Assembly (NCBI RefSeq): GCF_039533965.1
Contig: NZ_BAAAUN010000001.1
Coordinates: forward strand, 2,082,950-2,146,949
Origin: Microbacterium luteolum
Lineage (GTDB): Bacteria > Actinomycetota > Actinomycetes > Actinomycetales > Microbacteriaceae
DNA: 64,000 nt
Reading direction: 5' to 3'
Numbering within the stretch: the first letter of the stretch is position 1; the number at the start of each line of letters is the position of its first letter. Below, in pieces: positions 1 to 64,000 of this stretch. Under the pieces are notes generated by a model. The model saw only the letters and a program-made list of their open reading frames with translations. It did not search any database and was not told where the DNA came from. The position numbers and the translations under genes are program-made.

Positions 1-375
1 GTGCCGCATGTTGTGGCCGATGTAGAGACGCGTCCCGGTGCGGCGGGCCGTCTCGAGCATGGCATCGGCATCGGCGAGGTCGATGGCGAGCGGCTTCTCG
101 CAGAAAACGGGCACCCCCGCCTCCAGAGCGCGGATGCTGAGCGCCGCGTGGGTGTCGTCGGGGGTGAGCACCATCACCGCGTCGACACCGGACGCGAGGA
201 GCTCGTCGAGCGAGTCCGTGACGAGCGCGTCGGGCAGCAGGGCGCTCGCGTCCTGCCTGGCACGGTCGGCGAGGTCGCAGACGGCCGTGATGCGCGACCC
301 CTTGCCGGGGCGATGCACCTCTTCCTGCAGGGTCGAGCGCGCGCCGAAGCCGATGATGCCGATCTTGAGATCCAC
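1..375 (-). CDS. Gfo/Idh/MocA-family oxidoreductase, N-terminal part (runs off the window)
   Basis: The 125 visible residues form an N-terminal Rossmann domain. GIIGFGA near residues 6-12 is the dinucleotide-binding glycine motif, and CEKPLAID at residues 92-99 carries the EKP signature of the family. These enzymes oxidise or reduce sugars and inositols with NAD(P). The GTG start at 375 is preceded by AAGGA at good spacing. The gene follows the LacI gene by 43 nt in the same direction, so it is probably the last visible gene of the sugar operon. The C-terminal substrate domain lies beyond the left edge, so the substrate cannot be judged. Confidence 0.9.
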   Translation of the reverse strand, partial: MDLKIGIIGFGARSTLQEEVHRPGKGSRITAVCDLADRARQDASALLPDALVTDSLDELLASGVDAVMVLTPDDTHAALSIRALEAGVPVFCEKPLAIDLADADAMLETARRTGTRLYIGHNMRH

Positions 376-418
376 GATGGTCCTTCTGTGAGGTGAGAGG
401 TGTGTGGGCGGGGCCGCG

Positions 419-1474
419 TCAGCGCGGCCGCGCGGTGGGGGCGTCGAGGTCCGTCGAGCCGCCGGGGAAGAGCGTCCAGGGGAAATCGTGCCGTCGCCCC
501 GGTGAGGGTTCGCTCTCGAGAGCGCGGTCGATGATGATGCTCGCCTGGCGCTCGTAGAAGTCGGTCGGGCCGACCGTCGTCAGCGTCGGCGCCACGAGGC
601 TCGCATCGGGCGTGTTGCCCACGCCCACCACGGCGACGTCGTGCGGCACTCGGAGTCCGAGCATGTGCGCGGCGTTGATCGCGGCGATGGCGGCGAAGTC
701 GGTCGTGGCGTAGATCGCGCGGGGACGGTCGTCGCGCGAGAGCAGCGTGACGGCGGCGGTGAAGGCGCTGGCCGGTGTCTCCTCGTAGGTGACGGTCCAG
801 TCCGGGTCGGGTTCGATGCCCGCCGCCGCCAGCTTCTCGAGGTAGGGCGTGTAACGCGTGACCTGCTCGGGTGCGAGGCGCACGGCACCCTCCGCGGCGA
901 TGCATCCGATCGCGGTGTGCCGCTCGAGGAGGTGGTCCATCGCGAGCTCGCATCCGGGGATGGCATCCGAGCGGATGACGTCGAAGCCGTCGGGTTCGAG
1001 CGACTCCGAGAACACCACGAGGCGCTGGCCGCGCTGCACGAGTTCCTGCAGCTTGCGCCTCGCGTCCTCGCCGAGTCCGACTCCGTCGAGATAGGCGACG
1101 TCGCTCTCGACCCGGTCGAGGGCGGCATGCCAGTCGCCGTCGGCGAGGATCAGCGTCGTGAGTCCGTGGCGGTTCGCCTCGGCGTTCACGGCGTCGGCGA
1201 CGGCCAGAGACCACGGGTCGCTGAGCAGATGCAGCGAGAGCTGCACCATGCCGCTGCGACCGGTGCGGATCGACCGCGCCGCACTGTTCGGTCGGTAGTT
1301 GAGCTCTTCCGCTGCGGCCAGCACGCGGGCGGCCGTCGCCTCGGCGACCCCGGCGCCGGTGGATCCCGATCGCCCGGAGAAGACGTACGACACGGTCGCC
1401 GTCGACACCCCCGCGCGCTCGGCCACCATGCGGAGGGTCGGTCGCCGGGGCGCCGAATGTTCGCGCTGCGCCAT
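419..1474 (-). CDS. LacI-family transcriptional regulator
   Basis: The 351-residue protein has an N-terminal LacI helix-turn-helix (VAERAGVSTATVSYVFSG, about residues 17-34), a hinge helix ending near RPNSAARSIR, and a periplasmic-binding-like effector domain. It starts 3 nt after the permease stop, so it is translated as part of the sugar-transport operon. It probably represses that operon in response to the transported sugar. The likely operator is the CGTTTA-N4-TAAACG repeat in front of the binding-protein gene. The effector is unknown. Confidence 0.93.
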   Translation of the reverse strand: MAQREHSAPRRPTLRMVAERAGVSTATVSYVFSGRSGSTGAGVAEATAARVLAAAEELNYRPNSAARSIRTGRSGMVQLSLHLLSDPWSLAVADAVNAEANRHGLTTLILADGDWHAALDRVESDVAYLDGVGLGEDARRKLQELVQRGQRLVVFSESLEPDGFDVIRSDAIPGCELAMDHLLERHTAIGCIAAEGAVRLAPEQVTRYTPYLEKLAAAGIEPDPDWTVTYEETPASAFTAAVTLLSRDDRPRAIYATTDFAAIAAINAAHMLGLRVPHDVAVVGVGNTPDASLVAPTLTTVGPTDFYERQASIIIDRALESEPSPGRRHDFPWTLFPGGSTDLDAPTARPR

Positions 1475-1477
1475 GAT

Positions 1478-2368
1478 TCAGCCTTTCGATCCGCTGAAGG
1501 CGATGCCCTGGATGAACTGCCGCTGCAGGATCATGAACGTCACCAGCATCGGCAGCGTCGCCAGGAGCGCTCCGGCCATCAGCACGGGGTAGTCGGTGCC
1601 GTGCAGACCGACCAGCTGGGAGAGCCCGACGGACAGCGGCATCTTCGCCGGATCGGTCGTCACGATCAGCGGCCAGAGGAGGTCGTTCCACGACCAGAGC
1701 ACAGTGAACACCACGAGAGCGATGATGCCAGGCTTCGCGAGCGGAACCATGATGCGCCAGAAGGTCTGCCACGGATTCGCCCCGTCGATGCGCGCCGCCT
1801 CTTCGAGCTCGGCCGGCATCGACAGGAAGAACTGCCGCATCAGGAACGTGCCGAACGCGCTGAAGATGCCGGGCACGATCAGCGCCTGCAGGGTGTTCAG
1901 CCAGCCGAGCGCCTGGATGATCTCGTACTGCGGCAGCAGGTACAGCTGCGACGGCACCATCAGGACCGAGAGGAAGAGCACGAAGAGGGCGTTGCGTCCG
2001 GGGAACGGGATGCGCGCGAACGCGTACCCGGCCATCGTGCACAGCAGCACCTGACCGACCGTGCGTCCGACGGTGAGCCACACCGAGTTGAGGAACATCT
2101 GGGCGAACGGCATCGACTCGAAGACCTCGGCGAAGTTCGTGAAGACCCATTCGCGCGGCAGCAGGCTCGGCGGCACCTGCACGGAGTCGGACAGCGTCTT
2201 GAACGAGGTGAGCAGCTGCCAGAGGAAGGGGAAGACCATCAGCACCGCGCCGATGAGGAGCACGAGATGCACGACCCAGAGGCCGCGGTTCTTCGTGCGG
2301 CCGGCACCGGCGCCTTCGCGTCGGGAGGCGCCGACGATGGCACGCGTGTCGAGCGAGACGTCACTCAT
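1478..2368 (-). CDS. CUT1 carbohydrate ABC transporter permease (MalG type)
   Basis: This 296-residue inner-membrane protein has about six transmembrane segments. Its cytoplasmic coupling loop EEAARIDGANPWQTFWRI is the EAA motif that docks the ATPase. It overlaps the upstream permease by 8 nt. It should form the channel with that partner and receive sugar from the lipoprotein encoded at 3325-4596. No ATP-binding gene lies in the operon, so a shared MsiK-like ATPase elsewhere is presumably used (inference). Confidence 0.93.
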   Translation of the reverse strand: MSDVSLDTRAIVGASRREGAGAGRTKNRGLWVVHLVLLIGAVLMVFPFLWQLLTSFKTLSDSVQVPPSLLPREWVFTNFAEVFESMPFAQMFLNSVWLTVGRTVGQVLLCTMAGYAFARIPFPGRNALFVLFLSVLMVPSQLYLLPQYEIIQALGWLNTLQALIVPGIFSAFGTFLMRQFFLSMPAELEEAARIDGANPWQTFWRIMVPLAKPGIIALVVFTVLWSWNDLLWPLIVTTDPAKMPLSVGLSQLVGLHGTDYPVLMAGALLATLPMLVTFMILQRQFIQGIAFSGSKG

Positions 2369-3320
2369 AGTGCACCCACTTCTTCTGCAGACGGAACTGG
2401 ACGACGGTGAGCAGCAGGATGATCACGAGCAGGAGGAAGGCGACGGCGGCCGCGTAGCCGCGGTCGTTGTCGAGGAAGCCCGCTTCGTAGAACAGGTAGA
2501 CCACGGTGCGGGTGTTCGGCATCGCGGGGTTGCTGCGGCCGAGCATCATGTAGATGAGGTCGAACACCTGCAGCGCGCCGATCACGCTGATCACGCTGAC
2601 GAAGAAGATCGACGGCGACAGCAGCGGGATCGTGATCGAGAAGAACTTGCGCACGGGTCCGGCGCCGTCGAGGTCGGCGGCCTCCATGATCGTGTCGGGG
2701 ATGCCCTGCAGCCCCGCGAGGAAGATGACGATGTTCGTGCCGAGGCCGGCCCAGATGCCCACGACCGCGATCGCGATGAGCGCGGTGCTCGGGTCGGTGA
2801 GCCAGCTGCGACCGTCGATGCCGACGGCACCGAGCGCCGCGTTGAGCACGCCGTAATCGCCGTTGTAGATCATCCGCCACACCAGCGCGATCGCCGCGGG
2901 CATCGTGACCACGGGGATGAAGTAGAGGGTGCGGTAGACGCTGCGGCCCTTGAGCCCTGTCGTGTTCAGGAGTGCGGCGATCGCCACGGCGAGAGGGATG
3001 CCGATCAGGGCGATCACCGTGTAGAGCGCGGTGTTGCGCAGCGCGCCGATCAGCTCGGCATCCTGGAAAAGGCGGGTGTAGTTCTCGATGCCGACCCACT
3101 CCGAGCCGCCGAACGGCCCGGACCTGGTGAACGAGATGATCAGGGTGCGCACTGTCGGCCACAGGTAGAAGGCGGTGATCCCCAGGGCCGTGGGGCCGAG
3201 GAAGACCAGCGCCCACCACGGGGAGGCGCCGGGGTTGCGCCGGCGGCGGCGGATGCCGGGGCGCGGGGCCTCCGGCATCCGCTCTGCCGAGGCGCGCGGG
3301 GGTGACGCGACGACGATCAT
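2361..3320 (-). CDS. CUT1 carbohydrate ABC transporter permease (MalF type)
   Basis: This 319-residue permease starts at the ATG at 3320, which has an AGGAG Shine-Dalgarno and lies 4 nt after the binding-protein stop. A longer open frame to 3530 runs inside the binding-protein gene and is not used. An Arg-rich cytoplasmic N terminus precedes about six membrane helices. The EAA loop reads MEAADLDGAGPVRKFFSI. It pairs with the MalG-type permease at 1478-2368. Confidence 0.92.
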   Translation of the reverse strand: MIVVASPPRASAERMPEAPRPGIRRRRRNPGASPWWALVFLGPTALGITAFYLWPTVRTLIISFTRSGPFGGSEWVGIENYTRLFQDAELIGALRNTALYTVIALIGIPLAVAIAALLNTTGLKGRSVYRTLYFIPVVTMPAAIALVWRMIYNGDYGVLNAALGAVGIDGRSWLTDPSTALIAIAVVGIWAGLGTNIVIFLAGLQGIPDTIMEAADLDGAGPVRKFFSITIPLLSPSIFFVSVISVIGALQVFDLIYMMLGRSNPAMPNTRTVVYLFYEAGFLDNDRGYAAAVAFLLLVIILLLTVVQFRLQKKWVHYE

Positions 3321-3324
3321 GGGA

Positions 3325-4596
3325 TCACTCCTGTTCGGCGTCCAGGGCCGCCTGCATCTGCTCGGCGAGGTCCTGGAGGCCGTCCTTCGGCGAGACCGCG
3401 CCCGACCAGACCTGAGACAGCACTTCGCTCTCGATGCTCGTCCAGGCGGACGTGTTCTTCGACACCGGGTAGGGCACTGCCGTGTCGAGCGCGTCGATGT
3501 AGACCTGCAGGTCGTACTGCGGCAGTGCATCCACCCAGGCCTGCTGCGTGCCGTTGAAGGCGGGGATGACGGTGCCCGTCTCGGCCTGGATCTTCGCCGC
3601 CTGCTCTCCGGACGCGAAGGCGGCGAAGGCCTTCGCCTCTTCGAGGTGCGGGCTCTTCGCGTTGGCGACGTTGGCCAACCCGTGGATCACGCTCTGGTTC
3701 CCCTCGGGTCCCGCCGAGAGCGGAGCCACGTTCACGGAGCCGCCGATGTCCGCGTTGTCCGCGTAGGCTCCGGCAGCCCACGACCCGTTCTGGAACATCG
3801 CGACCTTGCCCGAGAGGAAGAAGTCCTCCGGGTTGGTGTCGGTGAGCTGCTGCGCGGTCGGCGATGAACCGCTGGCGATGAGATCCGTCCACAGTTCGAT
3901 GCCTTCGAGCGCCTCGCCCGACCCGTATCCGCTCTCGGTGCCGTCGGCGGAGACGACCTCGCCACCCGCCTGAGCGATCGAGTTGTAGTAGTTCTCCTGG
4001 CCGTACTGGCTCGCGGCGATCCCGTACTGGCCCTTCGCCGGATCCGTCAGCTTCTTCGCCGCGTCCTTGAGGTCATCCCACGTCCAGTCAGCGGTCGGAT
4101 ACTCGACTCCGGCGGCGTCGAAGAGCGCGGTGTTGTACCAGAGCGCGACGGTGTCGAAGTCCTTGGGTGCGCCGTAGAGCTTGCCGTCGAAGGTGTAGAG
4201 CTCGGCGAGGGCCTCCGGGTAGTCAGCGGGGTCGATGGCGGAGTCGTCGAGCGGAGCCAGCTGGCCGTTCGACGCGTAGAGCTGGAAGTTCGGGCCGTTC
4301 ATCCAGAAAACGTCCGCGGCCGCTCCGCCGCTCGCCGCCGTCTGCAGCTTGGTCCAGTACTCCTTGGTCGGAGTGACCTGGATGTCGATCGTGACGTTCG
4401 GGTTCTCTTCGGTGAACGCCGCGGCGATGTCTTCCATCGCCGGCTTCTGGTTCTCGTCCCAGATGGCGTAGCTGAGGGTGACGTCGCCGCCGGACGACCC
4501 CTCGCCGGACGGCGTGGACGAGCAGGCGCTCAGGGCGAGGACGGCGGCCGCGGTGGCGGCCAGGGCGCCGAAGGCGCGGAGGGAGGTGCAGGGCAT
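3325..4596 (-). CDS. Extracellular sugar-binding lipoprotein of an ABC transporter
   Basis: This 423-residue family-1 solute-binding protein has a lipoprotein signal ending LALSAC, with the lipidated Cys at residue 25. A Ser/Gly-rich linker follows, then the two-lobed binding fold. AAAGGAG sits just upstream of the ATG. As first gene of the operon it feeds sugar to the permeases at 2361-3320 and 1478-2368. An inverted repeat resembling a LacI operator lies about 60 nt upstream. The ligand cannot be told from sequence; an oligosaccharide is likely. Confidence 0.93.
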   Translation of the reverse strand: MPCTSLRAFGALAATAAAVLALSACSSTPSGEGSSGGDVTLSYAIWDENQKPAMEDIAAAFTEENPNVTIDIQVTPTKEYWTKLQTAASGGAAADVFWMNGPNFQLYASNGQLAPLDDSAIDPADYPEALAELYTFDGKLYGAPKDFDTVALWYNTALFDAAGVEYPTADWTWDDLKDAAKKLTDPAKGQYGIAASQYGQENYYNSIAQAGGEVVSADGTESGYGSGEALEGIELWTDLIASGSSPTAQQLTDTNPEDFFLSGKVAMFQNGSWAAGAYADNADIGGSVNVAPLSAGPEGNQSVIHGLANVANAKSPHLEEAKAFAAFASGEQAAKIQAETGTVIPAFNGTQQAWVDALPQYDLQVYIDALDTAVPYPVSKNTSAWTSIESEVLSQVWSGAVSPKDGLQDLAEQMQAALDAEQE

Positions 4597-4652
4597 CGGT
4601 GTCTCCTTTGACAGTTTCTGCGTCGTGATGCAGGGGGAAAGCGCGTGTTAAC

Positions 4653-4668
4653 CGTTTAGCGTTAAACG
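4653..4668. promoter_or_regulatory. Putative LacI-family operator, CGTTTA-N4-TAAACG
   Basis: This is a perfect 6-bp inverted repeat with a 4-nt spacer (GCGT) in the only intergenic space before the sugar operon. It lies 57 nt upstream of the binding-protein ATG. CG-centred inverted repeats of this size are typical LacI-family sites, and the operon encodes a LacI protein at 419-1474. Binding is inferred. Confidence 0.6.
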
Positions 4669-4732
4669 ATTAGCACGACGATAACCCGGATGCCGGGCAG
4701 AGCGCAACCGTCAATTCGGAGAGCAGCTCTCG

Positions 4733-5092
4733 TCAGATCGAAGCGCCGAGAGCCAGCCCGAGTCCCGCCGCGACGAGTCCGAGCAGCAGCATCCCGATCG
4801 CGTTGAGGACGGATGCCGGACGCTCCCCGTCGCGCCACAGGGCGACGGTGTCGAGCATGGCGGTGCTGAACGTCGTGTATCCGCCGAGGAGCCCGGCCCC
4901 GAGGAGGAACGCGGCATCCGGCAGCGCGGTCGTGACGACACCGAGGGCGAAGGAGCCCGTGATGTTCACCAGCAGGATGCCCCACGGGAAGCGGCGCCCG
5001 GCGACGTGGGCGACTCCGAGGTCGGCGAGATAACGCAGCACCGCCCCGAGTCCGCCGGCGAGCGCAGCACCGAGGAAGAGCAGCGGACTCAC
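4733..5092 (-). CDS. crcB: Fluoride channel FluC/CrcB, second subunit
   Basis: This 119-residue protein has four predicted membrane helices and the family signature GGYTTFSTAM near the middle. FluC channels are dual-topology dimers that expel fluoride. Gram-positive bacteria often encode two dissimilar subunits in tandem, as here. The GTG start at 5092 overlaps the TGA of the first subunit (GTGA), which implies translational coupling. A much longer open frame in the same phase extends through crcB1 into the next gene and is not real. Confidence 0.9.
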   Translation of the reverse strand: MSPLLFLGAALAGGLGAVLRYLADLGVAHVAGRRFPWGILLVNITGSFALGVVTTALPDAAFLLGAGLLGGYTTFSTAMLDTVALWRDGERPASVLNAIGMLLLGLVAAGLGLALGASI

Positions 5093-5496
5093 GACGCCGC
5101 CCCTGAGGCCGGGCGGGGTCGACCGATGCGCAGCCCCAGCGCGGCGGCGCCGAGGCCGAGCGCGAGAGTTCCGGCGGCGTAGGCGGTCGCGACGAGCGGA
5201 GCATCCGCCCACAGCGACACCGTTCCGGTCATGAAGGCGCTGTACGTCGTGAACCCGCCGAGCACGCCGGTGCCGAGCAGCAGGCGGAGATCGGCAGCAG
5301 CGGTCTCCCCGCGCCTGTCGAGGGGGCGCGCCACCAGCACACCGATCAGCAGAGCGCCGACGACGTTCGCGAGCAGCACCGCGATCGGGAAGCCGCCCGC
5401 ATCCGGGATGACGAGTCCGAGACCCAGCCTCGCCGCGGTGCCGACCGTGCCGCCGAGGGCGACGAGCAGGACGCGGCGGAGGTTCACTTTCGTCAC
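5089..5496 (-). CDS. crcB: Fluoride channel FluC/CrcB, first subunit
   Basis: This 135-residue protein has four hydrophobic segments and the motif GGFTTYSAFM. An Asn in LLANVVGALLIG matches the conserved pore-helix region. It starts with GTG at 5496 and is coupled to the second crcB. I looked for a fluoride riboswitch in the roughly 75-nt gap to the divergent oxidoreductase and did not recognise one. The pair probably forms a heterodimeric fluoride exporter. Confidence 0.9.
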   Translation of the reverse strand: MTKVNLRRVLLVALGGTVGTAARLGLGLVIPDAGGFPIAVLLANVVGALLIGVLVARPLDRRGETAAADLRLLLGTGVLGGFTTYSAFMTGTVSLWADAPLVATAYAAGTLALGLGAAALGLRIGRPRPASGAAS

Positions 5497-5573
5497 TGTA
5501 GTCGCCTCTGGCAGCGCGGCGCCCCGATGTCAAGGCAGTGGGACCCGCGCCGCCGAGGGCGTTGACTGAACGC

Positions 5574-7103
5574 ATGAATCCGCTCTGGAAGATCGACACG
5601 TCCCCGCTCCTCGGCTCGCCGCTCGAGCCGGGCGCCCAGCACGACGTGGTCATCGTGGGAGCGGGGATCACCGGCCTGACCACCGCGGTGATGCTCACCC
5701 GCGCCGGGCTCGATGTGGCCGTGATCGAATCCGGCGACATCGCCGAGCTCGCGACGGGCGGGAACACCGGCAAGCTCTCGCTGCTGCAGGGCAAGCGGCT
5801 CGCGGAGATCCGCCGCCACCACCCTGCCGCGCTCGTGCGCGCCTACGTCGACGCCAACCGCCAGGGCATGGAGTGGCTGCTCGCGTTCGCCGAGACCGCG
5901 GGAGTCCCGTACACCTGGCGCCCCGACCATTCCTACGCGCAGACACCGGACGGACTCGAGACGCTGCGGGCACAGCACGCGGCCGCCCGCGAGGCGGGGC
6001 TCGCGACGAGGATGCTGACCCCCGGCGACCTGGACGCGGCCCCGTTCCCGGCCGCCGGCGCCGTCGCGCTCGACGACCAGGTGACGATCGACCCCGTGAC
6101 CGTCACGCGCGCCCTCGCCGGCGAGTTCCTCGAGGAGGGCGGGACGCTGCACACCGGCATCCGCGCCACCGGTGTGCACGCACTCCCCTCGCCGCGCGTC
6201 GAGACGGCGGACGGACCGGTCTTCGCCGACCACATCGTGCTCGCCACCGGAAGCCCGATCCTCGACCGCGGCCTCTACTTCACCAAGACCAGCGGAATGC
6301 GGTCGTACTGCGTCTCGTTCCGGGTGCCCGGCGAGGTGCCGACCGGCACCTTCCTCTCGGTCGACGGTTCGACCCGCTCCATCCGCCCCGTGTCGGAGAC
6401 CGACGGGCCGGCCGACACGGCGCAGCTCGTCGTCGGCGGCAACGGCCACCCGGTCGGACGCTCGGACAGCGAGGCCGCCGCGATCGACGACCTGGTCTCG
6501 TGGACCGCGCAGCACTTCCCCGGCGCGGAGGAGACGCACCGCTGGTCGGCGCAGGACTACACGTCGCACAACCAGATCCCGTTCGTGGGAGCGATGCCCC
6601 GCGGGCTCGGCGCGATCCGCTTCGCCACCGGCTACGCGAAATGGGGACTCTCGAACGCTCCGGCCGCCGCGCTGCGGCTGACCGCCGAGATCCTCGGCAC
6701 GGGCTGGCGCGACCGGCCGCGCTGGATGAACGCGATCGCCACGCGACTGACCGTGCCGGCCGATCTCGCGAAGGGCGCCGTCGAGGGCGCCAAGGTCGCG
6801 GCGGCGGCCGCCTCCGGGTGGGTGGGGGCCGAATCACGATCGGTCCCGGTTCCGCGTCCCGAAGAGGGCAGCGGGGTGCGTGCCAACCGGGCCGGAGTCC
6901 CGGTCGGGATCTCGACCGTCGACGGCGTCACGCGCGCCGTCTCCGCGGTGTGCACGCATCTCGGCGGGGTGCTGGAGTGGAACGATGCCGAGTGCACGTG
7001 GGACTGCCCGCTGCACGCCTCGCGCTTCGCTCCCGACGGCACGCGCATCGAAGGCCCGGCGCTCAAGGACCTCCCGGAGCTGCCCCGCGTGGGCAGCAGC
7101 TGA
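5574..7103 (+). CDS. FAD-dependent oxidoreductase with C-terminal Rieske domain
   Basis: The 509-residue protein begins with a DAO-type FAD-binding fold (VVIVGAGITG near residue 25). It ends in a Rieske [2Fe-2S] domain with CTHLGG and CPLHASRF supplying the two Cys and two His ligands at about residues 460-485. This architecture matches YhfW-like proteins, whose physiological substrate is unclear. The domains suggest electron transfer between a flavin amine/hydroxy-acid site and the cluster. The ATG at 5574 was chosen because the glycine motif then lies at the usual distance. It ends 9 nt from the convergent nitroreductase. Confidence 0.92.
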   Translation: MNPLWKIDTSPLLGSPLEPGAQHDVVIVGAGITGLTTAVMLTRAGLDVAVIESGDIAELATGGNTGKLSLLQGKRLAEIRRHHPAALVRAYVDANRQGMEWLLAFAETAGVPYTWRPDHSYAQTPDGLETLRAQHAAAREAGLATRMLTPGDLDAAPFPAAGAVALDDQVTIDPVTVTRALAGEFLEEGGTLHTGIRATGVHALPSPRVETADGPVFADHIVLATGSPILDRGLYFTKTSGMRSYCVSFRVPGEVPTGTFLSVDGSTRSIRPVSETDGPADTAQLVVGGNGHPVGRSDSEAAAIDDLVSWTAQHFPGAEETHRWSAQDYTSHNQIPFVGAMPRGLGAIRFATGYAKWGLSNAPAAALRLTAEILGTGWRDRPRWMNAIATRLTVPADLAKGAVEGAKVAAAAASGWVGAESRSVPVPRPEEGSGVRANRAGVPVGISTVDGVTRAVSAVCTHLGGVLEWNDAECTWDCPLHASRFAPDGTRIEGPALKDLPELPRVGSS

Positions 7104-7112
7104 CGCCCGACG

Positions 7113-7928
7113 TCACGCCTCGTGCGGGAGTGTCGGCGCGTCATCCCAGCCCTGCTGGGGAACCTCGCAGTTCTCGCGGAACACGTACTGCGAGGCGAGC
7201 TTGCGCTGACTGCTCGACCAGTCGATCGCCGGGCGGCGCTGGTCCGGCGGCAGGTAGCCGAGCCGGTACACGGCCATCAGCTCGAGGTCGTCGGGCACCT
7301 TCAGCAGGCTGATGATCTCCTCCCACCGACCGGGCACCTCCATCGGGAAGGAGATGAACTGGATGCCCATGCCGAGCTCGACCGTGGTGAGCCAGATGTT
7401 CTCCATCGCCGCGCCCATGCTGAACACCGAGTAGAACGACGAGAGCTGGCCGGGGCGGTACTCGCTGCGATCGAGCATGACCCCCAGAAGCAGGGGCGAC
7501 CCCGCGACGAGCTTCCGGTTCTCCGATCCCAGTGTCTTCGGCACACCGAACGTGTTCATCAGTGTCTGCCCGCGCTTGGTGAAGACCTGGCTGGTGAAGG
7601 GCCGGAGCGCGGCGGGCAGCTTGTCGAACAGCATCCCGCTGCGCTTCTCCTCCATCTCGGCCTCGCTGAAGCGGAAGTACGGCTTGTACCGCTCGAAGAA
7701 GGTGCCGTTCGACATCGCCTCGGTCATGCTCTCGCCTGAGATGCGCGCGATCTGCTCGATGGTGTCGCGACTCTCGATCACGACGAATCTCCAGGGCTGG
7801 CTGTTCAGCTGCGAGGGAGCGCGTCCCGCCGCTTCCAGCAGCAGGCGCTGGTGCTCCTCGGAGACCGGGTCCGGCAGGAGCGGCCCGTTCGTGGTCTTGC
7901 GGCGGCGGATGGCGTCGAGCAGTTCCAT
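7113..7928 (-). CDS. Nitroreductase-family protein
   Basis: The 271-residue flavoprotein of the nitroreductase fold starts [13 protein letters not shown], an FMN-phosphate-binding Arg cluster. [15 protein letters not shown] is the typical second segment and GAAMENIWL lies in the dimer-interface helix. It probably reduces a small electrophile with NAD(P)H. GGAAG precedes the ATG. The membrane-protein gene at 7933-8310 lies directly upstream with 4 nt between them, so the two probably share a transcript. The substrate is unknown. Confidence 0.88.
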
Positions 7929-7932
7929 GCGT

Positions 7933-8310
7933 TCACTTCCGGTCGGAGGGCAGGAGCGAGCACACGAGGCCCGCGAGGAGGAAGGGCGCGGCGGCGAGCG
8001 CGACGAGCGGATGCCGACGGCTGTGCGTTCCGAGGTACGGGATCGCGGCGAGCGGCGCGGCGGCGGGCGCGAGCAGCAGGGCTGCGCGACGGCTCGCTCC
8101 GCGCGGTCTCGCCCAGAACAGCCCGCCGGCCGCAGCGGCTGCTGTCGTCGCGCACGTCGCGATGTAGAGCGCGTGGTGCACCCACCGGAATTCGGAGGTG
8201 TCGACGGCCCGGGTCGCGACAGCCGTGCCGAGGGCGGCGTTGGCGGTGTACGCGATCGCCGCGGCGACGAACAGCGGCGCAGCGTTGCTGCGCTGCGCCC
8301 GTTGCCTCAT
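7933..8310 (-). CDS. Small membrane protein of unknown function
   Basis: This 125-residue protein has three to four hydrophobic segments ([68 protein letters not shown]). I do not recognise a family. The ATG at 8310 was chosen over an upstream one at 8406 because TATGGT lies exactly 6 nt before it, which fits a leaderless start, and the longer form would read through the palindrome at 8363-8415. It is probably co-transcribed with the nitroreductase. Confidence 0.7.
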
Positions 8311-8316
8311 GTCCCG

Positions 8317-8322
8317 ACCATA
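8317..8322 (-). promoter_or_regulatory. -10-like hexamer TATGGT, leaderless start of the 8310 gene
   Basis: TATGGT ends 6 nt before the ATG at 8310 and no Shine-Dalgarno is present. Transcription would begin at or next to the start codon. Confidence 0.5.
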
Positions 8323-8340
8323 CGCCCCACCTCCCGGTGC

Positions 8341-8420
8341 CGAGCCACCCCCTTGCGTGCCAGCGGCCCCTTTGCGTACGACCACAACGGGGTGGCTCGT
8401 ACGCAAAGGGGCCGCGGGTG
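8341..8420. repeat. Intergenic palindrome, family A (CCCCTTTGCG type)
   Basis: Arms 8363-8381 and 8397-8415 are perfect 19-bp inverted repeats around a 15-nt loop. The flanks (8341-8362) repeat the same words in degenerate form. Two related elements sit at 32258-32330 and 56501-56580. It lies between two minus-strand genes and could stop transcription from the MerR gene, although no U-tract follows the stem. Confidence 0.8.
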
Positions 8421-8430
8421 GGACGAAGCG

Positions 8431-9210
8431 CTACAGATTCGCCTCCGCGTAGATGCGAAGGGCGTCGCGGACGAACTCCGCGCCCTGAGTGCCGCCGGAT
8501 GCCGTCGCGTAGTTCGCGCCGAAGCGCGGGTCCGCGACGTACATCTCGCCGAGACCGATCACGTAGCCCTTCACGTCGCCGCCGGGGACCGCCGCAGGCG
8601 TGCCGGGCACGCTCGTCAGCCACTCGACGTGACGACGGGCGACGTCCTGAGCCTCGGCGGATGCCGGGTCGATGCCGCTCTCCGCGGCGGCGATCCAGTC
8701 GCGCCCGAGATCGGAGACGCGCTGCTGCCAGTCGGCGCGCTCGGCATCCGTCATGCCCCGCCACCAGCGGTCGCTGTCGGCGTAGGCCTTCTTACCCCAA
8801 CGATCCTCGACCTCCTCCTTGTACTTGGTGTGGTCGAAGCCGTCGAACATGTTCTCTGCCATGAGTTCTTCACCTCCTCTCAATGCGTCGATGGTGGATT
8901 CGACGGACGCGATCTGACGCGCCAGTCGGGCCTGCTCCTCGCGCAGCAGCGCGAGATGGGTCTGCAGGGCGGATGTCTCCGCGCTCTCCTTCGCGAGGAT
9001 CCCGGCGATCTGCGGCAGCCCGAGGCCGAGGTCCCGCAGCAGCAGGATGCGCTGCAGGCGCACGAGCGCCGGGGCGTCATAGTGACGGTAGCCGTTGGGC
9101 GCGATGCGTGTCGGCGGCAGCAGTCCGATGTCGTCGTAGTGTCGCAGCGTGCGGCTCGTGGTTCCTGCGAGTCGTGCGATCTCCTGGATAGACCAGTCCT
9201 TCTGCTCCAT
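8431..9210 (-). CDS. MerR-family regulator with TipAS-like drug-binding domain
   Basis: The protein has about 259 residues. The MerR DNA-binding domain (SIQEIARLAGTTSRTLRHYD, then NGYRHYD) occupies about residues 6-75. A coiled-coil dimerisation helix to about 110 and a C-terminal TipAS domain follow (about 120-255, WGKKAYADSDRWWR, GEMYVADPRFGANY). TipAL-type regulators bind thiopeptide-like drugs and activate their own promoter. An ATG at 9216 exists, but AAGGAGG touches it directly and sits 6 nt from the ATG at 9210, so 9210 is preferred. Its promoter is of the 19-bp-spacer type. Confidence 0.92.
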   Translation of the reverse strand: MEQKDWSIQEIARLAGTTSRTLRHYDDIGLLPPTRIAPNGYRHYDAPALVRLQRILLLRDLGLGLPQIAGILAKESAETSALQTHLALLREEQARLARQIASVESTIDALRGGEELMAENMFDGFDHTKYKEEVEDRWGKKAYADSDRWWRGMTDAERADWQQRVSDLGRDWIAAAESGIDPASAEAQDVARRHVEWLTSVPGTPAAVPGGDVKGYVIGLGEMYVADPRFGANYATASGGTQGAEFVRDALRIYAEANL

Positions 9211-9240
9211 CTGCATCCTCCTTCCGTTGTCGATATCTCG

Positions 9241-9271
9241 ACTCTAGAAGTTGACGTTGCGTCAAGGTCAA
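9241..9271 (-). promoter_or_regulatory. MerR-type promoter with 19-bp spacer, autoregulatory
   Basis: On the minus strand, TTGACC (9271-9266) and TAGAGT (9246-9241) are separated by exactly 19 bp, the over-long spacing that MerR proteins correct by twisting DNA. The spacer holds the dyad TTGACG-CAA-CGTCAA. This strongly suggests autoregulation by the TipA-like protein immediately downstream. Confidence 0.8.
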
Positions 9272-9363
9272 CTGCGCTTGTGGAATTTGTTCCACATTCG
9301 CGCGACTAGCCTGTTCAGGGCGCCGGATGAGCTGCCGCCCCAACTCGCCGGAGGTACTGACGC

Positions 9364-9939
9364 ATGCCCGAAATCGTTCAGAAGACGACGATCGGCCTGA
9401 GCCGACGCACGATTCTGCAGGCATCGGCATGGTCGATCCCGGTGATGGCCGTCGCCGTCGCCACGCCTCTCGCGGCCGCGAGCACCGCGATCGATCTCGA
9501 GCTCGTCGCGCGGCCCGGTGGCGATCGCATCGGGGGCACGAACCCCGAGGGAACGCAGGCTGTCGACCTCACGCTTCCCTTCACGTACGACGCGACGAGC
9601 GCGGGAGGGCCGGTCGCGAACGCGACGCTGGTCGTCAGCTTCGACACGCGCCTGATCGACGACCCCAGCGTGAGGATCGACGGTTTCCCGGCGCAGCAGA
9701 TCGCGACGGAGCTCTCCGGCACCACGCGCACCGTGACGTTCTCGCTGCCGTTCGACATTCCGGGCAACGGCGACACCATCCCGATCCAGCCCTCGTTCGC
9801 CGTCGTGAACCGGACCGCCTGGGTTCCGGATGCCGCCGACTACGTCGTCACGCTGCTCGGTCCGGGCAGCCGCCTCGACCTCAACCCATCGAACAACACG
9901 GTGACCATGGCGCCGCAGTACGGCGGCCCGCCGGTGTGA
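9364..9939 (+). CDS. Exported protein of unknown function with probable Tat signal
   Basis: The 191-residue protein has LSRRTILQASAWSIPVMAVA at its N terminus. The SRRTIL segment resembles a twin-arginine motif and is followed by a hydrophobic stretch ending near AAAS. The rest is beta-rich and Thr/Asp-rich with no cysteines, and resembles secreted Ig-like or DUF11-type beta-sandwich domains. No catalytic motif is visible. A GGAGG lies upstream of the ATG, and a clear hairpin terminator follows at 9964-9996, so it is a single-gene unit. Confidence 0.75.
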   Translation: MPEIVQKTTIGLSRRTILQASAWSIPVMAVAVATPLAAASTAIDLELVARPGGDRIGGTNPEGTQAVDLTLPFTYDATSAGGPVANATLVVSFDTRLIDDPSVRIDGFPAQQIATELSGTTRTVTFSLPFDIPGNGDTIPIQPSFAVVNRTAWVPDAADYVVTLLGPGSRLDLNPSNNTVTMAPQYGGPPV

Positions 9940-9963
9940 TCGACACGCGATCCCTGTCGTAGA

Positions 9964-9996
9964 AGAGGCGCTCCCGCATCCGTCGAGAGCGCCTCT
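9964..9996 (+). terminator. Hairpin terminator after the exported-protein gene
   Basis: A 10-bp stem (9964-9973 with 9987-9996, AGAGGCGCTC against GAGCGCCTCT) with a 13-nt loop begins 25 nt after the stop codon. There is no strong U-tract, as is usual in actinobacteria. Confidence 0.7.
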
Positions 9997-10019
9997 CGAC
10001 ATTCACACAGGAAGTTTCG

Positions 10020-10074
10020 TTGACAAGATCGAGATATATCGTGTTACTCTCGATACACACGATATATCTCGATC
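10020..10074 (+). promoter_or_regulatory. Promoter with 18-bp inverted-repeat operator (probable PadR site)
   Basis: TTGACA at 10020-10025 is a consensus -35. It is followed by a perfect 18-bp inverted repeat (10027-10044 and 10057-10074, core GATATATCGTGT) around a 12-nt spacer. The repeat covers the expected -10 region, and the AT-rich palindrome stands out in this GC-rich sequence. The PadR regulator encoded in the same operon (10936-11568) is the obvious binder, giving negative autoregulation. Confidence 0.8.
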
Positions 10075-10096
10075 CCCCGACACAGGAGAAGCAGAC

Positions 10097-10939
10097 ATGA
10101 CCGAGAAGTGGCTCATCGCCCCCGGCGAGGAACGCGTCATCGACATCGAATCCATCAGCCGGCTGAAGGTCGGCCTCGTCGGCGGCCAGGTCGACATCGT
10201 CGCGCACGACGAACCCGGCATCCGCATCGAGGTGCACGGCGTCACCACCAAGGACCTCCGCATCGAGTCCCACGACGGCGAGGTCGAGATCGACCACCCG
10301 CAGCTCGGCTGGGACAACTTCCTCGAGGTCTTCCGCAACTTCGGCTCAGGCGGACCCCGGGCCGAGGTGAGCGTGGCCGTCCCGCGCTCGATCGCCCTGA
10401 ACCTCGGCGTCGTCAGCGCCGGCGCCCTGGTGTCCGGCATCCGAAACGACGCCCGGCTCAACACCGTCTCCGGCGACATCATCGTCGACACCCTCATCGG
10501 CGACCTCAACGTCAACTCCGTCTCCGGCGATGTGCAGGTGCGCGGACTCACCGGTTCGATCACCGCCAACAGCGTCTCGGGCGATGTCGCCGTCACCGGC
10601 GCCGTGCGCAAGGCGACCGTCGACATCGTCTCGGGTTCGACGCTCGTGGACGCTGCCGGCGATGTGAACACCATCTCCGTGAACTCGGTCTCGGGCGGCA
10701 CCACCGTGCGGCTCGACGAGTCGCTCGCCGCGAACTACGTGATCCGCTCGCTCAGCGGACGCCTGCTCATCGACGGCGTGGAGCGCAGCTCCTCCGGCCC
10801 GAGCAACTACACCGGCACGACCGGCGAACTCGCGGGGCGCTTCGTCGACCTCCGGGCGAACTCGGTGTCGGGCGGCGTCACGGTGCTCCGCCGCGCACCC
10901 GAATCGATCACGAACGACGCGGAGTGGGAGGAATCATGA
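10097..10939 (+). CDS. DUF4097-family beta-solenoid-like protein
   Basis: The 280-residue protein carries repeating strands with the motif NSVSGDV or TVSGDI about every 18-20 residues from about residue 110 to the end. This is the DUF4097 (LiaG/YvlB-like) pattern, a right-handed beta-helix of unknown role often linked to envelope stress. No signal peptide or membrane segment is visible, so it is probably cytoplasmic. AGGAGA precedes the ATG. Its stop overlaps the start of the PadR gene (ATGA), so the two are translated together and probably controlled by the inverted repeat upstream. Confidence 0.9.
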   Translation: MTEKWLIAPGEERVIDIESISRLKVGLVGGQVDIVAHDEPGIRIEVHGVTTKDLRIESHDGEVEIDHPQLGWDNFLEVFRNFGSGGPRAEVSVAVPRSIALNLGVVSAGALVSGIRNDARLNTVSGDIIVDTLIGDLNVNSVSGDVQVRGLTGSITANSVSGDVAVTGAVRKATVDIVSGSTLVDAAGDVNTISVNSVSGGTTVRLDESLAANYVIRSLSGRLLIDGVERSSSGPSNYTGTTGELAGRFVDLRANSVSGGVTVLRRAPESITNDAEWEES

Positions 10940-11568
10940 GCCCCGCCGTCTTCTCTCACGGCGACCTGCGTCTGTACCTTCTCTCGCTGCTCGCCGAGGC
11001 GCCCCAGCACGGCTACGGCATCATCCAGTCGCTCACCGACCGCACCGGGGGCACCTACACCCCCAGCGCCGGCACCATCTATCCGCGACTCGCGAAGCTC
11101 GAGGAGGAGGGCCTGGTCTCGAAGACCGTCGACGGACGCACCACCATCTACGCGATCACCGATGCCGGCCGCGCCGAACTCGCGTCTCGTGAGGGCGACC
11201 TCGCCGGCATCGAGGCCGGCCTCACGGACTCGGTGCGGCTCATCGCGAACGAAGTGCGCCAGAGCGTGCAAGAGGCCATGAAGAGCCTCCGGGCCGATCT
11301 CGCCTCGGCGGAACACGACGAGCGCTCGGCCGCGAAGAGCCGACCGCGTGCCGCCTCGGACGACGCCCGCATCATCAGCCGCGAAGAGCTGCACCGTGCG
11401 GATGCCGTCGTCAACGCCTTCCGCGCCCGGGTGCGGACCGACCTGCGCACGCACGTGGCGAAGGGCGGCTCGCTCCCGGCATCCGTCGTCAGCGAACTCG
11501 AAGACGGATTGGATGCCGCGGCGCACGCGGTGACCCGCGCTCTCGACACCCTCCGCCCCGGCCACTGA
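10936..11568 (+). CDS. PadR-family transcriptional regulator
   Basis: The 210-residue protein has the PadR winged-helix at about residues 8-85 (HGYGIIQSL, then SAGTIYPRLAKLEEEGLV). A long helical C-terminal region is rich in Arg, Glu and Ala and probably mediates dimerisation. The ATG overlaps the DUF4097 stop. Larger open frames starting upstream in this phase are antisense or out of phase with DUF4097. It probably represses its own operon through the 18-bp repeat at 10027-10074. A strong hairpin follows the stop. Confidence 0.93.
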   Translation: MSPAVFSHGDLRLYLLSLLAEAPQHGYGIIQSLTDRTGGTYTPSAGTIYPRLAKLEEEGLVSKTVDGRTTIYAITDAGRAELASREGDLAGIEAGLTDSVRLIANEVRQSVQEAMKSLRADLASAEHDERSAAKSRPRAASDDARIISREELHRADAVVNAFRARVRTDLRTHVAKGGSLPASVVSELEDGLDAAAHAVTRALDTLRPGH

Positions 11569-11577
11569 CGGGGCGGT

Positions 11578-11618
11578 CAGAGAGGCCCGGTGTCCGTCGC
11601 GGACACCGGGCCTCTCTG
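11578..11618 (+). terminator. Strong hairpin terminator after the PadR gene
   Basis: A perfect 19-bp stem (11578-11596 with 11600-11618) closes on a 3-nt loop (TCG) and begins 9 nt after the stop codon. Confidence 0.85.
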
Positions 11619-11666
11619 CGCCGGAGCAGCAACGGCCTGTCACGCGTCGAGATCGCCGAGGTGCCA

Positions 11667-11672
11667 TAGCCT
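11667..11672 (+). promoter_or_regulatory. -10-like hexamer TAGCCT, leaderless start of the lipoprotein gene
   Basis: TAGCCT lies exactly 6 nt before the ATG at 11679 and no Shine-Dalgarno is seen. The same arrangement recurs at many genes in this window. Confidence 0.5.
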
Positions 11673-11678
11673 GACGGC

Positions 11679-12251
11679 ATGAGGACGATGACGAAGCCGC
11701 TGCCTTTCTTCGTGGTGATCGCTACGGCGCTGGTGCTCGCCGGATGCAGTCCTGCTCCCTCCACCGGCGGAGAGAGCGCCCCTCCGACCGCAGAGTCCTC
11801 TGCCACGCCGACCCCGAGCGCCGAACCCACCCCTGAACCCACCGACACCTCGGTCGGCCTGCCGACGCCCGAGAGCATCAGCTGCGACACGATGCTGGAT
11901 CCCCTGGTCGACCGTGTCCTGCGCTCCACGCAGCTCATTCCTGCGGCGAAACCATGGACGCAGTTCGGATTCGAGCCGACGGGCGCAGCGATCGAATGCC
12001 CGTGGGGATACGAGGGGCAGCCTCACGCCGTGACCTACTTCGCCTGGGCGGCACTCGGCGAGGGCGAAGGCGAGACGTTCCTGGCCCTCACGGCGGAGAA
12101 CGGTTATGGGACGACCGAGACCGAACAGGGAACCTGGGTGACGGATCCCGGAAGCACCCCGGGAGAGCTCTCCGGGATCCTCGTCACCGACGGCTGGGTC
12201 GCGTTCGCTCCCACCGCCGAACTCATCCCGGCGATCCTCTGGACCCGTTGA
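11679..12251 (+). CDS. Lipoprotein of unknown function
   Basis: This 190-residue protein has a signal peptide ending LVLAGC (lipidated Cys at about residue 24) and a Pro/Thr/Ser/Glu-rich spacer of about 40 residues. A small globular domain of about 130 residues follows, rich in Trp, Tyr and Gly. I do not recognise the domain. The start at 11679 is supported by the leaderless promoter arrangement; an internal Met three codons later is possible. It is convergent with the Usp gene. Confidence 0.8.
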   Translation: MRTMTKPLPFFVVIATALVLAGCSPAPSTGGESAPPTAESSATPTPSAEPTPEPTDTSVGLPTPESISCDTMLDPLVDRVLRSTQLIPAAKPWTQFGFEPTGAAIECPWGYEGQPHAVTYFAWAALGEGEGETFLALTAENGYGTTETEQGTWVTDPGSTPGELSGILVTDGWVAFAPTAELIPAILWTR

Positions 12252-12281
12252 CAGGACGACGGCGCCGCTGAGCGGAAGAAC

Positions 12282-12830
12282 CTACACGGTCTCCGGCCAG
12301 ATCTCCTTCTGCGAGTCCGGCACGGACTCTCCGAGCGGAACGACAAGTACGGAGCGATGCTGCCGATGTGTGAGCCGCGCCGCCACCGAACCGGTGAAGA
12401 ACTCCCTGATCGACTCGCCGATGCCCCGCTTGCGCGTGCCGACCACGATCAGCGAGGCGTCGAGCTTGTTCGCGAGCTGCTTGATCGCCAGCGCGGGATC
12501 TCCCACCAGCTGGCGCGCGGTCCAGGTGAGGCCGGTGCCGTCGAGCAGGGACGCGGCTGACGCCTGCACGGCTTCGAACTCGGCCACCCCCGCGACGAAG
12601 TTGATGTCGATGGGGGCGGAGTGCACATAGCCATCCGGGTCCTCGTAGGTGACGAATCGCGTGACGTCGACATGGGCGACGACGAGAGGCGCGCCGAGCA
12701 ATCTGGCGAAGCGGACAGCCTCGTCGATCACGTGCCGATCCTGATCCGGTTGCATGCCGACGATGACGGCCTTCTGCAATGCCGCGTTCTGCGAGGCCTC
12801 GTCGGACGGAGTGGAGGTGCTGTCGGTCAT
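12282..12830 (-). CDS. Universal stress protein (UspA family)
   Basis: The 182-residue protein is a single Usp domain (about residues 20-165). It opens with KAVIVGMQPD and ends with the segment VVGTRKRGIGE to TGSVAARLTHRQHRSVLVVP, which contains the usual nucleotide-binding GS and SVLVVP core. An acidic, Ser-rich N-terminal tail is present. Such proteins bind ATP or AMP and are induced by stress or growth arrest. GGAG precedes the ATG. It is divergent from the DUF3073 gene. Confidence 0.9.
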   Translation of the reverse strand: MTDSTSTPSDEASQNAALQKAVIVGMQPDQDRHVIDEAVRFARLLGAPLVVAHVDVTRFVTYEDPDGYVHSAPIDINFVAGVAEFEAVQASAASLLDGTGLTWTARQLVGDPALAIKQLANKLDASLIVVGTRKRGIGESIREFFTGSVAARLTHRQHRSVLVVPLGESVPDSQKEIWPETV

Positions 12831-12880
12831 GAGATCGCTCCGTTCACCAGCCTGGCGTCAGCCAGAGGGTCGTACCCGCG

Positions 12881-12889
12881 TGCTATTCT
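12881..12889 (+). promoter_or_regulatory. Extended -10 promoter (TGCTATTCT) of the DUF3073 gene
   Basis: TATTCT at 12884-12889 has a TGC extension on its 5' side. A start near 12896 would leave an mRNA leader of about 80 nt before the ATG. That leader contains a small hairpin (CGGGC 12933-12937 with GCCCG 12945-12949) and then a GAGGGGG ribosome-binding site. Confidence 0.5.
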
Positions 12890-12977
12890 GAATGCTACTC
12901 TTACCGGCTTCATCCGGTGTCGTGAAATGCGTCGGGCCTCAGTAGCCCGCAGCTGAAATCGTGAGGGGGTCTGGCGT

Positions 12978-13163
12978 ATGGGCCGTGGCCGTCAGAAGGC
13001 GAAGCACACAAAGATCGCCCGCGAACTCAAGGCGTACAGTCCGTCGGTGAACTACTCCGCGCTCGAGCGCGAGTTGGCTCACCCGACTGACGAAGACGCC
13101 TACGTCGACAAGTGGGCCGACGAGTACGCAGACGAAGACGAGGACGAGCTGGAAAAGGCCTGA
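12978..13163 (+). CDS. DUF3073 family protein
   Basis: The 61-residue protein opens with MGRGRQKAKHTKIARELKAY and has an acidic C-terminal tail (DEDEDELEKA). This pattern is diagnostic of DUF3073, a small protein conserved across actinobacteria with no established function. A very strong GAGGGGG ribosome-binding site precedes the ATG. The basic head and acidic tail suggest RNA or ribosome association, but that is inference. Confidence 0.93.
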   Translation: MGRGRQKAKHTKIARELKAYSPSVNYSALERELAHPTDEDAYVDKWADEYADEDEDELEKA

Positions 13164-13227
13164 CCGCCTGTTCCGTCGTCCTGCCCCCGTGCGACCCACG
13201 GGGGCTTCGTCGTGTCCGCGATCGGGG

Positions 13228-13563
13228 TCAGGTCTCGCTCGACCGCTGAGTCTCCAGCGACCACACCTGTTCGATCGGCAGGAACCCGTCCTCCCCGTCC
13301 GGGCCGTGGAAGCCCTCGACGAAGCGCCCGATATCGGCCTGCCATGCGGCGTTCGCGGGCGCGGCGTCGACGATGCGCATCGCCCCGTCGAAGTCGTCGC
13401 ACTCGACCAGGTGGAACAGGTTCCTTCCCGACCGCCAGATGATCCAGTCGTGGATGCCGGCTTCGGCGAACAGGTCGCGCAGATCATCGGGGATCCGCGC
13501 GTGATGCGATCGGTACTGATCGACGGCTCCGTCCGCGATGACCGAGTGCAGGGCGATCCGCAT
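13228..13563 (-). CDS. L-rhamnose-mutarotase-like protein
   Basis: The 111-residue protein has the dimeric alpha-beta-barrel fold of RhaM/YiiL, with IHDWIIWRSGRNLFHLVEC and the early His of ALHSVI matching the family. The enzyme interconverts anomers of L-rhamnose or L-fucose. No rhamnose isomerase or kinase lies nearby, so the substrate is uncertain. It is divergent from the MOSC gene, with about 58 nt between the start codons. Confidence 0.85.
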   Translation of the reverse strand: MRIALHSVIADGAVDQYRSHHARIPDDLRDLFAEAGIHDWIIWRSGRNLFHLVECDDFDGAMRIVDAAPANAAWQADIGRFVEGFHGPDGEDGFLPIEQVWSLETQRSSET

Positions 13564-13609
13564 GGTTCCTCCTAGCCGGTGACCCCGGCGACCGTGTGAT
13601 GTGACCTGC

Positions 13610-13615
13610 GAGAAT
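13610..13615 (+). promoter_or_regulatory. -10-like hexamer GAGAAT before the MOSC gene
   Basis: GAGAAT lies exactly 6 nt before the ATG at 13622, with no Shine-Dalgarno, so a leaderless start is likely. Confidence 0.45.
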
Positions 13616-13621
13616 CATTTC

Positions 13622-14422
13622 ATGGCTCGTGTCGTTGCTCTCTACCGTCACCCGATCAAGGGGTTCACCCCCGAATCCCGTGAATCGCTCACCGTGCAGG
13701 CGGATGGCAGGGTCGCCGGCGACCGGGTGCTCGCGTTCCGCTTCGCCGATGCGGTCACCCCGGAGGATGACGGCGGTCTCGACTACTGGCCGAAGTCCAA
13801 GGGCCTCGCTCTGCAGGATTTCCCGGCTTTGGCCGCGCTGCGCACGAGCTATGACGATGCGTCAAGGCGTCTGAGGGTCGAACACGACGGCAGTGTTCTC
13901 GCGGAGGCGGTCATCGACGATGACGGCCGGGCCGAGCTCGTGTCGGCGGTCACCGACTTCGTGCTCTCCACTCGGGAAGGCCGACGGCTGCAGCGTCCTG
14001 GGCGACTCCCTCTCGTCCTCGTGGGCGACGGGGAGACGTCGAGATTCCAGGATCGTGCGCGCGGGTACGTGTCGGTGCACAGCCACGGCAGCACTCGGGC
14101 TCTGAGCGACGCGCTGGATCTTCCTGCCGACGACCGTCGCTTCCGCTCCAACATCGTCATCGACGGCGTCGCCCCGTGGGCGGAACTCGACTGGGCGGGC
14201 GAAGTGCGCATCGGCAGCGTGACGTTCCGGACGGCCGGTCCCATCGTGCGCTGCCTGGCGACGCACGCGAACCCCGACACGGGCGTGCGCGATGCGAAGG
14301 TCCTGACCACCCTCACCAAGGCATTCGCGCAGGACGAGCCCACCCTCGGACGACTGCTGCTCCCCGCGGACGAATCCGCGGAGGGTGTCGTGCGCCTCGG
14401 CGACGAGGTGCTCGCCGCCTGA
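13622..14422 (+). CDS. MOSC-domain protein
   Basis: The 266-residue protein has an N-terminal MOSC beta-barrel (VALYRHPIKGFTPES). Its MOSC core contains the conserved Cys and Asn-Pro-x-Thr-Gly element (VRCLATHANPDTGVRD) near residue 210-225. MOSC proteins handle sulfur for molybdenum cofactors or reduce N-hydroxylated compounds. No molybdenum genes are adjacent, so the role is open. The ATG at 13622 was preferred to one at 13601 because the family's first strand starts directly after it. Confidence 0.9.
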   Translation: MARVVALYRHPIKGFTPESRESLTVQADGRVAGDRVLAFRFADAVTPEDDGGLDYWPKSKGLALQDFPALAALRTSYDDASRRLRVEHDGSVLAEAVIDDDGRAELVSAVTDFVLSTREGRRLQRPGRLPLVLVGDGETSRFQDRARGYVSVHSHGSTRALSDALDLPADDRRFRSNIVIDGVAPWAELDWAGEVRIGSVTFRTAGPIVRCLATHANPDTGVRDAKVLTTLTKAFAQDEPTLGRLLLPADESAEGVVRLGDEVLAA

Positions 14423-14504
14423 CGCACCCGCGGCGGGCGAGCTCACCCGCGCACGCGACCTGTCGGACGAGCCCGGGTCGTGCTCTCCCGTCGAGCTTCG
14501 CGTC

Positions 14505-14536
14505 GCGCTCTCGGTTCGCGCTCTCGGTTCGCGCTC
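14505..14536. repeat. Short tandem repeat, 13-nt unit GCGCTCTCGGTTC
   Basis: Two full copies (14505-14517, 14518-14530) and a partial third (14531-14536) lie just downstream of the DUF222/HNH stop codon. Slippage could vary the copy number. Confidence 0.8.
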
Positions 14537-14540
14537 CCTG

Positions 14541-15959
14541 TCAGACGAACATGACACGCGAGGTGGGTCGGTCGGTGTAGTCGCGGCCGAGGGGGCTGTG
14601 CCAGGTGATGGTGCCGTCGCGTTGCTGCTGGGCGGTCCACCGGTGCGTGTCGGGGATGTCGGGGTGTTTGAGGGTGTGGTGGCGGCGGCAGAGGTGGGCG
14701 AGGTTGTCGATCCGGGTCTTGCCGCCTCGGGCGTGGTCGTGGTTGTGGTCGATGTCGCACCGGTGCACGGGCATCCGGCAGCCGGGGAACCGGCAATGCT
14801 GATCCCGGGCACGCAGGAACCGCCGCATCCCCTCCGTCGGGGTGTACGTGTCGGTCTGAACGACCATTCCGTCCGGGTCGAGGAACAGGCGCGACCACCC
14901 GGTGTTCCGTCCGGCGAGATCCCGGGCGATATCGGGATGTATCGGCCCGTACCCATCGAGCTCCGCCGGCCGGTCATCGGCACCGGCGAGGGTGGTCCCG
15001 GCGACGGTGACCTGGATGCGCCCGTGGATGTTGTCCAGCCCGCCACCCTGCACGGCACTCGGGTCAGCGGTGAGCAGGAGGTCGGCGAACAGATCCGCCT
15101 GCACCTGATCCCACGTGCGCGTGTCCGCGGGGACATCTTCCGTGTCTGAATCGGTGTCTGTCTCGGGGTCGGTGGCGAACGTGTCGTCGCTGAAGATCTT
15201 GCCCTCGTCGCGGTTGGCGTCGCAGCCCTCGTCGGTGCGGGGCTCGTCGGTGCGGGGCTCGTCGCCCGGCGTGGCACCGGGAGCACGGCCAGTGCGGTTC
15301 CGGATCACCTGTCGGGCCATCTGCGCCAACCGGTCCGCGATCGCGACCGCGAGCCATTCCGGCAACACCGCCGTCAACAACGCCAGCCCGTCACCGACCG
15401 AGCGGACCGTCACACCCCGCTCCGAGGCCGCCCGCTTGTGCCGGTCCGTGACCGTCTCCCCGACCAGCGCCGCCGCAACCTGCTTCGCATCCGCACCGGT
15501 ACGGGCAGCGGTCTCCCGTTCCGCGAATACCAGCACCGCCGCCTCATACAGCCCCATCACGCCGGCATCCGCCTTCTTGTTGCGGATCGCCTCCGCCACG
15601 ATCGCACTCGCCCGCACGATCTCCCGCACATGAGAGGCACTGATCCGCCCCGCCGCGAACGCCTCCCACACCGCGGGCAACTCGCCACTCACCGTGCGGG
15701 CGTCCGTGAACGCGAACTCGATCGACCCCTGAGGGATCCGCCCCGCGGCCGAGAACTCCGCGACCATCGACCGGTAGATCGCATCCCGATGAAACGGACT
15801 CCCCGCCACATCCGCATCGTGGATGGAGATCTGCTCCACCATCAGCCCCATCGCCTCGCACTCCAGCACCGCGATCTGCCGCTTCTTCTCCACCCACGCA
15901 TCCAGCACACGACCACGCTCCTCGAGATCGAGGTCGAAATCCGTCCGCCGCTGTGCCAT
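14541..15959 (-). CDS. DUF222 / HNH endonuclease-like protein (13E12 repeat family)
   Basis: The 472-residue protein has a helical DUF222 domain (about residues 30-200). An acidic, Asp/Thr-rich linker with a DEPRT repeat follows (about 225-270), then a C-terminal HNH domain with CRFPGCRMP, CDIDHNHDHARGG and LAHLCRRHHTLKH supplying zinc Cys/His and the catalytic His region. These proteins are multicopy in actinobacteria and their function is unproven. The promoter overlaps a LexA-like box, which fits DNA-damage induction known for some mycobacterial relatives. TAATCT lies 6 nt before the ATG. Confidence 0.93.
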   Translation of the reverse strand: MAQRRTDFDLDLEERGRVLDAWVEKKRQIAVLECEAMGLMVEQISIHDADVAGSPFHRDAIYRSMVAEFSAAGRIPQGSIEFAFTDARTVSGELPAVWEAFAAGRISASHVREIVRASAIVAEAIRNKKADAGVMGLYEAAVLVFAERETAARTGADAKQVAAALVGETVTDRHKRAASERGVTVRSVGDGLALLTAVLPEWLAVAIADRLAQMARQVIRNRTGRAPGATPGDEPRTDEPRTDEGCDANRDEGKIFSDDTFATDPETDTDSDTEDVPADTRTWDQVQADLFADLLLTADPSAVQGGGLDNIHGRIQVTVAGTTLAGADDRPAELDGYGPIHPDIARDLAGRNTGWSRLFLDPDGMVVQTDTYTPTEGMRRFLRARDQHCRFPGCRMPVHRCDIDHNHDHARGGKTRIDNLAHLCRRHHTLKHPDIPDTHRWTAQQQRDGTITWHSPLGRDYTDRPTSRVMFV

Positions 15960-15965
15960 ACCCCC

Positions 15966-15985
15966 AGATTAGAACATGCGTTCGA
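15966..15985 (-). promoter_or_regulatory. Leaderless promoter overlapped by a LexA-like SOS box
   Basis: On the minus strand, TCGAACGCATGTTCTA (15985-15970) matches the Gram-positive LexA consensus TCGAAC-N4-GTTCGA at 10 of 12 fixed bases. It overlaps the -10 TAATCT (15971-15966), which ends 6 nt before the ATG at 15959. LexA bound here would block initiation directly. Confidence 0.75.
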
Positions 15986-16011
15986 ATATGGCAGCATACT
16001 AGCTACGGACA

Positions 16012-17313
16012 TCACCAGCGACCGCGGCGACGCTCCCACTCGTCTTCGATCGTGCGCCGTCGGCCGGCGACGATCCCGGCGGGGATGGACAGCACGAGCA
16101 CGGCCGCGACGACGAAGATCGGCACCTGCCACCCGGCTGTCGTCTCGTGCAGCATCCCGATCAGCAGGGGGAAGACGGCGGCGATCGCGTAGCCGATGCT
16201 CTGCACGAAGCCGCTCAGCGCGACAGCGCTCTCGGGCGTGCGTGCGCGGATGCTCAGCAGCACGAGGCTCAGCGGGAACATGATCGCCGAGAGTCCGAAG
16301 ATGCCGACCCACAGCGGCAGCGCCACGGTCGGCACGAACAGGAATCCGGCCAGGCCCACCAGACCGCCGATCACGCCGACGAAGAACAGCGGACGCGTCG
16401 CCTGGTACTTGACGACGAGGACCGGCACGATCATCGAGCACGGCAGACCGACGAGGGCGAACAGGGAGAGCAGCAGTCCGGCAGTCGCGGGGGTGACTCC
16501 GCCGATGTCGACCAGCATCGTCGGCATCCAGGCGAACGAGACGTACGCCATGGTCGACGACGTGCCGAAGACGAGCGCGAGCGCCCAGGCCAGCGGCAGC
16601 CGCCACAGCCGGGCGAAGTACCGCGGGTTCGCCGGAGCCGTCGAGATCGGACCGGTCGCGACCGCCACGGCATCCTGCATGTCATGGCGTCCGTCGGTGG
16701 GATCGATGTCGTCGTCCTCGACCGGCGCGACCATCGGGGAGCGACGCTCGCGCAGGGCGAGCGTCACCCAGGGCAGCAGCGAGACCGCCGCGACGACGCC
16801 CCACATGCCGAGCGACAGGCGCCAGCCGAGCGAGTCGGCGACCGGCACGGCGACGAGCGGCGGCAGGAACGTGGAGATCGCCAACGTCGTGGAGTAGACC
16901 GTCATCATCAGGCCGATGCGGTCGGGGAAGTACTTCTTCACCAGGGGCGGCAGCAGCACGTTCCCGGAACCGACGCCCGCGAAGACGAGGGCGGTCGACG
17001 CCAGGAGGGTCACGGAGTCGACCGTAAACCCGCGCAGCAGCATCCCGGCCGCCATCAGCGCGATGGCGGTCACCGCGACGCGCTCCAGCCCGAAGCGCCG
17101 CTCGAACAGCGGGGTGAGCAGCCCGAAGACCGCGAAGCACACCGGCGGCGCGGCCCCGATCAGACCGACGACGACCGGCGAGACGGGGAAATCCTCGGCC
17201 ACGTGGTCGATCACCGGCGACAGCGAGGCGACGGCGGATCGCAGCGAGAACGCGACCAGCACGATCCCGACGAGCGCGAGAGCCCTCCCCTGCCAGAGCG
17301 GCCTCGACGTCAC
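16012..17313 (-). CDS. MFS transporter, CynX/NimT (cyanate permease-like) family
   Basis: This 433-residue membrane protein has twelve predicted helices and a long cytoplasmic loop in the middle (about residues 185-225). The first helices (FSLRSAVASLSPVIDHV) and GVGSGNVLLPPLVKKYFP are typical of the CynX/NimT group. Those members move cyanate, nitroimidazoles or other small organic anions, and the real substrate here is unknown. Its ATG overlaps the purF stop by 4 nt, an unusual coupling to purine synthesis. Confidence 0.88.
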   Translation of the reverse strand: MTSRPLWQGRALALVGIVLVAFSLRSAVASLSPVIDHVAEDFPVSPVVVGLIGAAPPVCFAVFGLLTPLFERRFGLERVAVTAIALMAAGMLLRGFTVDSVTLLASTALVFAGVGSGNVLLPPLVKKYFPDRIGLMMTVYSTTLAISTFLPPLVAVPVADSLGWRLSLGMWGVVAAVSLLPWVTLALRERRSPMVAPVEDDDIDPTDGRHDMQDAVAVATGPISTAPANPRYFARLWRLPLAWALALVFGTSSTMAYVSFAWMPTMLVDIGGVTPATAGLLLSLFALVGLPCSMIVPVLVVKYQATRPLFFVGVIGGLVGLAGFLFVPTVALPLWVGIFGLSAIMFPLSLVLLSIRARTPESAVALSGFVQSIGYAIAAVFPLLIGMLHETTAGWQVPIFVVAAVLVLSIPAGIVAGRRRTIEDEWERRRGRW

Positions 17314-18782
17314 GAGGTCTGCGACCCCTCCACCCAGGCGAGGTATTCGTCGGAGACGGTGCCGGTCACGTAGCGGCCGTCGAAGCAGCTCATGTCGAGA
17401 TCCGTCAGGACGGAGCCCTCGATGATCGCGGCCTTGAGGTCTTCGACCTCCTGGTACACCAGGTGGTCGCAGCCGAGCTCCTCCGCGATCTCCGGAATGG
17501 TCCTCCCGTGCGCGATGAGCTCGTGCCGCGACGGCATGTTGATGCCGTAGACGTGCGGATGCCGGACCGGCGGCGCCGCGGATGCGAAGGTGACCGAGGC
17601 GGCTCCGGCATCCCGAGCCATCTGGATGATCTCCTTCGACGTCGTCCCGCGCACGATCGAGTCATCGATCAGCAGGACGTTCTTGCCCTGGAACTCGGTC
17701 GACATGGCGTTGAGCTTCTGTCGCACGCTCTTCTTGCGCACCGCCTGCCCCGGCATGATGAAGGTGCGGCCGACGTAGCGGTTCTTGTAGAAGCCCTCGC
17801 GGTACTCGATGCCGAGCTTGCGGGCGACCTCCATCGCGGCGGGGCGCGACGAGTCCGGGATCGGCATGACCACGTCGATCTTGTCCATCGGCACGTGCTT
17901 GGCGATCGTGTCGGCGAGGCGGTCGCCCATGCGCAGGCGCGACTCGTACACCGAGATGCCGTTCATGACGGAGTCGGGGCGGGCGAGGTAGACGTACTCG
18001 AAGGCGCACGGAGCGAGGTGCACCTCCGATGCGCACCGCTTGCTGAACATCTCGCCGTCGTTCGTGATGAAGACGGCCTCGCCCGGCTCGACCTCGCGGA
18101 CGACCTCGTAGTCGCCGTTCTCGAGCACGAGCGACTCGCTCGCGACGACCCACTCGTCGCGCCCCTCCGCGCCCTCGACGGTCGACGGGCGACGCCCGAG
18201 GATGAGGGGACGGATGCCGAACGGATCGCGGAACGCGAGCAGGCCGTAGCCGGCGATGACGGCGATCACGGCGTAGGCGCCCTCGATGCGCGCCTGCGTG
18301 CGGGCGACGGCTTCGAAGACGCGCTCGGAGTCGAGGTCGACGGTCGAGGTGGTCGCCTGCAGCTCACCGGCGAGCACGTTGAGCAGCAGCTCGGTGTCGC
18401 TCGACGAGTTGAGGTGACGACGGTCGCGCTTGGCCATGTCGGCGGTCAGCTCGCGCGTGTTGGTGAGGTTTCCGTTGTGGATGAGGATGATGCCGTACGG
18501 GGCGTTCACGTAGAACGGCTGCATCTCCTCCTCGTTCGAGGCGGTGCCCTTCGTGGCGTAGCGCACATGGCCGAGGCCGACGTTGCCGAGCAGCGCACGC
18601 ATGTCACGCGTGCGGAACGCCTCGCGCACCATGCCCTGCGCCTTCGCGTTGTGCATGACGCCGTTGGCTTCCGCCGTGGCGATGCCCGTCGCATCCTGGC
18701 CGCGATGCTGCAGCAGCAGGAGTGCGTCGTAGATGTCCTGATTGACCGGGGCGGACCCCACCATTCCGACGATGCCGCACAT
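17310..18782 (-). CDS. purF: Amidophosphoribosyltransferase
   Basis: The 490-residue enzyme makes phosphoribosylamine from PRPP and glutamine, the first committed step of purine synthesis. MCGIVGMVG leaves Cys2 as the glutaminase nucleophile once Met is removed. HRGQDATGIAT and GHVRYATKG are Ntn-amidase motifs. VLLIDDSIVRGTTS is the PRPP-binding loop of the phosphoribosyltransferase domain. It follows purM by 6 nt without an obvious Shine-Dalgarno, so it probably depends on coupling. Confidence 0.97.
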   Translation of the reverse strand: MCGIVGMVGSAPVNQDIYDALLLLQHRGQDATGIATAEANGVMHNAKAQGMVREAFRTRDMRALLGNVGLGHVRYATKGTASNEEEMQPFYVNAPYGIILIHNGNLTNTRELTADMAKRDRRHLNSSSDTELLLNVLAGELQATTSTVDLDSERVFEAVARTQARIEGAYAVIAVIAGYGLLAFRDPFGIRPLILGRRPSTVEGAEGRDEWVVASESLVLENGDYEVVREVEPGEAVFITNDGEMFSKRCASEVHLAPCAFEYVYLARPDSVMNGISVYESRLRMGDRLADTIAKHVPMDKIDVVMPIPDSSRPAAMEVARKLGIEYREGFYKNRYVGRTFIMPGQAVRKKSVRQKLNAMSTEFQGKNVLLIDDSIVRGTTSKEIIQMARDAGAASVTFASAAPPVRHPHVYGINMPSRHELIAHGRTIPEIAEELGCDHLVYQEVEDLKAAIIEGSVLTDLDMSCFDGRYVTGTVSDEYLAWVEGSQTS

Positions 18783-18788
18783 GGGCTC

Positions 18789-19919
18789 TTACTTCGCTCC
18801 GTCCGCGTAGGCGCCCACCAGGCGCACTGCTCCACCGTCGACGCCCTTGGCGCCCTGTTCGAACTCTCCTGCCGGGCGGCTGCCTGCCGCGCCGCCCTCG
18901 AAGTGCACCGTGCCGACCTGCCATGCGGGCATGCCCTCGGCGCCGAGCGCCGCGATCGCGGCATCCTTCTTGTCTGCGGCGATCACGGCCAGGAAGCCGA
19001 TGCCGAGGTTCCAGGTGCCCTCGGCAGACTCCAGCGTCGACCCGGCGATGTCGCTGAGCACGCGGAAGACCGGGCTCGGCGACCACGTGCTGCGGTCGAC
19101 CTCGGCCCAGGTGCCCTGCGGGAGCACGCGCGCGAGGTTCGCCGCGATTCCGCCGCCCGTGACGTGGCTGAGAGCGTGCACGCCGCCCGACAGCCCCTCG
19201 ATCAGACGCAGCAGGGGAAGCGTGTACAGGCGGGTCGGCTCCAGGAGCGCTTCGCCCCACGTCGTGCCGAGGTCCGCCGCGTTGTCCCCATAGGAGATCC
19301 CGGCACCGGTGATGATGTGACGCACGAGAGAGAAGCCGTTGGAGTGCAGTCCGCTGGAGGCGACGGCGATGACCGCGTCGCCGTCCTGCACGCGCTCGGC
19401 GCCCAGGATCGCGTCGGCCTCGACCACACCCGTGGCCGCACCGGCCACGTCGTAGTCGCGGGGGCCGAGGAGTCCGGGATGCTCGGCCGTCTCGCCGCCG
19501 ACGAGCGCCGTGCCCGTCGCGGCGCACGCCTCGGCGATACCGCGGACGATGTCGGCGATGCGCTGCGGGAACACCTTGCCGCAGGCGATGTAGTCGGTCA
19601 TGAAGAGCGGCTTCGCGCCCACCACGACGATGTCGTCGACGACCATGCCGACCAGGTCTTGGCCGATCGTGTCGTGCTTGTCGATCGCCTGCGCGATCGC
19701 GACCTTCGTACCGACGCCGTCGGTACTGGTCGCGAGCAGCGGACGACGGAAGTCGCGCAACGCGCTGGCATCGAACAGGCCGGCGAATCCGCCGACACCG
19801 CCGAGCACTTCAGGGCCGTGCGTCGCGCGCACGGACGACTTCATCAGCTCGACGGCGAGATCACCTGCAGCGGTGTCGACGCCAGCTTCGGAATAGGGAT
19901 TGGTGGGGGAGGCAGCCAC
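18789..19919 (-). CDS. purM: Phosphoribosylformylglycinamidine cyclo-ligase (AIR synthetase)
   Basis: The 376-residue enzyme closes the imidazole ring to give AIR, using ATP. SEAGVDTAAGDLAVELMK and STDGVGTKVAIAQ are conserved N-terminal motifs. DYIACGKVFP and HVTGGGIAANLARVLP mark the dimer and ATP-binding regions. The GTG at 19919 is preceded by GGAGG and, 6 nt upstream, by TAGGCT, so the message may begin at the start codon. It is the first gene of a purM-purF-MFS operon, with an 86-bp divergent region to the next gene. Confidence 0.97.
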   Translation of the reverse strand: MAASPTNPYSEAGVDTAAGDLAVELMKSSVRATHGPEVLGGVGGFAGLFDASALRDFRRPLLATSTDGVGTKVAIAQAIDKHDTIGQDLVGMVVDDIVVVGAKPLFMTDYIACGKVFPQRIADIVRGIAEACAATGTALVGGETAEHPGLLGPRDYDVAGAATGVVEADAILGAERVQDGDAVIAVASSGLHSNGFSLVRHIITGAGISYGDNAADLGTTWGEALLEPTRLYTLPLLRLIEGLSGGVHALSHVTGGGIAANLARVLPQGTWAEVDRSTWSPSPVFRVLSDIAGSTLESAEGTWNLGIGFLAVIAADKKDAAIAALGAEGMPAWQVGTVHFEGGAAGSRPAGEFEQGAKGVDGGAVRLVGAYADGAK

Positions 19920-19925
19920 GCCTCC

Positions 19926-19931
19926 AGCCTA
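19926..19931 (-). promoter_or_regulatory. -10-like hexamer TAGGCT before purM
   Basis: TAGGCT on the minus strand ends exactly 6 nt before the GTG at 19919, which predicts an almost leaderless purM transcript. Confidence 0.5.
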
Positions 19932-19993
19932 CCGCCCGCGGGCACCTCGACTCTCCGCTGGAACAGAGCTCGGACGACGGCCCCGCTCCCGCC

Positions 19994-19999
19994 TACGAT
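19994..19999 (+). promoter_or_regulatory. -10-like hexamer TACGAT before the 20006 gene
   Basis: TACGAT lies exactly 6 nt before the ATG at 20006, with no Shine-Dalgarno. It is back-to-back with the purM promoter. Confidence 0.5.
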
Positions 20000-20005
20000 G
20001 GGGCC

Positions 20006-20611
20006 ATGGCCGACAAGCCGCAGTGGCTCATCCGCGAAGACGCGAGCGTTCCGGTGCTCGTCGCGCTCGCGCTGCGCCAGACGCTCGGGATCCGGGCCCC
20101 GGAGGACCTCCCGAGCCTTCGCGAGCTCGCCGTGCGGGCGCCGGACGCCACCGACGCGTCCGCCGCCGTCGAGGCGCAGTGGCGGGACTACTGGGACATG
20201 ACCGTCGAGCCGCGCGCCCACCCGTCAGGGGTGCCGCTCGAGCTCGTCGACGGCTTCGACACGCTCGTCGCGCTGCCTGCCACCGGAGCGGAGGAGCTCA
20301 CTGCGGCGGTCGCCCCGCACGGGGAATCCGTCCTCCGCTATGCGCGGGCCGCCCACGATCGCTATGTGAACTCGATGAAGAGCCACACCGGCGGCGACGC
20401 GTACCGCGCCTACGCGAGCGCCATCGCCGAGTTCGAGCGCGAGGTCGGACGCCGGGCGCACTCGTTCGAGTTGAACGTGCAGGTGCTGCCGTTCTCGCAG
20501 CGCGGCATCTGGTGGGTCGGCGCCCTCACGGTCGCGGTGACAGACGGGCTCCGGCGCGATGTCGTGGCGTTCGACGCCGCGATCCGTCCGGTGATCGCCG
20601 AACTGGCCTAG
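20006..20611 (+). CDS. Conserved hypothetical protein
   Basis: I do not recognise this 201-residue soluble protein. It has no signal peptide, membrane segment or cysteine pair. An N-terminal helical part (IREDASVPVLVALALRQTLG) leads into an Asp/Glu-rich middle, and the C-terminal half has a Trp-rich strand (QVLPFSQRGIWWVGALTVAV). The divergent position next to purM and a leaderless start support it as a real gene. Confidence 0.75.
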   Translation: MADKPQWLIREDASVPVLVALALRQTLGIRAPEDLPSLRELAVRAPDATDASAAVEAQWRDYWDMTVEPRAHPSGVPLELVDGFDTLVALPATGAEELTAAVAPHGESVLRYARAAHDRYVNSMKSHTGGDAYRAYASAIAEFEREVGRRAHSFELNVQVLPFSQRGIWWVGALTVAVTDGLRRDVVAFDAAIRPVIAELA

Positions 20612-20622
20612 TCGGCGACCGA

Positions 20623-20937
20623 TCAGTCGGTCTCGACGACGGTCTCCCGGTCGACCTTCACGACGCGATCGTGACGGCGCGCGACGCGCTCCATGATGAT
20701 GCCGACGACGCCCCCGAGCGCGAGACCGATCGGCACCGTCCACAGCAGCAGGAAGCCGAAGACCTGACCGGGCGGGTAGACGACGTCGAGCGCCTGCGAC
20801 TGCTCGAAGCTGCCGCTCCAGGTCAGGATGGCGGCCGCGATGATGCCGACGACCACGCCGATGCCCATGAGCACGCCGTAGCGAGGCACGCGACGCACGG
20901 TCGCCTCGACGGTACGGTGGGTGTCGGTGGTGGCCAT
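20623..20937 (-). CDS. Small two-helix membrane protein
   Basis: This 104-residue protein has two strong membrane helices (YGVLMGIGVVVGIIAAAIL and FGFLLLWTVPIGLALGGVVG) and charged cytoplasmic ends. I cannot name its function. The ATG at 20937 has GGAGG close upstream and GACAAT 6 nt before it. It is convergent with the 20006 gene (11-nt gap) and follows the large HtaA gene with a near-perfect palindrome between them. Confidence 0.75.
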   Translation of the reverse strand: MATTDTHRTVEATVRRVPRYGVLMGIGVVVGIIAAAILTWSGSFEQSQALDVVYPPGQVFGFLLLWTVPIGLALGGVVGIIMERVARRHDRVVKVDRETVVETD

Positions 20938-21009
20938 GCCTCCATTGTCCCACCGTTCTGCAGGGCACGACACCGGATGTGCGGACGGGCTCACCTGTCG
21001 GTCGAAGGA

Positions 21010-21050
21010 ACGGTTGCAGGTCGAAATCGTCGATTCCGACCTGCAACCGT
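21010..21050. repeat. 41-bp near-perfect palindrome (probable terminator of the HtaA gene)
   Basis: Arms 21010-21029 and 21031-21050 match at 19 of 20 positions around a single central base. Partial echoes of the core word CCTGCAG lie on both sides (near 20960 and 21060). It sits 40 nt after the stop of the minus-strand HtaA gene, where it could end transcription before the small membrane-protein gene. Confidence 0.8.
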
Positions 21051-21089
21051 GATCCGGACCTGCAGGGGTGCCGCTGCGGCCCGATCGGA

Positions 21090-24000
21090 TCAGACCTCGG
21101 TCGTCACCTCGGCGGCACCGCTCGTGCGGCTGCGGCGGCCGATGAGCACCCCGCCCGCGGCGGCGAGCGCGACGACGACCAGGCCGCCGACGATCCACGG
21201 CCACACCGGGGCACCCTCCGCGGCTGCCGGTGCGGTCACGGCCGTGACCGCGGCGGTCGCGTCGGACTCGTCCTCGGCCGGCACCCCTGATCCGCACTCG
21301 GCATTCACCGGGATCACCGCGGTGACCGGGTCGAGCGCCTCACCCGCGGCATACGTGCCGAACGCCGCCGCACCGGCCGCGGTCAGAGTGGTGGGCACGG
21401 CGTCGAGCGACAGCGCCCCGTCGACGACCGCGGCATCCGCCAGGGCGAACTCCGCCAGGCGGACGCCCTTCTGGTCGACGCTCGCGCCATCCTGCGTCGT
21501 GCCGGTCACGTCGAACACGAGGTATCCGGCGTCGCCGGCGAGCTCGATCCGCGCGTTCGCCAGCGTCGTGTTCAGCGCACCCTCGTGGCCCGTGAAGGCG
21601 ATCGCGCCGCCGAAGGTCACGAGCCCGGCGAGCGTCTTGTCGTCGAACGAGCCGGCGCCGGAGTCCCAGACGTAGTCCGGGTACTGGTACGCCACGTCGG
21701 TGAGCGTCCATCCGCCCTTCGCGATGCCCTCGATGTACGTGCGGAACGACTCCTTGTAGCCCCACTTCAGCGTCGCACCCTCCACCGTGCAGGCGCCGAT
21801 CACGGTCGCCGCCCGGTTCAGCGTGAAGGCGAGGCCGCGGTCGACGGATCCCTGCAACGTCAGCGTGTGCGCCCCGTCCTCGAGGCTGGCGGGCAGCGTG
21901 CCCGACCAGGTCGCGACGCCGGTGGCATCCGCCTTCACGGTCTCGAGCAGCATCGGCGTCGAGTAGACGACGACCTGGATGCCCTCCTCGTTCGGCTGGA
22001 AGCCCGCGGCGGCGACGGTCGCCGCCTTGCCCGCTCCCAGCGCGGCGAGGTTCTTCTCGTCGATCACGATCCCCTCGGCGGAGGGAGGCGTGGCCGGGAG
22101 GGTCGGCTTCTTCGTGACGGATGCCGCGGCGATCGTGCCCGACGTTCCAGCGGGCGCCGCCGATGCGGAGCCGATCGTGAAGCTGACCGGGTTGAGCGTG
22201 GTCGAGTTGCCCGAGAGAACCCGGTCGCGTCCGGCATCCGTCAGCGCAGCAGGAGCCGCGGTGTAGCTCACGGCACCGTTCGCCGTCGTGCGCACGGCAT
22301 TCCCCAGGTCGAGCGTCGCGAAGGCCACCTGCGCCCCGCCGCTCGACACGAACAGCGTCGCACTGTTCGAGGACGTGACGCGGATCACCGGGTCGGAGAG
22401 CGTGATGTCGAGCACCCCGTGATGGCCGGTGAAGCGCACCGAGCCCCGATAGACGACGCTGCCGACACCGGTCGCGACGTCGAAGTCGCCGCCGACGGAC
22501 TGACCGAACTGGAACTGTCCGCCGGAGCGCGTCGCGCCGCCCGACACGGAGATCGAGCCCTGCGCGATCGGACCGGTGACGTAGTCGGCGAAGGACGAGG
22601 AGATCGCCCAGCGCAGCGAGCCGCCGGGGACGTTCGCCGGCGGCGTGACGGGGGTCACAGGCGGCTTCGGCTCCTCCGGCTTCTTTCCGAGCAGCGCGTC
22701 CCACTGCGCCTCGGTGATCGTGACCGTCGAGCGCGCGAGGATCGTGTCGGCTTTCGGGAGGGTGTGCTGCTTCCAGACGATCACCTCATACGTCTTCGTC
22801 CGGTCGAGCGTGACGGCGGCCGTCGTGAGGTCGACGGAGAACGTCTCGAAAGCGATCCTGGGGACGTACTTCATGGCGAGGAAGCCGCCGCCGGCGGTGA
22901 CGCCCGCCTCGGTGCCGGCCTCGATAAGCGCGACGTACGCGCCGGGATTCGTGCCCATCTCCGAGCCGGCGGCCGTGACCGTGAGACCATCCGCAGCGGT
23001 GGCGGTCTTGACCGTGGTCTCGACCATCGGCACCTCGACAGGGAACAGGACATCCCAGTCGGCGTCGCTGATCGCGACCGCGCCACGAGCGAGGATGGTG
23101 TCGGCATTCGGCATCGTGTGCTGCTTCCACACGATCACCTCGTAGGTCTTCGTGCGGTCGAGCTTGTCGACCGGAGCAGTCAGGTCGACCGAGAACGCAC
23201 CACCGGAGATCCCGCGCACGTACTGCATCGCGAGGAAGCCGCCGCCGGCGGTGACATCCGCCTCGGTGCCGGTCTCGATCAGCGCCGCGTAGACGCCGGT
23301 GTCGCTGCCGAAGCCCGTTCCCGTGACGGATGCGGTGATGCCGGGCTCGGCCGTCGCGAGGGCGGCCGAGATCGCGAGCTTCGGCGGGATGACGTAGTTC
23401 AGGGCGACGCTGCGCTCCTGGTCGGCGTTCACGACGCCACCGGCCCCGTAGGTGTAGACGCCGTAGGAACCGGGGGCGGCCGCGGCATCCTTCAGCGTGA
23501 GCGTGGCCTGGAACGTGCCGTCATCGGCGAGCGCGACCCACTGCGCGCGGATCGCGCCCTGATACTGCGCCGGCACCTGATCCAGCACGGACTCCGAAAG
23601 GGCCCATCCCTGCGCACCGACGGAGCGTGTCGCGGATGCCGCGCCGCCGGACGGCTGCCAGTTCGAGGCGAAGTTGCCGAAGACCACGTAGGTGCCCTGG
23701 GGGAGGTTCGCCGGGATCGGCGCCCCGCGTCCGCCGACGTTCGCGGTCGGGTCGTAGCCCGAACCCTTCACGACGATCGTGTCGCCGGCCTGGAGCACGG
23801 TGTCCGCCACCGGGGTGGTGCCGTCACCGAGGAAGACCTCGAGCGACGCGGATGCCGGGGGCGTGGTGCCGGGATCCGTGCCCGGGTCGGTACCCGGATC
23901 GGTCCCCGGGTCCGTGCCCGGATCGGTGCCGGGGTCCGTGCCCGGATCAGTGCCGGGATCGGTCCCCGGGTCCGTGCCCGGGTCAGTCCCGGGGTCAGTC

Positions 24001-24491
24001 CCGGGGTCGGTGCCCGGCTCCGCGCCGAAGACGGCATCCCACTGCTCCGCGGTGATCTCCACGTCGCCCCGGGCGTAGATCGTCGTCGCATCCGGGTTCG
24101 AGTGCTGCTGCCAGACCAGCACCTCGTAGGTCTGAGTGCGGTCCAGCGATCCGGCGGGAGCCGTGAGCGTGAACGAGGTCGCCCCGCCGCTGACCGAGGG
24201 GAACGGCATCGCGAACGCCGCGTATCCGCCGCCCGCCGAGATCGAGCCCTCGGTGCCCTTCACTATGAGCGCGGCATATGCGCCGGCGACGTCCGGGAGC
24301 CCGGATGCCTCCACCTGCACGGTCACACCCGCCGTCGAGGCGTCCGTGACGCTCGCGCCGACGCTGCCGTCCGCAGCGTGCGCGGGGGCGGCGACCACTG
24401 CTCCCGCAGCGACGAGGAGGAAGGAGACGAGAGCGGCGATGAGCACGCGAAGGCGGCTGCTCGCTCGAAGGGGAATGGCTGTGTCGTTCAC
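21090..24491 (-). CDS. Large HtaA-domain cell-surface haem-binding protein
   Basis: This protein of about 1133 residues is secreted (signal ends APAHAA near residue 40) and anchored by a C-terminal helix (WIVGGLVVVALAAAGGVLIG) with a basic tail. Two HtaA domains lie at about residues 620-790 (SLRWAISSSFADYV) and 900-1060 (LKWGYKESFRTYI). Three copies of a roughly 115-residue module (LDRTKTYEVIVWKQH) lie at about 40-155, 370-485 and 486-610. Twelve GTDP repeats follow the first copy. HtaA domains bind haem in corynebacteria. The GTG at 24491 has GGAGAG 6 nt upstream. It is divergent from hmuTUV, with an iron box. Confidence 0.92.
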   Translation of the reverse strand: MNDTAIPLRASSRLRVLIAALVSFLLVAAGAVVAAPAHAADGSVGASVTDASTAGVTVQVEASGLPDVAGAYAALIVKGTEGSISAGGGYAAFAMPFPSVSGGATSFTLTAPAGSLDRTQTYEVLVWQQHSNPDATTIYARGDVEITAEQWDAVFGAEPGTDPGTDPGTDPGTDPGTDPGTDPGTDPGTDPGTDPGTDPGTDPGTDPGTTPPASASLEVFLGDGTTPVADTVLQAGDTIVVKGSGYDPTANVGGRGAPIPANLPQGTYVVFGNFASNWQPSGGAASATRSVGAQGWALSESVLDQVPAQYQGAIRAQWVALADDGTFQATLTLKDAAAAPGSYGVYTYGAGGVVNADQERSVALNYVIPPKLAISAALATAEPGITASVTGTGFGSDTGVYAALIETGTEADVTAGGGFLAMQYVRGISGGAFSVDLTAPVDKLDRTKTYEVIVWKQHTMPNADTILARGAVAISDADWDVLFPVEVPMVETTVKTATAADGLTVTAAGSEMGTNPGAYVALIEAGTEAGVTAGGGFLAMKYVPRIAFETFSVDLTTAAVTLDRTKTYEVIVWKQHTLPKADTILARSTVTITEAQWDALLGKKPEEPKPPVTPVTPPANVPGGSLRWAISSSFADYVTGPIAQGSISVSGGATRSGGQFQFGQSVGGDFDVATGVGSVVYRGSVRFTGHHGVLDITLSDPVIRVTSSNSATLFVSSGGAQVAFATLDLGNAVRTTANGAVSYTAAPAALTDAGRDRVLSGNSTTLNPVSFTIGSASAAPAGTSGTIAAASVTKKPTLPATPPSAEGIVIDEKNLAALGAGKAATVAAAGFQPNEEGIQVVVYSTPMLLETVKADATGVATWSGTLPASLEDGAHTLTLQGSVDRGLAFTLNRAATVIGACTVEGATLKWGYKESFRTYIEGIAKGGWTLTDVAYQYPDYVWDSGAGSFDDKTLAGLVTFGGAIAFTGHEGALNTTLANARIELAGDAGYLVFDVTGTTQDGASVDQKGVRLAEFALADAAVVDGALSLDAVPTTLTAAGAAAFGTYAAGEALDPVTAVIPVNAECGSGVPAEDESDATAAVTAVTAPAAAEGAPVWPWIVGGLVVVALAAAGGVLIGRRSRTSGAAEVTTEV
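23869..24012. repeat. 12-nt tandem repeat encoding twelve Gly-Thr-Asp-Pro units
   Basis: Twelve imperfect 12-nt copies inside the HtaA gene encode (GTDP)12, an extended, negatively charged linker. The wobble bases differ between copies, so the array is not a very recent expansion, but it could still slip. Confidence 0.9.
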
Positions 24492-24567
24492 GGGTTCTCT
24501 CCGGACCCCGGGGCACGCGGACACGCGCGCCGGCGGTGCCGCAATGCAGTCGGGCGAAGGGATGAGG

Positions 24568-24586
24568 TTTGGTTAGGCTCAGCTAA
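24568..24586 (-). promoter_or_regulatory. DtxR/IdeR-type iron box upstream of the HtaA gene
   Basis: The 19 bases match the consensus TTAGGTTAGGCTAACCTAA at 16 positions. The site lies 77 nt upstream of the HtaA GTG. Iron-loaded DtxR/IdeR would repress the gene and iron starvation would release it. Confidence 0.8.
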
Positions 24587-24635
24587 GAAGCCGATGGTCC
24601 CGAGCGTAGGGGGAGCCCACGGAGCGCGTCAAGTT

Positions 24636-24654
24636 TTAGGATAGCCTTGCCTAA
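24636..24654 (+). promoter_or_regulatory. DtxR/IdeR-type iron box overlapping the leaderless hmuT promoter
   Basis: The 19 bases match the same consensus at 15-16 positions. They contain the -10-like TAGCCT (24642-24647, one base either way), which lies 6 nt before the ATG at 24654. The last base of the box is the A of the start codon, so a bound repressor would cover the transcription start itself. Confidence 0.8.
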
Positions 24655-25760
24655 TGCGTCGCGCCTTCGCCCTCCTCCTCGCCGCTGCACTCGCCGTCGG
24701 CCTCACCGCGTGCGCCGAGCCGGGTGCGACCGCGGCAGCCCCATCCGAGGCGACGGACTCCTGCCCGTCGGCATCCGCTCCGCTCTCGTCCCTTGCACTG
24801 GTCGACGACGTGCGCGCGGTCACGGGCGGGTCGACCGCCTGCCTGTCGAGCCGGGCGATCGAGGCCGTCGACGACGACACCGCGCCGGAACTGCCGGTGA
24901 CCGTGACCGACAGCGAAGGTCGTGAGGTCGAGATCACCGACGTCGATCGCATCCTCCCGATCGACATCTCGGGCACGATCGCCGCCACGGTGTTCGCCCT
25001 CGGCCTCGGCGACCAGGTCGTCGGCCGCGACTCGTCGACCGGCTTCGCCGGCACGGAAGACCTTCCCGTGGTGACCAAGACCGGCCACACCCTCAACGCC
25101 GAGGCGATCCTCGAGCTCGCCCCGACCGTCATCCTGACCGACACCTCGATCGGTCCGAAGGAGATCCGCCAGCAGCTGCGCGACGCCGGCATCACCGTCG
25201 TCGTCATCTCCAGCGACCGCCGCATTGACACGACCGACGAGCTGGTCGCCGAGATCGCCGCAGCCCTCGGTGTGCCGAGCCGCGGCGAAGCGCTCATCGA
25301 GCGGCTCGCTCTCGCGCTCGACGCCTCCCTCGCCGAGATCGCCGACGTGGTCCCCGCCGCGGAGGAAGATCGCGCTCGGATGCTGTTCCTCTACGTGCGC
25401 GGCAGCGCGAACGTCTACTACATCTTCGGAGAGGACTCCGGTGCCGATTCGCTGATCGAGGCGGTCGGCGGTGTCGACGTCGCCGGCGAGATCGGCTGGG
25501 AGGGCATGAAGCCGATGAGCGCAGAAGCGCTCGTCGCCGCGCGCCCCGACGTGCTCGTCATGATGACCGACGGCCTGGAGTCCGTCGGCGGCATCGACGG
25601 ACTCATCGAACGGATCCCCGCGGTCGCCGAGACGCCCGCCGGCGCCAACCGTCGCGTGATCGACATGGCCGACAGCGAGATCCTCAGCTTCGGCCCGCGC
25701 TCGGCCGACGTCATCAGCGCACTCGCTCGCGCCCTGTACGCGCCCGAGCCGCAGAAGTGA
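24654..25760 (+). CDS. hmuT: Haem ABC transporter substrate-binding lipoprotein
   Basis: The 368-residue protein has a lipoprotein signal ending GLTAC (Cys at about 21), a Ser-rich linker, then a class III binding fold. It has two domains joined by a rigid helix, opening with RILPIDISGTIAATVFALGLGD and a TGHTLNAEAILELAPTVIL segment typical of HmuT. It captures haem, probably handed over by the HtaA surface protein, and delivers it to HmuU. Its stop overlaps the hmuU GTG (GTGA). Confidence 0.93.
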   Translation: MRRAFALLLAAALAVGLTACAEPGATAAAPSEATDSCPSASAPLSSLALVDDVRAVTGGSTACLSSRAIEAVDDDTAPELPVTVTDSEGREVEITDVDRILPIDISGTIAATVFALGLGDQVVGRDSSTGFAGTEDLPVVTKTGHTLNAEAILELAPTVILTDTSIGPKEIRQQLRDAGITVVVISSDRRIDTTDELVAEIAAALGVPSRGEALIERLALALDASLAEIADVVPAAEEDRARMLFLYVRGSANVYYIFGEDSGADSLIEAVGGVDVAGEIGWEGMKPMSAEALVAARPDVLVMMTDGLESVGGIDGLIERIPAVAETPAGANRRVIDMADSEILSFGPRSADVISALARALYAPEPQK

Positions 25761-26845
25761 CCTCGGCGGGAGCGACCTCGGAGGTCGTCACCTCGACGCC
25801 GGGCACACATCGGGGACTGCGCTTCGTCCTGGTCATGGTCGGCCTGGTCGTCGCGCTCGTGGTCACCTGCATCGCATCGATCACCAGCGGACAGTACGAC
25901 CTCTCCCCCGCCGACCTCATCGGCGTGCTCCTGCACGGCATCGGCATCGACACCGCCTGGGCTCCGTCCGCCTCGACGGACTACGGCGTGATCAACAGCA
26001 TCCGGATGCCGCGGCTCGTGCTCGGACTCCTCGTCGGCGCCGCCCTGGCCGTCTCGGGTGTGCTCATGCAGGCGATCTTCGGAAACCCGCTGGCGGATGC
26101 CGGCGTCGTCGGCGTCTCGTCGGGTGCCGCACTGGGTGCCGCGGGCAGCATCACCTTGGGCCTTGCCACGTTCGGGATGTGGACCACGCCGGCCTTCGCC
26201 TTCCTCGGCGGCCTCGCGGCGGTGCTCGCGGTGTACCTCCTCAGCCGCTCCGGCGGGCGCACCGAGGTCGTGACGCTGCTGCTCACCGGTATCGCGATCA
26301 ACGCGATCGCGGGTGCGGGCATGGCGTTCTTCACGTTCCTCGGCACCACCTCGACCCGCGAGCAGATCGTGTTCTGGCAGCTCGGCTCGCTCAACGGCGC
26401 CCTGTGGTCGAACATCCAGCTGATCGCCCCGCTCGTGGGGATCGGCGTCGTCGTCGCCCTCATCGTCGCGCCGAGCCTCGACCTCTTCGCACTCGGCGAG
26501 CGCACCGCCCGGCACCTCGGGCTGAACGTCGAGCTGCTGCGGATGGTCGTGATCGTCACGGTCGCGATCCTGGTGTGCGCGGCCGTCGCCTTCGCCGGCA
26601 TCATCGGCTTCGCGGGTCTCGTCGTGCCGCACCTGATGCGCATGATGATCGGCCCCGCGCACCTGCCGCTCGTCATCGCGTCGGCGGTCGGAGGCGCGCT
26701 GCTCATCGCCGTCGCCGACCTCGTCGCGCGGACCGCCGTGCCGTTGGCCGACCTGCCGATCGGCATGATCACCTCGCTCGTGGGCGGGCCCTTCTTCCTC
26801 TGGCTGCTCGTGCGCACGCGTCGACGCTCGGGGGGATGGGCGTGA
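25757..26845 (+). CDS. hmuU: Haem ABC transporter permease (FecCD family)
   Basis: The 362-residue permease of the BtuC/FecCD fold has about ten helices. The signatures RMPRLVLGLLVGAALAVSG, GNPLADAGVVGVSSGAALGA and FAGIIGFAGLVVPHLMRM are clear. It forms the channel with HmuV as ATPase. The GTG start overlaps the hmuT stop by 4 nt, so the genes are translationally coupled. Confidence 0.95.
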   Translation: MTSAGATSEVVTSTPGTHRGLRFVLVMVGLVVALVVTCIASITSGQYDLSPADLIGVLLHGIGIDTAWAPSASTDYGVINSIRMPRLVLGLLVGAALAVSGVLMQAIFGNPLADAGVVGVSSGAALGAAGSITLGLATFGMWTTPAFAFLGGLAAVLAVYLLSRSGGRTEVVTLLLTGIAINAIAGAGMAFFTFLGTTSTREQIVFWQLGSLNGALWSNIQLIAPLVGIGVVVALIVAPSLDLFALGERTARHLGLNVELLRMVVIVTVAILVCAAVAFAGIIGFAGLVVPHLMRMMIGPAHLPLVIASAVGGALLIAVADLVARTAVPLADLPIGMITSLVGGPFFLWLLVRTRRRSGGWA

Positions 26846-27615
26846 CCGTGCGGCTGCGCGGCACCGGGCTCACGGTGCGGGTCGGCGAGGGCCGCGCGAT
26901 CCTCGAGGATGCCGCGATCGAGATCCGCGCCGGCGAGATCCACGCGCTCGTCGGACCGAACGGCGCCGGCAAGACCACGCTCTTCGGTGTGCTCGCCGGC
27001 GATGTCCCCGCGGCGGCCGGCGAGGTCGCCCTCGACGATCAGCCGATCGGCGGCGTGCGCGCACGGATCCTGGCTCAGCAGCGCGCCGTGCTCCTGCAGG
27101 AGAACGCCGTGACATTCCCGTTCAGCGCCGAACAGGTCGTGCGGATGGGGCGGACGCCCTGGGCTCGCACCCCCGCCGCGGACGACGACGATCTCGCGGT
27201 GACCTCGGCGATGGACCTGACCGAGGTGACGGCGATGCGCGCCCGGGCGGTGACCTCGCTCTCCGGCGGCGAGCGCGCTCGCGTCGCTCTCGCCCGCGTG
27301 ATCGCCCAGAGCACCGGCATCCTGCTGCTCGACGAGCCCACGGCCGCGCTCGATCTCAAGCACCACGAAGACGTGATGCGCCTGATCAGAGCACGAGCCG
27401 ACGCCGGGGTCGCCGTGGCGATCGTGCTGCACGACCTGAACGCCGCCCTCGCGCACGCCGATCGCGTGACGCTGCTGTCGGAGGGCCGCGTGGTGGCGTC
27501 CGGATCGCCCGCCGAGGTCCTCACGGCCGCGCGCATCGAGGAGGTCTACGGCCAGCCGGTCGATGTCTTCCCGCACCCCGTCACCGGCGTGCCCCTGGTC
27601 GTCGCGCGGCGCTGA
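26836..27615 (+). CDS. hmuV: Haem ABC transporter ATP-binding protein
   Basis: The 259-residue ATPase has Walker A GPNGAGKT at residues 40-47, a Q-loop near LLQENAVTFPF, the signature LSGGERARVALARV, Walker B ILLLDEPTAALD and the switch His in IVLHDLNAAL. The ATG at 26836 overlaps the end of hmuU by 10 nt. A GTG at 26842 that forms GTGA with the hmuU stop is an alternative start. It powers haem uptake with HmuT and HmuU. Confidence 0.95.
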   Translation: MGVTVRLRGTGLTVRVGEGRAILEDAAIEIRAGEIHALVGPNGAGKTTLFGVLAGDVPAAAGEVALDDQPIGGVRARILAQQRAVLLQENAVTFPFSAEQVVRMGRTPWARTPAADDDDLAVTSAMDLTEVTAMRARAVTSLSGGERARVALARVIAQSTGILLLDEPTAALDLKHHEDVMRLIRARADAGVAVAIVLHDLNAALAHADRVTLLSEGRVVASGSPAEVLTAARIEEVYGQPVDVFPHPVTGVPLVVARR

Positions 27616-27642
27616 GGCACGTGACCGTCCCACCCGACGATG

Positions 27643-27690
27643 CTTCGACAGGCTCAGCAACCCAGTCCTGGATCCCTGAGCTTGTCGAAG
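27643..27690. repeat. Palindrome between convergent genes (TTCGACAGGCTCAG type)
   Basis: Arms CTTCGACAGGCTCAG (27643-27657) and CTGAGCTTGTCGAAG (27676-27690) pair with one mismatch. An outer GTGACC/GGTCAC pair lies at 27621-27626 and 27692-27697. It separates hmuV from the convergent sterol-carrier gene and probably ends both transcripts. Confidence 0.8.
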
Positions 27691-27705
27691 GGGTCACGTC
27701 GCAGG

Positions 27706-28077
27706 CTAGGGCCTCAGGGGCAGCACGTCGACGAGGCTGGCGCGGGTGCCCGAGGCCGCGATGCGGCCGGCCGTCTCGGCATCCGTCCAGGCCTCGGCGC
27801 CGGTCGCGAGAGCGATCCAGGTCGCGGCATCCATCTCGACGACGTTCGGCGGCGTCCCGCGGGTGTGCCGCGGCCCCTGGATGACCTGCACGGCGCCGAA
27901 CGGCGGCACACGCACCTCGACGCTGTTGCCCGGGGCCTTCTCGTCGAGCAGCTGCAGCAGGTAGCGGACGGCGGTGGCGAGATCGGTGCGCTGGGGCGTC
28001 GAGCCGGCGGCGTCCGCGGCGCGCACGGCGTCGAGGGCCGTGCGTCCGTCGATGATGTCGATCCTGCGGGAAGGCAT
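27706..28077 (-). CDS. Sterol carrier family protein (SCP2-like)
   Basis: The 123-residue protein resembles the short actinobacterial sterol-carrier family, with VRYLLQLLDEKAPGNSVEVRVPP and a C-terminal TDAETAGRIAASGTRASL helix. Such domains bind lipids or act with mycothiol-dependent enzymes. A specific role is not evident. The start at 28077 has TACCCT 7 nt upstream and no Shine-Dalgarno. It is divergent from the Nudix gene over 69 bp. Confidence 0.8.
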   Translation of the reverse strand: MPSRRIDIIDGRTALDAVRAADAAGSTPQRTDLATAVRYLLQLLDEKAPGNSVEVRVPPFGAVQVIQGPRHTRGTPPNVVEMDAATWIALATGAEAWTDAETAGRIAASGTRASLVDVLPLRP

Positions 28078-28084
28078 GAGAACG

Positions 28085-28090
28085 AGGGTA
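28085..28090 (-). promoter_or_regulatory. -10-like hexamer TACCCT before the sterol-carrier gene
   Basis: The hexamer is 7 nt before the ATG at 28077, a likely leaderless start. Confidence 0.4.
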
Positions 28091-28133
28091 CGCCTCCGCT
28101 CGAGCGCTCGCCCCGACGCCCACCGGACAGGAA

Positions 28134-28139
28134 TAGGCT
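28134..28139 (+). promoter_or_regulatory. -10-like hexamer TAGGCT before the Nudix gene
   Basis: The hexamer is 7 nt before the ATG at 28147, a likely leaderless start. Confidence 0.45.
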
Positions 28140-28146
28140 CGAGTCG

Positions 28147-28827
28147 ATGAGCCCCGACCCCGACACCATGCACGGCGCCCGCGCCGAGCTGCTCGCGACC
28201 GCGCAGCGCAGCGACGGGTGGACGAAGGGCTTCCCCGCAGTCCCCATGGGCGCCCATCCGGCATCCGTGCTGGTGCTCTTCGGCCGGCTCGACAGCATCC
28301 CGGCACGGACCGACGAGCGGACCGTCGCCGCCGATCTCGACGTGCTGCTGCAGCGCCGGGCCGCCACCCTGTCGTCGCACCCCGGTCAGGTCTCGTTCCC
28401 GGGCGGGCGACGCGAGGAGCAGGATGCCGATGCCATCGCCACCGCGCTCCGCGAAGCGCAGGAGGAGACCGGCCTCGACCCTGCCGGCGTCGAGGTGCTG
28501 GCGACGCTGCCGGAGATCCCCCTCGCTGCCAGCAACCACCTGGTCACCCCTGTCCTCGGCTGGTGGCGGTCCCCCTCCCGTGTCGTCGCGGTCGATCACG
28601 CCGAGACCGTGGACGTGTTCCGCGTCCCCGTCGCACAGCTTCTCGACCCTGAGACCCGCTTCACCTCGGCGCTGCACCGGATGGGGCAGACGTTCTCGGG
28701 TCCCGCGTTCGACGTCGACGGCACGATCGTGTGGGGCTTCACGGCCATGGTGCTCGACGCCCTCTTCGACGCCGCCGGTTGGACTCAGCCCTGGGACCGC
28801 ACGGTCGAGCGGCCGATCGAGCTCTGA
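28147..28827 (+). CDS. Nudix hydrolase, CoA-pyrophosphatase-like
   Basis: The 226-residue protein has a complete Nudix box beginning at GGRREEQDADA and continuing LREAQEETGL, with the metal-binding Glu pair. The preceding segment (LLQRRAATLSSHPGQVSFPG) is the UPF0035 signature of CoA diphosphatases (NudL/CoAse). It probably cleaves CoA or its oxidised forms to phosphopantetheine and ADP. The ATG at 28147 follows TAGGCT by 7 nt. Confidence 0.9.
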   Translation: MSPDPDTMHGARAELLATAQRSDGWTKGFPAVPMGAHPASVLVLFGRLDSIPARTDERTVAADLDVLLQRRAATLSSHPGQVSFPGGRREEQDADAIATALREAQEETGLDPAGVEVLATLPEIPLAASNHLVTPVLGWWRSPSRVVAVDHAETVDVFRVPVAQLLDPETRFTSALHRMGQTFSGPAFDVDGTIVWGFTAMVLDALFDAAGWTQPWDRTVERPIEL

Positions 28828-28860
28828 CCCGCGCAGCGGGGCGAGAGAGCGTCCATCGGT

Positions 28861-28946
28861 GTTCACAATTCAGCAAGAACTCGTCCGGAACGCACCGGAA
28901 CTCCCCCGGCACGCACCTTCCATCCCGATTCGACTGAATTGTGAAC
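28861..28946. repeat. Intergenic inverted repeat, family B (CACAATTCAGCAAGAA type)
   Basis: Arms GTTCACAATTCAG (28861-28873) and CTGAATTGTGAAC (28934-28946) are perfect 13-bp complements around 60 nt. The left 22 bases match the element at 50004 at 19 positions. It lies just upstream of purD. Confidence 0.75.
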
Positions 28947-28984
28947 GCCGCACGCGCACACCGAAACGCGGCGGCCACGCTCGG

Positions 28985-28990
28985 TAGGCT
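28985..28990 (+). promoter_or_regulatory. -10-like hexamer TAGGCT before purD
   Basis: The hexamer lies exactly 6 nt before the GTG at 28997. The spacing and the following GG-C-CG-GTG pattern match the apt promoter at 50096. Confidence 0.55.
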
Positions 28991-28996
28991 GGACCG

Positions 28997-30274
28997 GTGA
29001 AGATTCTCGTCCTCGGTTCCGGTGCTCGTGAGCACGCGATCATCCTCGCTCTGCGAGCCGAGCAGGCGGAGCACGAGATCTTCGTCTCCCCCGGAAACGC
29101 CGGCATCGCGCAGGACGCCACCCCCGTCACGGTCGATCCGCTCGACGGCGCGGCGGTGACCGCGTTCGCGAACGAGCACGCGATCAACCTCGTCGTGGTC
29201 GGACCCGAAGCCCCCTTGGTCGCTGGTGTCGCGGATGCCCTGCGCGCACACGGCGTGCCGGTGTTCGGACCGGGCAAGGCCGCGGCGCAGCTCGAGGGCT
29301 CGAAGTCGTTCGCGAAGCGGGTGATGGATACCGCGGGCGTGCCGACCGGGCGCGCCGTGCGCGCCTCCACCATCGCCGACGTCGAGGCCGCGTTCGACGA
29401 ACTCGGCGCTCCGTACGTGGTCAAGGCCGACGGCCTGGCCGCGGGCAAGGGCGTCATCGTCACCTCCGACCGCGCGGAAGCCCTCGCCCACGCCGAGCAC
29501 TATCTCCCCTCGGGTCCCGTGCTGGTCGAGGAGTTCCTGTCCGGTCCCGAGGTCTCGCTGTTCTTCCTGAGCGACGGCGACACGGTCCGCGCGCTCAGCC
29601 CCGCGCAGGACTTCAAGCGCGCGCTCGACGGCGACGCCGGCCCCAACACGGGCGGTATGGGCGCCTACTCGCCGCTGCCGTGGCTCGCCGAGCAGTTCGG
29701 CAGCGAGCAGGCCTTCGTCGACGAGGTCACCCGCGACGTCGCGCTCCCTGTCATCCGTCAGCTCGACGCCGAAGGCACCCCGTTCATCGGCCTGCTCTAC
29801 GCGGGCCTCATCCTCACTCCCGCCGGTGTCCGCGTGATCGAGTTCAACGCGCGCTTCGGCGACCCCGAGACGCAGATCGTGCTGCCCCGCCTCGTGACCC
29901 CGCTGTCCGAGCTGCTGTTCGCCGCGGCATCCGGCACCCTCGAGGACCAGCCGCAGCCGGTCTTCAGCGACGACGTCGCGATCACGGTCGTGCTCGCGAG
30001 CGAGGGCTACCCCGAAGCTCCGCAGACCGGGCGCCCGATCGAAGGACTCGAGGATGCCGCTGCGGTCGAGGGTGTGCGCCTCGTGCATGCCGCGACGGCG
30101 AGCCCGGACGCGCCGGGCGGATCGCTGGTCGCGACCGGCGGCCGGGTGCTGAACGTCGTGGCTGTGGCATCCGACTTCCGCACCGCGCGCGACCGCGCCT
30201 ACGAGGCGATCGGGCGCATCCGCCTCGACGGCTCGCATTACCGCACCGACATCGCCGCCCGCGTCGCGGAGTAG
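28997..30274 (+). CDS. purD: Phosphoribosylamine-glycine ligase (GAR synthetase)
   Basis: The 425-residue ATP-grasp enzyme makes GAR, step two of purine synthesis. MKILVLGSGAREHAI is the classic N terminus. YVVKADGLAAGKGVIV and VEEFLSGPEVSLFFL bind ATP, PNTGGMGAYSP binds substrate, and EFNARFGDPETQ carries the metal ligands. The GTG start is supported by the leaderless promoter 6 nt upstream. It stands alone, apart from purF-purM and purC. Confidence 0.97.
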   Translation: MKILVLGSGAREHAIILALRAEQAEHEIFVSPGNAGIAQDATPVTVDPLDGAAVTAFANEHAINLVVVGPEAPLVAGVADALRAHGVPVFGPGKAAAQLEGSKSFAKRVMDTAGVPTGRAVRASTIADVEAAFDELGAPYVVKADGLAAGKGVIVTSDRAEALAHAEHYLPSGPVLVEEFLSGPEVSLFFLSDGDTVRALSPAQDFKRALDGDAGPNTGGMGAYSPLPWLAEQFGSEQAFVDEVTRDVALPVIRQLDAEGTPFIGLLYAGLILTPAGVRVIEFNARFGDPETQIVLPRLVTPLSELLFAAASGTLEDQPQPVFSDDVAITVVLASEGYPEAPQTGRPIEGLEDAAAVEGVRLVHAATASPDAPGGSLVATGGRVLNVVAVASDFRTARDRAYEAIGRIRLDGSHYRTDIAARVAE

Positions 30275-30324
30275 TCTCCCGACCCGGCTCCTCCTCCGCC
30301 GGAATTCGGGCGATCGCACGTTTC

Positions 30325-30370
30325 TCGGAGGATTCCTGCCGAATCATCCGAGATTCCTGCCATCCTCCGA
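30325..30370. repeat. Mixed inverted and direct repeat after purD
   Basis: TCGGAGGAT (30325-30333) pairs with ATCCTCCGA (30362-30370). Inside, GATTCCTGCC occurs twice in direct order (30331-30340, 30352-30361). It lies between purD and the HxlR gene and may terminate purD. Confidence 0.65.
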
Positions 30371-30388
30371 TTTCCGGAGGTCACGCTG

Positions 30389-30417
30389 TTGACTTCGCTC
30401 GCTTTCTTCAAGAAAGT
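30389..30417 (+). promoter_or_regulatory. HxlR promoter with palindromic operator
   Basis: TTGACT (30389-30394) and GAAAGT (30412-30417) are 17 bp apart, and the latter ends 6 nt before the ATG. The perfect 7-bp inverted repeat CTTTCTT-C-AAGAAAG (30402-30416) lies across spacer and -10, as expected for autorepression by the downstream HxlR protein. Confidence 0.6.
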
Positions 30418-30423
30418 AGGCGG

Positions 30424-30897
30424 ATGCCGCTCCGCTCCGACTGGTCCTCCACGACCTGCCCGATCGCCCGCTCCGCCGATGTGCTGGCCGACCCGTGGGT
30501 GCTCCTGATCCTGCGCGAGCTGTTCTCGGGCCGGAGCCGCTTCGATCAGCTGCGCGACGCCACCGGAGCCGCCGACTCGGTGCTCGCCCGACGCCTGACC
30601 TCGATGGTCGAAGCGGGTCTACTCCTCCGCGACGACGACCCGCGATCCGGCTACCGGATGACGGATGCCGGTCGCGAGACTCTTCCGATCCTGCACGCCT
30701 ACGCGCGCTTCACCCGCGCCACCGATCCCGAGGGCGAGTGGGGGCTGACGGTGACCTGCGGACGGTGCGGCGCGGTCGCGGCATCCGCCGACTGGTGCGC
30801 CTCGTGCGCGGCGCCGCTCGACGCCGACAGCACGCGCTGGGCACGCCGCAGCATGGGCGATGCCCCGTTCGCGCTGCTCGCGGGAGATGCGGCGTGA
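30424..30897 (+). CDS. HxlR-family transcriptional regulator with zinc-ribbon-like tail
   Basis: The 157-residue protein has the HxlR winged helix at about residues 10-100 (CPIARSADVLADPWVLLILR with its typical early Cys). A C-terminal CxxC...CxxC segment (VTCGRCGAVAASADWCASC) probably binds zinc. HxlR proteins answer to aldehydes, quinones or drugs. Its stop overlaps the GTG of the MFS transporter (GTGA), so it probably controls that exporter. A palindrome in its own promoter suggests autorepression. Confidence 0.9.
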   Translation: MPLRSDWSSTTCPIARSADVLADPWVLLILRELFSGRSRFDQLRDATGAADSVLARRLTSMVEAGLLLRDDDPRSGYRMTDAGRETLPILHAYARFTRATDPEGEWGLTVTCGRCGAVAASADWCASCAAPLDADSTRWARRSMGDAPFALLAGDAA

Positions 30898-32243
30898 CCG
30901 CCGAGTCGGTGGGGGAGCCCACCGGCACCCCGCCCACCGAGGGTCCCGTCGCCAGGCCGCGACGCTTCCACCCCGCGTGGACGGTCGCGCTCGTCGCCCT
31001 CATCGCCCTCATCGGCGCCGCCGGGTTCCGCGCGGCCCCGGGTGTGCTGATGGTTCCGCTCGAGGAGGAGTTCGGGTGGACGACCGCGGAGCTGTCGCTC
31101 GCCGTCTCGATCAACCTCCTGCTCTACGGGCTCATCGCCCCGTTCGCGGCTGCGCTGATGCAGCGCTTCGGCATCCGCGCGGTCACCGTCGTCGCGCTGT
31201 TCGTGATCGGTGCCGGGGCGGCGCTCAGCGTCTTCGTCGCGACGCCCGGACAGCTGATCCTCACCTGGGGCGTGCTGATCGGGCTCGGCACCGGATCGAT
31301 GGCCCTCGTGTTCGCCGCCACCATCACCGACACCTGGTTCGCGACGCGGCGAGGGCTCGTCTCCGGGGTTCTCACGGCGGGCAGCGCCACCGGACAGCTG
31401 ATCTTCCTGCCGGTGATCGCCGCGGCCGCCGAGGACGTCGGCTGGCGGGGAGCATCCCTGATCATCGCGGGAGGAGCACTCGCGGTCGCACCCCTGGTCT
31501 GGATCTTCCTGCGCAACCGACCGAGTGACCTGGGCGTCACGCGCTACGGCGAGACCGAGCCGTACTCAGCGCCGGCGCCGACTCCGCGCGGCTCGGCCTG
31601 GGGCGCGGCACGACTCGCGCTCACCACGCTGCGGGATGCCGCGCGCACCAAGACCTTCTGGGCCCTCGCGATCGGTTTCGCGATCTGCGGTGCGACCACC
31701 AACGGCCTGATCGGCACGCACTTCATCCCGAGCGCGCACGACCACGGGATGGCGACGACGACAGCCGCGGGCCTGCTCGCAGTCGTCGGCGTCTTCGACA
31801 TCGTCGGGACCGTGTTCTCGGGCTGGCTGACCGACCGCGTCAACCCCCGCATCCTCCTCGCCGCGTACTACGCCCTGCGCGGCGTGAGCCTGCTGTTCCT
31901 GCCGAGCCTGCTCTCGGCCGAGGTGCAGCCGAGCATCATCGTCTTCATCGTGATCTACGGGCTCGACTGGGTCGCCACGGTCCCGCCGACCATCGCCCTC
32001 TGCCGCGAGGTGTTCGGCACCAAGGGCCCGCTGGTCTTCGGCTGGGTGTTCGCGGCGCACCAGATCGGCGCCGGCATCGCATCGATCCTCGCCGGGATCG
32101 TGCGCGACCAGACCGGCCAGTACACGTTCGCGTGGTTCGCCGCCGCCGGGCTGTGCGCGGTGGCGGCCCTGGTCAGTGCGACGATTCGCCGACACAGGCC
32201 TCGAGCGACAGCATCCGAACCCGCCGTCGCTCCCCGCCGATAG
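30894..32243 (+). CDS. MFS transporter, monocarboxylate/OFA-like
   Basis: The 449-residue protein has twelve predicted helices. RAAPGVLMVPLEEEFGWTTA and the ATRRGLVSGVLTAGSATGQL loop are features of oxalate/formate and monocarboxylate-type MFS carriers. Substrate and direction are unknown. Overlap with the HxlR regulator suggests drug- or metabolite-induced expression. A family A palindrome lies after its stop. Confidence 0.9.
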   Translation: MTAESVGEPTGTPPTEGPVARPRRFHPAWTVALVALIALIGAAGFRAAPGVLMVPLEEEFGWTTAELSLAVSINLLLYGLIAPFAAALMQRFGIRAVTVVALFVIGAGAALSVFVATPGQLILTWGVLIGLGTGSMALVFAATITDTWFATRRGLVSGVLTAGSATGQLIFLPVIAAAAEDVGWRGASLIIAGGALAVAPLVWIFLRNRPSDLGVTRYGETEPYSAPAPTPRGSAWGAARLALTTLRDAARTKTFWALAIGFAICGATTNGLIGTHFIPSAHDHGMATTTAAGLLAVVGVFDIVGTVFSGWLTDRVNPRILLAAYYALRGVSLLFLPSLLSAEVQPSIIVFIVIYGLDWVATVPPTIALCREVFGTKGPLVFGWVFAAHQIGAGIASILAGIVRDQTGQYTFAWFAAAGLCAVAALVSATIRRHRPRATASEPAVAPRR

Positions 32244-32257
32244 CCCGCCGACCCGGC

Positions 32258-32330
32258 CCTTTCTGCGCGAACCGGCCCCTTGAGCGCGTCCTCAAAGGGG
32301 CGGCTCGCACGCAAAGGGGCGGCTCGGCAA
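32258..32330. repeat. Intergenic palindrome, family A (CCCCTTTGCG type)
   Basis: GGCCCCTTGAG (32274-32284) pairs imperfectly with CTCAAAGGGGC (32291-32301). Outer words (CGGCCCTTT, AAAGGGGCGGCTCGGC) also pair. It separates the convergent MFS and ABC genes. The word order matches the element at 8341. Confidence 0.75.
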
Positions 32331-32345
32331 AAAAGAGACCGTGCC

Positions 32346-33074
32346 TCAGAGCACCTTCGAGAGGAAGTCCTTCAGGCGCTCGTTCTTCGGGGCGCCGAAC
32401 AGCTCGGCGGGCGGGGCCTCCTCGACGACGACGCCGCCGTCCATGAAGACCGTGCGACCAGAGACCTCGCGGGCGAAGCCCATCTCGTGCGTGACCAGCA
32501 CCATGGTCATGCCGCCCGACGCGAGGTCGCGGATCACCTGCAGCACCTCACCCACCATCTCGGGGTCGAGCGCACTCGTCGCCTCGTCGAACAGCATGAT
32601 CTCGGGGTCCATCGCGAGCGCACGGGCGATCGCCACGCGCTGCTTCTGACCGCCGGAGAGGGATGCCGGCTTCGCATCCGCCTTCTCCGCCAGGCCCACG
32701 CGGTCGAGCAGCGACAGCGCACGCTCGCGGGCCTGCGCCTTCGACAGCCTGCCGAGCTCGATCGGCGCGAGGGTGATGTTCTCGAGCACGGTCATGTGCG
32801 GGAACAGGTTGAAGTGCTGGAAGACCATGCCGATGCGCTGACGCACCTCGTCGAGCTTCACGCTCTTGTCGGTCAGGTCCACCCCGTCGATGACGATGTG
32901 GCCCGACGTGGGCTCTTCGAGCTTGTTCAGGCAGCGCAGCAGCGTCGACTTGCCGGAACCCGACGGGCCGATGACCGCGATGACCTCTCCGTCCTCGACG
33001 GCGAGATCGATGCCCTTGAGCACCTGGTTGTCCCCGAACGACTTGTGCAGACCCCGGACCTCGATCTTGCTCAT
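32346..33074 (-). CDS. Polar amino-acid ABC transporter ATP-binding protein (GlnQ-like)
   Basis: The 242-residue ATPase has Walker [10 protein letters not shown] near residue 37, signature [15 protein letters not shown], Walker [15 protein letters not shown] and switch His in LVTHEMGFA. All are typical of the PAAT family. Its ATG overlaps the stop of the fused binding-protein/permease gene by 4 nt. Together they form a complete transporter from only two genes. Confidence 0.94.
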
Positions 33075-34540
33075 GCGTTGAACTTCCTCTCCAGGCGGTT
33101 CGCGAGCAGCGTCAGCAGCGTGATCACGACGAAGTAGATGATGGCGACGATGGTCAGCACCTGTGCCGACAGATAGGTGGAGGCGATGATCTGGCGCGAG
33201 ACGAACGTGAGCTCGGCCAGGCCGATCACGCTGATCAGCGACGTGTCCTTGAGGGTGATGATGCCCTGGTTCACGAACGACGGGATCATGATGCGGAAGG
33301 CCTGCGGAAGGACGACCTTCTGCATCGTCTTCCAGTGCCCGAGGCCGAGCGAGCGCGAGGCCTCGGTCTGCCCGGGATCGACGGCCTGGATGCCGCCGCG
33401 GATGATCTCGGTCATGTAGGCACCCGTGTTGAGCGAGAGCGTGATCGCACCGGCGACGAACGGGTTGAAGGTCAGACCGGGGAACAGCTGCGGGATGGCG
33501 AAGAAGACGAAGAACGCCTGGACGAGGATCGGCGTGCCGCGGAAGACGAAGACGTAGGCGGTCGCGAGCCAGCGGAAGGGGGCGAACTTCGAGATGCGGC
33601 CGAACCCGAACACCAGTCCGAGGATGAAGGCGGCGACGAGGGCGACGAGGGTCGCGAGGATCGTCAGCCAGAGGCCCTGCATGAGAGCGGGCCAGTACTG
33701 CACCGCGACCGAGATGATGTCGGTCGCCTGCGTCGACGTCTCGCCGCCAGCGAGATACGTGTCGACGATCTCGTCGTACTCGCCGGACTCCTGCAGGTTC
33801 GCGAGGCCCGCGTTGAACATCTCGATGAGCTCGGGGTTCATCCCCTTGTTGACCGCGAAGCCGTACTCGCCGCCGAGCTCGGGTTCGCCGACCAGGCGGA
33901 ACCCGGAGCCCTGCTGGATGCCGTAGGCCAGCACCGGGAAGTCCTCGAAGTAGCCGACCGCCTGGCCGGCCTTCACGGCATCGACCATGTCGGTCGTGTC
34001 GGAGTAGGGGGTGACCTTGAAGCCGTACTCGTCCTGGTTCTCCTCGGCGAAGGTCTGTCCCTGGGTACCGGTCTTGACCGCCACGGCCTCGCCGTCGAGG
34101 TCGTCGAGGGACTGGATGTCGCTGGACTCGAGCACCCCGAGCTGGATGCCGCTGGTGAAGTACGGGTCACTGAAGTCGAAGGTCTGCTTGCGCTCGTCGG
34201 TGATCGACATGCCGGCCATGACGGCATCCACCTGGTTCGCCTGCAGCGCCTGCACGGCCGCGTCGAATCCGAGCTGACGGATCTCGACCTCGAAGCCCTG
34301 ATCCTTCGCGATCGCGCGGAGCAGATCCATGTCGATGCCGACGAGGTCGCCGCTCGCGTCGGTGAACTCGAACGGCGCGAACGTGGTGTCGGTGCCGATG
34401 ACGTAGGTCTCGCCGTCTTCGGCGGCGACGGCGCTCGACGCCCCGCCGAGAAGTGCGCCGACGGCGACGAACGCGGTGAGCGCGGCGGCGACGGCGGTGC
34501 GGCCGAGACCTCGCATGCGCGCGGAGGGTGTGCGGATCAC
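33071..34540 (-). CDS. Amino-acid ABC transporter: fused binding protein and permease
   Basis: The 489-residue protein has a signal segment ending SSAVAA (near residue 40), then a PBP type-2 binding domain to about residue 250 ([19 protein letters not shown]). A PAAT permease with several helices follows, with EAA-like loop [22 protein letters not shown]. The fusion tethers binding domain to channel, as in GlnP of some Gram-positive bacteria. The GTG at 34540, with GAGGAG upstream, is preferred over an ATG at 34594. The amino acid is not predictable. Confidence 0.92.
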
Positions 34541-34610
34541 GACGGATGCTCCTCGGGATCGGATGATGCGACCGGACAGCCGCCGATCATCCACCCTAAC
34601 GGGCAGCCGT

Positions 34611-35153
34611 TCACACGCCGGGCCGCAGGGCGATCCAGTATCGCCGCAGCATCCCCTGCCCGCGCTCGGACTGGTCGCTCACGTCCTGCAGCACGCCGCC
34701 CGCCTTCTCGATCGTGCGCGCGGATGCGATGTTGTCGACGTCGCACGTGATGAGCACCCTGTCGAGGCCCATCGCACGGGCACGGTCGAGCCCGAGGGCG
34801 AGGGCAGCCGACGCGTGACCCTGACGTCGTCGCGATGCGCGGACCGAGTAGCCGATGTGGCCGCCCGCCTCACGGAGCCAAGCATTGAGCTCGTGCCGGA
34901 ACGAGAGAAAGCCGATGACCTCTCCCTCGTCGACGATCCAGAGGAGGTCCTCGTGCACGAGACCCTCCGGGAGCTCTGCCGAGGTGTCGGCGTGCAGCAG
35001 CGCCTTCTCGATGAGAGCGTCGAGAGTCTCACGGTCGGGGCTGACCGGCGACCGCAATCCGGAACCGTCGACGTGCACATCACCGAACTCGGCGACCGCG
35101 GCGGCCCAGCTGTCGAAGAGGTCGGTGGTCGGTCGGATGAGGTCGATCGTCAT
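34611..35153 (-). CDS. GNAT-family N-acetyltransferase
   Basis: The 180-residue acetyltransferase has the acetyl-CoA pyrophosphate loop in RASRRRQGHASAALALGL (about residues 105-122) and the following strand VLITCDVDNIASARTIEKAGG. The substrate is unknown. It is in the same direction as the amino-acid transporter but 70 nt upstream of it. No Shine-Dalgarno is obvious at the ATG. Confidence 0.88.
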   Translation of the reverse strand: MTIDLIRPTTDLFDSWAAAVAEFGDVHVDGSGLRSPVSPDRETLDALIEKALLHADTSAELPEGLVHEDLLWIVDEGEVIGFLSFRHELNAWLREAGGHIGYSVRASRRRQGHASAALALGLDRARAMGLDRVLITCDVDNIASARTIEKAGGVLQDVSDQSERGQGMLRRYWIALRPGV

Positions 35154-35194
35154 CCGCCGATGACATCACGATCGTCGGCAGAGACGCAAAACGA

Positions 35195-35431
35195 TCATCG
35201 CCCCCGGAGCAGAGCGGAGATCGCGATGTCCTCATCCAGCCCACGCCAGTGGATGCCTTCCCCTGCGCCGATCAGACGCCAATCGAGGCGCTCTGCGGGG
35301 GTCGCGCTCGCGAGCCGGGGGAACCACTCGAGGGGCGCACTGATCGTGCGTCCGTCCTTGATGCGAACGTGCAATTCCTGATCGTCGATCACGACGCCGA
35401 TGGCCACGGCGTCATCAACCGAAGTACTCAT
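35195..35431 (-). CDS. DUF2442 family protein
   Basis: The 78-residue protein has the DUF2442 pattern: VVIDDQELHVRIKDGRTISAPLEWFPRL, then LIGAGEGIHWRGLDEDI. Members are small beta-rich proteins usually encoded next to DUF4160 proteins, as here. They are sometimes discussed as antitoxin-like, but the function is unproven. The ATG lies inside the end of the DUF4160 gene (17-nt overlap). Confidence 0.88.
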   Translation of the reverse strand: MSTSVDDAVAIGVVIDDQELHVRIKDGRTISAPLEWFPRLASATPAERLDWRLIGAGEGIHWRGLDEDIAISALLRGR

Positions 35432-35648
35432 CCCACGCCTCCTCGATCAGGTCGCGCCGTAGCTCGACGATGCGATGCAGCAAACGGAGCTCCCGACCGC
35501 TGAACCTTGTTCTCGCCGCCGATTCTACGGGCCTCAACCAGAACTTGGCAGTGAATTCTGCCCGTTCGACGTACACATGCGGCGGCTCCGATCCCTCATT
35601 GCTGTAGAAGAAGAATCGGTACCCGCGCACGCGCATGACCGTCGGCAT
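35415..35648 (-). CDS. DUF4160 family protein
   Basis: The protein has 77 residues from the ATG at 35648, giving MPTVMRVRGYRFFFYSNEG, the family's usual beginning. An upstream ATG at 35672 would add eight residues. Conserved EPPHVYVERA follows, then a helical C-terminal half. The function is unknown. It overlaps the DUF2442 gene, a common pairing on mobile or accessory DNA. Confidence 0.85.
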   Translation of the reverse strand: MPTVMRVRGYRFFFYSNEGSEPPHVYVERAEFTAKFWLRPVESAARTRFSGRELRLLHRIVELRRDLIEEAWDEYFG

Positions 35649-35771
35649 CGGTCGAGGCCAGCGTCGCTGCATCGCCTGCTCTGCGGTCCCTCACGTCGAC
35701 ATCCCACGACCGGTAGAAAAGCTCCTCGGAGCGCCGCGTGTGCGGGAGTGGTGCCGGATTCTGGCCGACCG

Positions 35772-35812
35772 CGAGAACGCACCCGCCCGCAGGAGGGACG
35801 GGTGCGTTCTCG
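35772..35812. terminator. Hairpin after the DHA2 transporter gene
   Basis: A 14-bp stem (35772-35785 with 35799-35812, core GAGAACGCACCCG) lies 10 nt beyond the stop of the minus-strand transporter and ends its operon. Confidence 0.8.
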
Positions 35813-35821
35813 AGGCGCGAA

Positions 35822-37372
35822 CTACTCGATCGGTGCGGATGCCGTGACGTCGGGCTGTGCGGCGGGCGCGCCCTTCGGAGCTCCGCGCAGGAACAGCGAG
35901 GCGACGAGCGCCACCAGGATCACGACGGCCGGGAGCAGGATCGCCTGCGACATGCCGGCCGCGAAGCCTTCGGCGACCGCCGCGGGCAGATCGCCGCCCG
36001 AGCCGATCGAACCCGCGGCATCCCCCATGCCCGGCAGGTTCGCCTCGAGCCGCGCCTGCATGAAGGTCGCGATGGCGGCGGAGCCCACGACCGAGCCGAT
36101 CGTGCGCGTGGTGTTGTAGATGCCGGCGCCGGCTCCGGCCTGGCGCATCGGCAGCATCCGCGTGGCCGTCGTCGCGAGCGGTCCCCACATGCCCGCGCTG
36201 CCGATCCCGAGGAGGGCCGACGGGAACAGGAACATCCAGATCGGGGTGTCCATGTTCACCAGCGACGAGTACCAGAACAGCGCCGCCGCGAAGGCGATGA
36301 GGCCGGGGATCAGGATGAACCGCGGGTCGGTGCGGTCGAGGATCCGCCCGGCGAGCGGGGCGAGCACACCGGACAGCACGGCCATCGGGATCATCAGCAG
36401 GGCGGCCTGGGTCGGGGCGAGCCCCCGGGCGATCTGCAGGAAGAACATCAGCGGCAGCGACATGCTCGTCACGGCGAAGCCGACCGCGGCGATCGCGACG
36501 TTGGCGCCGGAGAAGTTGCGGTCACGGAACAGGTCGAGCGGCACGAGCGCCTCGCTCTTGGTCTTCCACTGCTGCAGGATGAACAGCGCGAGCACGACGA
36601 TGCCGGCGATGATCAGGCCCCACACCGAGATCGGGCCCCAGATGACGCCCCAGTCGTACTTCTCGCCCTCCTGCAGACCGAAGACCACGAGGAAGATCGC
36701 GGCCGCGCTGAGCACGACGCCGAGGATGTCGAAGCGGTGCGGGTGCGTCTTCAGGCGCGGCACGAGGATCCATGCGGCGACGAAGGCGATGACGCCGACG
36801 GGCAGGTTGACGAAGAAGATCCATTCCCAACCGAGGCTGTCGACGAGCACGCCGCCGAGCAGCGGGCCGACGAGCGTCGCGACACCCGCGGTCGCGCCCC
36901 ACAGCCCCATCGCGGCGCCGCGGCGATTCGGCGGGAAGGTGCGGGTGATCACCGCCATGGTCTGCGGGGTCATGAATGCGGCACCGAGTCCCTGTGCCGC
37001 GCGGGCGACGATCAGCCCTTCCAGCGAGGTCGACAGACCGCACCAGAGCGAGGCGAGCGTGAAGACGGCGAGACCGATGAGGTAGATGTTCTTCGGGCCG
37101 AAGCGATCGCCGAGGCGTCCGGTGATGAGAAGAGGGACGGCGTAGGTCAGCAGATATGCGCTCGTGACCCACACCACGTTGTCGAGGTTGTTCGTGTTCG
37201 GATCGAGCGCCGCTTTGATGGCCGGGTTCGCCACCGAGACGATCGTCGTGTCGACGAGGATCATGAAGAAGCCGATGACGAGCGCCCAGAGGGCGGGCCA
37301 CGGGCTCTTCGGCGCGTTCCCCGTGGCGAACGGCCCGGTCTCGGGGCCGGCGGCCTGTCGTGATTCGGTCAT
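35822..37372 (-). CDS. DHA2-family (EmrB/QacA-type) multidrug efflux MFS transporter
   Basis: The 516-residue protein has fourteen predicted helices. Motif A is seen in GRLGDRFGPKNIYLIG, motif D1 in DTTIVSVANPAI, and motif C-like glycines in ATAGVATLVGPLLGG. It should export drugs with proton antiport. It follows the PadR gene with a 4-nt overlap, so PadR probably controls it. The substrate is unknown. Confidence 0.92.
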   Translation of the reverse strand: MTESRQAAGPETGPFATGNAPKSPWPALWALVIGFFMILVDTTIVSVANPAIKAALDPNTNNLDNVVWVTSAYLLTYAVPLLITGRLGDRFGPKNIYLIGLAVFTLASLWCGLSTSLEGLIVARAAQGLGAAFMTPQTMAVITRTFPPNRRGAAMGLWGATAGVATLVGPLLGGVLVDSLGWEWIFFVNLPVGVIAFVAAWILVPRLKTHPHRFDILGVVLSAAAIFLVVFGLQEGEKYDWGVIWGPISVWGLIIAGIVVLALFILQQWKTKSEALVPLDLFRDRNFSGANVAIAAVGFAVTSMSLPLMFFLQIARGLAPTQAALLMIPMAVLSGVLAPLAGRILDRTDPRFILIPGLIAFAAALFWYSSLVNMDTPIWMFLFPSALLGIGSAGMWGPLATTATRMLPMRQAGAGAGIYNTTRTIGSVVGSAAIATFMQARLEANLPGMGDAAGSIGSGGDLPAAVAEGFAAGMSQAILLPAVVILVALVASLFLRGAPKGAPAAQPDVTASAPIE

Positions 37373-37992
37373 TGCTGTGCAGCCTTTCGCTGAGCGAGGT
37401 AGCGGTCTGAAGGGGAGAAAGCCGACGGACCCCAGGGGATGCTGTCGGCGTCGAGGCGGGCGAGCAGGGAGTCGAGCCAGCGCAGTTCGGCCTCGAGGAG
37501 GGCCTCCTGGCGCTCGATCTCGACCATGACCTGTTCGGGGACGCCCTTGGCCCTGGATGAATGGAGTCCGTCGTAATGCGTCCGGTGGTCGGCGAACAGC
37601 GCGGCCCGACGCTCGTGCAGCAGCTCCCGGAGATCGTCCCGCTCGAGGTTGTGCGCTTCGGCGAGCGCGACGCGGAATTCGGCAGGGCGATCCACTCGCG
37701 GGAGCTCACGGCGCACCCACGCGATGACGGCGTCTCGTCCGGCATCCATGAGGGTGTAGGTCGTGCGCTCCGGACGATTGCCGTCGCGATCGGTGCCGAG
37801 TTCGTCGATGAGTCCGGCCTTCTGGAGGCGAGCCACCGTGTGGTAAAGCGTGCCGTTCGTGATGGTGATCAGCCGGTCGTCGTGGCGCGCGCGCATGAGC
37901 CGCACCATCTCATAGGGGTGCATGTCGGCCTCGCGCAGCAGCGCGAGCACCATCACTCCCATGGGAGTGAGCCGATCCACGGTATCCTTCAT
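37369..37992 (-). CDS. PadR-family regulator of the efflux pump
   Basis: The 207-residue protein has a winged helix at about residues 10-85 (HPYEMVRLMRARHDD and TNGTLYHTVARLQKAGLI). A long helical C-terminal domain is typical of PadR subfamily s2/VirB-like proteins (RVDRPAEFRVALAE). It is encoded first in an operon with the DHA2 pump. A perfect palindrome over the promoter -10 (38006-38021) is the likely operator, so drug binding should relieve repression. Confidence 0.93.
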   Translation of the reverse strand: MKDTVDRLTPMGVMVLALLREADMHPYEMVRLMRARHDDRLITITNGTLYHTVARLQKAGLIDELGTDRDGNRPERTTYTLMDAGRDAVIAWVRRELPRVDRPAEFRVALAEAHNLERDDLRELLHERRAALFADHRTHYDGLHSSRAKGVPEQVMVEIERQEALLEAELRWLDSLLARLDADSIPWGPSAFSPSDRYLAQRKAAQQ

Positions 37993-38005
37993 GTTCCACC
38001 TCGAT

Positions 38006-38023
38006 TAGTCCACATGGACTATA
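38006..38023 (-). promoter_or_regulatory. PadR operator on the -10 of the efflux operon
   Basis: TAGTCCA-CA-TGGACTA (38006-38021) is a perfect 7-bp inverted repeat. On the minus strand it shares bases with the -10 TATAGT (38023-38018). A repressor bound here would exclude RNA polymerase. Confidence 0.75.
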
Positions 38024-38064
38024 CGCCCAGCGACGCGCGGGGACAAGCCGCGGCCGCGTCGCGC

Positions 38065-38613
38065 TCACCGCAGCGCGGCGTCGAGCTGTGCCAGGGTCAG
38101 CGGCCGGTCTGCGTAGACGAGGCGAACGACCGATGGATCGGGGTTGCCCGCGTCGGGTCCGCGGTGCACGAGAGCGAGGCCGAGCTTCTCGGCGACGTGC
38201 GCCGACGCCGTGTTGTGCTCGACCAGGTACGCGATCATCGGACGATCGGGATCGATCGCGCGCGCACGCTCGATCCCGGCGCGCGCCAGCTCGGTCGCGA
38301 GTCCGCGACCGTGGTGGTCGGCCGAGATCCGGTAGCCGACGTTCCACACCCGACCGCCCAACAGCGTGCATCCGCCGTTCCCGACGACCTCGTCCGTGTC
38401 GCGCAGACGAGCGACCCACGAGCCGAGACCGGCTTCGGCCCAGCTGCGCCTCCACCTCTCGATCATCTCGAGGGTCTGCGCCGGGTCAGTGTGCCGGAGG
38501 CTCGGATAATGCGTCCACACCCGAGGATCGGTCTGGATCGGGAACAGGGCGTCGAGGTCGCCCGAGACGGGACGCGCCAGTCGAAGGCGCTCGGTGAAGG
38601 TGTCGTCACTCAC
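38065..38613 (-). CDS. GNAT-family acetyltransferase (RimJ/RimL-like)
   Basis: The 182-residue protein starts TERLRLARPVSGDLDALFP, the usual RimJ-like opening. It has the acetyl-CoA loop HHGRGLATELARAGIE and NTASAHVAEKLGLALVHRG. It probably N-acetylates a small molecule or a protein terminus. The GTG at 38613 is preceded by TAGCCT at 6 nt. It is divergent from purC. Confidence 0.88.
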   Translation of the reverse strand: MSDDTFTERLRLARPVSGDLDALFPIQTDPRVWTHYPSLRHTDPAQTLEMIERWRRSWAEAGLGSWVARLRDTDEVVGNGGCTLLGGRVWNVGYRISADHHGRGLATELARAGIERARAIDPDRPMIAYLVEHNTASAHVAEKLGLALVHRGPDAGNPDPSVVRLVYADRPLTLAQLDAALR

Positions 38614-38619
38614 GCATCC

Positions 38620-38625
38620 AGGCTA
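38620..38625 (-). promoter_or_regulatory. -10-like hexamer TAGCCT before the GNAT gene
   Basis: The hexamer ends exactly 6 nt before the GTG at 38613, a likely leaderless start. Confidence 0.5.
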
Positions 38626-38659
38626 GGCACCCGCGCCGACATGAGCCGCGACGAACCGG

Positions 38660-38665
38660 GATAAT
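38660..38665 (+). promoter_or_regulatory. -10-like hexamer GATAAT before purC
   Basis: GATAAT ends exactly 6 nt before the GTG at 38672 and is near consensus. It is another leaderless candidate. Confidence 0.55.
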
Positions 38666-38671
38666 GGGCGG

Positions 38672-39550
38672 GTGAGCACCTCATCAGAAGGCACGGCACG
38701 GACCATTCCCGGCTGGCGGCACATCTACTCGGGCAAGGTCCGCGACCTGCATGCCTCCGAGGATCCGGCGGACACGCGCATCCTCGTGGTCGCCTCCGAC
38801 CGCGTGAGCGCCTTCGACTTCGTGCTCTCCCCCGGCATCCCCGAGAAGGGCGCCCTGCTCACCCGGCTCAGCCGCTGGTGGTTCGCGCAGCTCTCCGACG
38901 TGCCCAACCATCTCGCCGACGGCGCGATCCCGGAATCCGTCGCCGACCGCGCCATGCTGGCGCAGTCGCTCGAGATGCTGCCGATCGAATGCGTCGTGCG
39001 CGGCTACATCACCGGTTCCGGATGGGCGGAGTACCAGGAGAGCGGCACCGTCTGCGGCATCCCGCTGCCCGCCGGCCTGCAGAACGGCGACCGCCTGCCG
39101 GAACCGCTGTTCACCCCCGCCTACAAGGCGCCGATGGGTGAGCACGACGAGAACATCACCTTCGAGAAGGTGGTCGAGCTCGTCGGCCCCGAGCGCGCCG
39201 CCGAACTGCGCGACGCCTCACTCGCGATCTACACCCGTGCCGCCGCGATCGCCGAGGACAAGGGCCTGATCCTCGCCGACACCAAGTTCGAGTTCGGGAC
39301 GGACGGCGACGGGGTGCTGCGCCTGGCCGACGAGGTGCTCACGAGCGACTCGTCCCGCTACTGGGATGCCGAGGCCTGGAAGACGGGCACCACCCCGAGC
39401 GAGCGGATGGCCAGCTTCGACAAGCAGATCGTGCGCGACTGGCTGGCCGCGAACTGGGACAAGCAGGGCGAGCCGCCACTGCTTCCCGAAGACATCGTCG
39501 AGCGCACGGCCGACCGCTACCGCGAGCTGATCGAGCGCCTCGGGGCGTGA
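38672..39550 (+). CDS. purC: Phosphoribosylaminoimidazole-succinocarboxamide synthase
   Basis: The 292-residue SAICAR synthase joins CAIR and aspartate with ATP. YSGKVRDLHASED is the ATP-binding N terminus. EMLPIECVVRGYITGSGWAEY and LILADTKFEFGTD are diagnostic, and DEVLTSDSSRYW is present near the C-terminal third. The GTG start is supported by GATAAT 6 nt before it. It stands alone, and a vapC relic in the opposite direction begins 9 nt after its stop. Confidence 0.97.
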   Translation: MSTSSEGTARTIPGWRHIYSGKVRDLHASEDPADTRILVVASDRVSAFDFVLSPGIPEKGALLTRLSRWWFAQLSDVPNHLADGAIPESVADRAMLAQSLEMLPIECVVRGYITGSGWAEYQESGTVCGIPLPAGLQNGDRLPEPLFTPAYKAPMGEHDENITFEKVVELVGPERAAELRDASLAIYTRAAAIAEDKGLILADTKFEFGTDGDGVLRLADEVLTSDSSRYWDAEAWKTGTTPSERMASFDKQIVRDWLAANWDKQGEPPLLPEDIVERTADRYRELIERLGA

Positions 39551-39559
39551 GTCCGCGGG

Positions 39560-39679
39560 CTACTCGACGCGCCGCACATCGGTGTGGATGAAGCCGTCGC
39601 CCGTGAACAGCAGCGGTTCGTCACGGGTGATGGCGAGCGCATACGAGAAGCAGTCGCCGTAGAAGCACCCAGCGAACAC
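39560..39679 (-). pseudogene. Relic of a VapC-type PIN-domain toxin (C-terminal end only)
   Basis: About 39 codons remain between a TGA (39680-39682) and a TAG (39560-39562). The segment [11 protein letters not shown], followed by [15 protein letters not shown], matches the C-terminal end of VapC PIN ribonucleases, including the late acidic Asp of the active site. No start codon, N-terminal half or vapB partner is left. It marks a lost toxin-antitoxin module between purC and the NCS2 permease. Confidence 0.8.
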
Positions 39680-39752
39680 TCAGGAATCGGTAGTGTGGCT
39701 CCAGCCCGGTCGCGACCCCCGAGCGACCATCCCCCGAACCTGAGGAGCCCGC

Positions 39753-41081
39753 ATGGCCCTGTGGAAGCTGCATGGAAACGGCCGCACGCTCGAGCCCGGC
39801 GCCGTCGTGCGCCCGGATGAGCGCCTGAACTGGCCGGCCACGATCGCGATCGGCCTCCAGCACGTGATCGCGATGTTCGGCGCCACGTTCCTCGTGCCGA
39901 TCATCACCGGCTTCCCGGTCGCCACGACGCTGCTCTTCAGCGGCGTCGGCACGATCATGTTCCTGCTCGTCACCCGCAACAAGCTGCCCAGCTACCTCGG
40001 TTCGTCGTTCGCCTTCATCGCGCCGGTGACGGCGGCGACGGCATCCGCGAACATGGGGACCGCGCTCGCCGGCATCGTCGCCGTCGGCGTGCTGCTCGCG
40101 ATCATCGGCGTGGTCGTGCACACGGTCGGCGTCAAATGGGTCGATCGCTTCCTGCCGCCGGTGCTGGCCGGCACGATCGTCGCGCTCATCGGGTTCAACC
40201 TCGCGGGCGCGGCGCACAACAACTACGCGGCGGCGCCGATCACCGCGACGTTCACGCTCGCGATCACGATCATCTTCGCCGTGGTCTTCCGCGGGTTCCT
40301 CGGACGCATCTCGATCTTCCTCGGCGTGATCGCGGGGTACATCTTCGCGGCGTTCCGTGGCGAGCTGAACTTCGAGGCCGTCGAGAAGGCCGACTGGATC
40401 GGACTTCCGACCTTCACCCTCCCGAATTTCACCGAGCCCGGCACGCTGACGGCTCTCGCGATGTTCCTCCCGGTCGTGCTGGTCCTGATCGCCGAGAACG
40501 TCGGGCACGTCCGCGGCGTCGCGACCATGACCGGCGACAGCACCATCAACGAGCAGACCGGGAAGGCTCTGATCGCCGACGGCGTCTCGACCACCCTGGC
40601 CGGCTTCTTCGGCGGCTCCGGCACGACGACCTACGGCGAGAACATCGGCGTCATGGCGTCGACGCGGGTCTACTCGACCGCCGCCTACTGGGTCGCGGGC
40701 GCCGCGGCGATCCTCCTGAGCCTGTCACCGAAGTTCGGCGAGGTCATCAACTCCGTTCCCGCCGGCGTGCTCGGCGGCGTGACCACCGCTCTCTACGGCC
40801 TGATCGGCGTGATCGGCATCAAGATCTGGGTCGACAACCGCGTCGACTTCTCCCGCCCGGTGAATCAGTACACGGCCGCTGTCGCGCTGATCATGGCCGT
40901 CGGCGGATTCATGATCAAGGACGAGGCCTCCGGCTTCGAGCTCGGCGGCATCGTCATCGCGACCGTCGCCGCGATCCTGATCTACCACCTCGGCAACCTG
41001 ATCGCCCGCCTCCGGAAGACGGGCGCCGACGACCCGAAGCCGCTCGAGGCCGTGGGTCCGCTCGGCGGCGACCCGGCCTAG
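39753..41081 (+). CDS. NCS2 uracil/xanthine permease (UraA-like)
   Basis: The 442-residue carrier has about fourteen membrane segments. It opens GLQHVIAMFGATFLVPIITG, a uracil-permease hallmark, and has the substrate-site segments LIAENVGHVRGVATMTG and GGSGTTTYGENIGVMASTRVYS. It imports a nucleobase with protons; uracil is most likely but xanthine or another base is possible. TGAGGAG precedes the ATG. The stop shares CTAG with the stop of the convergent TetR gene. Confidence 0.92.
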   Translation: MALWKLHGNGRTLEPGAVVRPDERLNWPATIAIGLQHVIAMFGATFLVPIITGFPVATTLLFSGVGTIMFLLVTRNKLPSYLGSSFAFIAPVTAATASANMGTALAGIVAVGVLLAIIGVVVHTVGVKWVDRFLPPVLAGTIVALIGFNLAGAAHNNYAAAPITATFTLAITIIFAVVFRGFLGRISIFLGVIAGYIFAAFRGELNFEAVEKADWIGLPTFTLPNFTEPGTLTALAMFLPVVLVLIAENVGHVRGVATMTGDSTINEQTGKALIADGVSTTLAGFFGGSGTTTYGENIGVMASTRVYSTAAYWVAGAAAILLSLSPKFGEVINSVPAGVLGGVTTALYGLIGVIGIKIWVDNRVDFSRPVNQYTAAVALIMAVGGFMIKDEASGFELGGIVIATVAAILIYHLGNLIARLRKTGADDPKPLEAVGPLGGDPA

Positions 41082-41746
41082 TCGCCCGGGCAGACGGCCC
41101 CGGTCGCCCGCGGGCGGGGCTGCCCGTCGCGCACGATCACGGGCGCCAGCGGCATCGGCGTGGCGGGTGCGGGCAGCCCGTACCGCCGGTGCATCCACTG
41201 CCGCGCCTCTTCGAGCGGATACGTCGGTCCGAACACGGCGAACTTCACGAAGATCCCCTCGAGCGTGCTCCGCAGCATGACCTCCTCGAGTGCAGGGTCG
41301 TCGGCGCCGCGGGCACGGAACAGGTCGCGCACGGCATCCTCCGCGGCCGTCGCCGCCTCTTCGTGGCGGGCCTCGGACTCGGCGAACAGTCGGTGCGTCG
41401 CGGGCTGCTGCTGCATCGCGAGCACGGCCCGCTGCAGCGGCAGCGCGTACGCGGTCGCCATGAGGGCGCCGTCGATCACCGCGGCGAGCGCCTCGTCAGG
41501 CGTCCCCTCGACACGGGCGAAACCGAGGACGGTCTCGAACCAGCGGTCGATCACGGCGGCGACCAGCTGGTCCTTGCCGCCGAAGTGATAGTTCACGAGA
41601 CCCTGCGCGACGCCGGCGCGGGAGGTGATCTCGGCGATGCTGGCTCCGGCCACACCCCGTTCGCTGAAGACCTCGACCGCCGCCTGGAGGAGCGTCTCAC
41701 GCGAGCGTTCCCGCGCGGCTCTGTTCCGTTCGTCGGAGCGCGCCAT
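41078..41746 (-). CDS. TetR-family transcriptional regulator
   Basis: The 222-residue protein has the TetR helix-turn-helix at about residues 15-60 (SRETLLQAAVEVFSERGVAG, then ITSRAGVAQGLVNYHFGGKD). A helical ligand domain follows, then a Pro-rich tail. AGGAGG lies upstream. It is divergent from the DUF1266 gene and may control it through the small dyad at 41815-41828. The ligand is unknown. Confidence 0.92.
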   Translation of the reverse strand: MARSDERNRAARERSRETLLQAAVEVFSERGVAGASIAEITSRAGVAQGLVNYHFGGKDQLVAAVIDRWFETVLGFARVEGTPDEALAAVIDGALMATAYALPLQRAVLAMQQQPATHRLFAESEARHEEAATAAEDAVRDLFRARGADDPALEEVMLRSTLEGIFVKFAVFGPTYPLEEARQWMHRRYGLPAPATPMPLAPVIVRDGQPRPRATGAVCPGD

Positions 41747-41814
41747 GCGGCATCCACCTCCTGAGTTGCGACCGTTGCTTTCGAAATCCTCCCCGTGCCG
41801 TATAGATTACTCAC

Positions 41815-41828
41815 TGAATGTTCGTTCA
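41815..41828. promoter_or_regulatory. Possible TetR operator, TGAATGTTCGTTCA
   Basis: This is a short, imperfect dyad (TGAA...TTCA) in the 123-bp divergent region between the TetR gene and the DUF1266 gene. TetR sites often have this form, but the symmetry here is weak. Confidence 0.4.
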
Positions 41829-41869
41829 ATCTGTGAACGACGACGGATTCACCCCTCCCAGGAGTAGCA

Positions 41870-42742
41870 ATGCACCCCTTCGCGCGCGTCGACTTCAATG
41901 ACCTCGGCTCGATCATCGGCTGGCTCATCGAGCAGTGGTGGGTCTGGGCGATCGTCGGCGTCGTCGTGTTGTTCTTCATCGTCGTGTGGCTCCTTCCGGA
42001 CGCCAAGGTCAAGCCGTCGGAGCAGTTCTCCACGGCCGACGCCGAGGCGAACGAGATCGCGCTCGGGTTCCTGCAGATCACGAACCTCCCGTCCGGCCCG
42101 TGGAACGACCCGACCGCCTCCGGTCTCGGCGCGCGGGAGAAGTCGGTGCTCGTCGACCAGTGGGGTGTGCATTCGCGTCAGGACTGGCTCGACAACATCG
42201 AGCGCCTCACCACCGACCGTCGTCGGCGCGAGATGTGGACGCTCTACCTCGCCGTCCGCGCCTCGCTCGCCGAGCGCCTCGGCCGCACGCCGAAGGCGAA
42301 GGAATGGCTCGCGGCGATCGTGGAAGAGGGCGGCGACAAGCGCGATGCGCGCAGCTTCGTGACCGCGATCGAATACATCGAGTCGGAGGTGCGCAAGCGC
42401 GTCGGCAAGGACATCGTGTCCCCCGGTGTGTTCGTGAAGACGCTCGACGGCTACGCACTGGGTCAGGCCGTCGCGATGACGACCTGGGGCGTGGCGCTGG
42501 GCCACGGCGATGTCGGCGAAGCGCGGGAGATCATCCGCCGGATCAATGCCGACGCGCGCCCCGGCTTCAGCTCATGGGCCGACTTCGGCCTGAGCTACGT
42601 CGCCGGGCGGGTCATGCACTGGAGCGACGGCAACGTCGACGAGAAGTCGTTCGAGAAGTTCGGTGACGGCTGGTCGGACTTCAAGGCTGCCGCGACCGAG
42701 AAGCGCAACGGCCCGTGGGCGTCGCTGTCGTGGAGCCGCTGA
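41870..42742 (+). CDS. DUF1266-family membrane-anchored protein
   Basis: The 290-residue protein has one N-terminal helix (WAIVGVVVLFFIVVWLLP, about residues 24-42). A cytoplasmic DUF1266-like domain follows, containing WGVHSRQDWLDNIERL, the Gly-rich YALGQAVAMTTWGVALGHG and the closing FSSWADFGLSYVAGRVMHW. The function is unknown. GGAG precedes the ATG. It overlaps the next gene by 28 nt, so the two form a unit next to a TetR regulator. Confidence 0.82.
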   Translation: MHPFARVDFNDLGSIIGWLIEQWWVWAIVGVVVLFFIVVWLLPDAKVKPSEQFSTADAEANEIALGFLQITNLPSGPWNDPTASGLGAREKSVLVDQWGVHSRQDWLDNIERLTTDRRRREMWTLYLAVRASLAERLGRTPKAKEWLAAIVEEGGDKRDARSFVTAIEYIESEVRKRVGKDIVSPGVFVKTLDGYALGQAVAMTTWGVALGHGDVGEAREIIRRINADARPGFSSWADFGLSYVAGRVMHWSDGNVDEKSFEKFGDGWSDFKAAATEKRNGPWASLSWSR

Positions 42743-43779
42743 GCGTCGACCTGGAACCGCTGCGACGCAGCGCCGGATTCCGCGACATCCTCACCTACGA
42801 GCGCATCTGCCGGATGCCGCCGCATCGCCGTTTCGTGGTGATCCTCATCGCCGTGCTGCTGTTCGCCGCGGCGATGCTGGTGGGCCTCTGGTTCCTGGGC
42901 CGCACCGACATCCTCGCCGTCGCGCCCATCCTCGGCGTGTTCGTCGTCGGGTACACCGTGCTCGCCGCGGTCGGATTCGTCTGGTATTCGGTCGGGCTCA
43001 GCCGCCGGGTCAAGATCGCCGCCTTCGCCTGGCAGAACGGATGGGCCTACGCCGACTCGCTCGAGCACACCCGGCGGCCGGGAGCGGCGTTCACCCGCGT
43101 CCTCCGCGGGCAGGAGCGCGCGGTCGTAGCGTGCGACGACGAGCGGATGCCGTTCGAGCTCGGCATGCACCACTCGGTGTCGCGCGGTCAGGAGCGGGCG
43201 ACCGTGCAGCGCCCGTTCGCGTTCATCGAGCTGCCGCTCCCCTCGTCGGTGCCCCACATCGTGCTCGCGAACAAGCGGCGGAGCATCATCCCGACCCTGG
43301 GTCTCGGGCGAGGAGCGGCGCGGATGGACCTCGAGGGCGAGTTCGCCTCGACCTTCCGGCTCATCGTGCCGGAGGGCTACCAGCAGGACGCGCTGTACAT
43401 CTTCACGCCCGATCTCATGGCACGGGTGCTCGACCTCGGCGCAGGTTCCGAGATCGAACTCGTCTCGGACCGGCTCTATGTCTACCTGCCGGCGAACACA
43501 CGATTCGATCGCGCCGAGACCATGGCCGCAGCGATCACTCTCGCGGAGGATTTCCACCGCCGCTTCGCCGCACGCACCGCGCTGTACCGCGACGACGACG
43601 CCGGCGACATCGCGGCGAGGGCCGGCGTCTCGGTCGGCCTGCGCGGGCAGCGACTGGGCGGGCGCGGGATCTCCGTCCTCGCCGTGGCCGGGACCGCCGG
43701 CGTGCTGCTGCTGTCGGCGGGAGTGACCGCCTTCTCGCTGTTCGGCGGCGGCATCCTGCGCACGCTCGGCTTCGGCTGA
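42715..43779 (+). CDS. Membrane protein of unknown function paired with DUF1266
   Basis: The 354-residue protein has two helices near the N terminus (FVVILIAVLLFAAAMLVGLW and FVVGYTVLAAVGFVWYSVG). It has a cytoplasmic beta-rich domain of about 200 residues and a final helix (ISVLAVAGTAGVLLLSAGV). The layout resembles DUF3137-type proteins, but I cannot assign it firmly. Starts at GTG 42715 or GTG 42730 both lie inside the DUF1266 gene. A hairpin terminator follows. Confidence 0.75.
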   Translation: MGVAVVEPLSVDLEPLRRSAGFRDILTYERICRMPPHRRFVVILIAVLLFAAAMLVGLWFLGRTDILAVAPILGVFVVGYTVLAAVGFVWYSVGLSRRVKIAAFAWQNGWAYADSLEHTRRPGAAFTRVLRGQERAVVACDDERMPFELGMHHSVSRGQERATVQRPFAFIELPLPSSVPHIVLANKRRSIIPTLGLGRGAARMDLEGEFASTFRLIVPEGYQQDALYIFTPDLMARVLDLGAGSEIELVSDRLYVYLPANTRFDRAETMAAAITLAEDFHRRFAARTALYRDDDAGDIAARAGVSVGLRGQRLGGRGISVLAVAGTAGVLLLSAGVTAFSLFGGGILRTLGFG

Positions 43780-43789
43780 CCCACAGACC

Positions 43790-43836
43790 CACGGCTGTGG
43801 GCCTGGCCCGGAGGGGGCGCCAGGGCCACAGCCGTG
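43790..43836 (+). terminator. Hairpin terminator after the 42715 gene
   Basis: Arms 43790-43807 and 43819-43836 pair at 17 of 18 positions (CACGGCTGTGG against CCACAGCCGTG at the base). The stem begins 10 nt after the stop codon. Confidence 0.85.
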
Positions 43837-43856
43837 TTCACCTCGGTCGTGCCGCG

Positions 43857-43940
43857 AACTTTGTGCGGCCATTCCGAACTTCTGCGGCCATTCCGAGCGA
43901 ATGAGGCCGCAGAAGTCGAGATCGGCCGCAGGAGTTCGAC
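43857..43940. repeat. Nested inverted repeats with TGCGGCC words
   Basis: The core is a perfect 12-bp pair, ACTTCTGCGGCC (43878-43889) with GGCCGCAGAAGT (43905-43916). An outer pair, GTGCGGCC (43863-43870) with GGCCGCAGGAGTTCG (43925-43939), is imperfect. The word GCGGCCATTCCGA occurs twice in direct order. It lies beyond the terminator and before the stop of the convergent LacI gene. Confidence 0.7.
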
Positions 43941-43944
43941 CGGC

Positions 43945-44943
43945 TCAGGCCGAGGCGCGCACCACGAGCTCGGTCGGCAGGATCGTGGTGTTCGCCGGAT
44001 CCTCGCCGGCGAGCCGCGCCAGCAGCACACCCGCCATCGCCTCACCCTGCCGGTACATCGGCTGGCGCATCGTCGTGAGCTGCGGATCGGTCGACACCGC
44101 GACCGAGGAGTCATCGAAACCGACGAGGGCCACGTCCTCCGGGACCCTCAGTCCGGCCGAGCGCAGGGCCGTGAGCGCGCCCCGCGCCATCAGGTCGCTC
44201 GCGACGAACACCGCGTCGGGTGCACCGCCCGCGAGGATGCGGCGCATGGCATCGGCTCCGCTGGCCTCGCTGTAGTCGCCGGCCTCCTCCGCGAACGGCC
44301 GCAGCCCGGCATCCGCGAGCGCCCGTCGGAAACCCTGCATGCGGTCGATAGACGACACCATGGTCGGCGTGCCCGAGACCGTCGCGATGCGCGTCCGGCC
44401 GATGTCGATCAGTCGGCGAGTGGCGTTCTCGGCCCCTGCGACGTTGTCCACGTCGACGACGTAGTCGGTCTCGCGCCGGCGCACGGGGCGTCCGCCGTAG
44501 ACGACCGGTACGGCATCCGCGATTCGATCGATGAACGCGTCACTGGTGTGGTGCGAGACGATCAGGGCGCCGTCGACACCCCCGTTGCGCACGAAGCTGG
44601 TCATCTTGTCGCCGGGGTCGTCGCTGGCGATGAGCAGGTTGAGCAGGTAGTCCGAGCCGCCGAGCTTCCCGGTGATGCCCGCGACGATGGCGGCGAAGAA
44701 CGGGTCCCCGAAGAAGCGGTTGGTGTCCTCCGGGACGATCAGGGCGATCGCGTGGGTCTGCCGTGATGCCAGCGACCGGGCCGCTCGGTTGGGCACGTAG
44801 CTCAGCTCGTCGATGGCTGCGCGCACCGCGGCGAGCGCCTCGGGACTCACCGCCGTCGAGCCGTTGACCACCCGCGACACCGTCGACCGGGACACCCCCG
44901 CGGCGGATGCCACCTCCTCGATGGTCGCCCGTGGCGACATCAT
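43945..44943 (-). CDS. LacI-family regulator of the GH1 sugar operon
   Basis: The protein has about 332 residues. The helix-turn-helix (IEEVASAAGVSRSTVSRVVNG) is at about residues 8-28, and the hinge and effector domain follow (YVPNRAARSLASRQTHAIAL). The ATG at 44943 has GGAAGAG 8 nt upstream; a GTG nine bases earlier would touch it. It is last in line after the binding protein, permeases and GH1 enzyme, separated from GH1 by a 21-bp palindrome. The twin TGGGAGCGCTCCCA sites upstream of the operon are its likely targets. Confidence 0.92.
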   Translation of the reverse strand: MMSPRATIEEVASAAGVSRSTVSRVVNGSTAVSPEALAAVRAAIDELSYVPNRAARSLASRQTHAIALIVPEDTNRFFGDPFFAAIVAGITGKLGGSDYLLNLLIASDDPGDKMTSFVRNGGVDGALIVSHHTSDAFIDRIADAVPVVYGGRPVRRRETDYVVDVDNVAGAENATRRLIDIGRTRIATVSGTPTMVSSIDRMQGFRRALADAGLRPFAEEAGDYSEASGADAMRRILAGGAPDAVFVASDLMARGALTALRSAGLRVPEDVALVGFDDSSVAVSTDPQLTTMRQPMYRQGEAMAGVLLARLAGEDPANTTILPTELVVRASA

Positions 44944-45005
44944 CGTGCGCACTCTTCCATCGCCCTATTCTGTCTGTTCGGCGGGGAGCTTCCCGTCACC
45001 GAGCT

Positions 45006-45064
45006 TTCGAATCGCGTGAATGGTCGAGTTTCGGGCGTAGCCGCGACCATTCACGCGATTCGAA
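45006..45064. repeat. 21-bp perfect inverted repeat between GH1 and LacI genes
   Basis: Arms 45006-45026 and 45044-45064 (TTCGAATCGCGTGAATGG...) are perfectly complementary around a 17-nt spacer. It starts 13 nt after the GH1 stop and may terminate or attenuate transcription before the LacI gene. Confidence 0.85.
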
Positions 45065-45076
45065 GGGCACGTCGGC

Positions 45077-46507
45077 TCAGAGGGCGCGCGCGGCGATGAT
45101 CCGCGCGTACTCCCTGCCCGAGTCCTTCAGGCTCCGCTCCTGCGTGTCGTAGTCGACGCGCACGATGCCGAATCGCTTGTCGTAGCCCCAGGCCCACTCG
45201 TAATTGTCGAACATCGACCAGTAGAAGTAGCCGCGCACGTCGACGCCCGCATCCGCGGCATCCAGCACGGCGCCGAGGTGCAGGCGCAGGAACTCGGCGC
45301 GCTCCGCGTCGTGCACGCGGGTCTCGCCGCCCTCGACCACCGCGACGTCGTCGTAGGCCGCGCCGTTCTCGGTCATGTAGAGCACGGTCCCCGCGGGCTC
45401 GGCGTACTCGGTCCACACGCGCTGGAGGAGGCGGGTGAGCCCCTCCGGCTGCACCTCCCAGTTCTGCGCGGTGCGCGGGAGGCCCCGCTCGACGGAATGG
45501 ATGCCGTCGCTCGAGGGGTACGGGCTGCGCCCCTTCCGCTCGGTCGCAGGACCGCCCGACACCGGCGGCTCGGCGGGAGCCGCGCCCGCCACGAAGTCGC
45601 CGTGGTAGTAGTTCACGCCCTGAGTGTCGATGTGCTGCGAGATCGTCTCGAGGTCGCCGTCGTGGACCGCGGCCTCGAACTGGGAGACCGCATCCGCATC
45701 CACCGCGCGGATGTCCTCGATGATGTCCGCGGGGTAGGCACCGCGGTAGATCGGGTCGAGGAACCAGCGGTTGAACTGGCCGTCGACGCGGCGGGCGGCG
45801 TCGACGTCGGCAGGGTTCCCCGGATCCGCCGGGTCGGCGACCGTGTGGTTCAGCGTGATGCCGAGATCCAGCGAGGCGTCGCGACCGCGCAGCTCGCGCA
45901 CCGTCGAGCCGTGCGCGAGCAGCAGGTGGTGCGAGGCCAGCAGCCCCTCCGCGATGCTCGTGTGGCCGGGGGCGTGCTCACCGCCGGTGTAGGAGAGGAA
46001 CGACGAGCACCACGGCTCGTTCAACGTCGTCCAGACGTTCACCCGATCACCGAGCGCGTCGTGCATGGTGCCGACGTACTCCAGGAAGCGGTCGACCGTG
46101 TCGCGGTTCGTCCAGCCCCCGGCATCCTGCAGCGCCTGCGGCATGTCCCAGTGGTAGAGGGTCAGCCAGGGCAGGATGCCGGCGCCGAGCAGCTCGTCGA
46201 CCAGACGCTGGTAGAAGTCGACGCCCTTCGCGTTCACGGCGCCGCCGTCGGGCCGCACCCGCGACCACGAGGTCGAGAACCGGTACGTCTGCAGGCCGAG
46301 CTCGGTCATGAGGGCGACATCGTCGGCGTAGCGGTGATAGTGGTCGCACGCGATGTCTCCGGTGTCGCCGCCGATGACGGCCCCCGGCACCCTCGAGAAC
46401 GCATCCCAGATCGACGCGGTGCGCCCGTCCTCGAAGGCCGCTCCTTCGATCTGATACGCCGCCGTCGCGGCGCCGAAGAGGAAGTTCGAGGGGAAGGGGC
46501 GCGTCAT
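45077..46507 (-). CDS. Beta-glucosidase, glycoside hydrolase family 1
   Basis: The 476-residue GH1 barrel has no signal peptide, so it is intracellular. FLFGAATAAYQIEGA is the family N-terminal signature. TLNEPW holds the acid/base Glu164 and LYMTENG the nucleophile Glu380. It should release glucose from imported beta-glucosides such as cellobiose. An ATG at 46516 forms ATGA with the permease stop, but AAAGGA is better spaced for the ATG at 46507. It is the downstream enzyme of the CUT1 operon. Confidence 0.95.
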   Translation of the reverse strand: MTRPFPSNFLFGAATAAYQIEGAAFEDGRTASIWDAFSRVPGAVIGGDTGDIACDHYHRYADDVALMTELGLQTYRFSTSWSRVRPDGGAVNAKGVDFYQRLVDELLGAGILPWLTLYHWDMPQALQDAGGWTNRDTVDRFLEYVGTMHDALGDRVNVWTTLNEPWCSSFLSYTGGEHAPGHTSIAEGLLASHHLLLAHGSTVRELRGRDASLDLGITLNHTVADPADPGNPADVDAARRVDGQFNRWFLDPIYRGAYPADIIEDIRAVDADAVSQFEAAVHDGDLETISQHIDTQGVNYYHGDFVAGAAPAEPPVSGGPATERKGRSPYPSSDGIHSVERGLPRTAQNWEVQPEGLTRLLQRVWTEYAEPAGTVLYMTENGAAYDDVAVVEGGETRVHDAERAEFLRLHLGAVLDAADAGVDVRGYFYWSMFDNYEWAWGYDKRFGIVRVDYDTQERSLKDSGREYARIIAARAL

Positions 46508-46512
46508 AGAGG

Positions 46513-47400
46513 TCATCCTTTCACCGCGCCCGCCATGATGCCACTGACCAACTGGCGGCCCGCGACCACGAAGAGCACGAGCAGCGGGAGGGTCGCGAGC
46601 ACCGCACCGGCGAGCACGATGGAGTAGTCGATGTAGTAGCCGGACTGCAGCTGACTGAGCGCCGTCTGCAGGGTCGGGTTCTGGGGGGAGAGCACGATCA
46701 GCGGCCAGAGGTAGTCGGTCCACGCGGTCATGAACGTGAACAGTCCGAGGATCGCCATGGCCGGGCGGGCGGCGGGCAAGCCGACGGTGAGGAAGGTGCG
46801 GAACTGGTTCGCACCGTCCATCCGCGCGGCTTCGATCAGCTCGTCCGGGATCACGTCGACGAGGTACTGCCGCATGAAGAACACCCCGAAGGCGGTGACC
46901 AGCGTCGGCACGATGACCGCGCCGATCGACCCGGTCCAGCCGAGTTCGCGCATCAGCATGAACAGCGGGATGATGCCGAGCTGCGTCGGGATCGCCATGG
47001 TCGCGATCACGAAGATCATGAGTCCGTCGCGGCCCTTGAAGCGCAGCTTCGCGAAGGCGTAGCCGGCGAGCGTCGAGAAGGTCACGACCGAGATCGTGAT
47101 GATGCCCGAGATGAGGAACGAGTTGCCGAGCGCCAGCCAGAACGGGATCGCGTCGAACACCTTCGCAGCGTTCACGAGGAAGTTGCCGCCGGGGATGAGG
47201 GGCAGCGTCTCGCCGCGGGTGGCGTTGGTGCCGCTCGCCACGACCACCGACCACCACAGCGGATACACGCTGCCGATGATGAACGCGGCGAGCAGACCGT
47301 AGGTGAGGAAGCCGGGGCGGCTGCCGATACCCGCGTTCCCTCCGCTCGCGCTGCGGCGGCGGATCTTCTCCGGCACGCTGAGGGCCTGGGTGGCGGTCAT
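46513..47400 (-). CDS. CUT1 sugar ABC permease (MalG type), GH1 operon
   Basis: The 295-residue permease has about six helices and the EAA loop EAARMDGANQFRTFLTVGLP. It overlaps the upstream permease by 4 nt (ATGA). It works with the MalF-type partner and the lipoprotein at 48560-49870 to import a sugar, presumably a beta-glucoside given the adjacent GH1 enzyme. There is no ATPase gene in the operon. Confidence 0.93.
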   Translation of the reverse strand: MTATQALSVPEKIRRRSASGGNAGIGSRPGFLTYGLLAAFIIGSVYPLWWSVVVASGTNATRGETLPLIPGGNFLVNAAKVFDAIPFWLALGNSFLISGIITISVVTFSTLAGYAFAKLRFKGRDGLMIFVIATMAIPTQLGIIPLFMLMRELGWTGSIGAVIVPTLVTAFGVFFMRQYLVDVIPDELIEAARMDGANQFRTFLTVGLPAARPAMAILGLFTFMTAWTDYLWPLIVLSPQNPTLQTALSQLQSGYYIDYSIVLAGAVLATLPLLVLFVVAGRQLVSGIMAGAVKG

Positions 47401-48437
47401 CGCGCCTCCTCCTTGCGGGTCGAGCGGGCGCGGCGGCGCGCGGCCCGGTTCTTCGGATCGCTGCCCGTGGAGATGCGGCGGGAGATCAGGAAGTTGATCA
47501 CGCCGATGCCCACGATGAGCAGGAAGAGCAGGATGGCGACGGCGGATGCCTCGCCGAGATCGCGGCGGAAGAAGGCGAGCTCCCAGAGGAACAGCACGGT
47601 CGTCTGGAACTGGCGGTCGCTGCCGCCGATGCCGCCCGCGGTCGACACGTCGAAGAGGCGCGGCTCGGCGAAGATCTGCAGTCCGCCGATCGTGGCGGTG
47701 ATGATCACGAAGATCAGGGTCGGACGGATCGTGGGGATGGTGATGGAGAAGAAGCGGCGAGCGGCTCCGGCGCCGTCGAGCGCCGCGGACTCGTACAGAT
47801 CGCGCGGCACGGACTGCATCGCGGCGAGGAGGATGAGGGCGTTGTACCCGGTCCAGCGGAAGTTGACCATCACCGCGATCGCCATGTGCGACAGCGCCGT
47901 GTTGTGCTTCCACTCCTGGTCGGCGATGCCGATGAGGTTCAGGAGGTTGTTGGCGAGACCGTCGGCCTCGTTGAAGATGCTCGAGAAGATGATCGCGACG
48001 GCGACCGGCGTGACGACGAACGGGATGAGCACGCTCATGCGCCAGAACGTCGGTGCGCGCAGCCCCCGGTCGAGGAGGTAGGCGATCACCAGTGCGACCG
48101 CCAGCTGAGGGATCGCGGAGAGCAGGAAGATGCTCAGGGTGTTGCCGATCGAGTTCCAGAACATCGAGTCGCCGAGGATCTCGACGAAGTTGCCGACGCC
48201 GACGAAGTCGCCCTCCCCCTTGAGCAGGTCCCACTCGTGCACCGCCACCCACACGGTGTAGAGCAGCGGGAACAGTCCGACGAGCCCGAACAGCAGGAAG
48301 AACGGGGAGATGTAGAAGTACGGAGACGCGTTCTGGTCGAAGCGCGAGAGCCTGTGGCGCCACGGCCGCTTCGGCGCGGCATCCGTCTTCTGCGACGGAG
48401 CGGATGCCGTGGCCGCGCGCTCTTCTGTGAGAGTCAT
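47397..48437 (-). CDS. CUT1 sugar ABC permease (MalF type), GH1 operon
   Basis: The 346-residue permease has a long basic/Ser-rich cytoplasmic N terminus and about six helices. The EAA-like loop is YESAALDGAGAARRFFSITI. It is the first gene after the binding protein. The 122-nt gap between them holds a large hairpin (48465-48552), so its expression can be set below that of the binding protein. Confidence 0.93.
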   Translation of the reverse strand: MTLTEERAATASAPSQKTDAAPKRPWRHRLSRFDQNASPYFYISPFFLLFGLVGLFPLLYTVWVAVHEWDLLKGEGDFVGVGNFVEILGDSMFWNSIGNTLSIFLLSAIPQLAVALVIAYLLDRGLRAPTFWRMSVLIPFVVTPVAVAIIFSSIFNEADGLANNLLNLIGIADQEWKHNTALSHMAIAVMVNFRWTGYNALILLAAMQSVPRDLYESAALDGAGAARRFFSITIPTIRPTLIFVIITATIGGLQIFAEPRLFDVSTAGGIGGSDRQFQTTVLFLWELAFFRRDLGEASAVAILLFLLIVGIGVINFLISRRISTGSDPKNRAARRRARSTRKEEAR

Positions 48438-48464
48438 GGGTCTTCCTTGGTGGATGCGAGGAGT

Positions 48465-48552
48465 GGGCGTTTCGTCTCGCTGCGCTCGCTCAACGACCGA
48501 ATGATGTCGGTCGTTGAGCGAGCACGGCGGAGCCGAGCGAGACGAAACGCCC
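48465..48552. repeat. 88-bp intra-operon hairpin (TTTCGTCTCGCT family C)
   Basis: Outer arms 48465-48481 and 48536-48552 and inner arms 48484-48500 and 48507-48523 are each perfect 17-bp complements. The small bulge is unpaired on one side. It sits between the binding-protein and permease genes, as REP elements do in malE-malF. A related sequence lies at 50701-50770. Confidence 0.9.
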
Positions 48553-48559
48553 GAGGGTG

Positions 48560-49870
48560 TCAGTCGACGAGCTCGTTCAGGAGCTTGATCGCGGCATCCC
48601 AGGCACCCTGGGTGTCGGTGTCACCGCGGTCGAGTCCGCTGAGAGCCGGCCCGAAGACGTTCTCCTGGATCACGGAGTCGTCGGCGCCCTTGAACTGCGC
48701 CACCACGCCCTTCGCGCGCTCGGCCAGGATCGCGCCGGTGGGCGCGTCGTTGAAGAACGCGTTCGGCGTCGCCTCCGAGGCGAGGGTCTCCTGCGCCTTG
48801 ACGGTCGAGGGGAAGTTGCCCGCGGCGGCGGACTGCTTCACCTGCTGCTCGGGCTGCGTCAGCCAGTCGGCGAGCTCAGCGGCCGCTTCCTGGTGCTGCG
48901 AGCTCTCCGGGATCGACAGGAACGCGCCGCCCCAGTTGGCCGCCCCTCCGGGGAACACGTCGGCGAAGTCCCAGCCGGTCGCCGCGTCGCCGCCGCCGGC
49001 CTCGACCTGACCCTGCACGACGCCGAGCATCCAGCCCGGGCACACGAAGGTCGCGAAGGTGCCGTCGACGAACGACTTCCCGCCGTTCCAGTCCCACGCG
49101 GTCTGCGCAGCGGACTGGCCGCCCTCGGTCGCGGCTCCGAGCAGCTCGAAGCGCTCCTTCAGCTCGGCGTTGTCCTCGACGTTCACCTTGCCGTCGGCGG
49201 TGTAGTAGCCCTCGTCGAGCTGGTTGACCATGGCGTTCCAGACGAAGCCGGAGTGGTCGTACCAGGCCTTGCCGGTCTTGGCCGTGTACTCGGCGCCGAC
49301 GGCGAAGTAGTTCTCCCAGTCGCCGTCGAGCAGCTCGGCGACGGACTCACGGTCGCTGGGCAGGCCAGCGGCCTCGAACGCGGCGCCGTTGTAGCAGATG
49401 CCGCTCGGACCGATGTCGGTGCCGTAGCCGATGACACGGCCCTCGGCATCCGTCGCCTGTCCGTACTTCCAGTCGACCCAGTCGGCCTTGCGGTCCTCGA
49501 TGCCGAAGTCGCGCAGGTCGACGAAGGTGTCGGAGACGTCCATGATGGCGCCGAGCCAGCCCTCTTCGATCGCGACGACGTCGCTGAGGCCGGAGCCGGC
49601 CGCGATCTTGGTGAACGCGTCGGTGCGGGCGTTGCCGCCGGTGTCGATGTTGGTCGCCTCGATCGTGACGTTCGGGTGCTCCTTCTCGTACTCGTCGTAG
49701 AGGTCTTCGTAGCCGAAGGTGCCGAACGTGGTGACGGTCAGCGTGACGTCCTCGTCGCCACCGCCGTCGGCGTCGCCACCGGCGGCGCCGGAGCATCCGG
49801 CCAGGGCGAGGGCGGAGACGGATGCCACGGCGGCTGCCGTCAGGATCCGGGTGCGGGCACGTGTGTTCAC
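48560..49870 (-). CDS. Sugar-binding lipoprotein of the GH1 CUT1 transporter
   Basis: The 436-residue family-1 solute-binding protein has a lipoprotein signal ending LALAGC (Cys at about 26), a Gly/Asp linker and the two-lobed fold. It is the first gene of the operon and has an AGGAGT ribosome-binding site. Its promoter carries two identical 14-bp palindromes, one inside the -35/-10 spacer, so it should be tightly repressed without substrate. A beta-glucoside is inferred from the GH1 gene downstream. Confidence 0.93.
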   Translation of the reverse strand: MNTRARTRILTAAAVASVSALALAGCSGAAGGDADGGGDEDVTLTVTTFGTFGYEDLYDEYEKEHPNVTIEATNIDTGGNARTDAFTKIAAGSGLSDVVAIEEGWLGAIMDVSDTFVDLRDFGIEDRKADWVDWKYGQATDAEGRVIGYGTDIGPSGICYNGAAFEAAGLPSDRESVAELLDGDWENYFAVGAEYTAKTGKAWYDHSGFVWNAMVNQLDEGYYTADGKVNVEDNAELKERFELLGAATEGGQSAAQTAWDWNGGKSFVDGTFATFVCPGWMLGVVQGQVEAGGGDAATGWDFADVFPGGAANWGGAFLSIPESSQHQEAAAELADWLTQPEQQVKQSAAAGNFPSTVKAQETLASEATPNAFFNDAPTGAILAERAKGVVAQFKGADDSVIQENVFGPALSGLDRGDTDTQGAWDAAIKLLNELVD

Positions 49871-49916
49871 AGGTCACTCCTTTGTGGTGGGGGTCGCGCA
49901 GTGTGGTGCTCAGGGA

Positions 49917-49978
49917 TTCGTGGGAGCGCTCCCACGAACTGAGACGTCACTCTATGGGAGCGCTCCCACGAAAGTCAA
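49917..49978 (-). promoter_or_regulatory. Promoter with twin LacI operators, TGGGAGCGCTCCCA
   Basis: On the minus strand, TTGACT (49978-49973) and TAGAGT (49954-49949) are 18 bp apart. The spacer is filled by the palindrome TGGGAGCGCTCCCA (49955-49968). A second copy (49921-49934, extended to a perfect 22-bp palindrome at 49917-49938) lies downstream of the start. Centres are 34 bp apart, about three helical turns, which would allow cooperative binding. Confidence 0.85.
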
Positions 49979-50003
49979 GCAGGACGGGTCGGGGCCGGAG
50001 GCT

Positions 50004-50089
50004 GTGCACAACTCAGCAAGAATTCACCGCCGCACCCCAACACTCCGGTCCCGCGGGCCGATCGGCCGCATTCTTGCTGAGTTACGCAC
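50004..50089. repeat. Intergenic inverted repeat, family B, upstream of apt
   Basis: Arms AACTCAGCAAGAAT (50010-50023) and ATTCTTGCTGAGTT (50070-50083) are perfect complements. Flanking GTGCAC/ACGCAC words extend the stem imperfectly. It lies in a divergent promoter region, so a terminator role is unlikely. It is related to 28861-28946, which precedes purD. Confidence 0.75.
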
Positions 50090-50095
50090 GCGAGG

Positions 50096-50101
50096 TAGCC
50101 T
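50096..50101 (+). promoter_or_regulatory. -10-like hexamer TAGCCT before apt
   Basis: The hexamer ends exactly 6 nt before the GTG at 50108, the same geometry as purD. Confidence 0.55.
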
Positions 50102-50107
50102 TGCCCG

Positions 50108-50647
50108 GTGCCCGAAGCCGCTCTCTCCCCCGCCCTCGTCCGCGCCGCGTCCCTGATTCGCAGCATCCCGGACTACCCGGAACCCGGCATCGTCTTCCGC
50201 GACATCACCCCGCTGCTCGCCGACGCCGAAGCACTCCGCGTCACGACCGAGGCGATCATCGAGCCGTTCGCCGGCCAGTTCGACGTGGTCGCCGGCATCG
50301 AGGCGCGCGGCTTCATCCTGGCCGGAGCGGCCGCGATCGCCGCCGGGGTCGGCCTGATCCCGATCCGCAAGGCGGGCAAGCTGCCGCGGCCGGCGGCATC
50401 CGTCGACTACGCGCTCGAGTACGGCACCGCCACGATCGAGATGCACGACGATCTGCCCGCCGGATCCCGCGTGCTGCTCATCGACGACGTGCTCGCCACG
50501 GGCGGCACGCTCGCAGCCGGGCGTGAGCTCGTCGAACGACTCGGCAGCCACGTCGTCGGCATCTCGGTGCTGTTCGAGATCGACGGCCTCGGCGGGCGCG
50601 CGGCCATCGGCGATCTGCACACGGTCTTCCACTCCGACCCCGCGTAG
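50108..50647 (+). CDS. apt: Adenine phosphoribosyltransferase
   Basis: The 179-residue salvage enzyme makes AMP from adenine and PRPP. IRSIPDYPEPGIVFRDITPLL and VAGIEARGFILAGAAA are APT signatures. VLLIDDVLATGGTL is the PRPP loop near residue 122. The GTG start is supported by TAGCCT 6 nt upstream. It is divergent from the sugar operon and followed, about 155 nt on, by purS-purQ. Confidence 0.95.
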   Translation: MPEAALSPALVRAASLIRSIPDYPEPGIVFRDITPLLADAEALRVTTEAIIEPFAGQFDVVAGIEARGFILAGAAAIAAGVGLIPIRKAGKLPRPAASVDYALEYGTATIEMHDDLPAGSRVLLIDDVLATGGTLAAGRELVERLGSHVVGISVLFEIDGLGGRAAIGDLHTVFHSDPA

Positions 50648-50666
50648 GACGAGGTGCCGGGGCCGG

Positions 50667-50672
50667 TAGACT
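50667..50672 (+). promoter_or_regulatory. -10-like hexamer TAGACT upstream of purS
   Basis: TAGACT lies 20 nt after the apt stop. A start near 50679 would give purSQ an unusually long leader of about 125 nt, carrying the family C element before the GGAGG ribosome-binding site. Confidence 0.35.
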
Positions 50673-50700
50673 GAGGGCGCCAGCCTTCCCGCGACTTCCG

Positions 50701-50770
50701 GCGTTTCGACTCCTCGCTAAGACCTGCACTGAGCGAGCGAAGCGAGACGAAGCGTCGTCGCTCAATGACC
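50701..50770. repeat. Degenerate family C element in the purS leader
   Basis: The right half, read on the minus strand as TTCGTCTCGCTTCGCTCGCT, nearly repeats the arm of the hairpin at 48465. The left half (GTTTCGACTCCTCGCT) pairs with it imperfectly. It sits just upstream of purS. Confidence 0.65.
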
Positions 50771-50804
50771 ATAGCTACGGCCTGCGGCCGCCTGGAGGAT
50801 CACG

Positions 50805-51049
50805 ATGCCCACCATCGTCGTCGACGTCATGCCCAAGTCCGAACTGCTCGACCCGCAGGGGAAGGCCGTCTCCGGCGCATTCGCCCGTCTGGGCGTCGAG
50901 GGCTTCACCGACGTCCGCATCGGCAAGCGCTTCGAGCTCACGGTCGAGGGCGAGGTCACCGACGAGCTGCTCGCCGAGGCGAAGCGCGTCGCCGACGAGG
51001 TGCTCTCCAACTCCGTGATCGAGGACGTGGTGGGCGTCGAGGTCGTCGA

Positions 51050-51053
<4 letters not shown>
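50805..51053 (+). CDS. purS: Phosphoribosylformylglycinamidine synthase subunit PurS
   Basis: The 82-residue protein has the small PurS fold, with [18 protein letters not shown] and [16 protein letters not shown]. It bridges PurQ and PurL in the three-part FGAM synthetase. GGAGG precedes the ATG. Its stop overlaps the purQ ATG. purL is not next to it. Confidence 0.95.
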
Positions 51054-51757
<704 letters not shown>

Positions 51758-51764
51758 TTCTCCC

Positions 51765-53030
51765 TCAATCCACCGGCAGGCGGAAGGGGTTGTCCCCCGC
51801 CTCTGCGAGCAGGTACCAGGCCGTCGCGCCCGTGTGCAGGCTCGCGTAGTACAGGTCGCCGAAGCCGGAGTCGAGGCCGTCCGTCGACGTCGCCACGATC
51901 CCCTTTCCGTCGCCGTTCGCGGCGTCGCGCTGCACCAGCCGGATGCTGTCGAGCAGGGTCTCCGCGCGATCCGCATCGCCCTGTCCGTCGCGCAGCCGGA
52001 GCCCGAGCGCGAGGTTGCCCGCACCCTCGAACCACACCTTCGAGACGTCGGTGTCACTGATCGAGGGCCCCGTGTACGGACCATCGTTCGCGATCAGGTT
52101 GGCGAGGGTCCAGTCCAGCGCCGCACCGTAGCGCGGGTCGCCGGTGCCCAGGTAGCTCCACGTCTGCGCATCCAGGGGCACGGGACGGGTGTTGATCGTC
52201 GATCCGTCGAGGCCCGTGCCGGTGTCGACATGACCGTCCGCGCTCTGCATCGCTGCGACGAAACCGGCGGCGACGGCTGCCCGATCCGCCCACACCGCAT
52301 CGCCGGTGAGCTGTGCCAGCTGAGTGAAGAACCCGGAGATGTCGCTGTTGTGCTCGGTCGACTTCCACGTCAGCGAGGTGCCGTCGTCCACCTGGCCGCC
52401 CGTGTATCCGTAGGGGGCGCGGATCATGTCGGCGGTGTTCGTCTGGATCCACTCGGCGATCCGCAGCGCCCCGTCGAGATACTTCGTCTCTCCCGTCGCG
52501 TGGAAGAGACGCGCGAGCGCCATGCCGACCCAGGCCTGGTTCCCGGTGAACGTGCCGGGGCCCGTGATCTCCACTCGCCCCTGACGGATGCCGTGCGGTT
52601 CGTACGAGGTGCGCACGCGACCGTCGCCGATCGGGTCCTCCGCCTGGACGAACAGCAGCGTGTCGCCGATCGCCTGCGCGTGACGGAGGTCGGCGGGCAG
52701 GCCGCGGGACGTGTAGGCGATCACCACCAGCGCGTCGTCGTAGACGAACGACGGCGTGAAGTCCCAGCTCGGAGTGGTGAAGAACCCGCCTTGGTAGCTC
52801 CGGGGGAGGCAGTGGCCGGCGCCGTCGCAGAACTCGTCGACGCGGGCGTCGAGGAACTCGTAGGCCAGAGCGACGGACTGCTCCGGATCGAGGGCGTTCA
52901 CCGTCGGCGTGGGTTCATCGGCCGACGTGACGCCGGCCGACACGGCCGGCACCGCCCCCGCGAACACGGTCGCGGCGACGAGCACGGTGACGATCGCCCA
53001 GGGCGCGTATCGGCGCGGAGAACCGGACAT
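51765..53030 (-). CDS. Secreted (alpha/alpha)-barrel protein, putative glycoside hydrolase
   Basis: The protein has 421 residues with a signal peptide (AIVTVLVAATVFAGAVPAVS). The mature part shows repeated helix pairs with aromatic and acidic residues (SWDFTPSFVYDDALVVIAY, GNQAWVGMALARLFHATGE, STEHNSDISGFFTQLA). This is the pattern of six-hairpin glycosidase-like enzymes. I cannot fix a GH family or catalytic residues. The ATG at 53030 has GAGGGG upstream; an ATG at 53063 is less likely. It probably acts on extracellular polysaccharide. Confidence 0.72.
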   Translation of the reverse strand: MSGSPRRYAPWAIVTVLVAATVFAGAVPAVSAGVTSADEPTPTVNALDPEQSVALAYEFLDARVDEFCDGAGHCLPRSYQGGFFTTPSWDFTPSFVYDDALVVIAYTSRGLPADLRHAQAIGDTLLFVQAEDPIGDGRVRTSYEPHGIRQGRVEITGPGTFTGNQAWVGMALARLFHATGETKYLDGALRIAEWIQTNTADMIRAPYGYTGGQVDDGTSLTWKSTEHNSDISGFFTQLAQLTGDAVWADRAAVAAGFVAAMQSADGHVDTGTGLDGSTINTRPVPLDAQTWSYLGTGDPRYGAALDWTLANLIANDGPYTGPSISDTDVSKVWFEGAGNLALGLRLRDGQGDADRAETLLDSIRLVQRDAANGDGKGIVATSTDGLDSGFGDLYYASLHTGATAWYLLAEAGDNPFRLPVD

Positions 53031-53149
53031 GGGACCCCTCGGTCGGAAGCGGGCGCATCGCACGACCAGGAAGTCGCAGGAAAAGCCTCGCCCCTCGGGT
53101 CCATCCGGGGAAGCGGCGAAAGTCTAGTGTTCACTCTCCGCACGTCGAA

Positions 53150-53581
53150 CTATGCGAGCGCGGGCGGCCACACGCCGATGATCACGGCCATCACCAGCAC
53201 CGTGACGAGCTCGTGCGCGATGTTCAGGGTGGTGAGTCTGGTCGAGCGCCCCTCGAAGGCGTCGTGCGTGATGAAGCGGGCGGCCGTGAATCCGGCCCAG
53301 AGCGTCACGCCCGTCACGATCGTGCCCCAGAAGAACGGGCCGCCGTAGAAGTGCCAGGAGATGGCGGATGCTCCGGCGAGCACCCACGCGGTGAGGAAGC
53401 TCACGATGACGGTGGTGATGATGGGCCACATCGCCGTCGCGGCCGGCCGATCCATGTCGACGTTCGCGAGCTTCGACCAGCGCGTGCCGAACACCTTCGG
53501 GGCGTACCAGATCGAGCCGACGAGCATACTCGACGCCGTGGCCAGCAGAACCGCCCAGTAGTTGATCTCGGGAACCATCAT
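53150..53581 (-). CDS. DUF1761 membrane protein
   Basis: The 143-residue protein has four helices. It begins INYWAVLLATASSMLVGSIWY with AP next, and WHFYGGPFFWGTIVTGVTLWAGF also follows the DUF1761 pattern. The function is unknown. GAGGAGG lies just before tandem ATGs (53581 and 53578), and the second is slightly better spaced. Confidence 0.87.
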   Translation of the reverse strand: MMVPEINYWAVLLATASSMLVGSIWYAPKVFGTRWSKLANVDMDRPAATAMWPIITTVIVSFLTAWVLAGASAISWHFYGGPFFWGTIVTGVTLWAGFTAARFITHDAFEGRSTRLTTLNIAHELVTVLVMAVIIGVWPPALA

Positions 53582-53701
53582 TGCCTCCTCGAATCGGATG
53601 CCGTCAGGCTACTCCTCGGACGGCCGGACTCCTGCAAGCACCGACGGCGCGCGCATCCGCTCTCCTGCTCCGAACCGATTCGATCGCCCATCTGGCGGGA
53701 A

Positions 53702-53722
53702 TGTAAGCGTTTGCACTAGTCT
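53702..53722 (+). promoter_or_regulatory. Operator-like TGTAAGCGTTTGCA and -10 TAGTCT before the GH13 gene
   Basis: TGTAAGCGTTTGCA (53702-53715) resembles MalR/LacI operators (TGCAAACG-type dyad, 4 of 6 symmetric pairs). It abuts TAGTCT (53717-53722), which lies 6 nt before the ATG at 53729. The LacI protein at 55483-56490 is the likely repressor. Confidence 0.65.
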
Positions 53723-53728
53723 CGTCCC

Positions 53729-55390
53729 ATGGCACAGCTTGAACAGATCGCAGCCCCCGGTTCCGAGTGGTGGCGCAGCGCCGTCATCTACCAGATCTAT
53801 CCCCGCTCCTTCGCGGACGCCTCCGGCGACGGCATCGGCGATCTGCCGGGCATCACCGCGCGGCTCGACTCGCTGAAGGACCTCGGCGTCGATGCGATCT
53901 GGCTCAGCCCCTTCATGACGAGCCCCCAGCGCGACGCCGGCTACGACGTCGCCGACTACCGCGACGTCGACCCGCTCTTCGGCACCCTCGCCGACTTCGA
54001 CGAGATGCTCGCTGAGGCCCATGCCCGCGGCATCCGTGTGGTCGTCGACCTGGTCCCGAACCACTCCTCGGCGCAGCACGCCTGGTTCCAGGAAGCCCTG
54101 AAGGCCGCGCCGGGCAGCCCCGAGCGCGCGCGCTACATCTTCCGCGACGGCCAGGGCGAGACCGGCGAGCTCCCGCCGAACAACTGGGAGTCCGTGTTCG
54201 GCGGCGGAATGTGGGAGCGCATCGTCGAGGCCGACGGCACGCCCGGTCAGTGGTACCTGCACATCTTCGACCCCACGCAGCCCGACTTCGACTGGAACAA
54301 CGAAGAGGTGCGCGAGGAGTTCCGCTCGATCCTGCGCTTCTGGCTCGACCGCGGTGTCGACGGGTTCCGCGTCGACGTCGCGCACGGCATGATCAAGGCC
54401 GACGGCCTGCCCGACTACACGCCCCCGGCCGACGCCGACTCGATGGGCGGCGGCGAGGCGAACGTGCCGTACTGGGGCCAGGAGGGCGTGCACGACATCT
54501 ACCGCGACTGGCACGAGGTGCTCGCCGAGTACGACGGCGACCGCGCGCTGTGCGGCGAGGCCTGGATGCCGACGCTGAAGCAGACCGCGCTCTGGGTGCG
54601 CCCCGACGAGATGCACCAGACCTTCAACTTCCCGTACCTCATGACCCCGTGGGACGCGAAGGAGCTCGCGGACGTCATCCGCGAATCGCTCGACGCGTTC
54701 GGCGCGGTCGGCGCCCCGAGCACCTGGGTGCTCTCGAACCACGACGTCGTTCGTCACGCGAGCCGCCTCGCGCTGACGGCCGAGAACCCGCAGGGCGAGG
54801 GGATCGGACCGAACACCCCGGACAAGCCCGACACCGCGATCGGACTGGCGCGCGCCCGCGCGGCGACCACGCTGATGCTGGCCCTCCCCGGATCCGCCTA
54901 CCTCTACCAGGGCGAGGAGCTCGGCCTTCCCGAGGCGATGGAGATCCCCGACGCGTTCCGTCAGGACCCGACCTGGTTCCGTACGAACGGCGAGCGCTAC
55001 GGACGCGACGGATGCCGCGTGCCGCTGCCCTGGACCGCCGAGGGCACCGCCTTCGGGTTCAACGACACCGGTGCCTCGTGGCTGCCGCAGCCGGCGAGCT
55101 GGGCGACGTACGCCCGCGATGTCGAAGAGGCCGACCCGACGTCGACGCTGTCGCTCTACAAGGAGCTGCTGGCGGCACGCCGCGAGCACGGCTTCGGCAG
55201 CGGCTCGCTCGTGTGGGAGGACGCGGGAGCGGACGCCGTGGCCTTCCGCCGCGGCGACGTGCACGTGGTCGCCAACCTCGGCACCGCACCGCTCGAGCTG
55301 CCCGCCGGCGCGACGGTCGTCCTGTCGAGCCAGCCGTTCGACGGCACCTCGCTCCCCGTCGACACGGCCGCCTGGTACACGACGGCCTGA
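53729..55390 (+). CDS. Alpha-glucosidase / oligo-1,6-glucosidase, GH13
   Basis: The 553-residue protein has no signal peptide, so it is intracellular. The four GH13 regions are present: VVVDLVPNH, GFRVDVAHG (nucleophile Asp216), CGEAWM (acid/base Glu277) and LSNHD (Asp339). IYPRSFADASGDGIGDLPGI is typical of the oligo-1,6-glucosidase/alpha-glucosidase subgroup. It should cleave imported maltose, isomaltose or sucrose-type sugars. A LacI gene follows in the same direction and an operator-like site overlaps its promoter. Confidence 0.95.
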   Translation: MAQLEQIAAPGSEWWRSAVIYQIYPRSFADASGDGIGDLPGITARLDSLKDLGVDAIWLSPFMTSPQRDAGYDVADYRDVDPLFGTLADFDEMLAEAHARGIRVVVDLVPNHSSAQHAWFQEALKAAPGSPERARYIFRDGQGETGELPPNNWESVFGGGMWERIVEADGTPGQWYLHIFDPTQPDFDWNNEEVREEFRSILRFWLDRGVDGFRVDVAHGMIKADGLPDYTPPADADSMGGGEANVPYWGQEGVHDIYRDWHEVLAEYDGDRALCGEAWMPTLKQTALWVRPDEMHQTFNFPYLMTPWDAKELADVIRESLDAFGAVGAPSTWVLSNHDVVRHASRLALTAENPQGEGIGPNTPDKPDTAIGLARARAATTLMLALPGSAYLYQGEELGLPEAMEIPDAFRQDPTWFRTNGERYGRDGCRVPLPWTAEGTAFGFNDTGASWLPQPASWATYARDVEEADPTSTLSLYKELLAARREHGFGSGSLVWEDAGADAVAFRRGDVHVVANLGTAPLELPAGATVVLSSQPFDGTSLPVDTAAWYTTA

Positions 55391-55402
55391 TCACCCTTCC
55401 GT

Positions 55403-55459
55403 TCCGGTCGCGATATCTGCCGCTCCACCGCCCGTGAGCCGACAGATATCGCGACCGGA
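55403..55459. repeat. 17-bp inverted repeat between GH13 and LacI genes
   Basis: Arms TCCGGTCGCGATATCTG (55403-55419) and CAGATATCGCGACCGGA (55443-55459) are perfect complements around 23 nt. It lies 12 nt after the GH13 stop and just before the LacI ribosome-binding site, so it may be a terminator or a regulator of LacI expression. Confidence 0.85.
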
Positions 55460-55482
55460 GCAGGATCCGACGGAGGAACCGC

Positions 55483-56490
55483 ATGGCGAGCATCGATGAG
55501 GTGGCCCGGCTCGCCGGCGTCTCCACGGCGACCGTCTCGCGTGCGCTGAGCGGCCGCGGGCAGGTCTCCGCGTCGGCCAGGGAGCGCGTGCAGGCGGCGG
55601 CGCAGACGCTCGGCTACGTCGTCTCCTCGCGGGCCTCGAGCCTGGCCTCGGGGCGCACGCGGAACATCGGCGTCGTGGTGCCGTTCCTCGACCGGTGGTT
55701 CTTCAGCACCGTGCTGTCTGGGGTCTCCGCCGCCCTGATGCGCGAGGGCTACGACATCACGCTCTACAACATCACCGCCGACAAGGATGTGCGCCGGCAC
55801 GTGTTCGACACGTTCCTGCGCCGTCAGCGGGTGGATGCCGTGATCGCGGTGTCGATCGAGCTCGACGAGGACGAGACGCAGTACCTGCTCGAGCTCGGGC
55901 TTCCCGTCATCGCGATCGGCGGACCGAACCCCAAGCTCGACACCCTGACGGTCGACGACGTCGCCGTGGCGCAGCTGGCCACCGAGCACCTCATCGGCCT
56001 CGGTCACACCGACATCGCGCACATCGGGGCGAACCCCGAGTTCGACCTCGACTTCCACATCCCGACCAACCGACGGCTGGGGTTCGAGCGGGCGCTGGCG
56101 AAGGCCGGCATCCCCCTGAACCCCGCGTTCCTGGAGCCTGCGGACTTCACGGTGGAGGGCGGCTACCGCGCGGCGAAGCAGTTGCTGGGTCGTCCGGGGC
56201 CCCGCCCGACCGCCGTGTTCGCCGCATCCGACGAGATGGCGATCGGCGCGCTCCTCGCCGCTCGCGACCTGGGCTTCGGGGTGCCGGACGACCTGTCGAT
56301 CGTCGGCATCGACGGCCATGAGCTGGGCGAGTTCTTCCGCCTCACGACGGTCGACCAGTTCCCGCTCGGGCAGGGGGAACGAGCAGCGGATGCCGTGCTC
56401 GCGAAGCTCTCGGAGCCGGATGCCGTGCGCATCCCGGCCGCCCTGCCCTACGAGCTGAACGTGCGCGGGACGACGGCGCGCCTCGTCTGA
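55483..56490 (+). CDS. LacI-family regulator of the GH13 alpha-glucosidase
   Basis: The 335-residue protein has its helix-turn-helix at residues 2-21 (IDEVARLAGVSTATVSRALS). A hinge and a sugar-binding-like domain with VVPFLDRWFFSTVLSGVSAAL follow. GGAGGAA precedes the ATG. It lies directly downstream of the GH13 gene and probably represses it through the TGTAAGCGTTTGCA site. Maltose-type sugar is a likely inducer by analogy. Confidence 0.93.
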   Translation: MASIDEVARLAGVSTATVSRALSGRGQVSASARERVQAAAQTLGYVVSSRASSLASGRTRNIGVVVPFLDRWFFSTVLSGVSAALMREGYDITLYNITADKDVRRHVFDTFLRRQRVDAVIAVSIELDEDETQYLLELGLPVIAIGGPNPKLDTLTVDDVAVAQLATEHLIGLGHTDIAHIGANPEFDLDFHIPTNRRLGFERALAKAGIPLNPAFLEPADFTVEGGYRAAKQLLGRPGPRPTAVFAASDEMAIGALLAARDLGFGVPDDLSIVGIDGHELGEFFRLTTVDQFPLGQGERAADAVLAKLSEPDAVRIPAALPYELNVRGTTARLV

Positions 56491-56500
56491 CCTGCCCTGC

Positions 56501-56580
56501 CGACCCGCCCCCTTCTGCACGACCCGGCCCGTTGCGGACGTCCGAAACGGGCCGGGTCGCACGAAGAGGGCCGGTTCGCC
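56501..56580. repeat. Intergenic palindrome, family A, between LacI and sodA
   Basis: CGACCCGGCCCGTT (56520-56533) and AACGGGCCGGGTCG (56546-56559) are perfect 14-bp complements. CGGAC/GTCCG pair inside. Outer words (CCCTTCTGCAC, GCACGAAGAGGG) continue the symmetry. It separates two convergent genes and is related to 8341 and 32258. Confidence 0.8.
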
Positions 56581-56593
56581 AAGAGGCGGGAGC

Positions 56594-57223
56594 TCACGGC
56601 GCGACGATGAGGCCCTTCGTCGCCGTGCGTGCAGCCGCGAACCGACGCTGCACGTCCGGCCAGTTCACGAGCTCCCAGAACGCCTTCACGTAGTCGGCGC
56701 GCACGTTGAGGTAGTCGAGGTAGTAGGCGTGCTCCCACACGTCGAGCTGCAGCAGCGGCGTGACGCCGAGCGGTGCATTGCCCTGCTGGTCGAAGAGCTG
56801 GAAGATCACCGGCCGCGCGCCCACGGAATCCCAGGCGAGCACGGCCCAGCCGGAGCCCTGCACGCCGAGTGCCGTGGCGGTGAAATGCGCACGGAAGGCG
56901 TCGATCGACCCGAACGCGTCGACGAGCGCGGCCTCGAGCTCGCCTTCGGGAGCCCCGCCGCCCTCGGGCGAGAGGTTCTGCCAGAACACCGAGTGGTTGA
57001 TGTGGCCGCCGAGGTTGAACGCCAGGTCCTTCTCGAGCTTGTTCACGTTCGCAAGGTCGCCGGCGCTGCGTGCCGTCGCGAGCTGTTCGAGCGCCGTGTT
57101 CGCGCCGGTGACATAGGCCTGGTGGTGCTTCGAGTGGTGCAGCTCCATGATCTTGCCGGAGATGTGCGGCTCGAGCGCGGAGTAGTCGTACGGGAGCTCG
57201 AGGAGCGTGTAGAGAGCGGACAT
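56594..57223 (-). CDS. sodA: Superoxide dismutase, Fe/Mn family
   Basis: The 209-residue enzyme has metal ligands His29 ([10 protein letters not shown] region), His77 ([10 protein letters not shown]), and the Asp and His of [12 protein letters not shown]. It converts superoxide to peroxide and oxygen in the cytoplasm. The metal cannot be set with certainty; Mn is common in actinobacteria. AAAGGAAG precedes the ATG. It lies 12 nt downstream of the flavin-reductase gene, at the end of a run of redox genes. Confidence 0.95.
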
Positions 57224-57235
57224 GGTGTCTTCCTT

Positions 57236-57745
57236 TCAGAGGTGGGTGTCGTGCGGCAGAGGGTGGAAGCGGCGGTCGAGGTAGACGAGCGGTCGCCCGG
57301 CTGTTCCGGGAAGCACCTCGAGCACCTCGGCGATGACCACGGTCGACGAGCCGACCGGCACGGTCTGGATGGGCCGGCACCGCAGCGCGACCCGGGCTTC
57401 CGCGAGGTGCGGCTCACCGGTCGGCAGCGTCGCCCATCCCTGCTCCGTCGTGAACCGCTCGGAGCCGCTGACCGCGAAGGTCTGCGCGAGAGCGGAGTGG
57501 TCGTCGTCGATCAGGTGCACGACGAAGGAGTCCGCCGCGAGGATCGCCCCGGCGCTGCCGGTCGCACGGGTCACCGAGAACACGATCGCGGCGGGATCGA
57601 CGGCCACCGACGCGACGCTCGACGCCGTGAGCCCGACCGGACCATCCGGGGTGTTCGCCGTGATGATCGCGACCCCGGCGGGGTGCGTGCGGAATGCTGC
57701 CTTGAGCCCTTCGCCGATCGGCGTGGGCACGGGTGCCGTGTTCAT
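57236..57745 (-). CDS. Flavin reductase family protein (FMN-binding split barrel)
   Basis: The 169-residue protein has the flavin-reductase fold: FRTHPAGVAIITANTPDGPV, GLTASSVASVAVDPAAIVF and FVVHLIDDDHSALAQTFA. It reduces FMN or FAD with NAD(P)H, or serves a monooxygenase. It overlaps the ferredoxin reductase gene by 4 nt. Together with ferredoxin it looks like one electron-transfer unit under redox control. Confidence 0.9.
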   Translation of the reverse strand: MNTAPVPTPIGEGLKAAFRTHPAGVAIITANTPDGPVGLTASSVASVAVDPAAIVFSVTRATGSAGAILAADSFVVHLIDDDHSALAQTFAVSGSERFTTEQGWATLPTGEPHLAEARVALRCRPIQTVPVGSSTVVIAEVLEVLPGTAGRPLVYLDRRFHPLPHDTHL

Positions 57746-59106
57746 CGAGCGATCTCCATCCTCTGTCCCTGCGTGGCATGTTCGAGCATCTCCGCGCGAT
57801 CGACGATCTTGGTGCGCTCGCGTCCTCGTTCGGCTCCGGCGCCGCGTTCCGCGGCATCGATCCGCAGCCAGCCGTTGAGATCGACGGCGTGCGCGAGGTG
57901 GCCGATCGGATCATCGTCGTGGGCCTCGCGTACATCGTCGGCAGCCGCGAGATCGTCGACGAGGTGGCCGACCGTCTGGGCGGCATCCGATTTGGTCGAG
58001 CCGATGAGGCCGACCGGTCCCCGCTTGATCCAGCCCGTGGCGTAGAGCCGCGGAATGGGCGATCCGTCGACATCCACCACGCGGCCCTCGATGTGCGGAA
58101 CGACGCCCGGATCCGCGGCGAACGGCACCCCGGGAACCGGCGTCGACCGATATCCCACAGCACGGTAGACGGCCCCGACGTCGTAGCGCAGCAGCTCCCC
58201 GGTGCCGACCATGCGGCCCAGCTCGTCGGATGCCGTGCGCTCCATCTCGATCCCGATGACCCTGTCCGTGCCGAGCAGTCGGACCGGACGCTGCCGCAGA
58301 TGCAGGTGGATGCGGCGCGAGCCCGTGCGGTCCGCCGGATCGAGCGCGGCCCACTCGGTCAGGGTGCGCACGATGATGCGGCGCTGCGTGAACTGCGCCA
58401 CCATCCGCTCGGCGTGCGCGTCGAGAGCGAGCTCCTCGGGGTCGACGATCACATCGACGTCGTCCTGCTCGGCCAGCTCCCGCAGCTCCATCGCGGAGAA
58501 GCGCACGTCGGCAGGACCGCGTCGCGCAAAGAGGTGCACATCGCGCACTGGGCTCGCAGCGAGACCGTCGAGCACCGCGTCCGGGGTGTCGGTGCGCGTC
58601 AGCGCCGAGGCGTGCTTCGCGAGGATCCTGGTGACATCGAGCGCCACGTTGCCGGCGCCGAGCACGGCGACCGACTCGGCCGCGAGCGGCCAGGTGCGCG
58701 CCGTGTCCGGGTGCCCGTCGTACCAGGCGACGAACTCCGCCGCACCGAACGATCCCGGCAGGTCGATGCCGGGGATGTCGAGTGCGACGTCGAGGTCGGC
58801 ACCCGTCGCGATGATCACTCCGTCGTAGGCTGCGCGGAGCGCGTCGACCGTGACGTCGACGCCGATCTCGACATTGCAGCGCAGCCGGATGCGGGGATTC
58901 ACGAGCACATCGTGCAGCGCGTCGGTGATCTTGCGGATGCGTGGATGATCGGGGGCGACGCCGTACCGGACCAGCCCATACGGTGCGGGGAGCTTCTCGA
59001 AGAGGTCGATCGAGGCGTGCGGCACGCGCCCGAGCAGGATGTCGGCGGCGTAGATGCCGGCAGGTCCTGCCCCGACGATGGCGATGCGTGGTTCGGCGAT
59101 GGTCAT
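57742..59106 (-). CDS. fprA: Ferredoxin/flavodoxin-NADP reductase (FprA, adrenodoxin-reductase type)
   Basis: The 454-residue enzyme has an N-terminal FAD site IAIVGAGPAGIYAADIL and NADP site VAVLGAGNVALDVTRIL. PYGLVRYGVAPDHPR and the C-terminal ATGWIKRGPVGLIGSTKSDA are diagnostic of the FprA/adrenodoxin-reductase family. It passes electrons from NADPH to the ferredoxin encoded just upstream, with which it overlaps by 4 nt. The C-terminal tail after about residue 400 is family-typical. Confidence 0.95.
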   Translation of the reverse strand: MTIAEPRIAIVGAGPAGIYAADILLGRVPHASIDLFEKLPAPYGLVRYGVAPDHPRIRKITDALHDVLVNPRIRLRCNVEIGVDVTVDALRAAYDGVIIATGADLDVALDIPGIDLPGSFGAAEFVAWYDGHPDTARTWPLAAESVAVLGAGNVALDVTRILAKHASALTRTDTPDAVLDGLAASPVRDVHLFARRGPADVRFSAMELRELAEQDDVDVIVDPEELALDAHAERMVAQFTQRRIIVRTLTEWAALDPADRTGSRRIHLHLRQRPVRLLGTDRVIGIEMERTASDELGRMVGTGELLRYDVGAVYRAVGYRSTPVPGVPFAADPGVVPHIEGRVVDVDGSPIPRLYATGWIKRGPVGLIGSTKSDAAQTVGHLVDDLAAADDVREAHDDDPIGHLAHAVDLNGWLRIDAAERGAGAERGRERTKIVDRAEMLEHATQGQRMEIAR

Positions 59107-59429
59107 GCGTGCGCTCCTTGCGGCGGAAGGGCGGCGACGACGGGGTGGTCGAACGACAGCATCGCCGTCTTGGCGGCGCCTCCCGGCGATCCGATCTCGT
59201 CGAAGAACTCGACGTTGGCCTTGTAGTATTCCTGCCACTCGTCGGGCAGGTCGTCCTCGTAGTAGATCGCCTCGACGGGACACACGGGTTCACAGGCGCC
59301 GCAGTCGACGCACTCGTCCGGGTGGATGTACAACGAGCGTTCACCCTCGTAGATGCAGTCGACAGGGCACTCGTCGATGCAGGCCTTGTCCTTCAGATCG
59401 ACGCACGGCAGGGCGATGACATAGGTCAT
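59103..59429 (-). CDS. Seven-iron ferredoxin [3Fe-4S][4Fe-4S]
   Basis: The ferredoxin has 108 residues from the ATG at 59429. Cysteines 9, 17, 21 and 25 and the cluster C40-x2-C43-x2-C46-x3-C50-P match actinobacterial 7Fe ferredoxins, which begin MTYVIALPC. It is the partner of FprA downstream. A GTG at 59492, 6 nt after the -10, could add 21 residues in frame. An ATG at 59494 opens a separate 22-codon frame ending on this start. The promoter carries a SoxR-like box. Confidence 0.93.
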   Translation of the reverse strand: MTYVIALPCVDLKDKACIDECPVDCIYEGERSLYIHPDECVDCGACEPVCPVEAIYYEDDLPDEWQEYYKANVEFFDEIGSPGGAAKTAMLSFDHPVVAALPPQGAHA

Positions 59430-59498
59430 CGAGTGGTCTTCGTTCGGGTCACGCCATCCTCGTTCGGGTCGATCGGCCCTCGTCGGAGCCACATGACC

Positions 59499-59529
59499 AA
59501 CCTAAAACCTCAAGCGCAGTTGAGGTCAA
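59499..59529 (-). promoter_or_regulatory. SoxR-like MerR-type promoter of the ferredoxin operon
   Basis: On the minus strand, TTGACC (59529-59524) and TAGGTT (59504-59499) are exactly 19 bp apart. The spacer holds CCTCAA-N6-TTGAGG (59508-59525), the same half-sites as the E. coli soxS SoxR box. This geometry is the hallmark of activation by a redox-sensing MerR protein. No soxR gene is in the window. Confidence 0.85.
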
Positions 59530-59556
59530 ATCGAGGAGCGTCGGCGAACGCCGAGC

Positions 59557-61803
59557 TCAGGAGACGGCGAAGCCCGCCGAGAGCAGCACCTCGTCCCGCG
59601 ACGACGGGCCGACGAGCAGCTCGAACGCCCCCGGCTCGACGAGACGGATGCCGGCGGCATCCACGATCGTGCAGTCGGCCACCGGCAGCTCTAGCCGCAC
59701 GCGCACCGACTCCCCCGGCTCGATGTCGACCTGTCGATACGCCTTGAGCTCCTTGTCGGTCCAGCTCACGCTCGTGACCGCATCCCGCACGTACACCTGC
59801 ACGGTCTCGCGCACGGGACGCTCCCCTGTGTTCGACACCGTGACGTGACCGACGATCGTGTCGCTGACGCAGAGAACCGTCTCCTCGAGCACGAGATCGG
59901 AGTATTCGACCGTCGTGTAAGAGCGGCCCTCGCCGAACGCCCAGGCGGGCGACTGGGTGAGGTCGGCGTACCGATCGCCGTGCTGCCCGCGGATCTGGTT
60001 GTAGTACGTCGGCTGCTGGCCCACGTGCTGCGCGAAGGAGATCGGCAGACGCCCCGAGGGTTCCACAGCGCCGGCGATGATCTCGGCGAGCGCACGCCCG
60101 CCCTGCATCCCCGGGTTCGCGGCCCAGATCACGGCCGCCGCCTGCTGCACGGATGCCGGGAGCACGAGCGGCTTCGAGGCGAGCAGCACCACGACGACCG
60201 GCTTCCCGGTGGCGATCAGCGCGTCGAGCAGCGCGTTCTGTCCGCCGATGAGTTCGAGGGTCGCGGTCGAGCGCCCCTCTCCCACGAGCTCGATGCGGTC
60301 TCCCACCACGGCGACGACCACGTCGGAGGCGGATGCCGCAGCCACGGCCTCGGCGATCAGAGCCTCATCGGGCGCGCACGGCTTCACCACCGGCGGTCGC
60401 GGCTGGTGATCCGGGAAGAACGCGCCCTGCGGGTCCTCCTCGAGCGTGAGGATGTCGGCGCCACGGGCGTACACGACGCTCCAGCCGTCGACGCCCTGAA
60501 GCCCGTCGCGCACGGTCGTGATCATGTCGCGCGGCTGCCCGTCGAGCCAGCCGGCCTGTCCCGACCCTCCCGCCCAGTCGCCGAGCTGCGTCTGCGCGTC
60601 GTCGGCGAGGGGACCCACGACCGCGACCCGGAGCGGGGCCGTGGCGTCGAGCGGCAGCACGCCGTTGTTCTCGAGCAGCACGATCGAGCGGCGGGCCATC
60701 TCGAGGTTGAGCTCGGCGTGCGCGGCGCTGCCGACGACGGCATCCAGCTCCACTCCCGGAAGCCGCGGGTCCTCGAAGAGCCCCAGCTCGAACTTCAGCG
60801 TGAGGATCCGCGCGGCTGCGGCGTCGAAGGCGTCCTCCACGAGGAGACCCTGCGCCACGGCATCCAGCGTGCCCTCGAAGAACCCGGGCGTCGTCATGAT
60901 CATGTCGTTCCCGGCCCGCACCGCCGCAGCCGCCGCGTGCGCGATGTCGGGCTGGATGCGCTGCTCCCAGACCATCCGCCCGACGTTGTCCCAGTCGGTG
61001 ATGAGGGTCCCGGTGTACCCCCACTCGCCGCGCAGCACGTCGCTGAGCAGCCACTCGTTCGTCGTGATCGGCACGCCGTCCATGGTCTGGTAGCCGAGCA
61101 TGAACGACCGGCAGCCCTCACGGGCCACGCGCTCGAACGGCGGGAGGAACCAGGACCGGAGCTTCCGCCGCGAGATGTCGGCCTCGCTCGCATCGCGTCC
61201 ACCCTGCGTCTCGGAGTAGCCCGCGAAGTGCTTGGCCGTCGCGAGGATCGCGGTGGGATCGTCGAGACCGTCGCCCTGATAGCCGCGCACCATGGCGCTG
61301 GCGAGCTCGCCGATGAGGAACGGATCCTCGCCGAACGTCTCGCTCACCCGCCCCCAGCGCAGGTCGCGCGAGATGCAGAGCACCGGCGAGAACGTCCAGT
61401 GGATGCCGGTGACGGCGACCTCCTCCGCCGTGGCGCGGGCGACGCGCTCGAGCAGCTCGGCATCCCACGACGCAGCCATGCCGAGCTGCGTCGGATAGAT
61501 CGTCGCGCCCGGCCAGAACGAGTGGCCGTGGATGCAGTCCTCGGCGACGAGCAGCGGGATCCGCAGGCGGGTCTCGGCGGTCAGCTCGTTCGCCCGCAGG
61601 ATGCGCTCCGGCGAGGTGTGCAGGATCGACCCGGCCAGGCGGCGCAGGATGTGGTCGTCCAGATCGTCGCGTGCGTCGAGCTGCAGCATCTGCCCGATCT
61701 TCTCCTCCAGCGTCATGCGACCGAGGAGGTCGGCGACGCGCTCGGGGATCGGCAGCGCGGGGTCCTGGTACGGGAGGGTGGTCGTCAGCGTGGGAGAGGT
61801 CAT
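59557..61803 (-). CDS. Beta-glucosidase, glycoside hydrolase family 3
   Basis: The 748-residue enzyme has no signal peptide. The barrel domain contains RWGRVSETFGEDP, AKHFAGYSE and the nucleophile Asp270 in LITDWDNVG. The second domain, with VVAVVGDRIELVGEGRS, supplies the acid/base region, and a fibronectin-III-like C-terminal domain ends the protein. It should cleave beta-glucosides or xylosides imported by the permeases upstream. Its ATG shares one base with the permease stop (TGATG). Reading on past 61803 in the same phase goes into permease DNA and is not coding. Confidence 0.95.
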   Translation of the reverse strand: MTSPTLTTTLPYQDPALPIPERVADLLGRMTLEEKIGQMLQLDARDDLDDHILRRLAGSILHTSPERILRANELTAETRLRIPLLVAEDCIHGHSFWPGATIYPTQLGMAASWDAELLERVARATAEEVAVTGIHWTFSPVLCISRDLRWGRVSETFGEDPFLIGELASAMVRGYQGDGLDDPTAILATAKHFAGYSETQGGRDASEADISRRKLRSWFLPPFERVAREGCRSFMLGYQTMDGVPITTNEWLLSDVLRGEWGYTGTLITDWDNVGRMVWEQRIQPDIAHAAAAAVRAGNDMIMTTPGFFEGTLDAVAQGLLVEDAFDAAAARILTLKFELGLFEDPRLPGVELDAVVGSAAHAELNLEMARRSIVLLENNGVLPLDATAPLRVAVVGPLADDAQTQLGDWAGGSGQAGWLDGQPRDMITTVRDGLQGVDGWSVVYARGADILTLEEDPQGAFFPDHQPRPPVVKPCAPDEALIAEAVAAASASDVVVAVVGDRIELVGEGRSTATLELIGGQNALLDALIATGKPVVVVLLASKPLVLPASVQQAAAVIWAANPGMQGGRALAEIIAGAVEPSGRLPISFAQHVGQQPTYYNQIRGQHGDRYADLTQSPAWAFGEGRSYTTVEYSDLVLEETVLCVSDTIVGHVTVSNTGERPVRETVQVYVRDAVTSVSWTDKELKAYRQVDIEPGESVRVRLELPVADCTIVDAAGIRLVEPGAFELLVGPSSRDEVLLSAGFAVS

Positions 61804-62879
61804 CACTTCGTGTTCTGTGTCTTCGTGGTCTTCGGGGAGGTCGGGATGCTGCGCACGGCGGTGACCGCCTCGTTCACGTTCAGCCCCTTCTTCTTCATGG
61901 CCCTGGCCCGCTCGCCCGCCGAGCGCAGCCGCGGGTTGACGTACTCGTCGATGCCGAAGTTGATGAGCGAGAGCGCGACGCCGATGATGGCGATACAGAG
62001 ACCTGCAGGAACGTACCACCACCACAGCCGGGGGAATGCACCGTTCTGCTGCGCCCAGAACAGGATCGTGCCCCAGTTCAGGTTGCTGACCGGGATCACG
62101 CCGATGAAGGCGAGCGTCGTGAGACCAAGGATCGCGGCGGTCACGGTGCCGACGAAGCTCGACGCGATGAGCGCCATGAGGTTCGGCAGCATCTCGACGG
62201 TGATGATGCGGCGCAGGGGTTCGCCGTTGGCCCGCGCCGCCTGGATGAAGTCGCGGTTGCGCAGCGACATCGTCTGGGCGCGCAGCACTCTCGCGCCCCA
62301 TGCCCAGCCGGTCAGGCCGAGGACCGCGGCGATCACGATCAGCGGCGGGTTCTCGAACTGCGACGCGATGATGATGATCAGCGGGATGCCGGGGATCACC
62401 AGGAACACGTTGGTCAGGGCCGAGAGCGACTCGCTCTTCCAGCCGCGCACATAGCCCGAGATGACCCCGATCGTGATCGCGATGACCGTGGCGATGGCGG
62501 CGGAGAGGAAGCCGACGACGATCACGCCGCGCGTGCCGAAGATGATCTGGCTGAGCACGTCCTCGCCCATGTGGGTGGTGCCGAGCCAGTGCTCGAACGA
62601 CGGCGGCTGCCGCAGCGCCGAGCGGTCCTTCTGGGTCGCACCGTAGGGGGCGATCCAATCGGCGAGGATCGCGACGAGCACGAAGACACCGAGGATGATG
62701 AGCCCGGCGATCGACTTGCGGTTGCGGAACATCGCGAACGCCTGCGCGAGCTGCGAGCGGAAGGTCCGCTGCTCCGGAGGGACGGATGCCGGCGCGCGCA
62801 GGGTCGCCGTCTCCGGCATCCCCGAGGCGACCGGCGACCCGTCGGGCGCGGTGGTTCCGGCGGTGGTGGGAACGGTCAT
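61803..62879 (-). CDS. Oligosaccharide/peptide ABC permease (DppC/OppC type)
   Basis: The 358-residue permease has a Pro/Thr-rich cytoplasmic N terminus of about 55 residues and six helices. The binding-protein-dependent loop is RNRDFIQAARANGEPLRRIITVEMLPN. It begins 1 nt after its partner's stop. Although the family is named for peptides, coupling to a GH3 enzyme points to beta-linked oligosaccharides, as in thermophile cellobiose systems. An ATG at 62930 lies in the partner gene and is not preferred. Confidence 0.92.
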   Translation of the reverse strand: MTVPTTAGTTAPDGSPVASGMPETATLRAPASVPPEQRTFRSQLAQAFAMFRNRKSIAGLIILGVFVLVAILADWIAPYGATQKDRSALRQPPSFEHWLGTTHMGEDVLSQIIFGTRGVIVVGFLSAAIATVIAITIGVISGYVRGWKSESLSALTNVFLVIPGIPLIIIIASQFENPPLIVIAAVLGLTGWAWGARVLRAQTMSLRNRDFIQAARANGEPLRRIITVEMLPNLMALIASSFVGTVTAAILGLTTLAFIGVIPVSNLNWGTILFWAQQNGAFPRLWWWYVPAGLCIAIIGVALSLINFGIDEYVNPRLRSAGERARAMKKKGLNVNEAVTAVRSIPTSPKTTKTQNTK

Positions 62880-62880
62880 C

Positions 62881-63966
62881 TCAGGCCTCCGTCTGACGAG
62901 TGCGCGGATCGAGGTAGGCGTACACGACATCGGCGAGGATGTTCGCGACGAGCACCGAGAGCGTGATCACGAGGAACACGCCCTGCATGAGCGCATAGTC
63001 CTTGGCGTTGGTGGCGTCGAGCAGGAGCTTGCCGACGCCGGGGTAGCTGAAGACCATCTCCATCACGATCGTGCCGCCGACGATGAACCCGATCGAGAGC
63101 GCGAAGCTCTGGATCTGCGGCAGCACGGCATTGCGGGCGGCATAGGCCCACAGCACGCGGCGGTTCGGCATGCCCTTCGCCTGCGCGACGGTGATGTAGT
63201 CCTCGTCGAGCACGGTCAGCATCATGTTGCGCATGCCGAGCATCCATCCGCCGAGCGACGCGATGATGATGGTCAGCGCCGGCAGCGTGCCGTGCATGAT
63301 CACCTGGCCGATGAAGTCGAAGCTCCACTCCGGCGACTGCCCCTTGTCGTAGGCGTGCGACGAGGGGAACCACTTCAGCGTCGAGGAGAAGATCGCGATC
63401 GCGATCAGACCGAGCCAGAAGTACGGGATCGTGTTGAAGAACGTCGTGATCGGGATCAGGGCGTCGAGCCTGCTGCCGCGCCGCCACCCGACGATCGCCC
63501 CGCCGATCGTGCCGATCGCGAACGAGATGATCGTCGCGAGCCCGACCAGCCCGAGCGTCCAGGGCAGGGCGGCCGACAGCACCTCGCCGACCGGCCGCAG
63601 GCCGTGGAGCGTCGAGATGCCGAGGTCGCCGCGGAACAGCATGCCCCAATATTCGAGGTACTGCTGCCAGATCGACTTGTCGGTGTCGATGCCCAGGAGG
63701 ATGCGGAGCGAGTCGGCGGCCTCCGGGCTCACGTTGCGGTTGCGCGCCAGGTACGAGCTGACCGCGTCGCCCTTCATGAAACGCGGCAGGAAGAAGTTGA
63801 TCGTGAGGGCGGCCCAGAGGGTGAAGAGGTAGAACGCCGCGCGGCCGGCGAAGAAGCGCCAGGGCACTGGTCGTCGCGCGCGCTCGGCGGTCGTCGCGGT
63901 GGTGCCGACTTCGAGGGCGTCGTTCGCGACGAGGTCGTCGTCGAGGTGGGGCGATGCGGTGGTCAC
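62881..63966 (-). CDS. Oligosaccharide/peptide ABC permease (DppB/OppB type)
   Basis: The 361-residue permease has six helices after a charged N terminus. Its DppB features include LPRFMKGDAVSSYLARN near the first periplasmic loop, the coupling loop DEDYITVAQAKGMPNRRVLW and the end VVYAYLDPRTR. The GTG start at 63966 overlaps the stop of the upstream gene (GTGA). It forms the channel with the DppC-type protein. The ATPases must be encoded upstream of the window or elsewhere. Confidence 0.92.
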   Translation of the reverse strand: MTTASPHLDDDLVANDALEVGTTATTAERARRPVPWRFFAGRAAFYLFTLWAALTINFFLPRFMKGDAVSSYLARNRNVSPEAADSLRILLGIDTDKSIWQQYLEYWGMLFRGDLGISTLHGLRPVGEVLSAALPWTLGLVGLATIISFAIGTIGGAIVGWRRGSRLDALIPITTFFNTIPYFWLGLIAIAIFSSTLKWFPSSHAYDKGQSPEWSFDFIGQVIMHGTLPALTIIIASLGGWMLGMRNMMLTVLDEDYITVAQAKGMPNRRVLWAYAARNAVLPQIQSFALSIGFIVGGTIVMEMVFSYPGVGKLLLDATNAKDYALMQGVFLVITLSVLVANILADVVYAYLDPRTRQTEA

Positions 63967-64000
63967 AGGGCACCTCCGGTCGAGGCGAAGTGCTTCTCCG
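63963..64000 (-). CDS. C-terminal end of an upstream gene (probably the binding protein)
   Basis: The last eleven codons (EKHFASTGGAL, then TGA) read in frame into the GTGA overlap with the DppB-type gene. Position suggests the solute-binding lipoprotein of the same transporter, but eleven residues cannot identify it. Confidence 0.5.
   Translation of the reverse strand, partial: EKHFASTGGAL

Follow-up and report, generated by a model that had tools for sequence, protein, structure and literature searches.

A predicted SoxR-dependent promoter ahead of a ferredoxin, FprA, flavin reductase and superoxide dismutase operon in Microbacterium luteolum

Introduction

The outputs of the SoxRS system of enteric bacteria comprise superoxide dismutase (SOD), an NADPH-ferredoxin/flavodoxin reductase, an electron carrier and efflux. 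In other bacteria, SoxR is generally regarded as sensing redox-active antibiotics and controlling a small number of genes. Within the 64,000-nt stretch of the Microbacterium luteolum genome analysed here (‘the window’), a promoter containing a SoxR-like dyad is followed, in order, by genes for a ferredoxin (fdx), an NADPH-ferredoxin reductase (fprA), a flavin reductase-like protein (FR) and an SOD (sod). An earlier note on this DNA had proposed a SoxR switch driving a single chain from NADPH through ferredoxin to flavin, with SOD as the last gene of a compact defence unit, and had pointed to searches of the genome for soxR and for further copies of the dyad. The locus therefore raises two questions: whether SoxR acts directly on these genes, and whether their products form one pathway.

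Results

The promoter lies on the minus strand, with a −35 element TTGACC at 59524–59529 and a −10 element TAGGTT at 59499–59504. The 19-bp spacer between them holds CCTCAAGCGCAGTTGAGG, a perfect dyad CCTCAA-N6-TTGAGG at 59508–59525 (assigned to neither strand), which is the predicted SoxR box. This anatomy, already described in the earlier note, is present in the sequence and conserved in relatives: all 32 promoter-boxes aligned from congener genomes, those of MFS genes included, had ≤1 mismatch to the dyad, the same 19-bp spacing and a −10 element of the form TANNNT, and 31/32 had TTGAC at −35. The half-sites CCTCAA and TTGAGG are presumably those of the E. coli soxS box. The sequence CCTCAAGtttgCTTGAGG is given as a SoxR site in the accessible part of PMC4521836.

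The exact dyad occurs once in the window, versus 0.0015 copies expected from base composition or 0.0007 from a first-order Markov model, and three times in the 4.14-Mb host genome, versus 0.094 or 0.044 respectively, both genome-wide expectations being computed with the composition of the window. No copy with exactly one mismatch was found in the host genome, and sites with ≤2 mismatches were not enriched there (30, versus 45 for the backward pattern); at least one site with ≤2 mismatches arose in 58/100 shuffles of the window. Counting boxes at two mismatches performed no better than this backward control and was dropped. Because loose copies are not enriched, only the exact dyad, with its place in the promoter, is taken as evidence. 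A scan for promoters and terminators, whose promoter model covers spacers of 16–18 only, found nothing; the lack of a predicted terminator after sod, like the lack of enrichment of loose boxes, is counted against the SoxR reading. Just upstream of the promoter is the end of a long open frame, glycoside-hydrolase-like by eye; no soxR is found there.

All four genes lie on the minus strand. The first, fdx (59103–59429), encodes an FdxA-type ferredoxin of 108 aa with 8 Cys (NF045480, 190.1 bits, cut-off 125), predicted to be of the 7Fe type, with PDB matches to 2v2k (E = 4e-51) and to the 7Fe ferredoxin 1bc6 (E = 4e-28). The product of fprA (57742–59106; 454 aa), an NADPH-ferredoxin reductase of the FprA/adrenodoxin-reductase type, reached no NCBIfam cut-off, but matched PDB 1lqt, which we take to be the FprA of M. 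tuberculosis, over residues 8–442 (E = 8.7e-81), and adrenodoxin reductase 1cjc (E = 4.8e-78). FR (57236–57745; 169 aa) is flavin reductase-like by family PF01613 only (115.9 bits, cut-off 27), falling below the HpaC/RutF/FerA NCBIfam equivalog cut-offs (best 77.5 bits, cut-off 200). The last gene, sod (56594–57223; 209 aa), carries both SOD domains (PF00081, 114 bits, cut-off 27; PF02777, 115.2 bits, cut-off 20.9) and best matches 8bhx among PDB SODs (E = 1.2e-94); it reaches no NCBIfam equivalog cut-off, so that it is assigned to the Fe/Mn SOD family only. It is the second SOD of the host genome, 70% identical to the other copy at C1:136492. Frames overlap at fdx/fprA and at fprA/FR, and the gap between FR and sod is about 12 bp. 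Family and PDB matches thus bear out the gene run, with SOD last, that had been named from the sequence.

The fdx frame is also open further upstream (59430–59492), as far as a GTG at 59492, close to the expected transcription start, and a longer, leaderless ferredoxin beginning at that codon is possible. In relatives, however, the ferredoxin match begins at the ATG (59429).

A search of the host genome returned a single SoxR above the TIGR01950 cut-off (about 179 bits, 179.4 / 179.2, versus 116.9). This protein of 146 aa (C1:2862428–2862868) aligns over residues 8–144 to E. coli SoxR 2zhg (E = 7.8e-40) and has the four cluster cysteines (CIGCGC...C; CIGCGCLSLKAC, aligned with CIGCGCLSRSDC in 2zhg). 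It has Leu at the position equivalent to E. coli Arg127, which adjoins the cluster; Met, Leu or Ile occupy this place in the 106 SoxR copies (70 different) read from the loci. In work by Sheplock in 2013, the residue at this place reportedly tunes viologen sensitivity. The SoxR of S. coelicolor answers neither paraquat nor superoxide, according to the accessible part of PMC5288332. Given the residue at the Arg127 place and the behaviour of S. coelicolor SoxR, phenazines and quinones are expected, by analogy, to be better inducers than paraquat, which may be a poor test for this SoxR. In a SoxR tree the host protein grouped with that of congener G074 (100/98; 96% identical), apart from 57 SoxRs encoded beside fdx or FR, although some branches are long, so that deep forks are unsure.

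The search for further boxes gave three exact copies in all, the two outside the window preceding MFS transporter genes. One (C1:2503380–2503397) lies in the promoter of an MFS gene whose product reached neither listed efflux equivalog cut-off. The other adjoins soxR, whose start codon follows 17 bp after it, while an MFS gene and a reductive-aminase-like gene lie on its other side, pointing away from it. The reductive-aminase-like gene, which encodes an NAD(P)-binding protein (PF03446, PF21761; L033 3–860), follows this second MFS gene and perhaps belongs to the same SoxR unit. The predicted SoxR set of the host would accordingly comprise the operon in the window and these genes of the soxR-box and MFS loci. 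The idea of a compact defence unit holds in so far as the operon is a putative SoxR-switched redox-defence operon; it would not be the whole predicted response, as two MFS genes also carry the box. In MFS1 promoters the ATG follows the −10 element by about 7–9 nt (L032 2363–2402; L140, L143, L147, L149, L150, L156, L157), and the mRNA of a predicted SoxR-driven MFS1 transporter gene may for this reason be leaderless.

Across 119 congener genomes, the promoter-box, sought as TTGACCTCAA-N6-TTGAGGTNNTA with ≤1 mismatch, was found in 25 and the backward pattern in none (0/119). SoxR was above the cut-off in 27/119; all 25 box genomes were among these, and the box was present in 0/92 genomes lacking such a SoxR (Fisher 1e-23, a value that overstates independence since the genomes are related). 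Two SoxR-positive genomes, G034 and G084, had no box at this threshold and are counted against the SoxR reading. The box preceded fdx and/or FR in 21/25 box genomes, and only an MFS1-type gene in G042 and G077. SOD was present in all 119 congeners, with two copies in 16/27 SoxR-positive versus 2/92 SoxR-negative genomes (Fisher 6e-11); one copy lay inside the box operon in 15 of those 16, and on another contig in G065.

In two congeners, G085 (L139 1805–1822) and G096 (L136 5040–5057), the box stood before no gene recognised by the queries. Both are counted against the SoxR reading, and the genes behind these boxes are possible further SoxR targets. A second SoxR was found in G021, G039, G059, G076 and G095. 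Of these, G021 (L138, L157) and G095 (L130, L156) were inspected; both have two SoxRs from separate lineages, encoded respectively next to the fdx operon and next to MFS1, and the box is the same at the two places.

A search with FR gave 240 confirmed homologues, and the loci of the best 80 were examined; these lie in Microbacterium, Leucobacter, Agromyces, Leifsonia, Okibacterium and two family/phylum-level records. A box was scored as ≤3 mismatches to the 31-base promoter pattern, ≤2.4 kb upstream, and the backward 31-base pattern was found in 0/80. Among these best 80 of 240, 59 loci had the box, 16 (all with FR alone) did not, and five were cut at a contig end. Box loci with soxR were arranged as fdx-fprA-FR-SOD (21), fdx-FR-SOD (15), fdx-FR (7) or FR-SOD (7), and those without soxR nearby as fdx-fprA-FR-SOD (3), fdx-FR-SOD (1) or FR alone (5). 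Still within the best 80, the box was present at 54/54 uncut loci where FR was accompanied by soxR, fdx, fprA or SOD, and at 5/21 with FR alone. The 16 boxless loci, which are also those of more distant FR homologues (62–67% identity), are counted against the SoxR reading.

The adjacency of soxR is variable. It was not found in the stretch around the kept box in five congeners, the host included (G000, G065, G074, G082, G115), where SoxR is instead encoded beside MFS2 (G000, G074) or MFS1 (G065, G082, G115); the box has thus been kept under SoxRs of different lines. Four FR loci in which fdx or SOD is also present (L168, L170, L176, L185) likewise keep the box without adjacent soxR, and one of these, L185, is from Microbacterium sp. 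TPD7012, the closest relative (FR 96%). It could be argued, from the missing local soxR and from the grouping of the host SoxR with that of G074, which is encoded beside MFS2, that the host uses SoxR for drug efflux alone and that the box of the operon, inherited from an ancestor, no longer has a function there. We regard this as improbable: the dyad is perfect, the −35 element, spacing and −10 element are intact, and the box persists without adjacent soxR in the four other congeners and four FR loci just named. The SoxR switch on these genes, as claimed in the earlier note, is strongly supported in silico by the single host SoxR, the tracking of SoxR by the box across the congeners and this retention.

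The proposed single electron chain, leading from NADPH by way of FprA, FdxA and FR to flavin, with SOD as its last member, fared worse. In its favour is the order fdx-fprA-FR-sod with overlapping frames, found at 25/80 loci (best 80 of 240), of which one is truncated by the end of its contig. However, of the 43 box loci retaining both soxR and fdx (best 80 of 240), 22 have no fprA, other box loci are without fdx or without sod, and FR is also found with the box but with no other partner. Reductases of family PF01613, moreover, normally draw their electrons straight from NAD(P)H.

Loci from outside the family also speak against the chain. In an order-wide survey of 297 genomes the promoter-box (≤1 mismatch) was found in 63 genomes, representing 27/94 genera, and the backward control in none. 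One locus of about 3 kb or less from each of 30 of the 63 was examined for the query genes, with matches to SOD (10), fdx (6), fprA (2), soxR (14), MFS1 (7) and MFS2 (8), and to no query in five. FR matched in 0/30 of these loci, and so the notion of FR as a universal core, true of loci found with the FR query, was abandoned. In 19 of the 30 loci checked for the gene directly behind the box, this was of a type found in the window operon in 11, MFS-type in six and unassigned in two. The 11 loci, from three families other than that of the window, are variously arranged: SOD alone behind the box (L242, L257, L260, L261); SOD and fprA divergent, with a box each (L263); SOD and fdx with a box each (L265–L268, the second boxes of L266 and L268 having two mismatches); and fdx behind the box (L264, and L255, where SOD and fprA follow with no FR match). 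Arrangements this varied would hardly be expected if all were relics of a single ancestral operon. By the arrangements compared, fprA, fdx and sod are separable modules, sod, fdx and fprA having boxes of their own elsewhere in the order, and the single chain was given up as highly improbable.

Ownership of the box by another activator of the MerR family, a metal or drug sensor, was disfavoured as the least probable account: the family shares the design of a dyad in a 19-bp spacer and the host genome has 15 MerR_1 matches, but only SoxR-positive congeners have boxes, whereas 117/119 have weaker MerR-type hits with the SoxR model, soxR adjoins the box in 16 of the 21 genomes with fdx and/or FR behind it, and the next-best host match to the SoxR model, at 46 bits, is far under the cut-off of 116.9.

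Discussion

We consider it likely, from genomic comparison, that a SoxR-dependent promoter drives this four-gene redox-defence operon. SoxR, made from its unlinked locus, would occupy the dyad, inside an overly long spacer of 19 bp. Redox-cycling compounds would oxidise its [2Fe-2S] cluster, whereupon the DNA would be distorted, the −35 and −10 elements brought to fit RNA polymerase, and the operon fired; activation by [2Fe-2S] oxidation, with altered promoter binding and opening by RNA polymerase, is established for SoxR (PMC5288332, in its accessible part). FprA and FdxA would pass electrons from NADPH to iron-sulphur or other acceptors, FR would reduce a flavin or quinone-like substrate, the extra SOD would remove superoxide made by redox cycling, and the two MFS pumps with the same promoter-box would probably export the compound.

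Several elements of this arrangement are already known, namely SoxR without SoxS, a SoxR box at an SOD gene and an actinobacterial SoxR regulon. The sodBII gene of Agrobacterium is reportedly under SoxR. The operon recalls E. coli SoxRS in its half-sites, as we understand them, and in its classes of output (SOD, ferredoxin reductase, electron carrier, efflux). It differs in that the E. coli response passes through SoxS, whereas here the box is on the effector operon itself and no SoxS step would be needed, and in that the host FprA is of the adrenodoxin-reductase type, not the type to which we take E. coli Fpr to belong. E. coli fpr is under SoxRS according to the accessible part of PMC4521836. 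In S. coelicolor, likewise, actinobacterial SoxR acts directly on a few genes with a promoter box, its six targets comprising an ABC transporter, oxidoreductases, a monooxygenase, an epimerase/dehydratase and a quinone-oxidoreductase-like gene; in contrast to the present operon, the terms ‘superoxide dismutase’ and ‘ferredoxin’ do not occur in the accessible text of that report (PMC4146615). S. maltophilia has a SoxR box directly at its SOD gene sodA1 (PMC6479884) and an MFS pump, mfsA, under SoxR (PMC6479884; PMC4411124), but it is Gram-negative, and the accessible parts of these papers describe single genes, with no operon containing ferredoxin, FprA and flavin reductase. Arthrobacter, an actinobacterium, similarly has soxR without soxS (PMC4326396, PMC3534580), and a direct action of the SoxR regulon on the superoxide response has been suggested in general terms (PMC4326396), although box, operon and target genes are not named in the accessible parts of the two papers. 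No description of this operon, or of actinobacterial SoxR boxes on SOD, ferredoxin and FprA genes, was found in searches of openly licensed papers.

How SoxR might be reset in these bacteria is a separate matter. The host genome gave no match to RseC (PF04246) or to an RnfC-type protein (TIGR01945), both of which were detected in the E. coli control. A tentative and rather doubtful proposal is that, in these actinobacteria, the role of the missing system for reducing SoxR falls to SoxR-induced FdxA, fed by the FprA of the operon or a housekeeping one. Electrons from NADPH would then re-reduce the [2Fe-2S] cluster of SoxR, setting the duration of the response, in place of membrane Rsx/RseC. For this reading is the presence of an FprA homologue, another or the same, with E <1e-100 in 118/119 congeners (G038, 44% complete, having a weak match); against it, fprA is missing from many of these box operons. 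If true, SoxR would switch on its own off-switch, and the operon offers a concrete candidate for the resetting of SoxR in a genome with no match to RseC or RnfC.

The predicted regulon is small and testable, in cultivable Microbacterium. Within a single order of actinobacteria, in four or more families and in varied gene arrangements, genes for SOD, ferredoxin and ferredoxin reductase have SoxR boxes immediately in front of them, and this distribution suggests that the textbook output of SoxS can be wired straight to SoxR.
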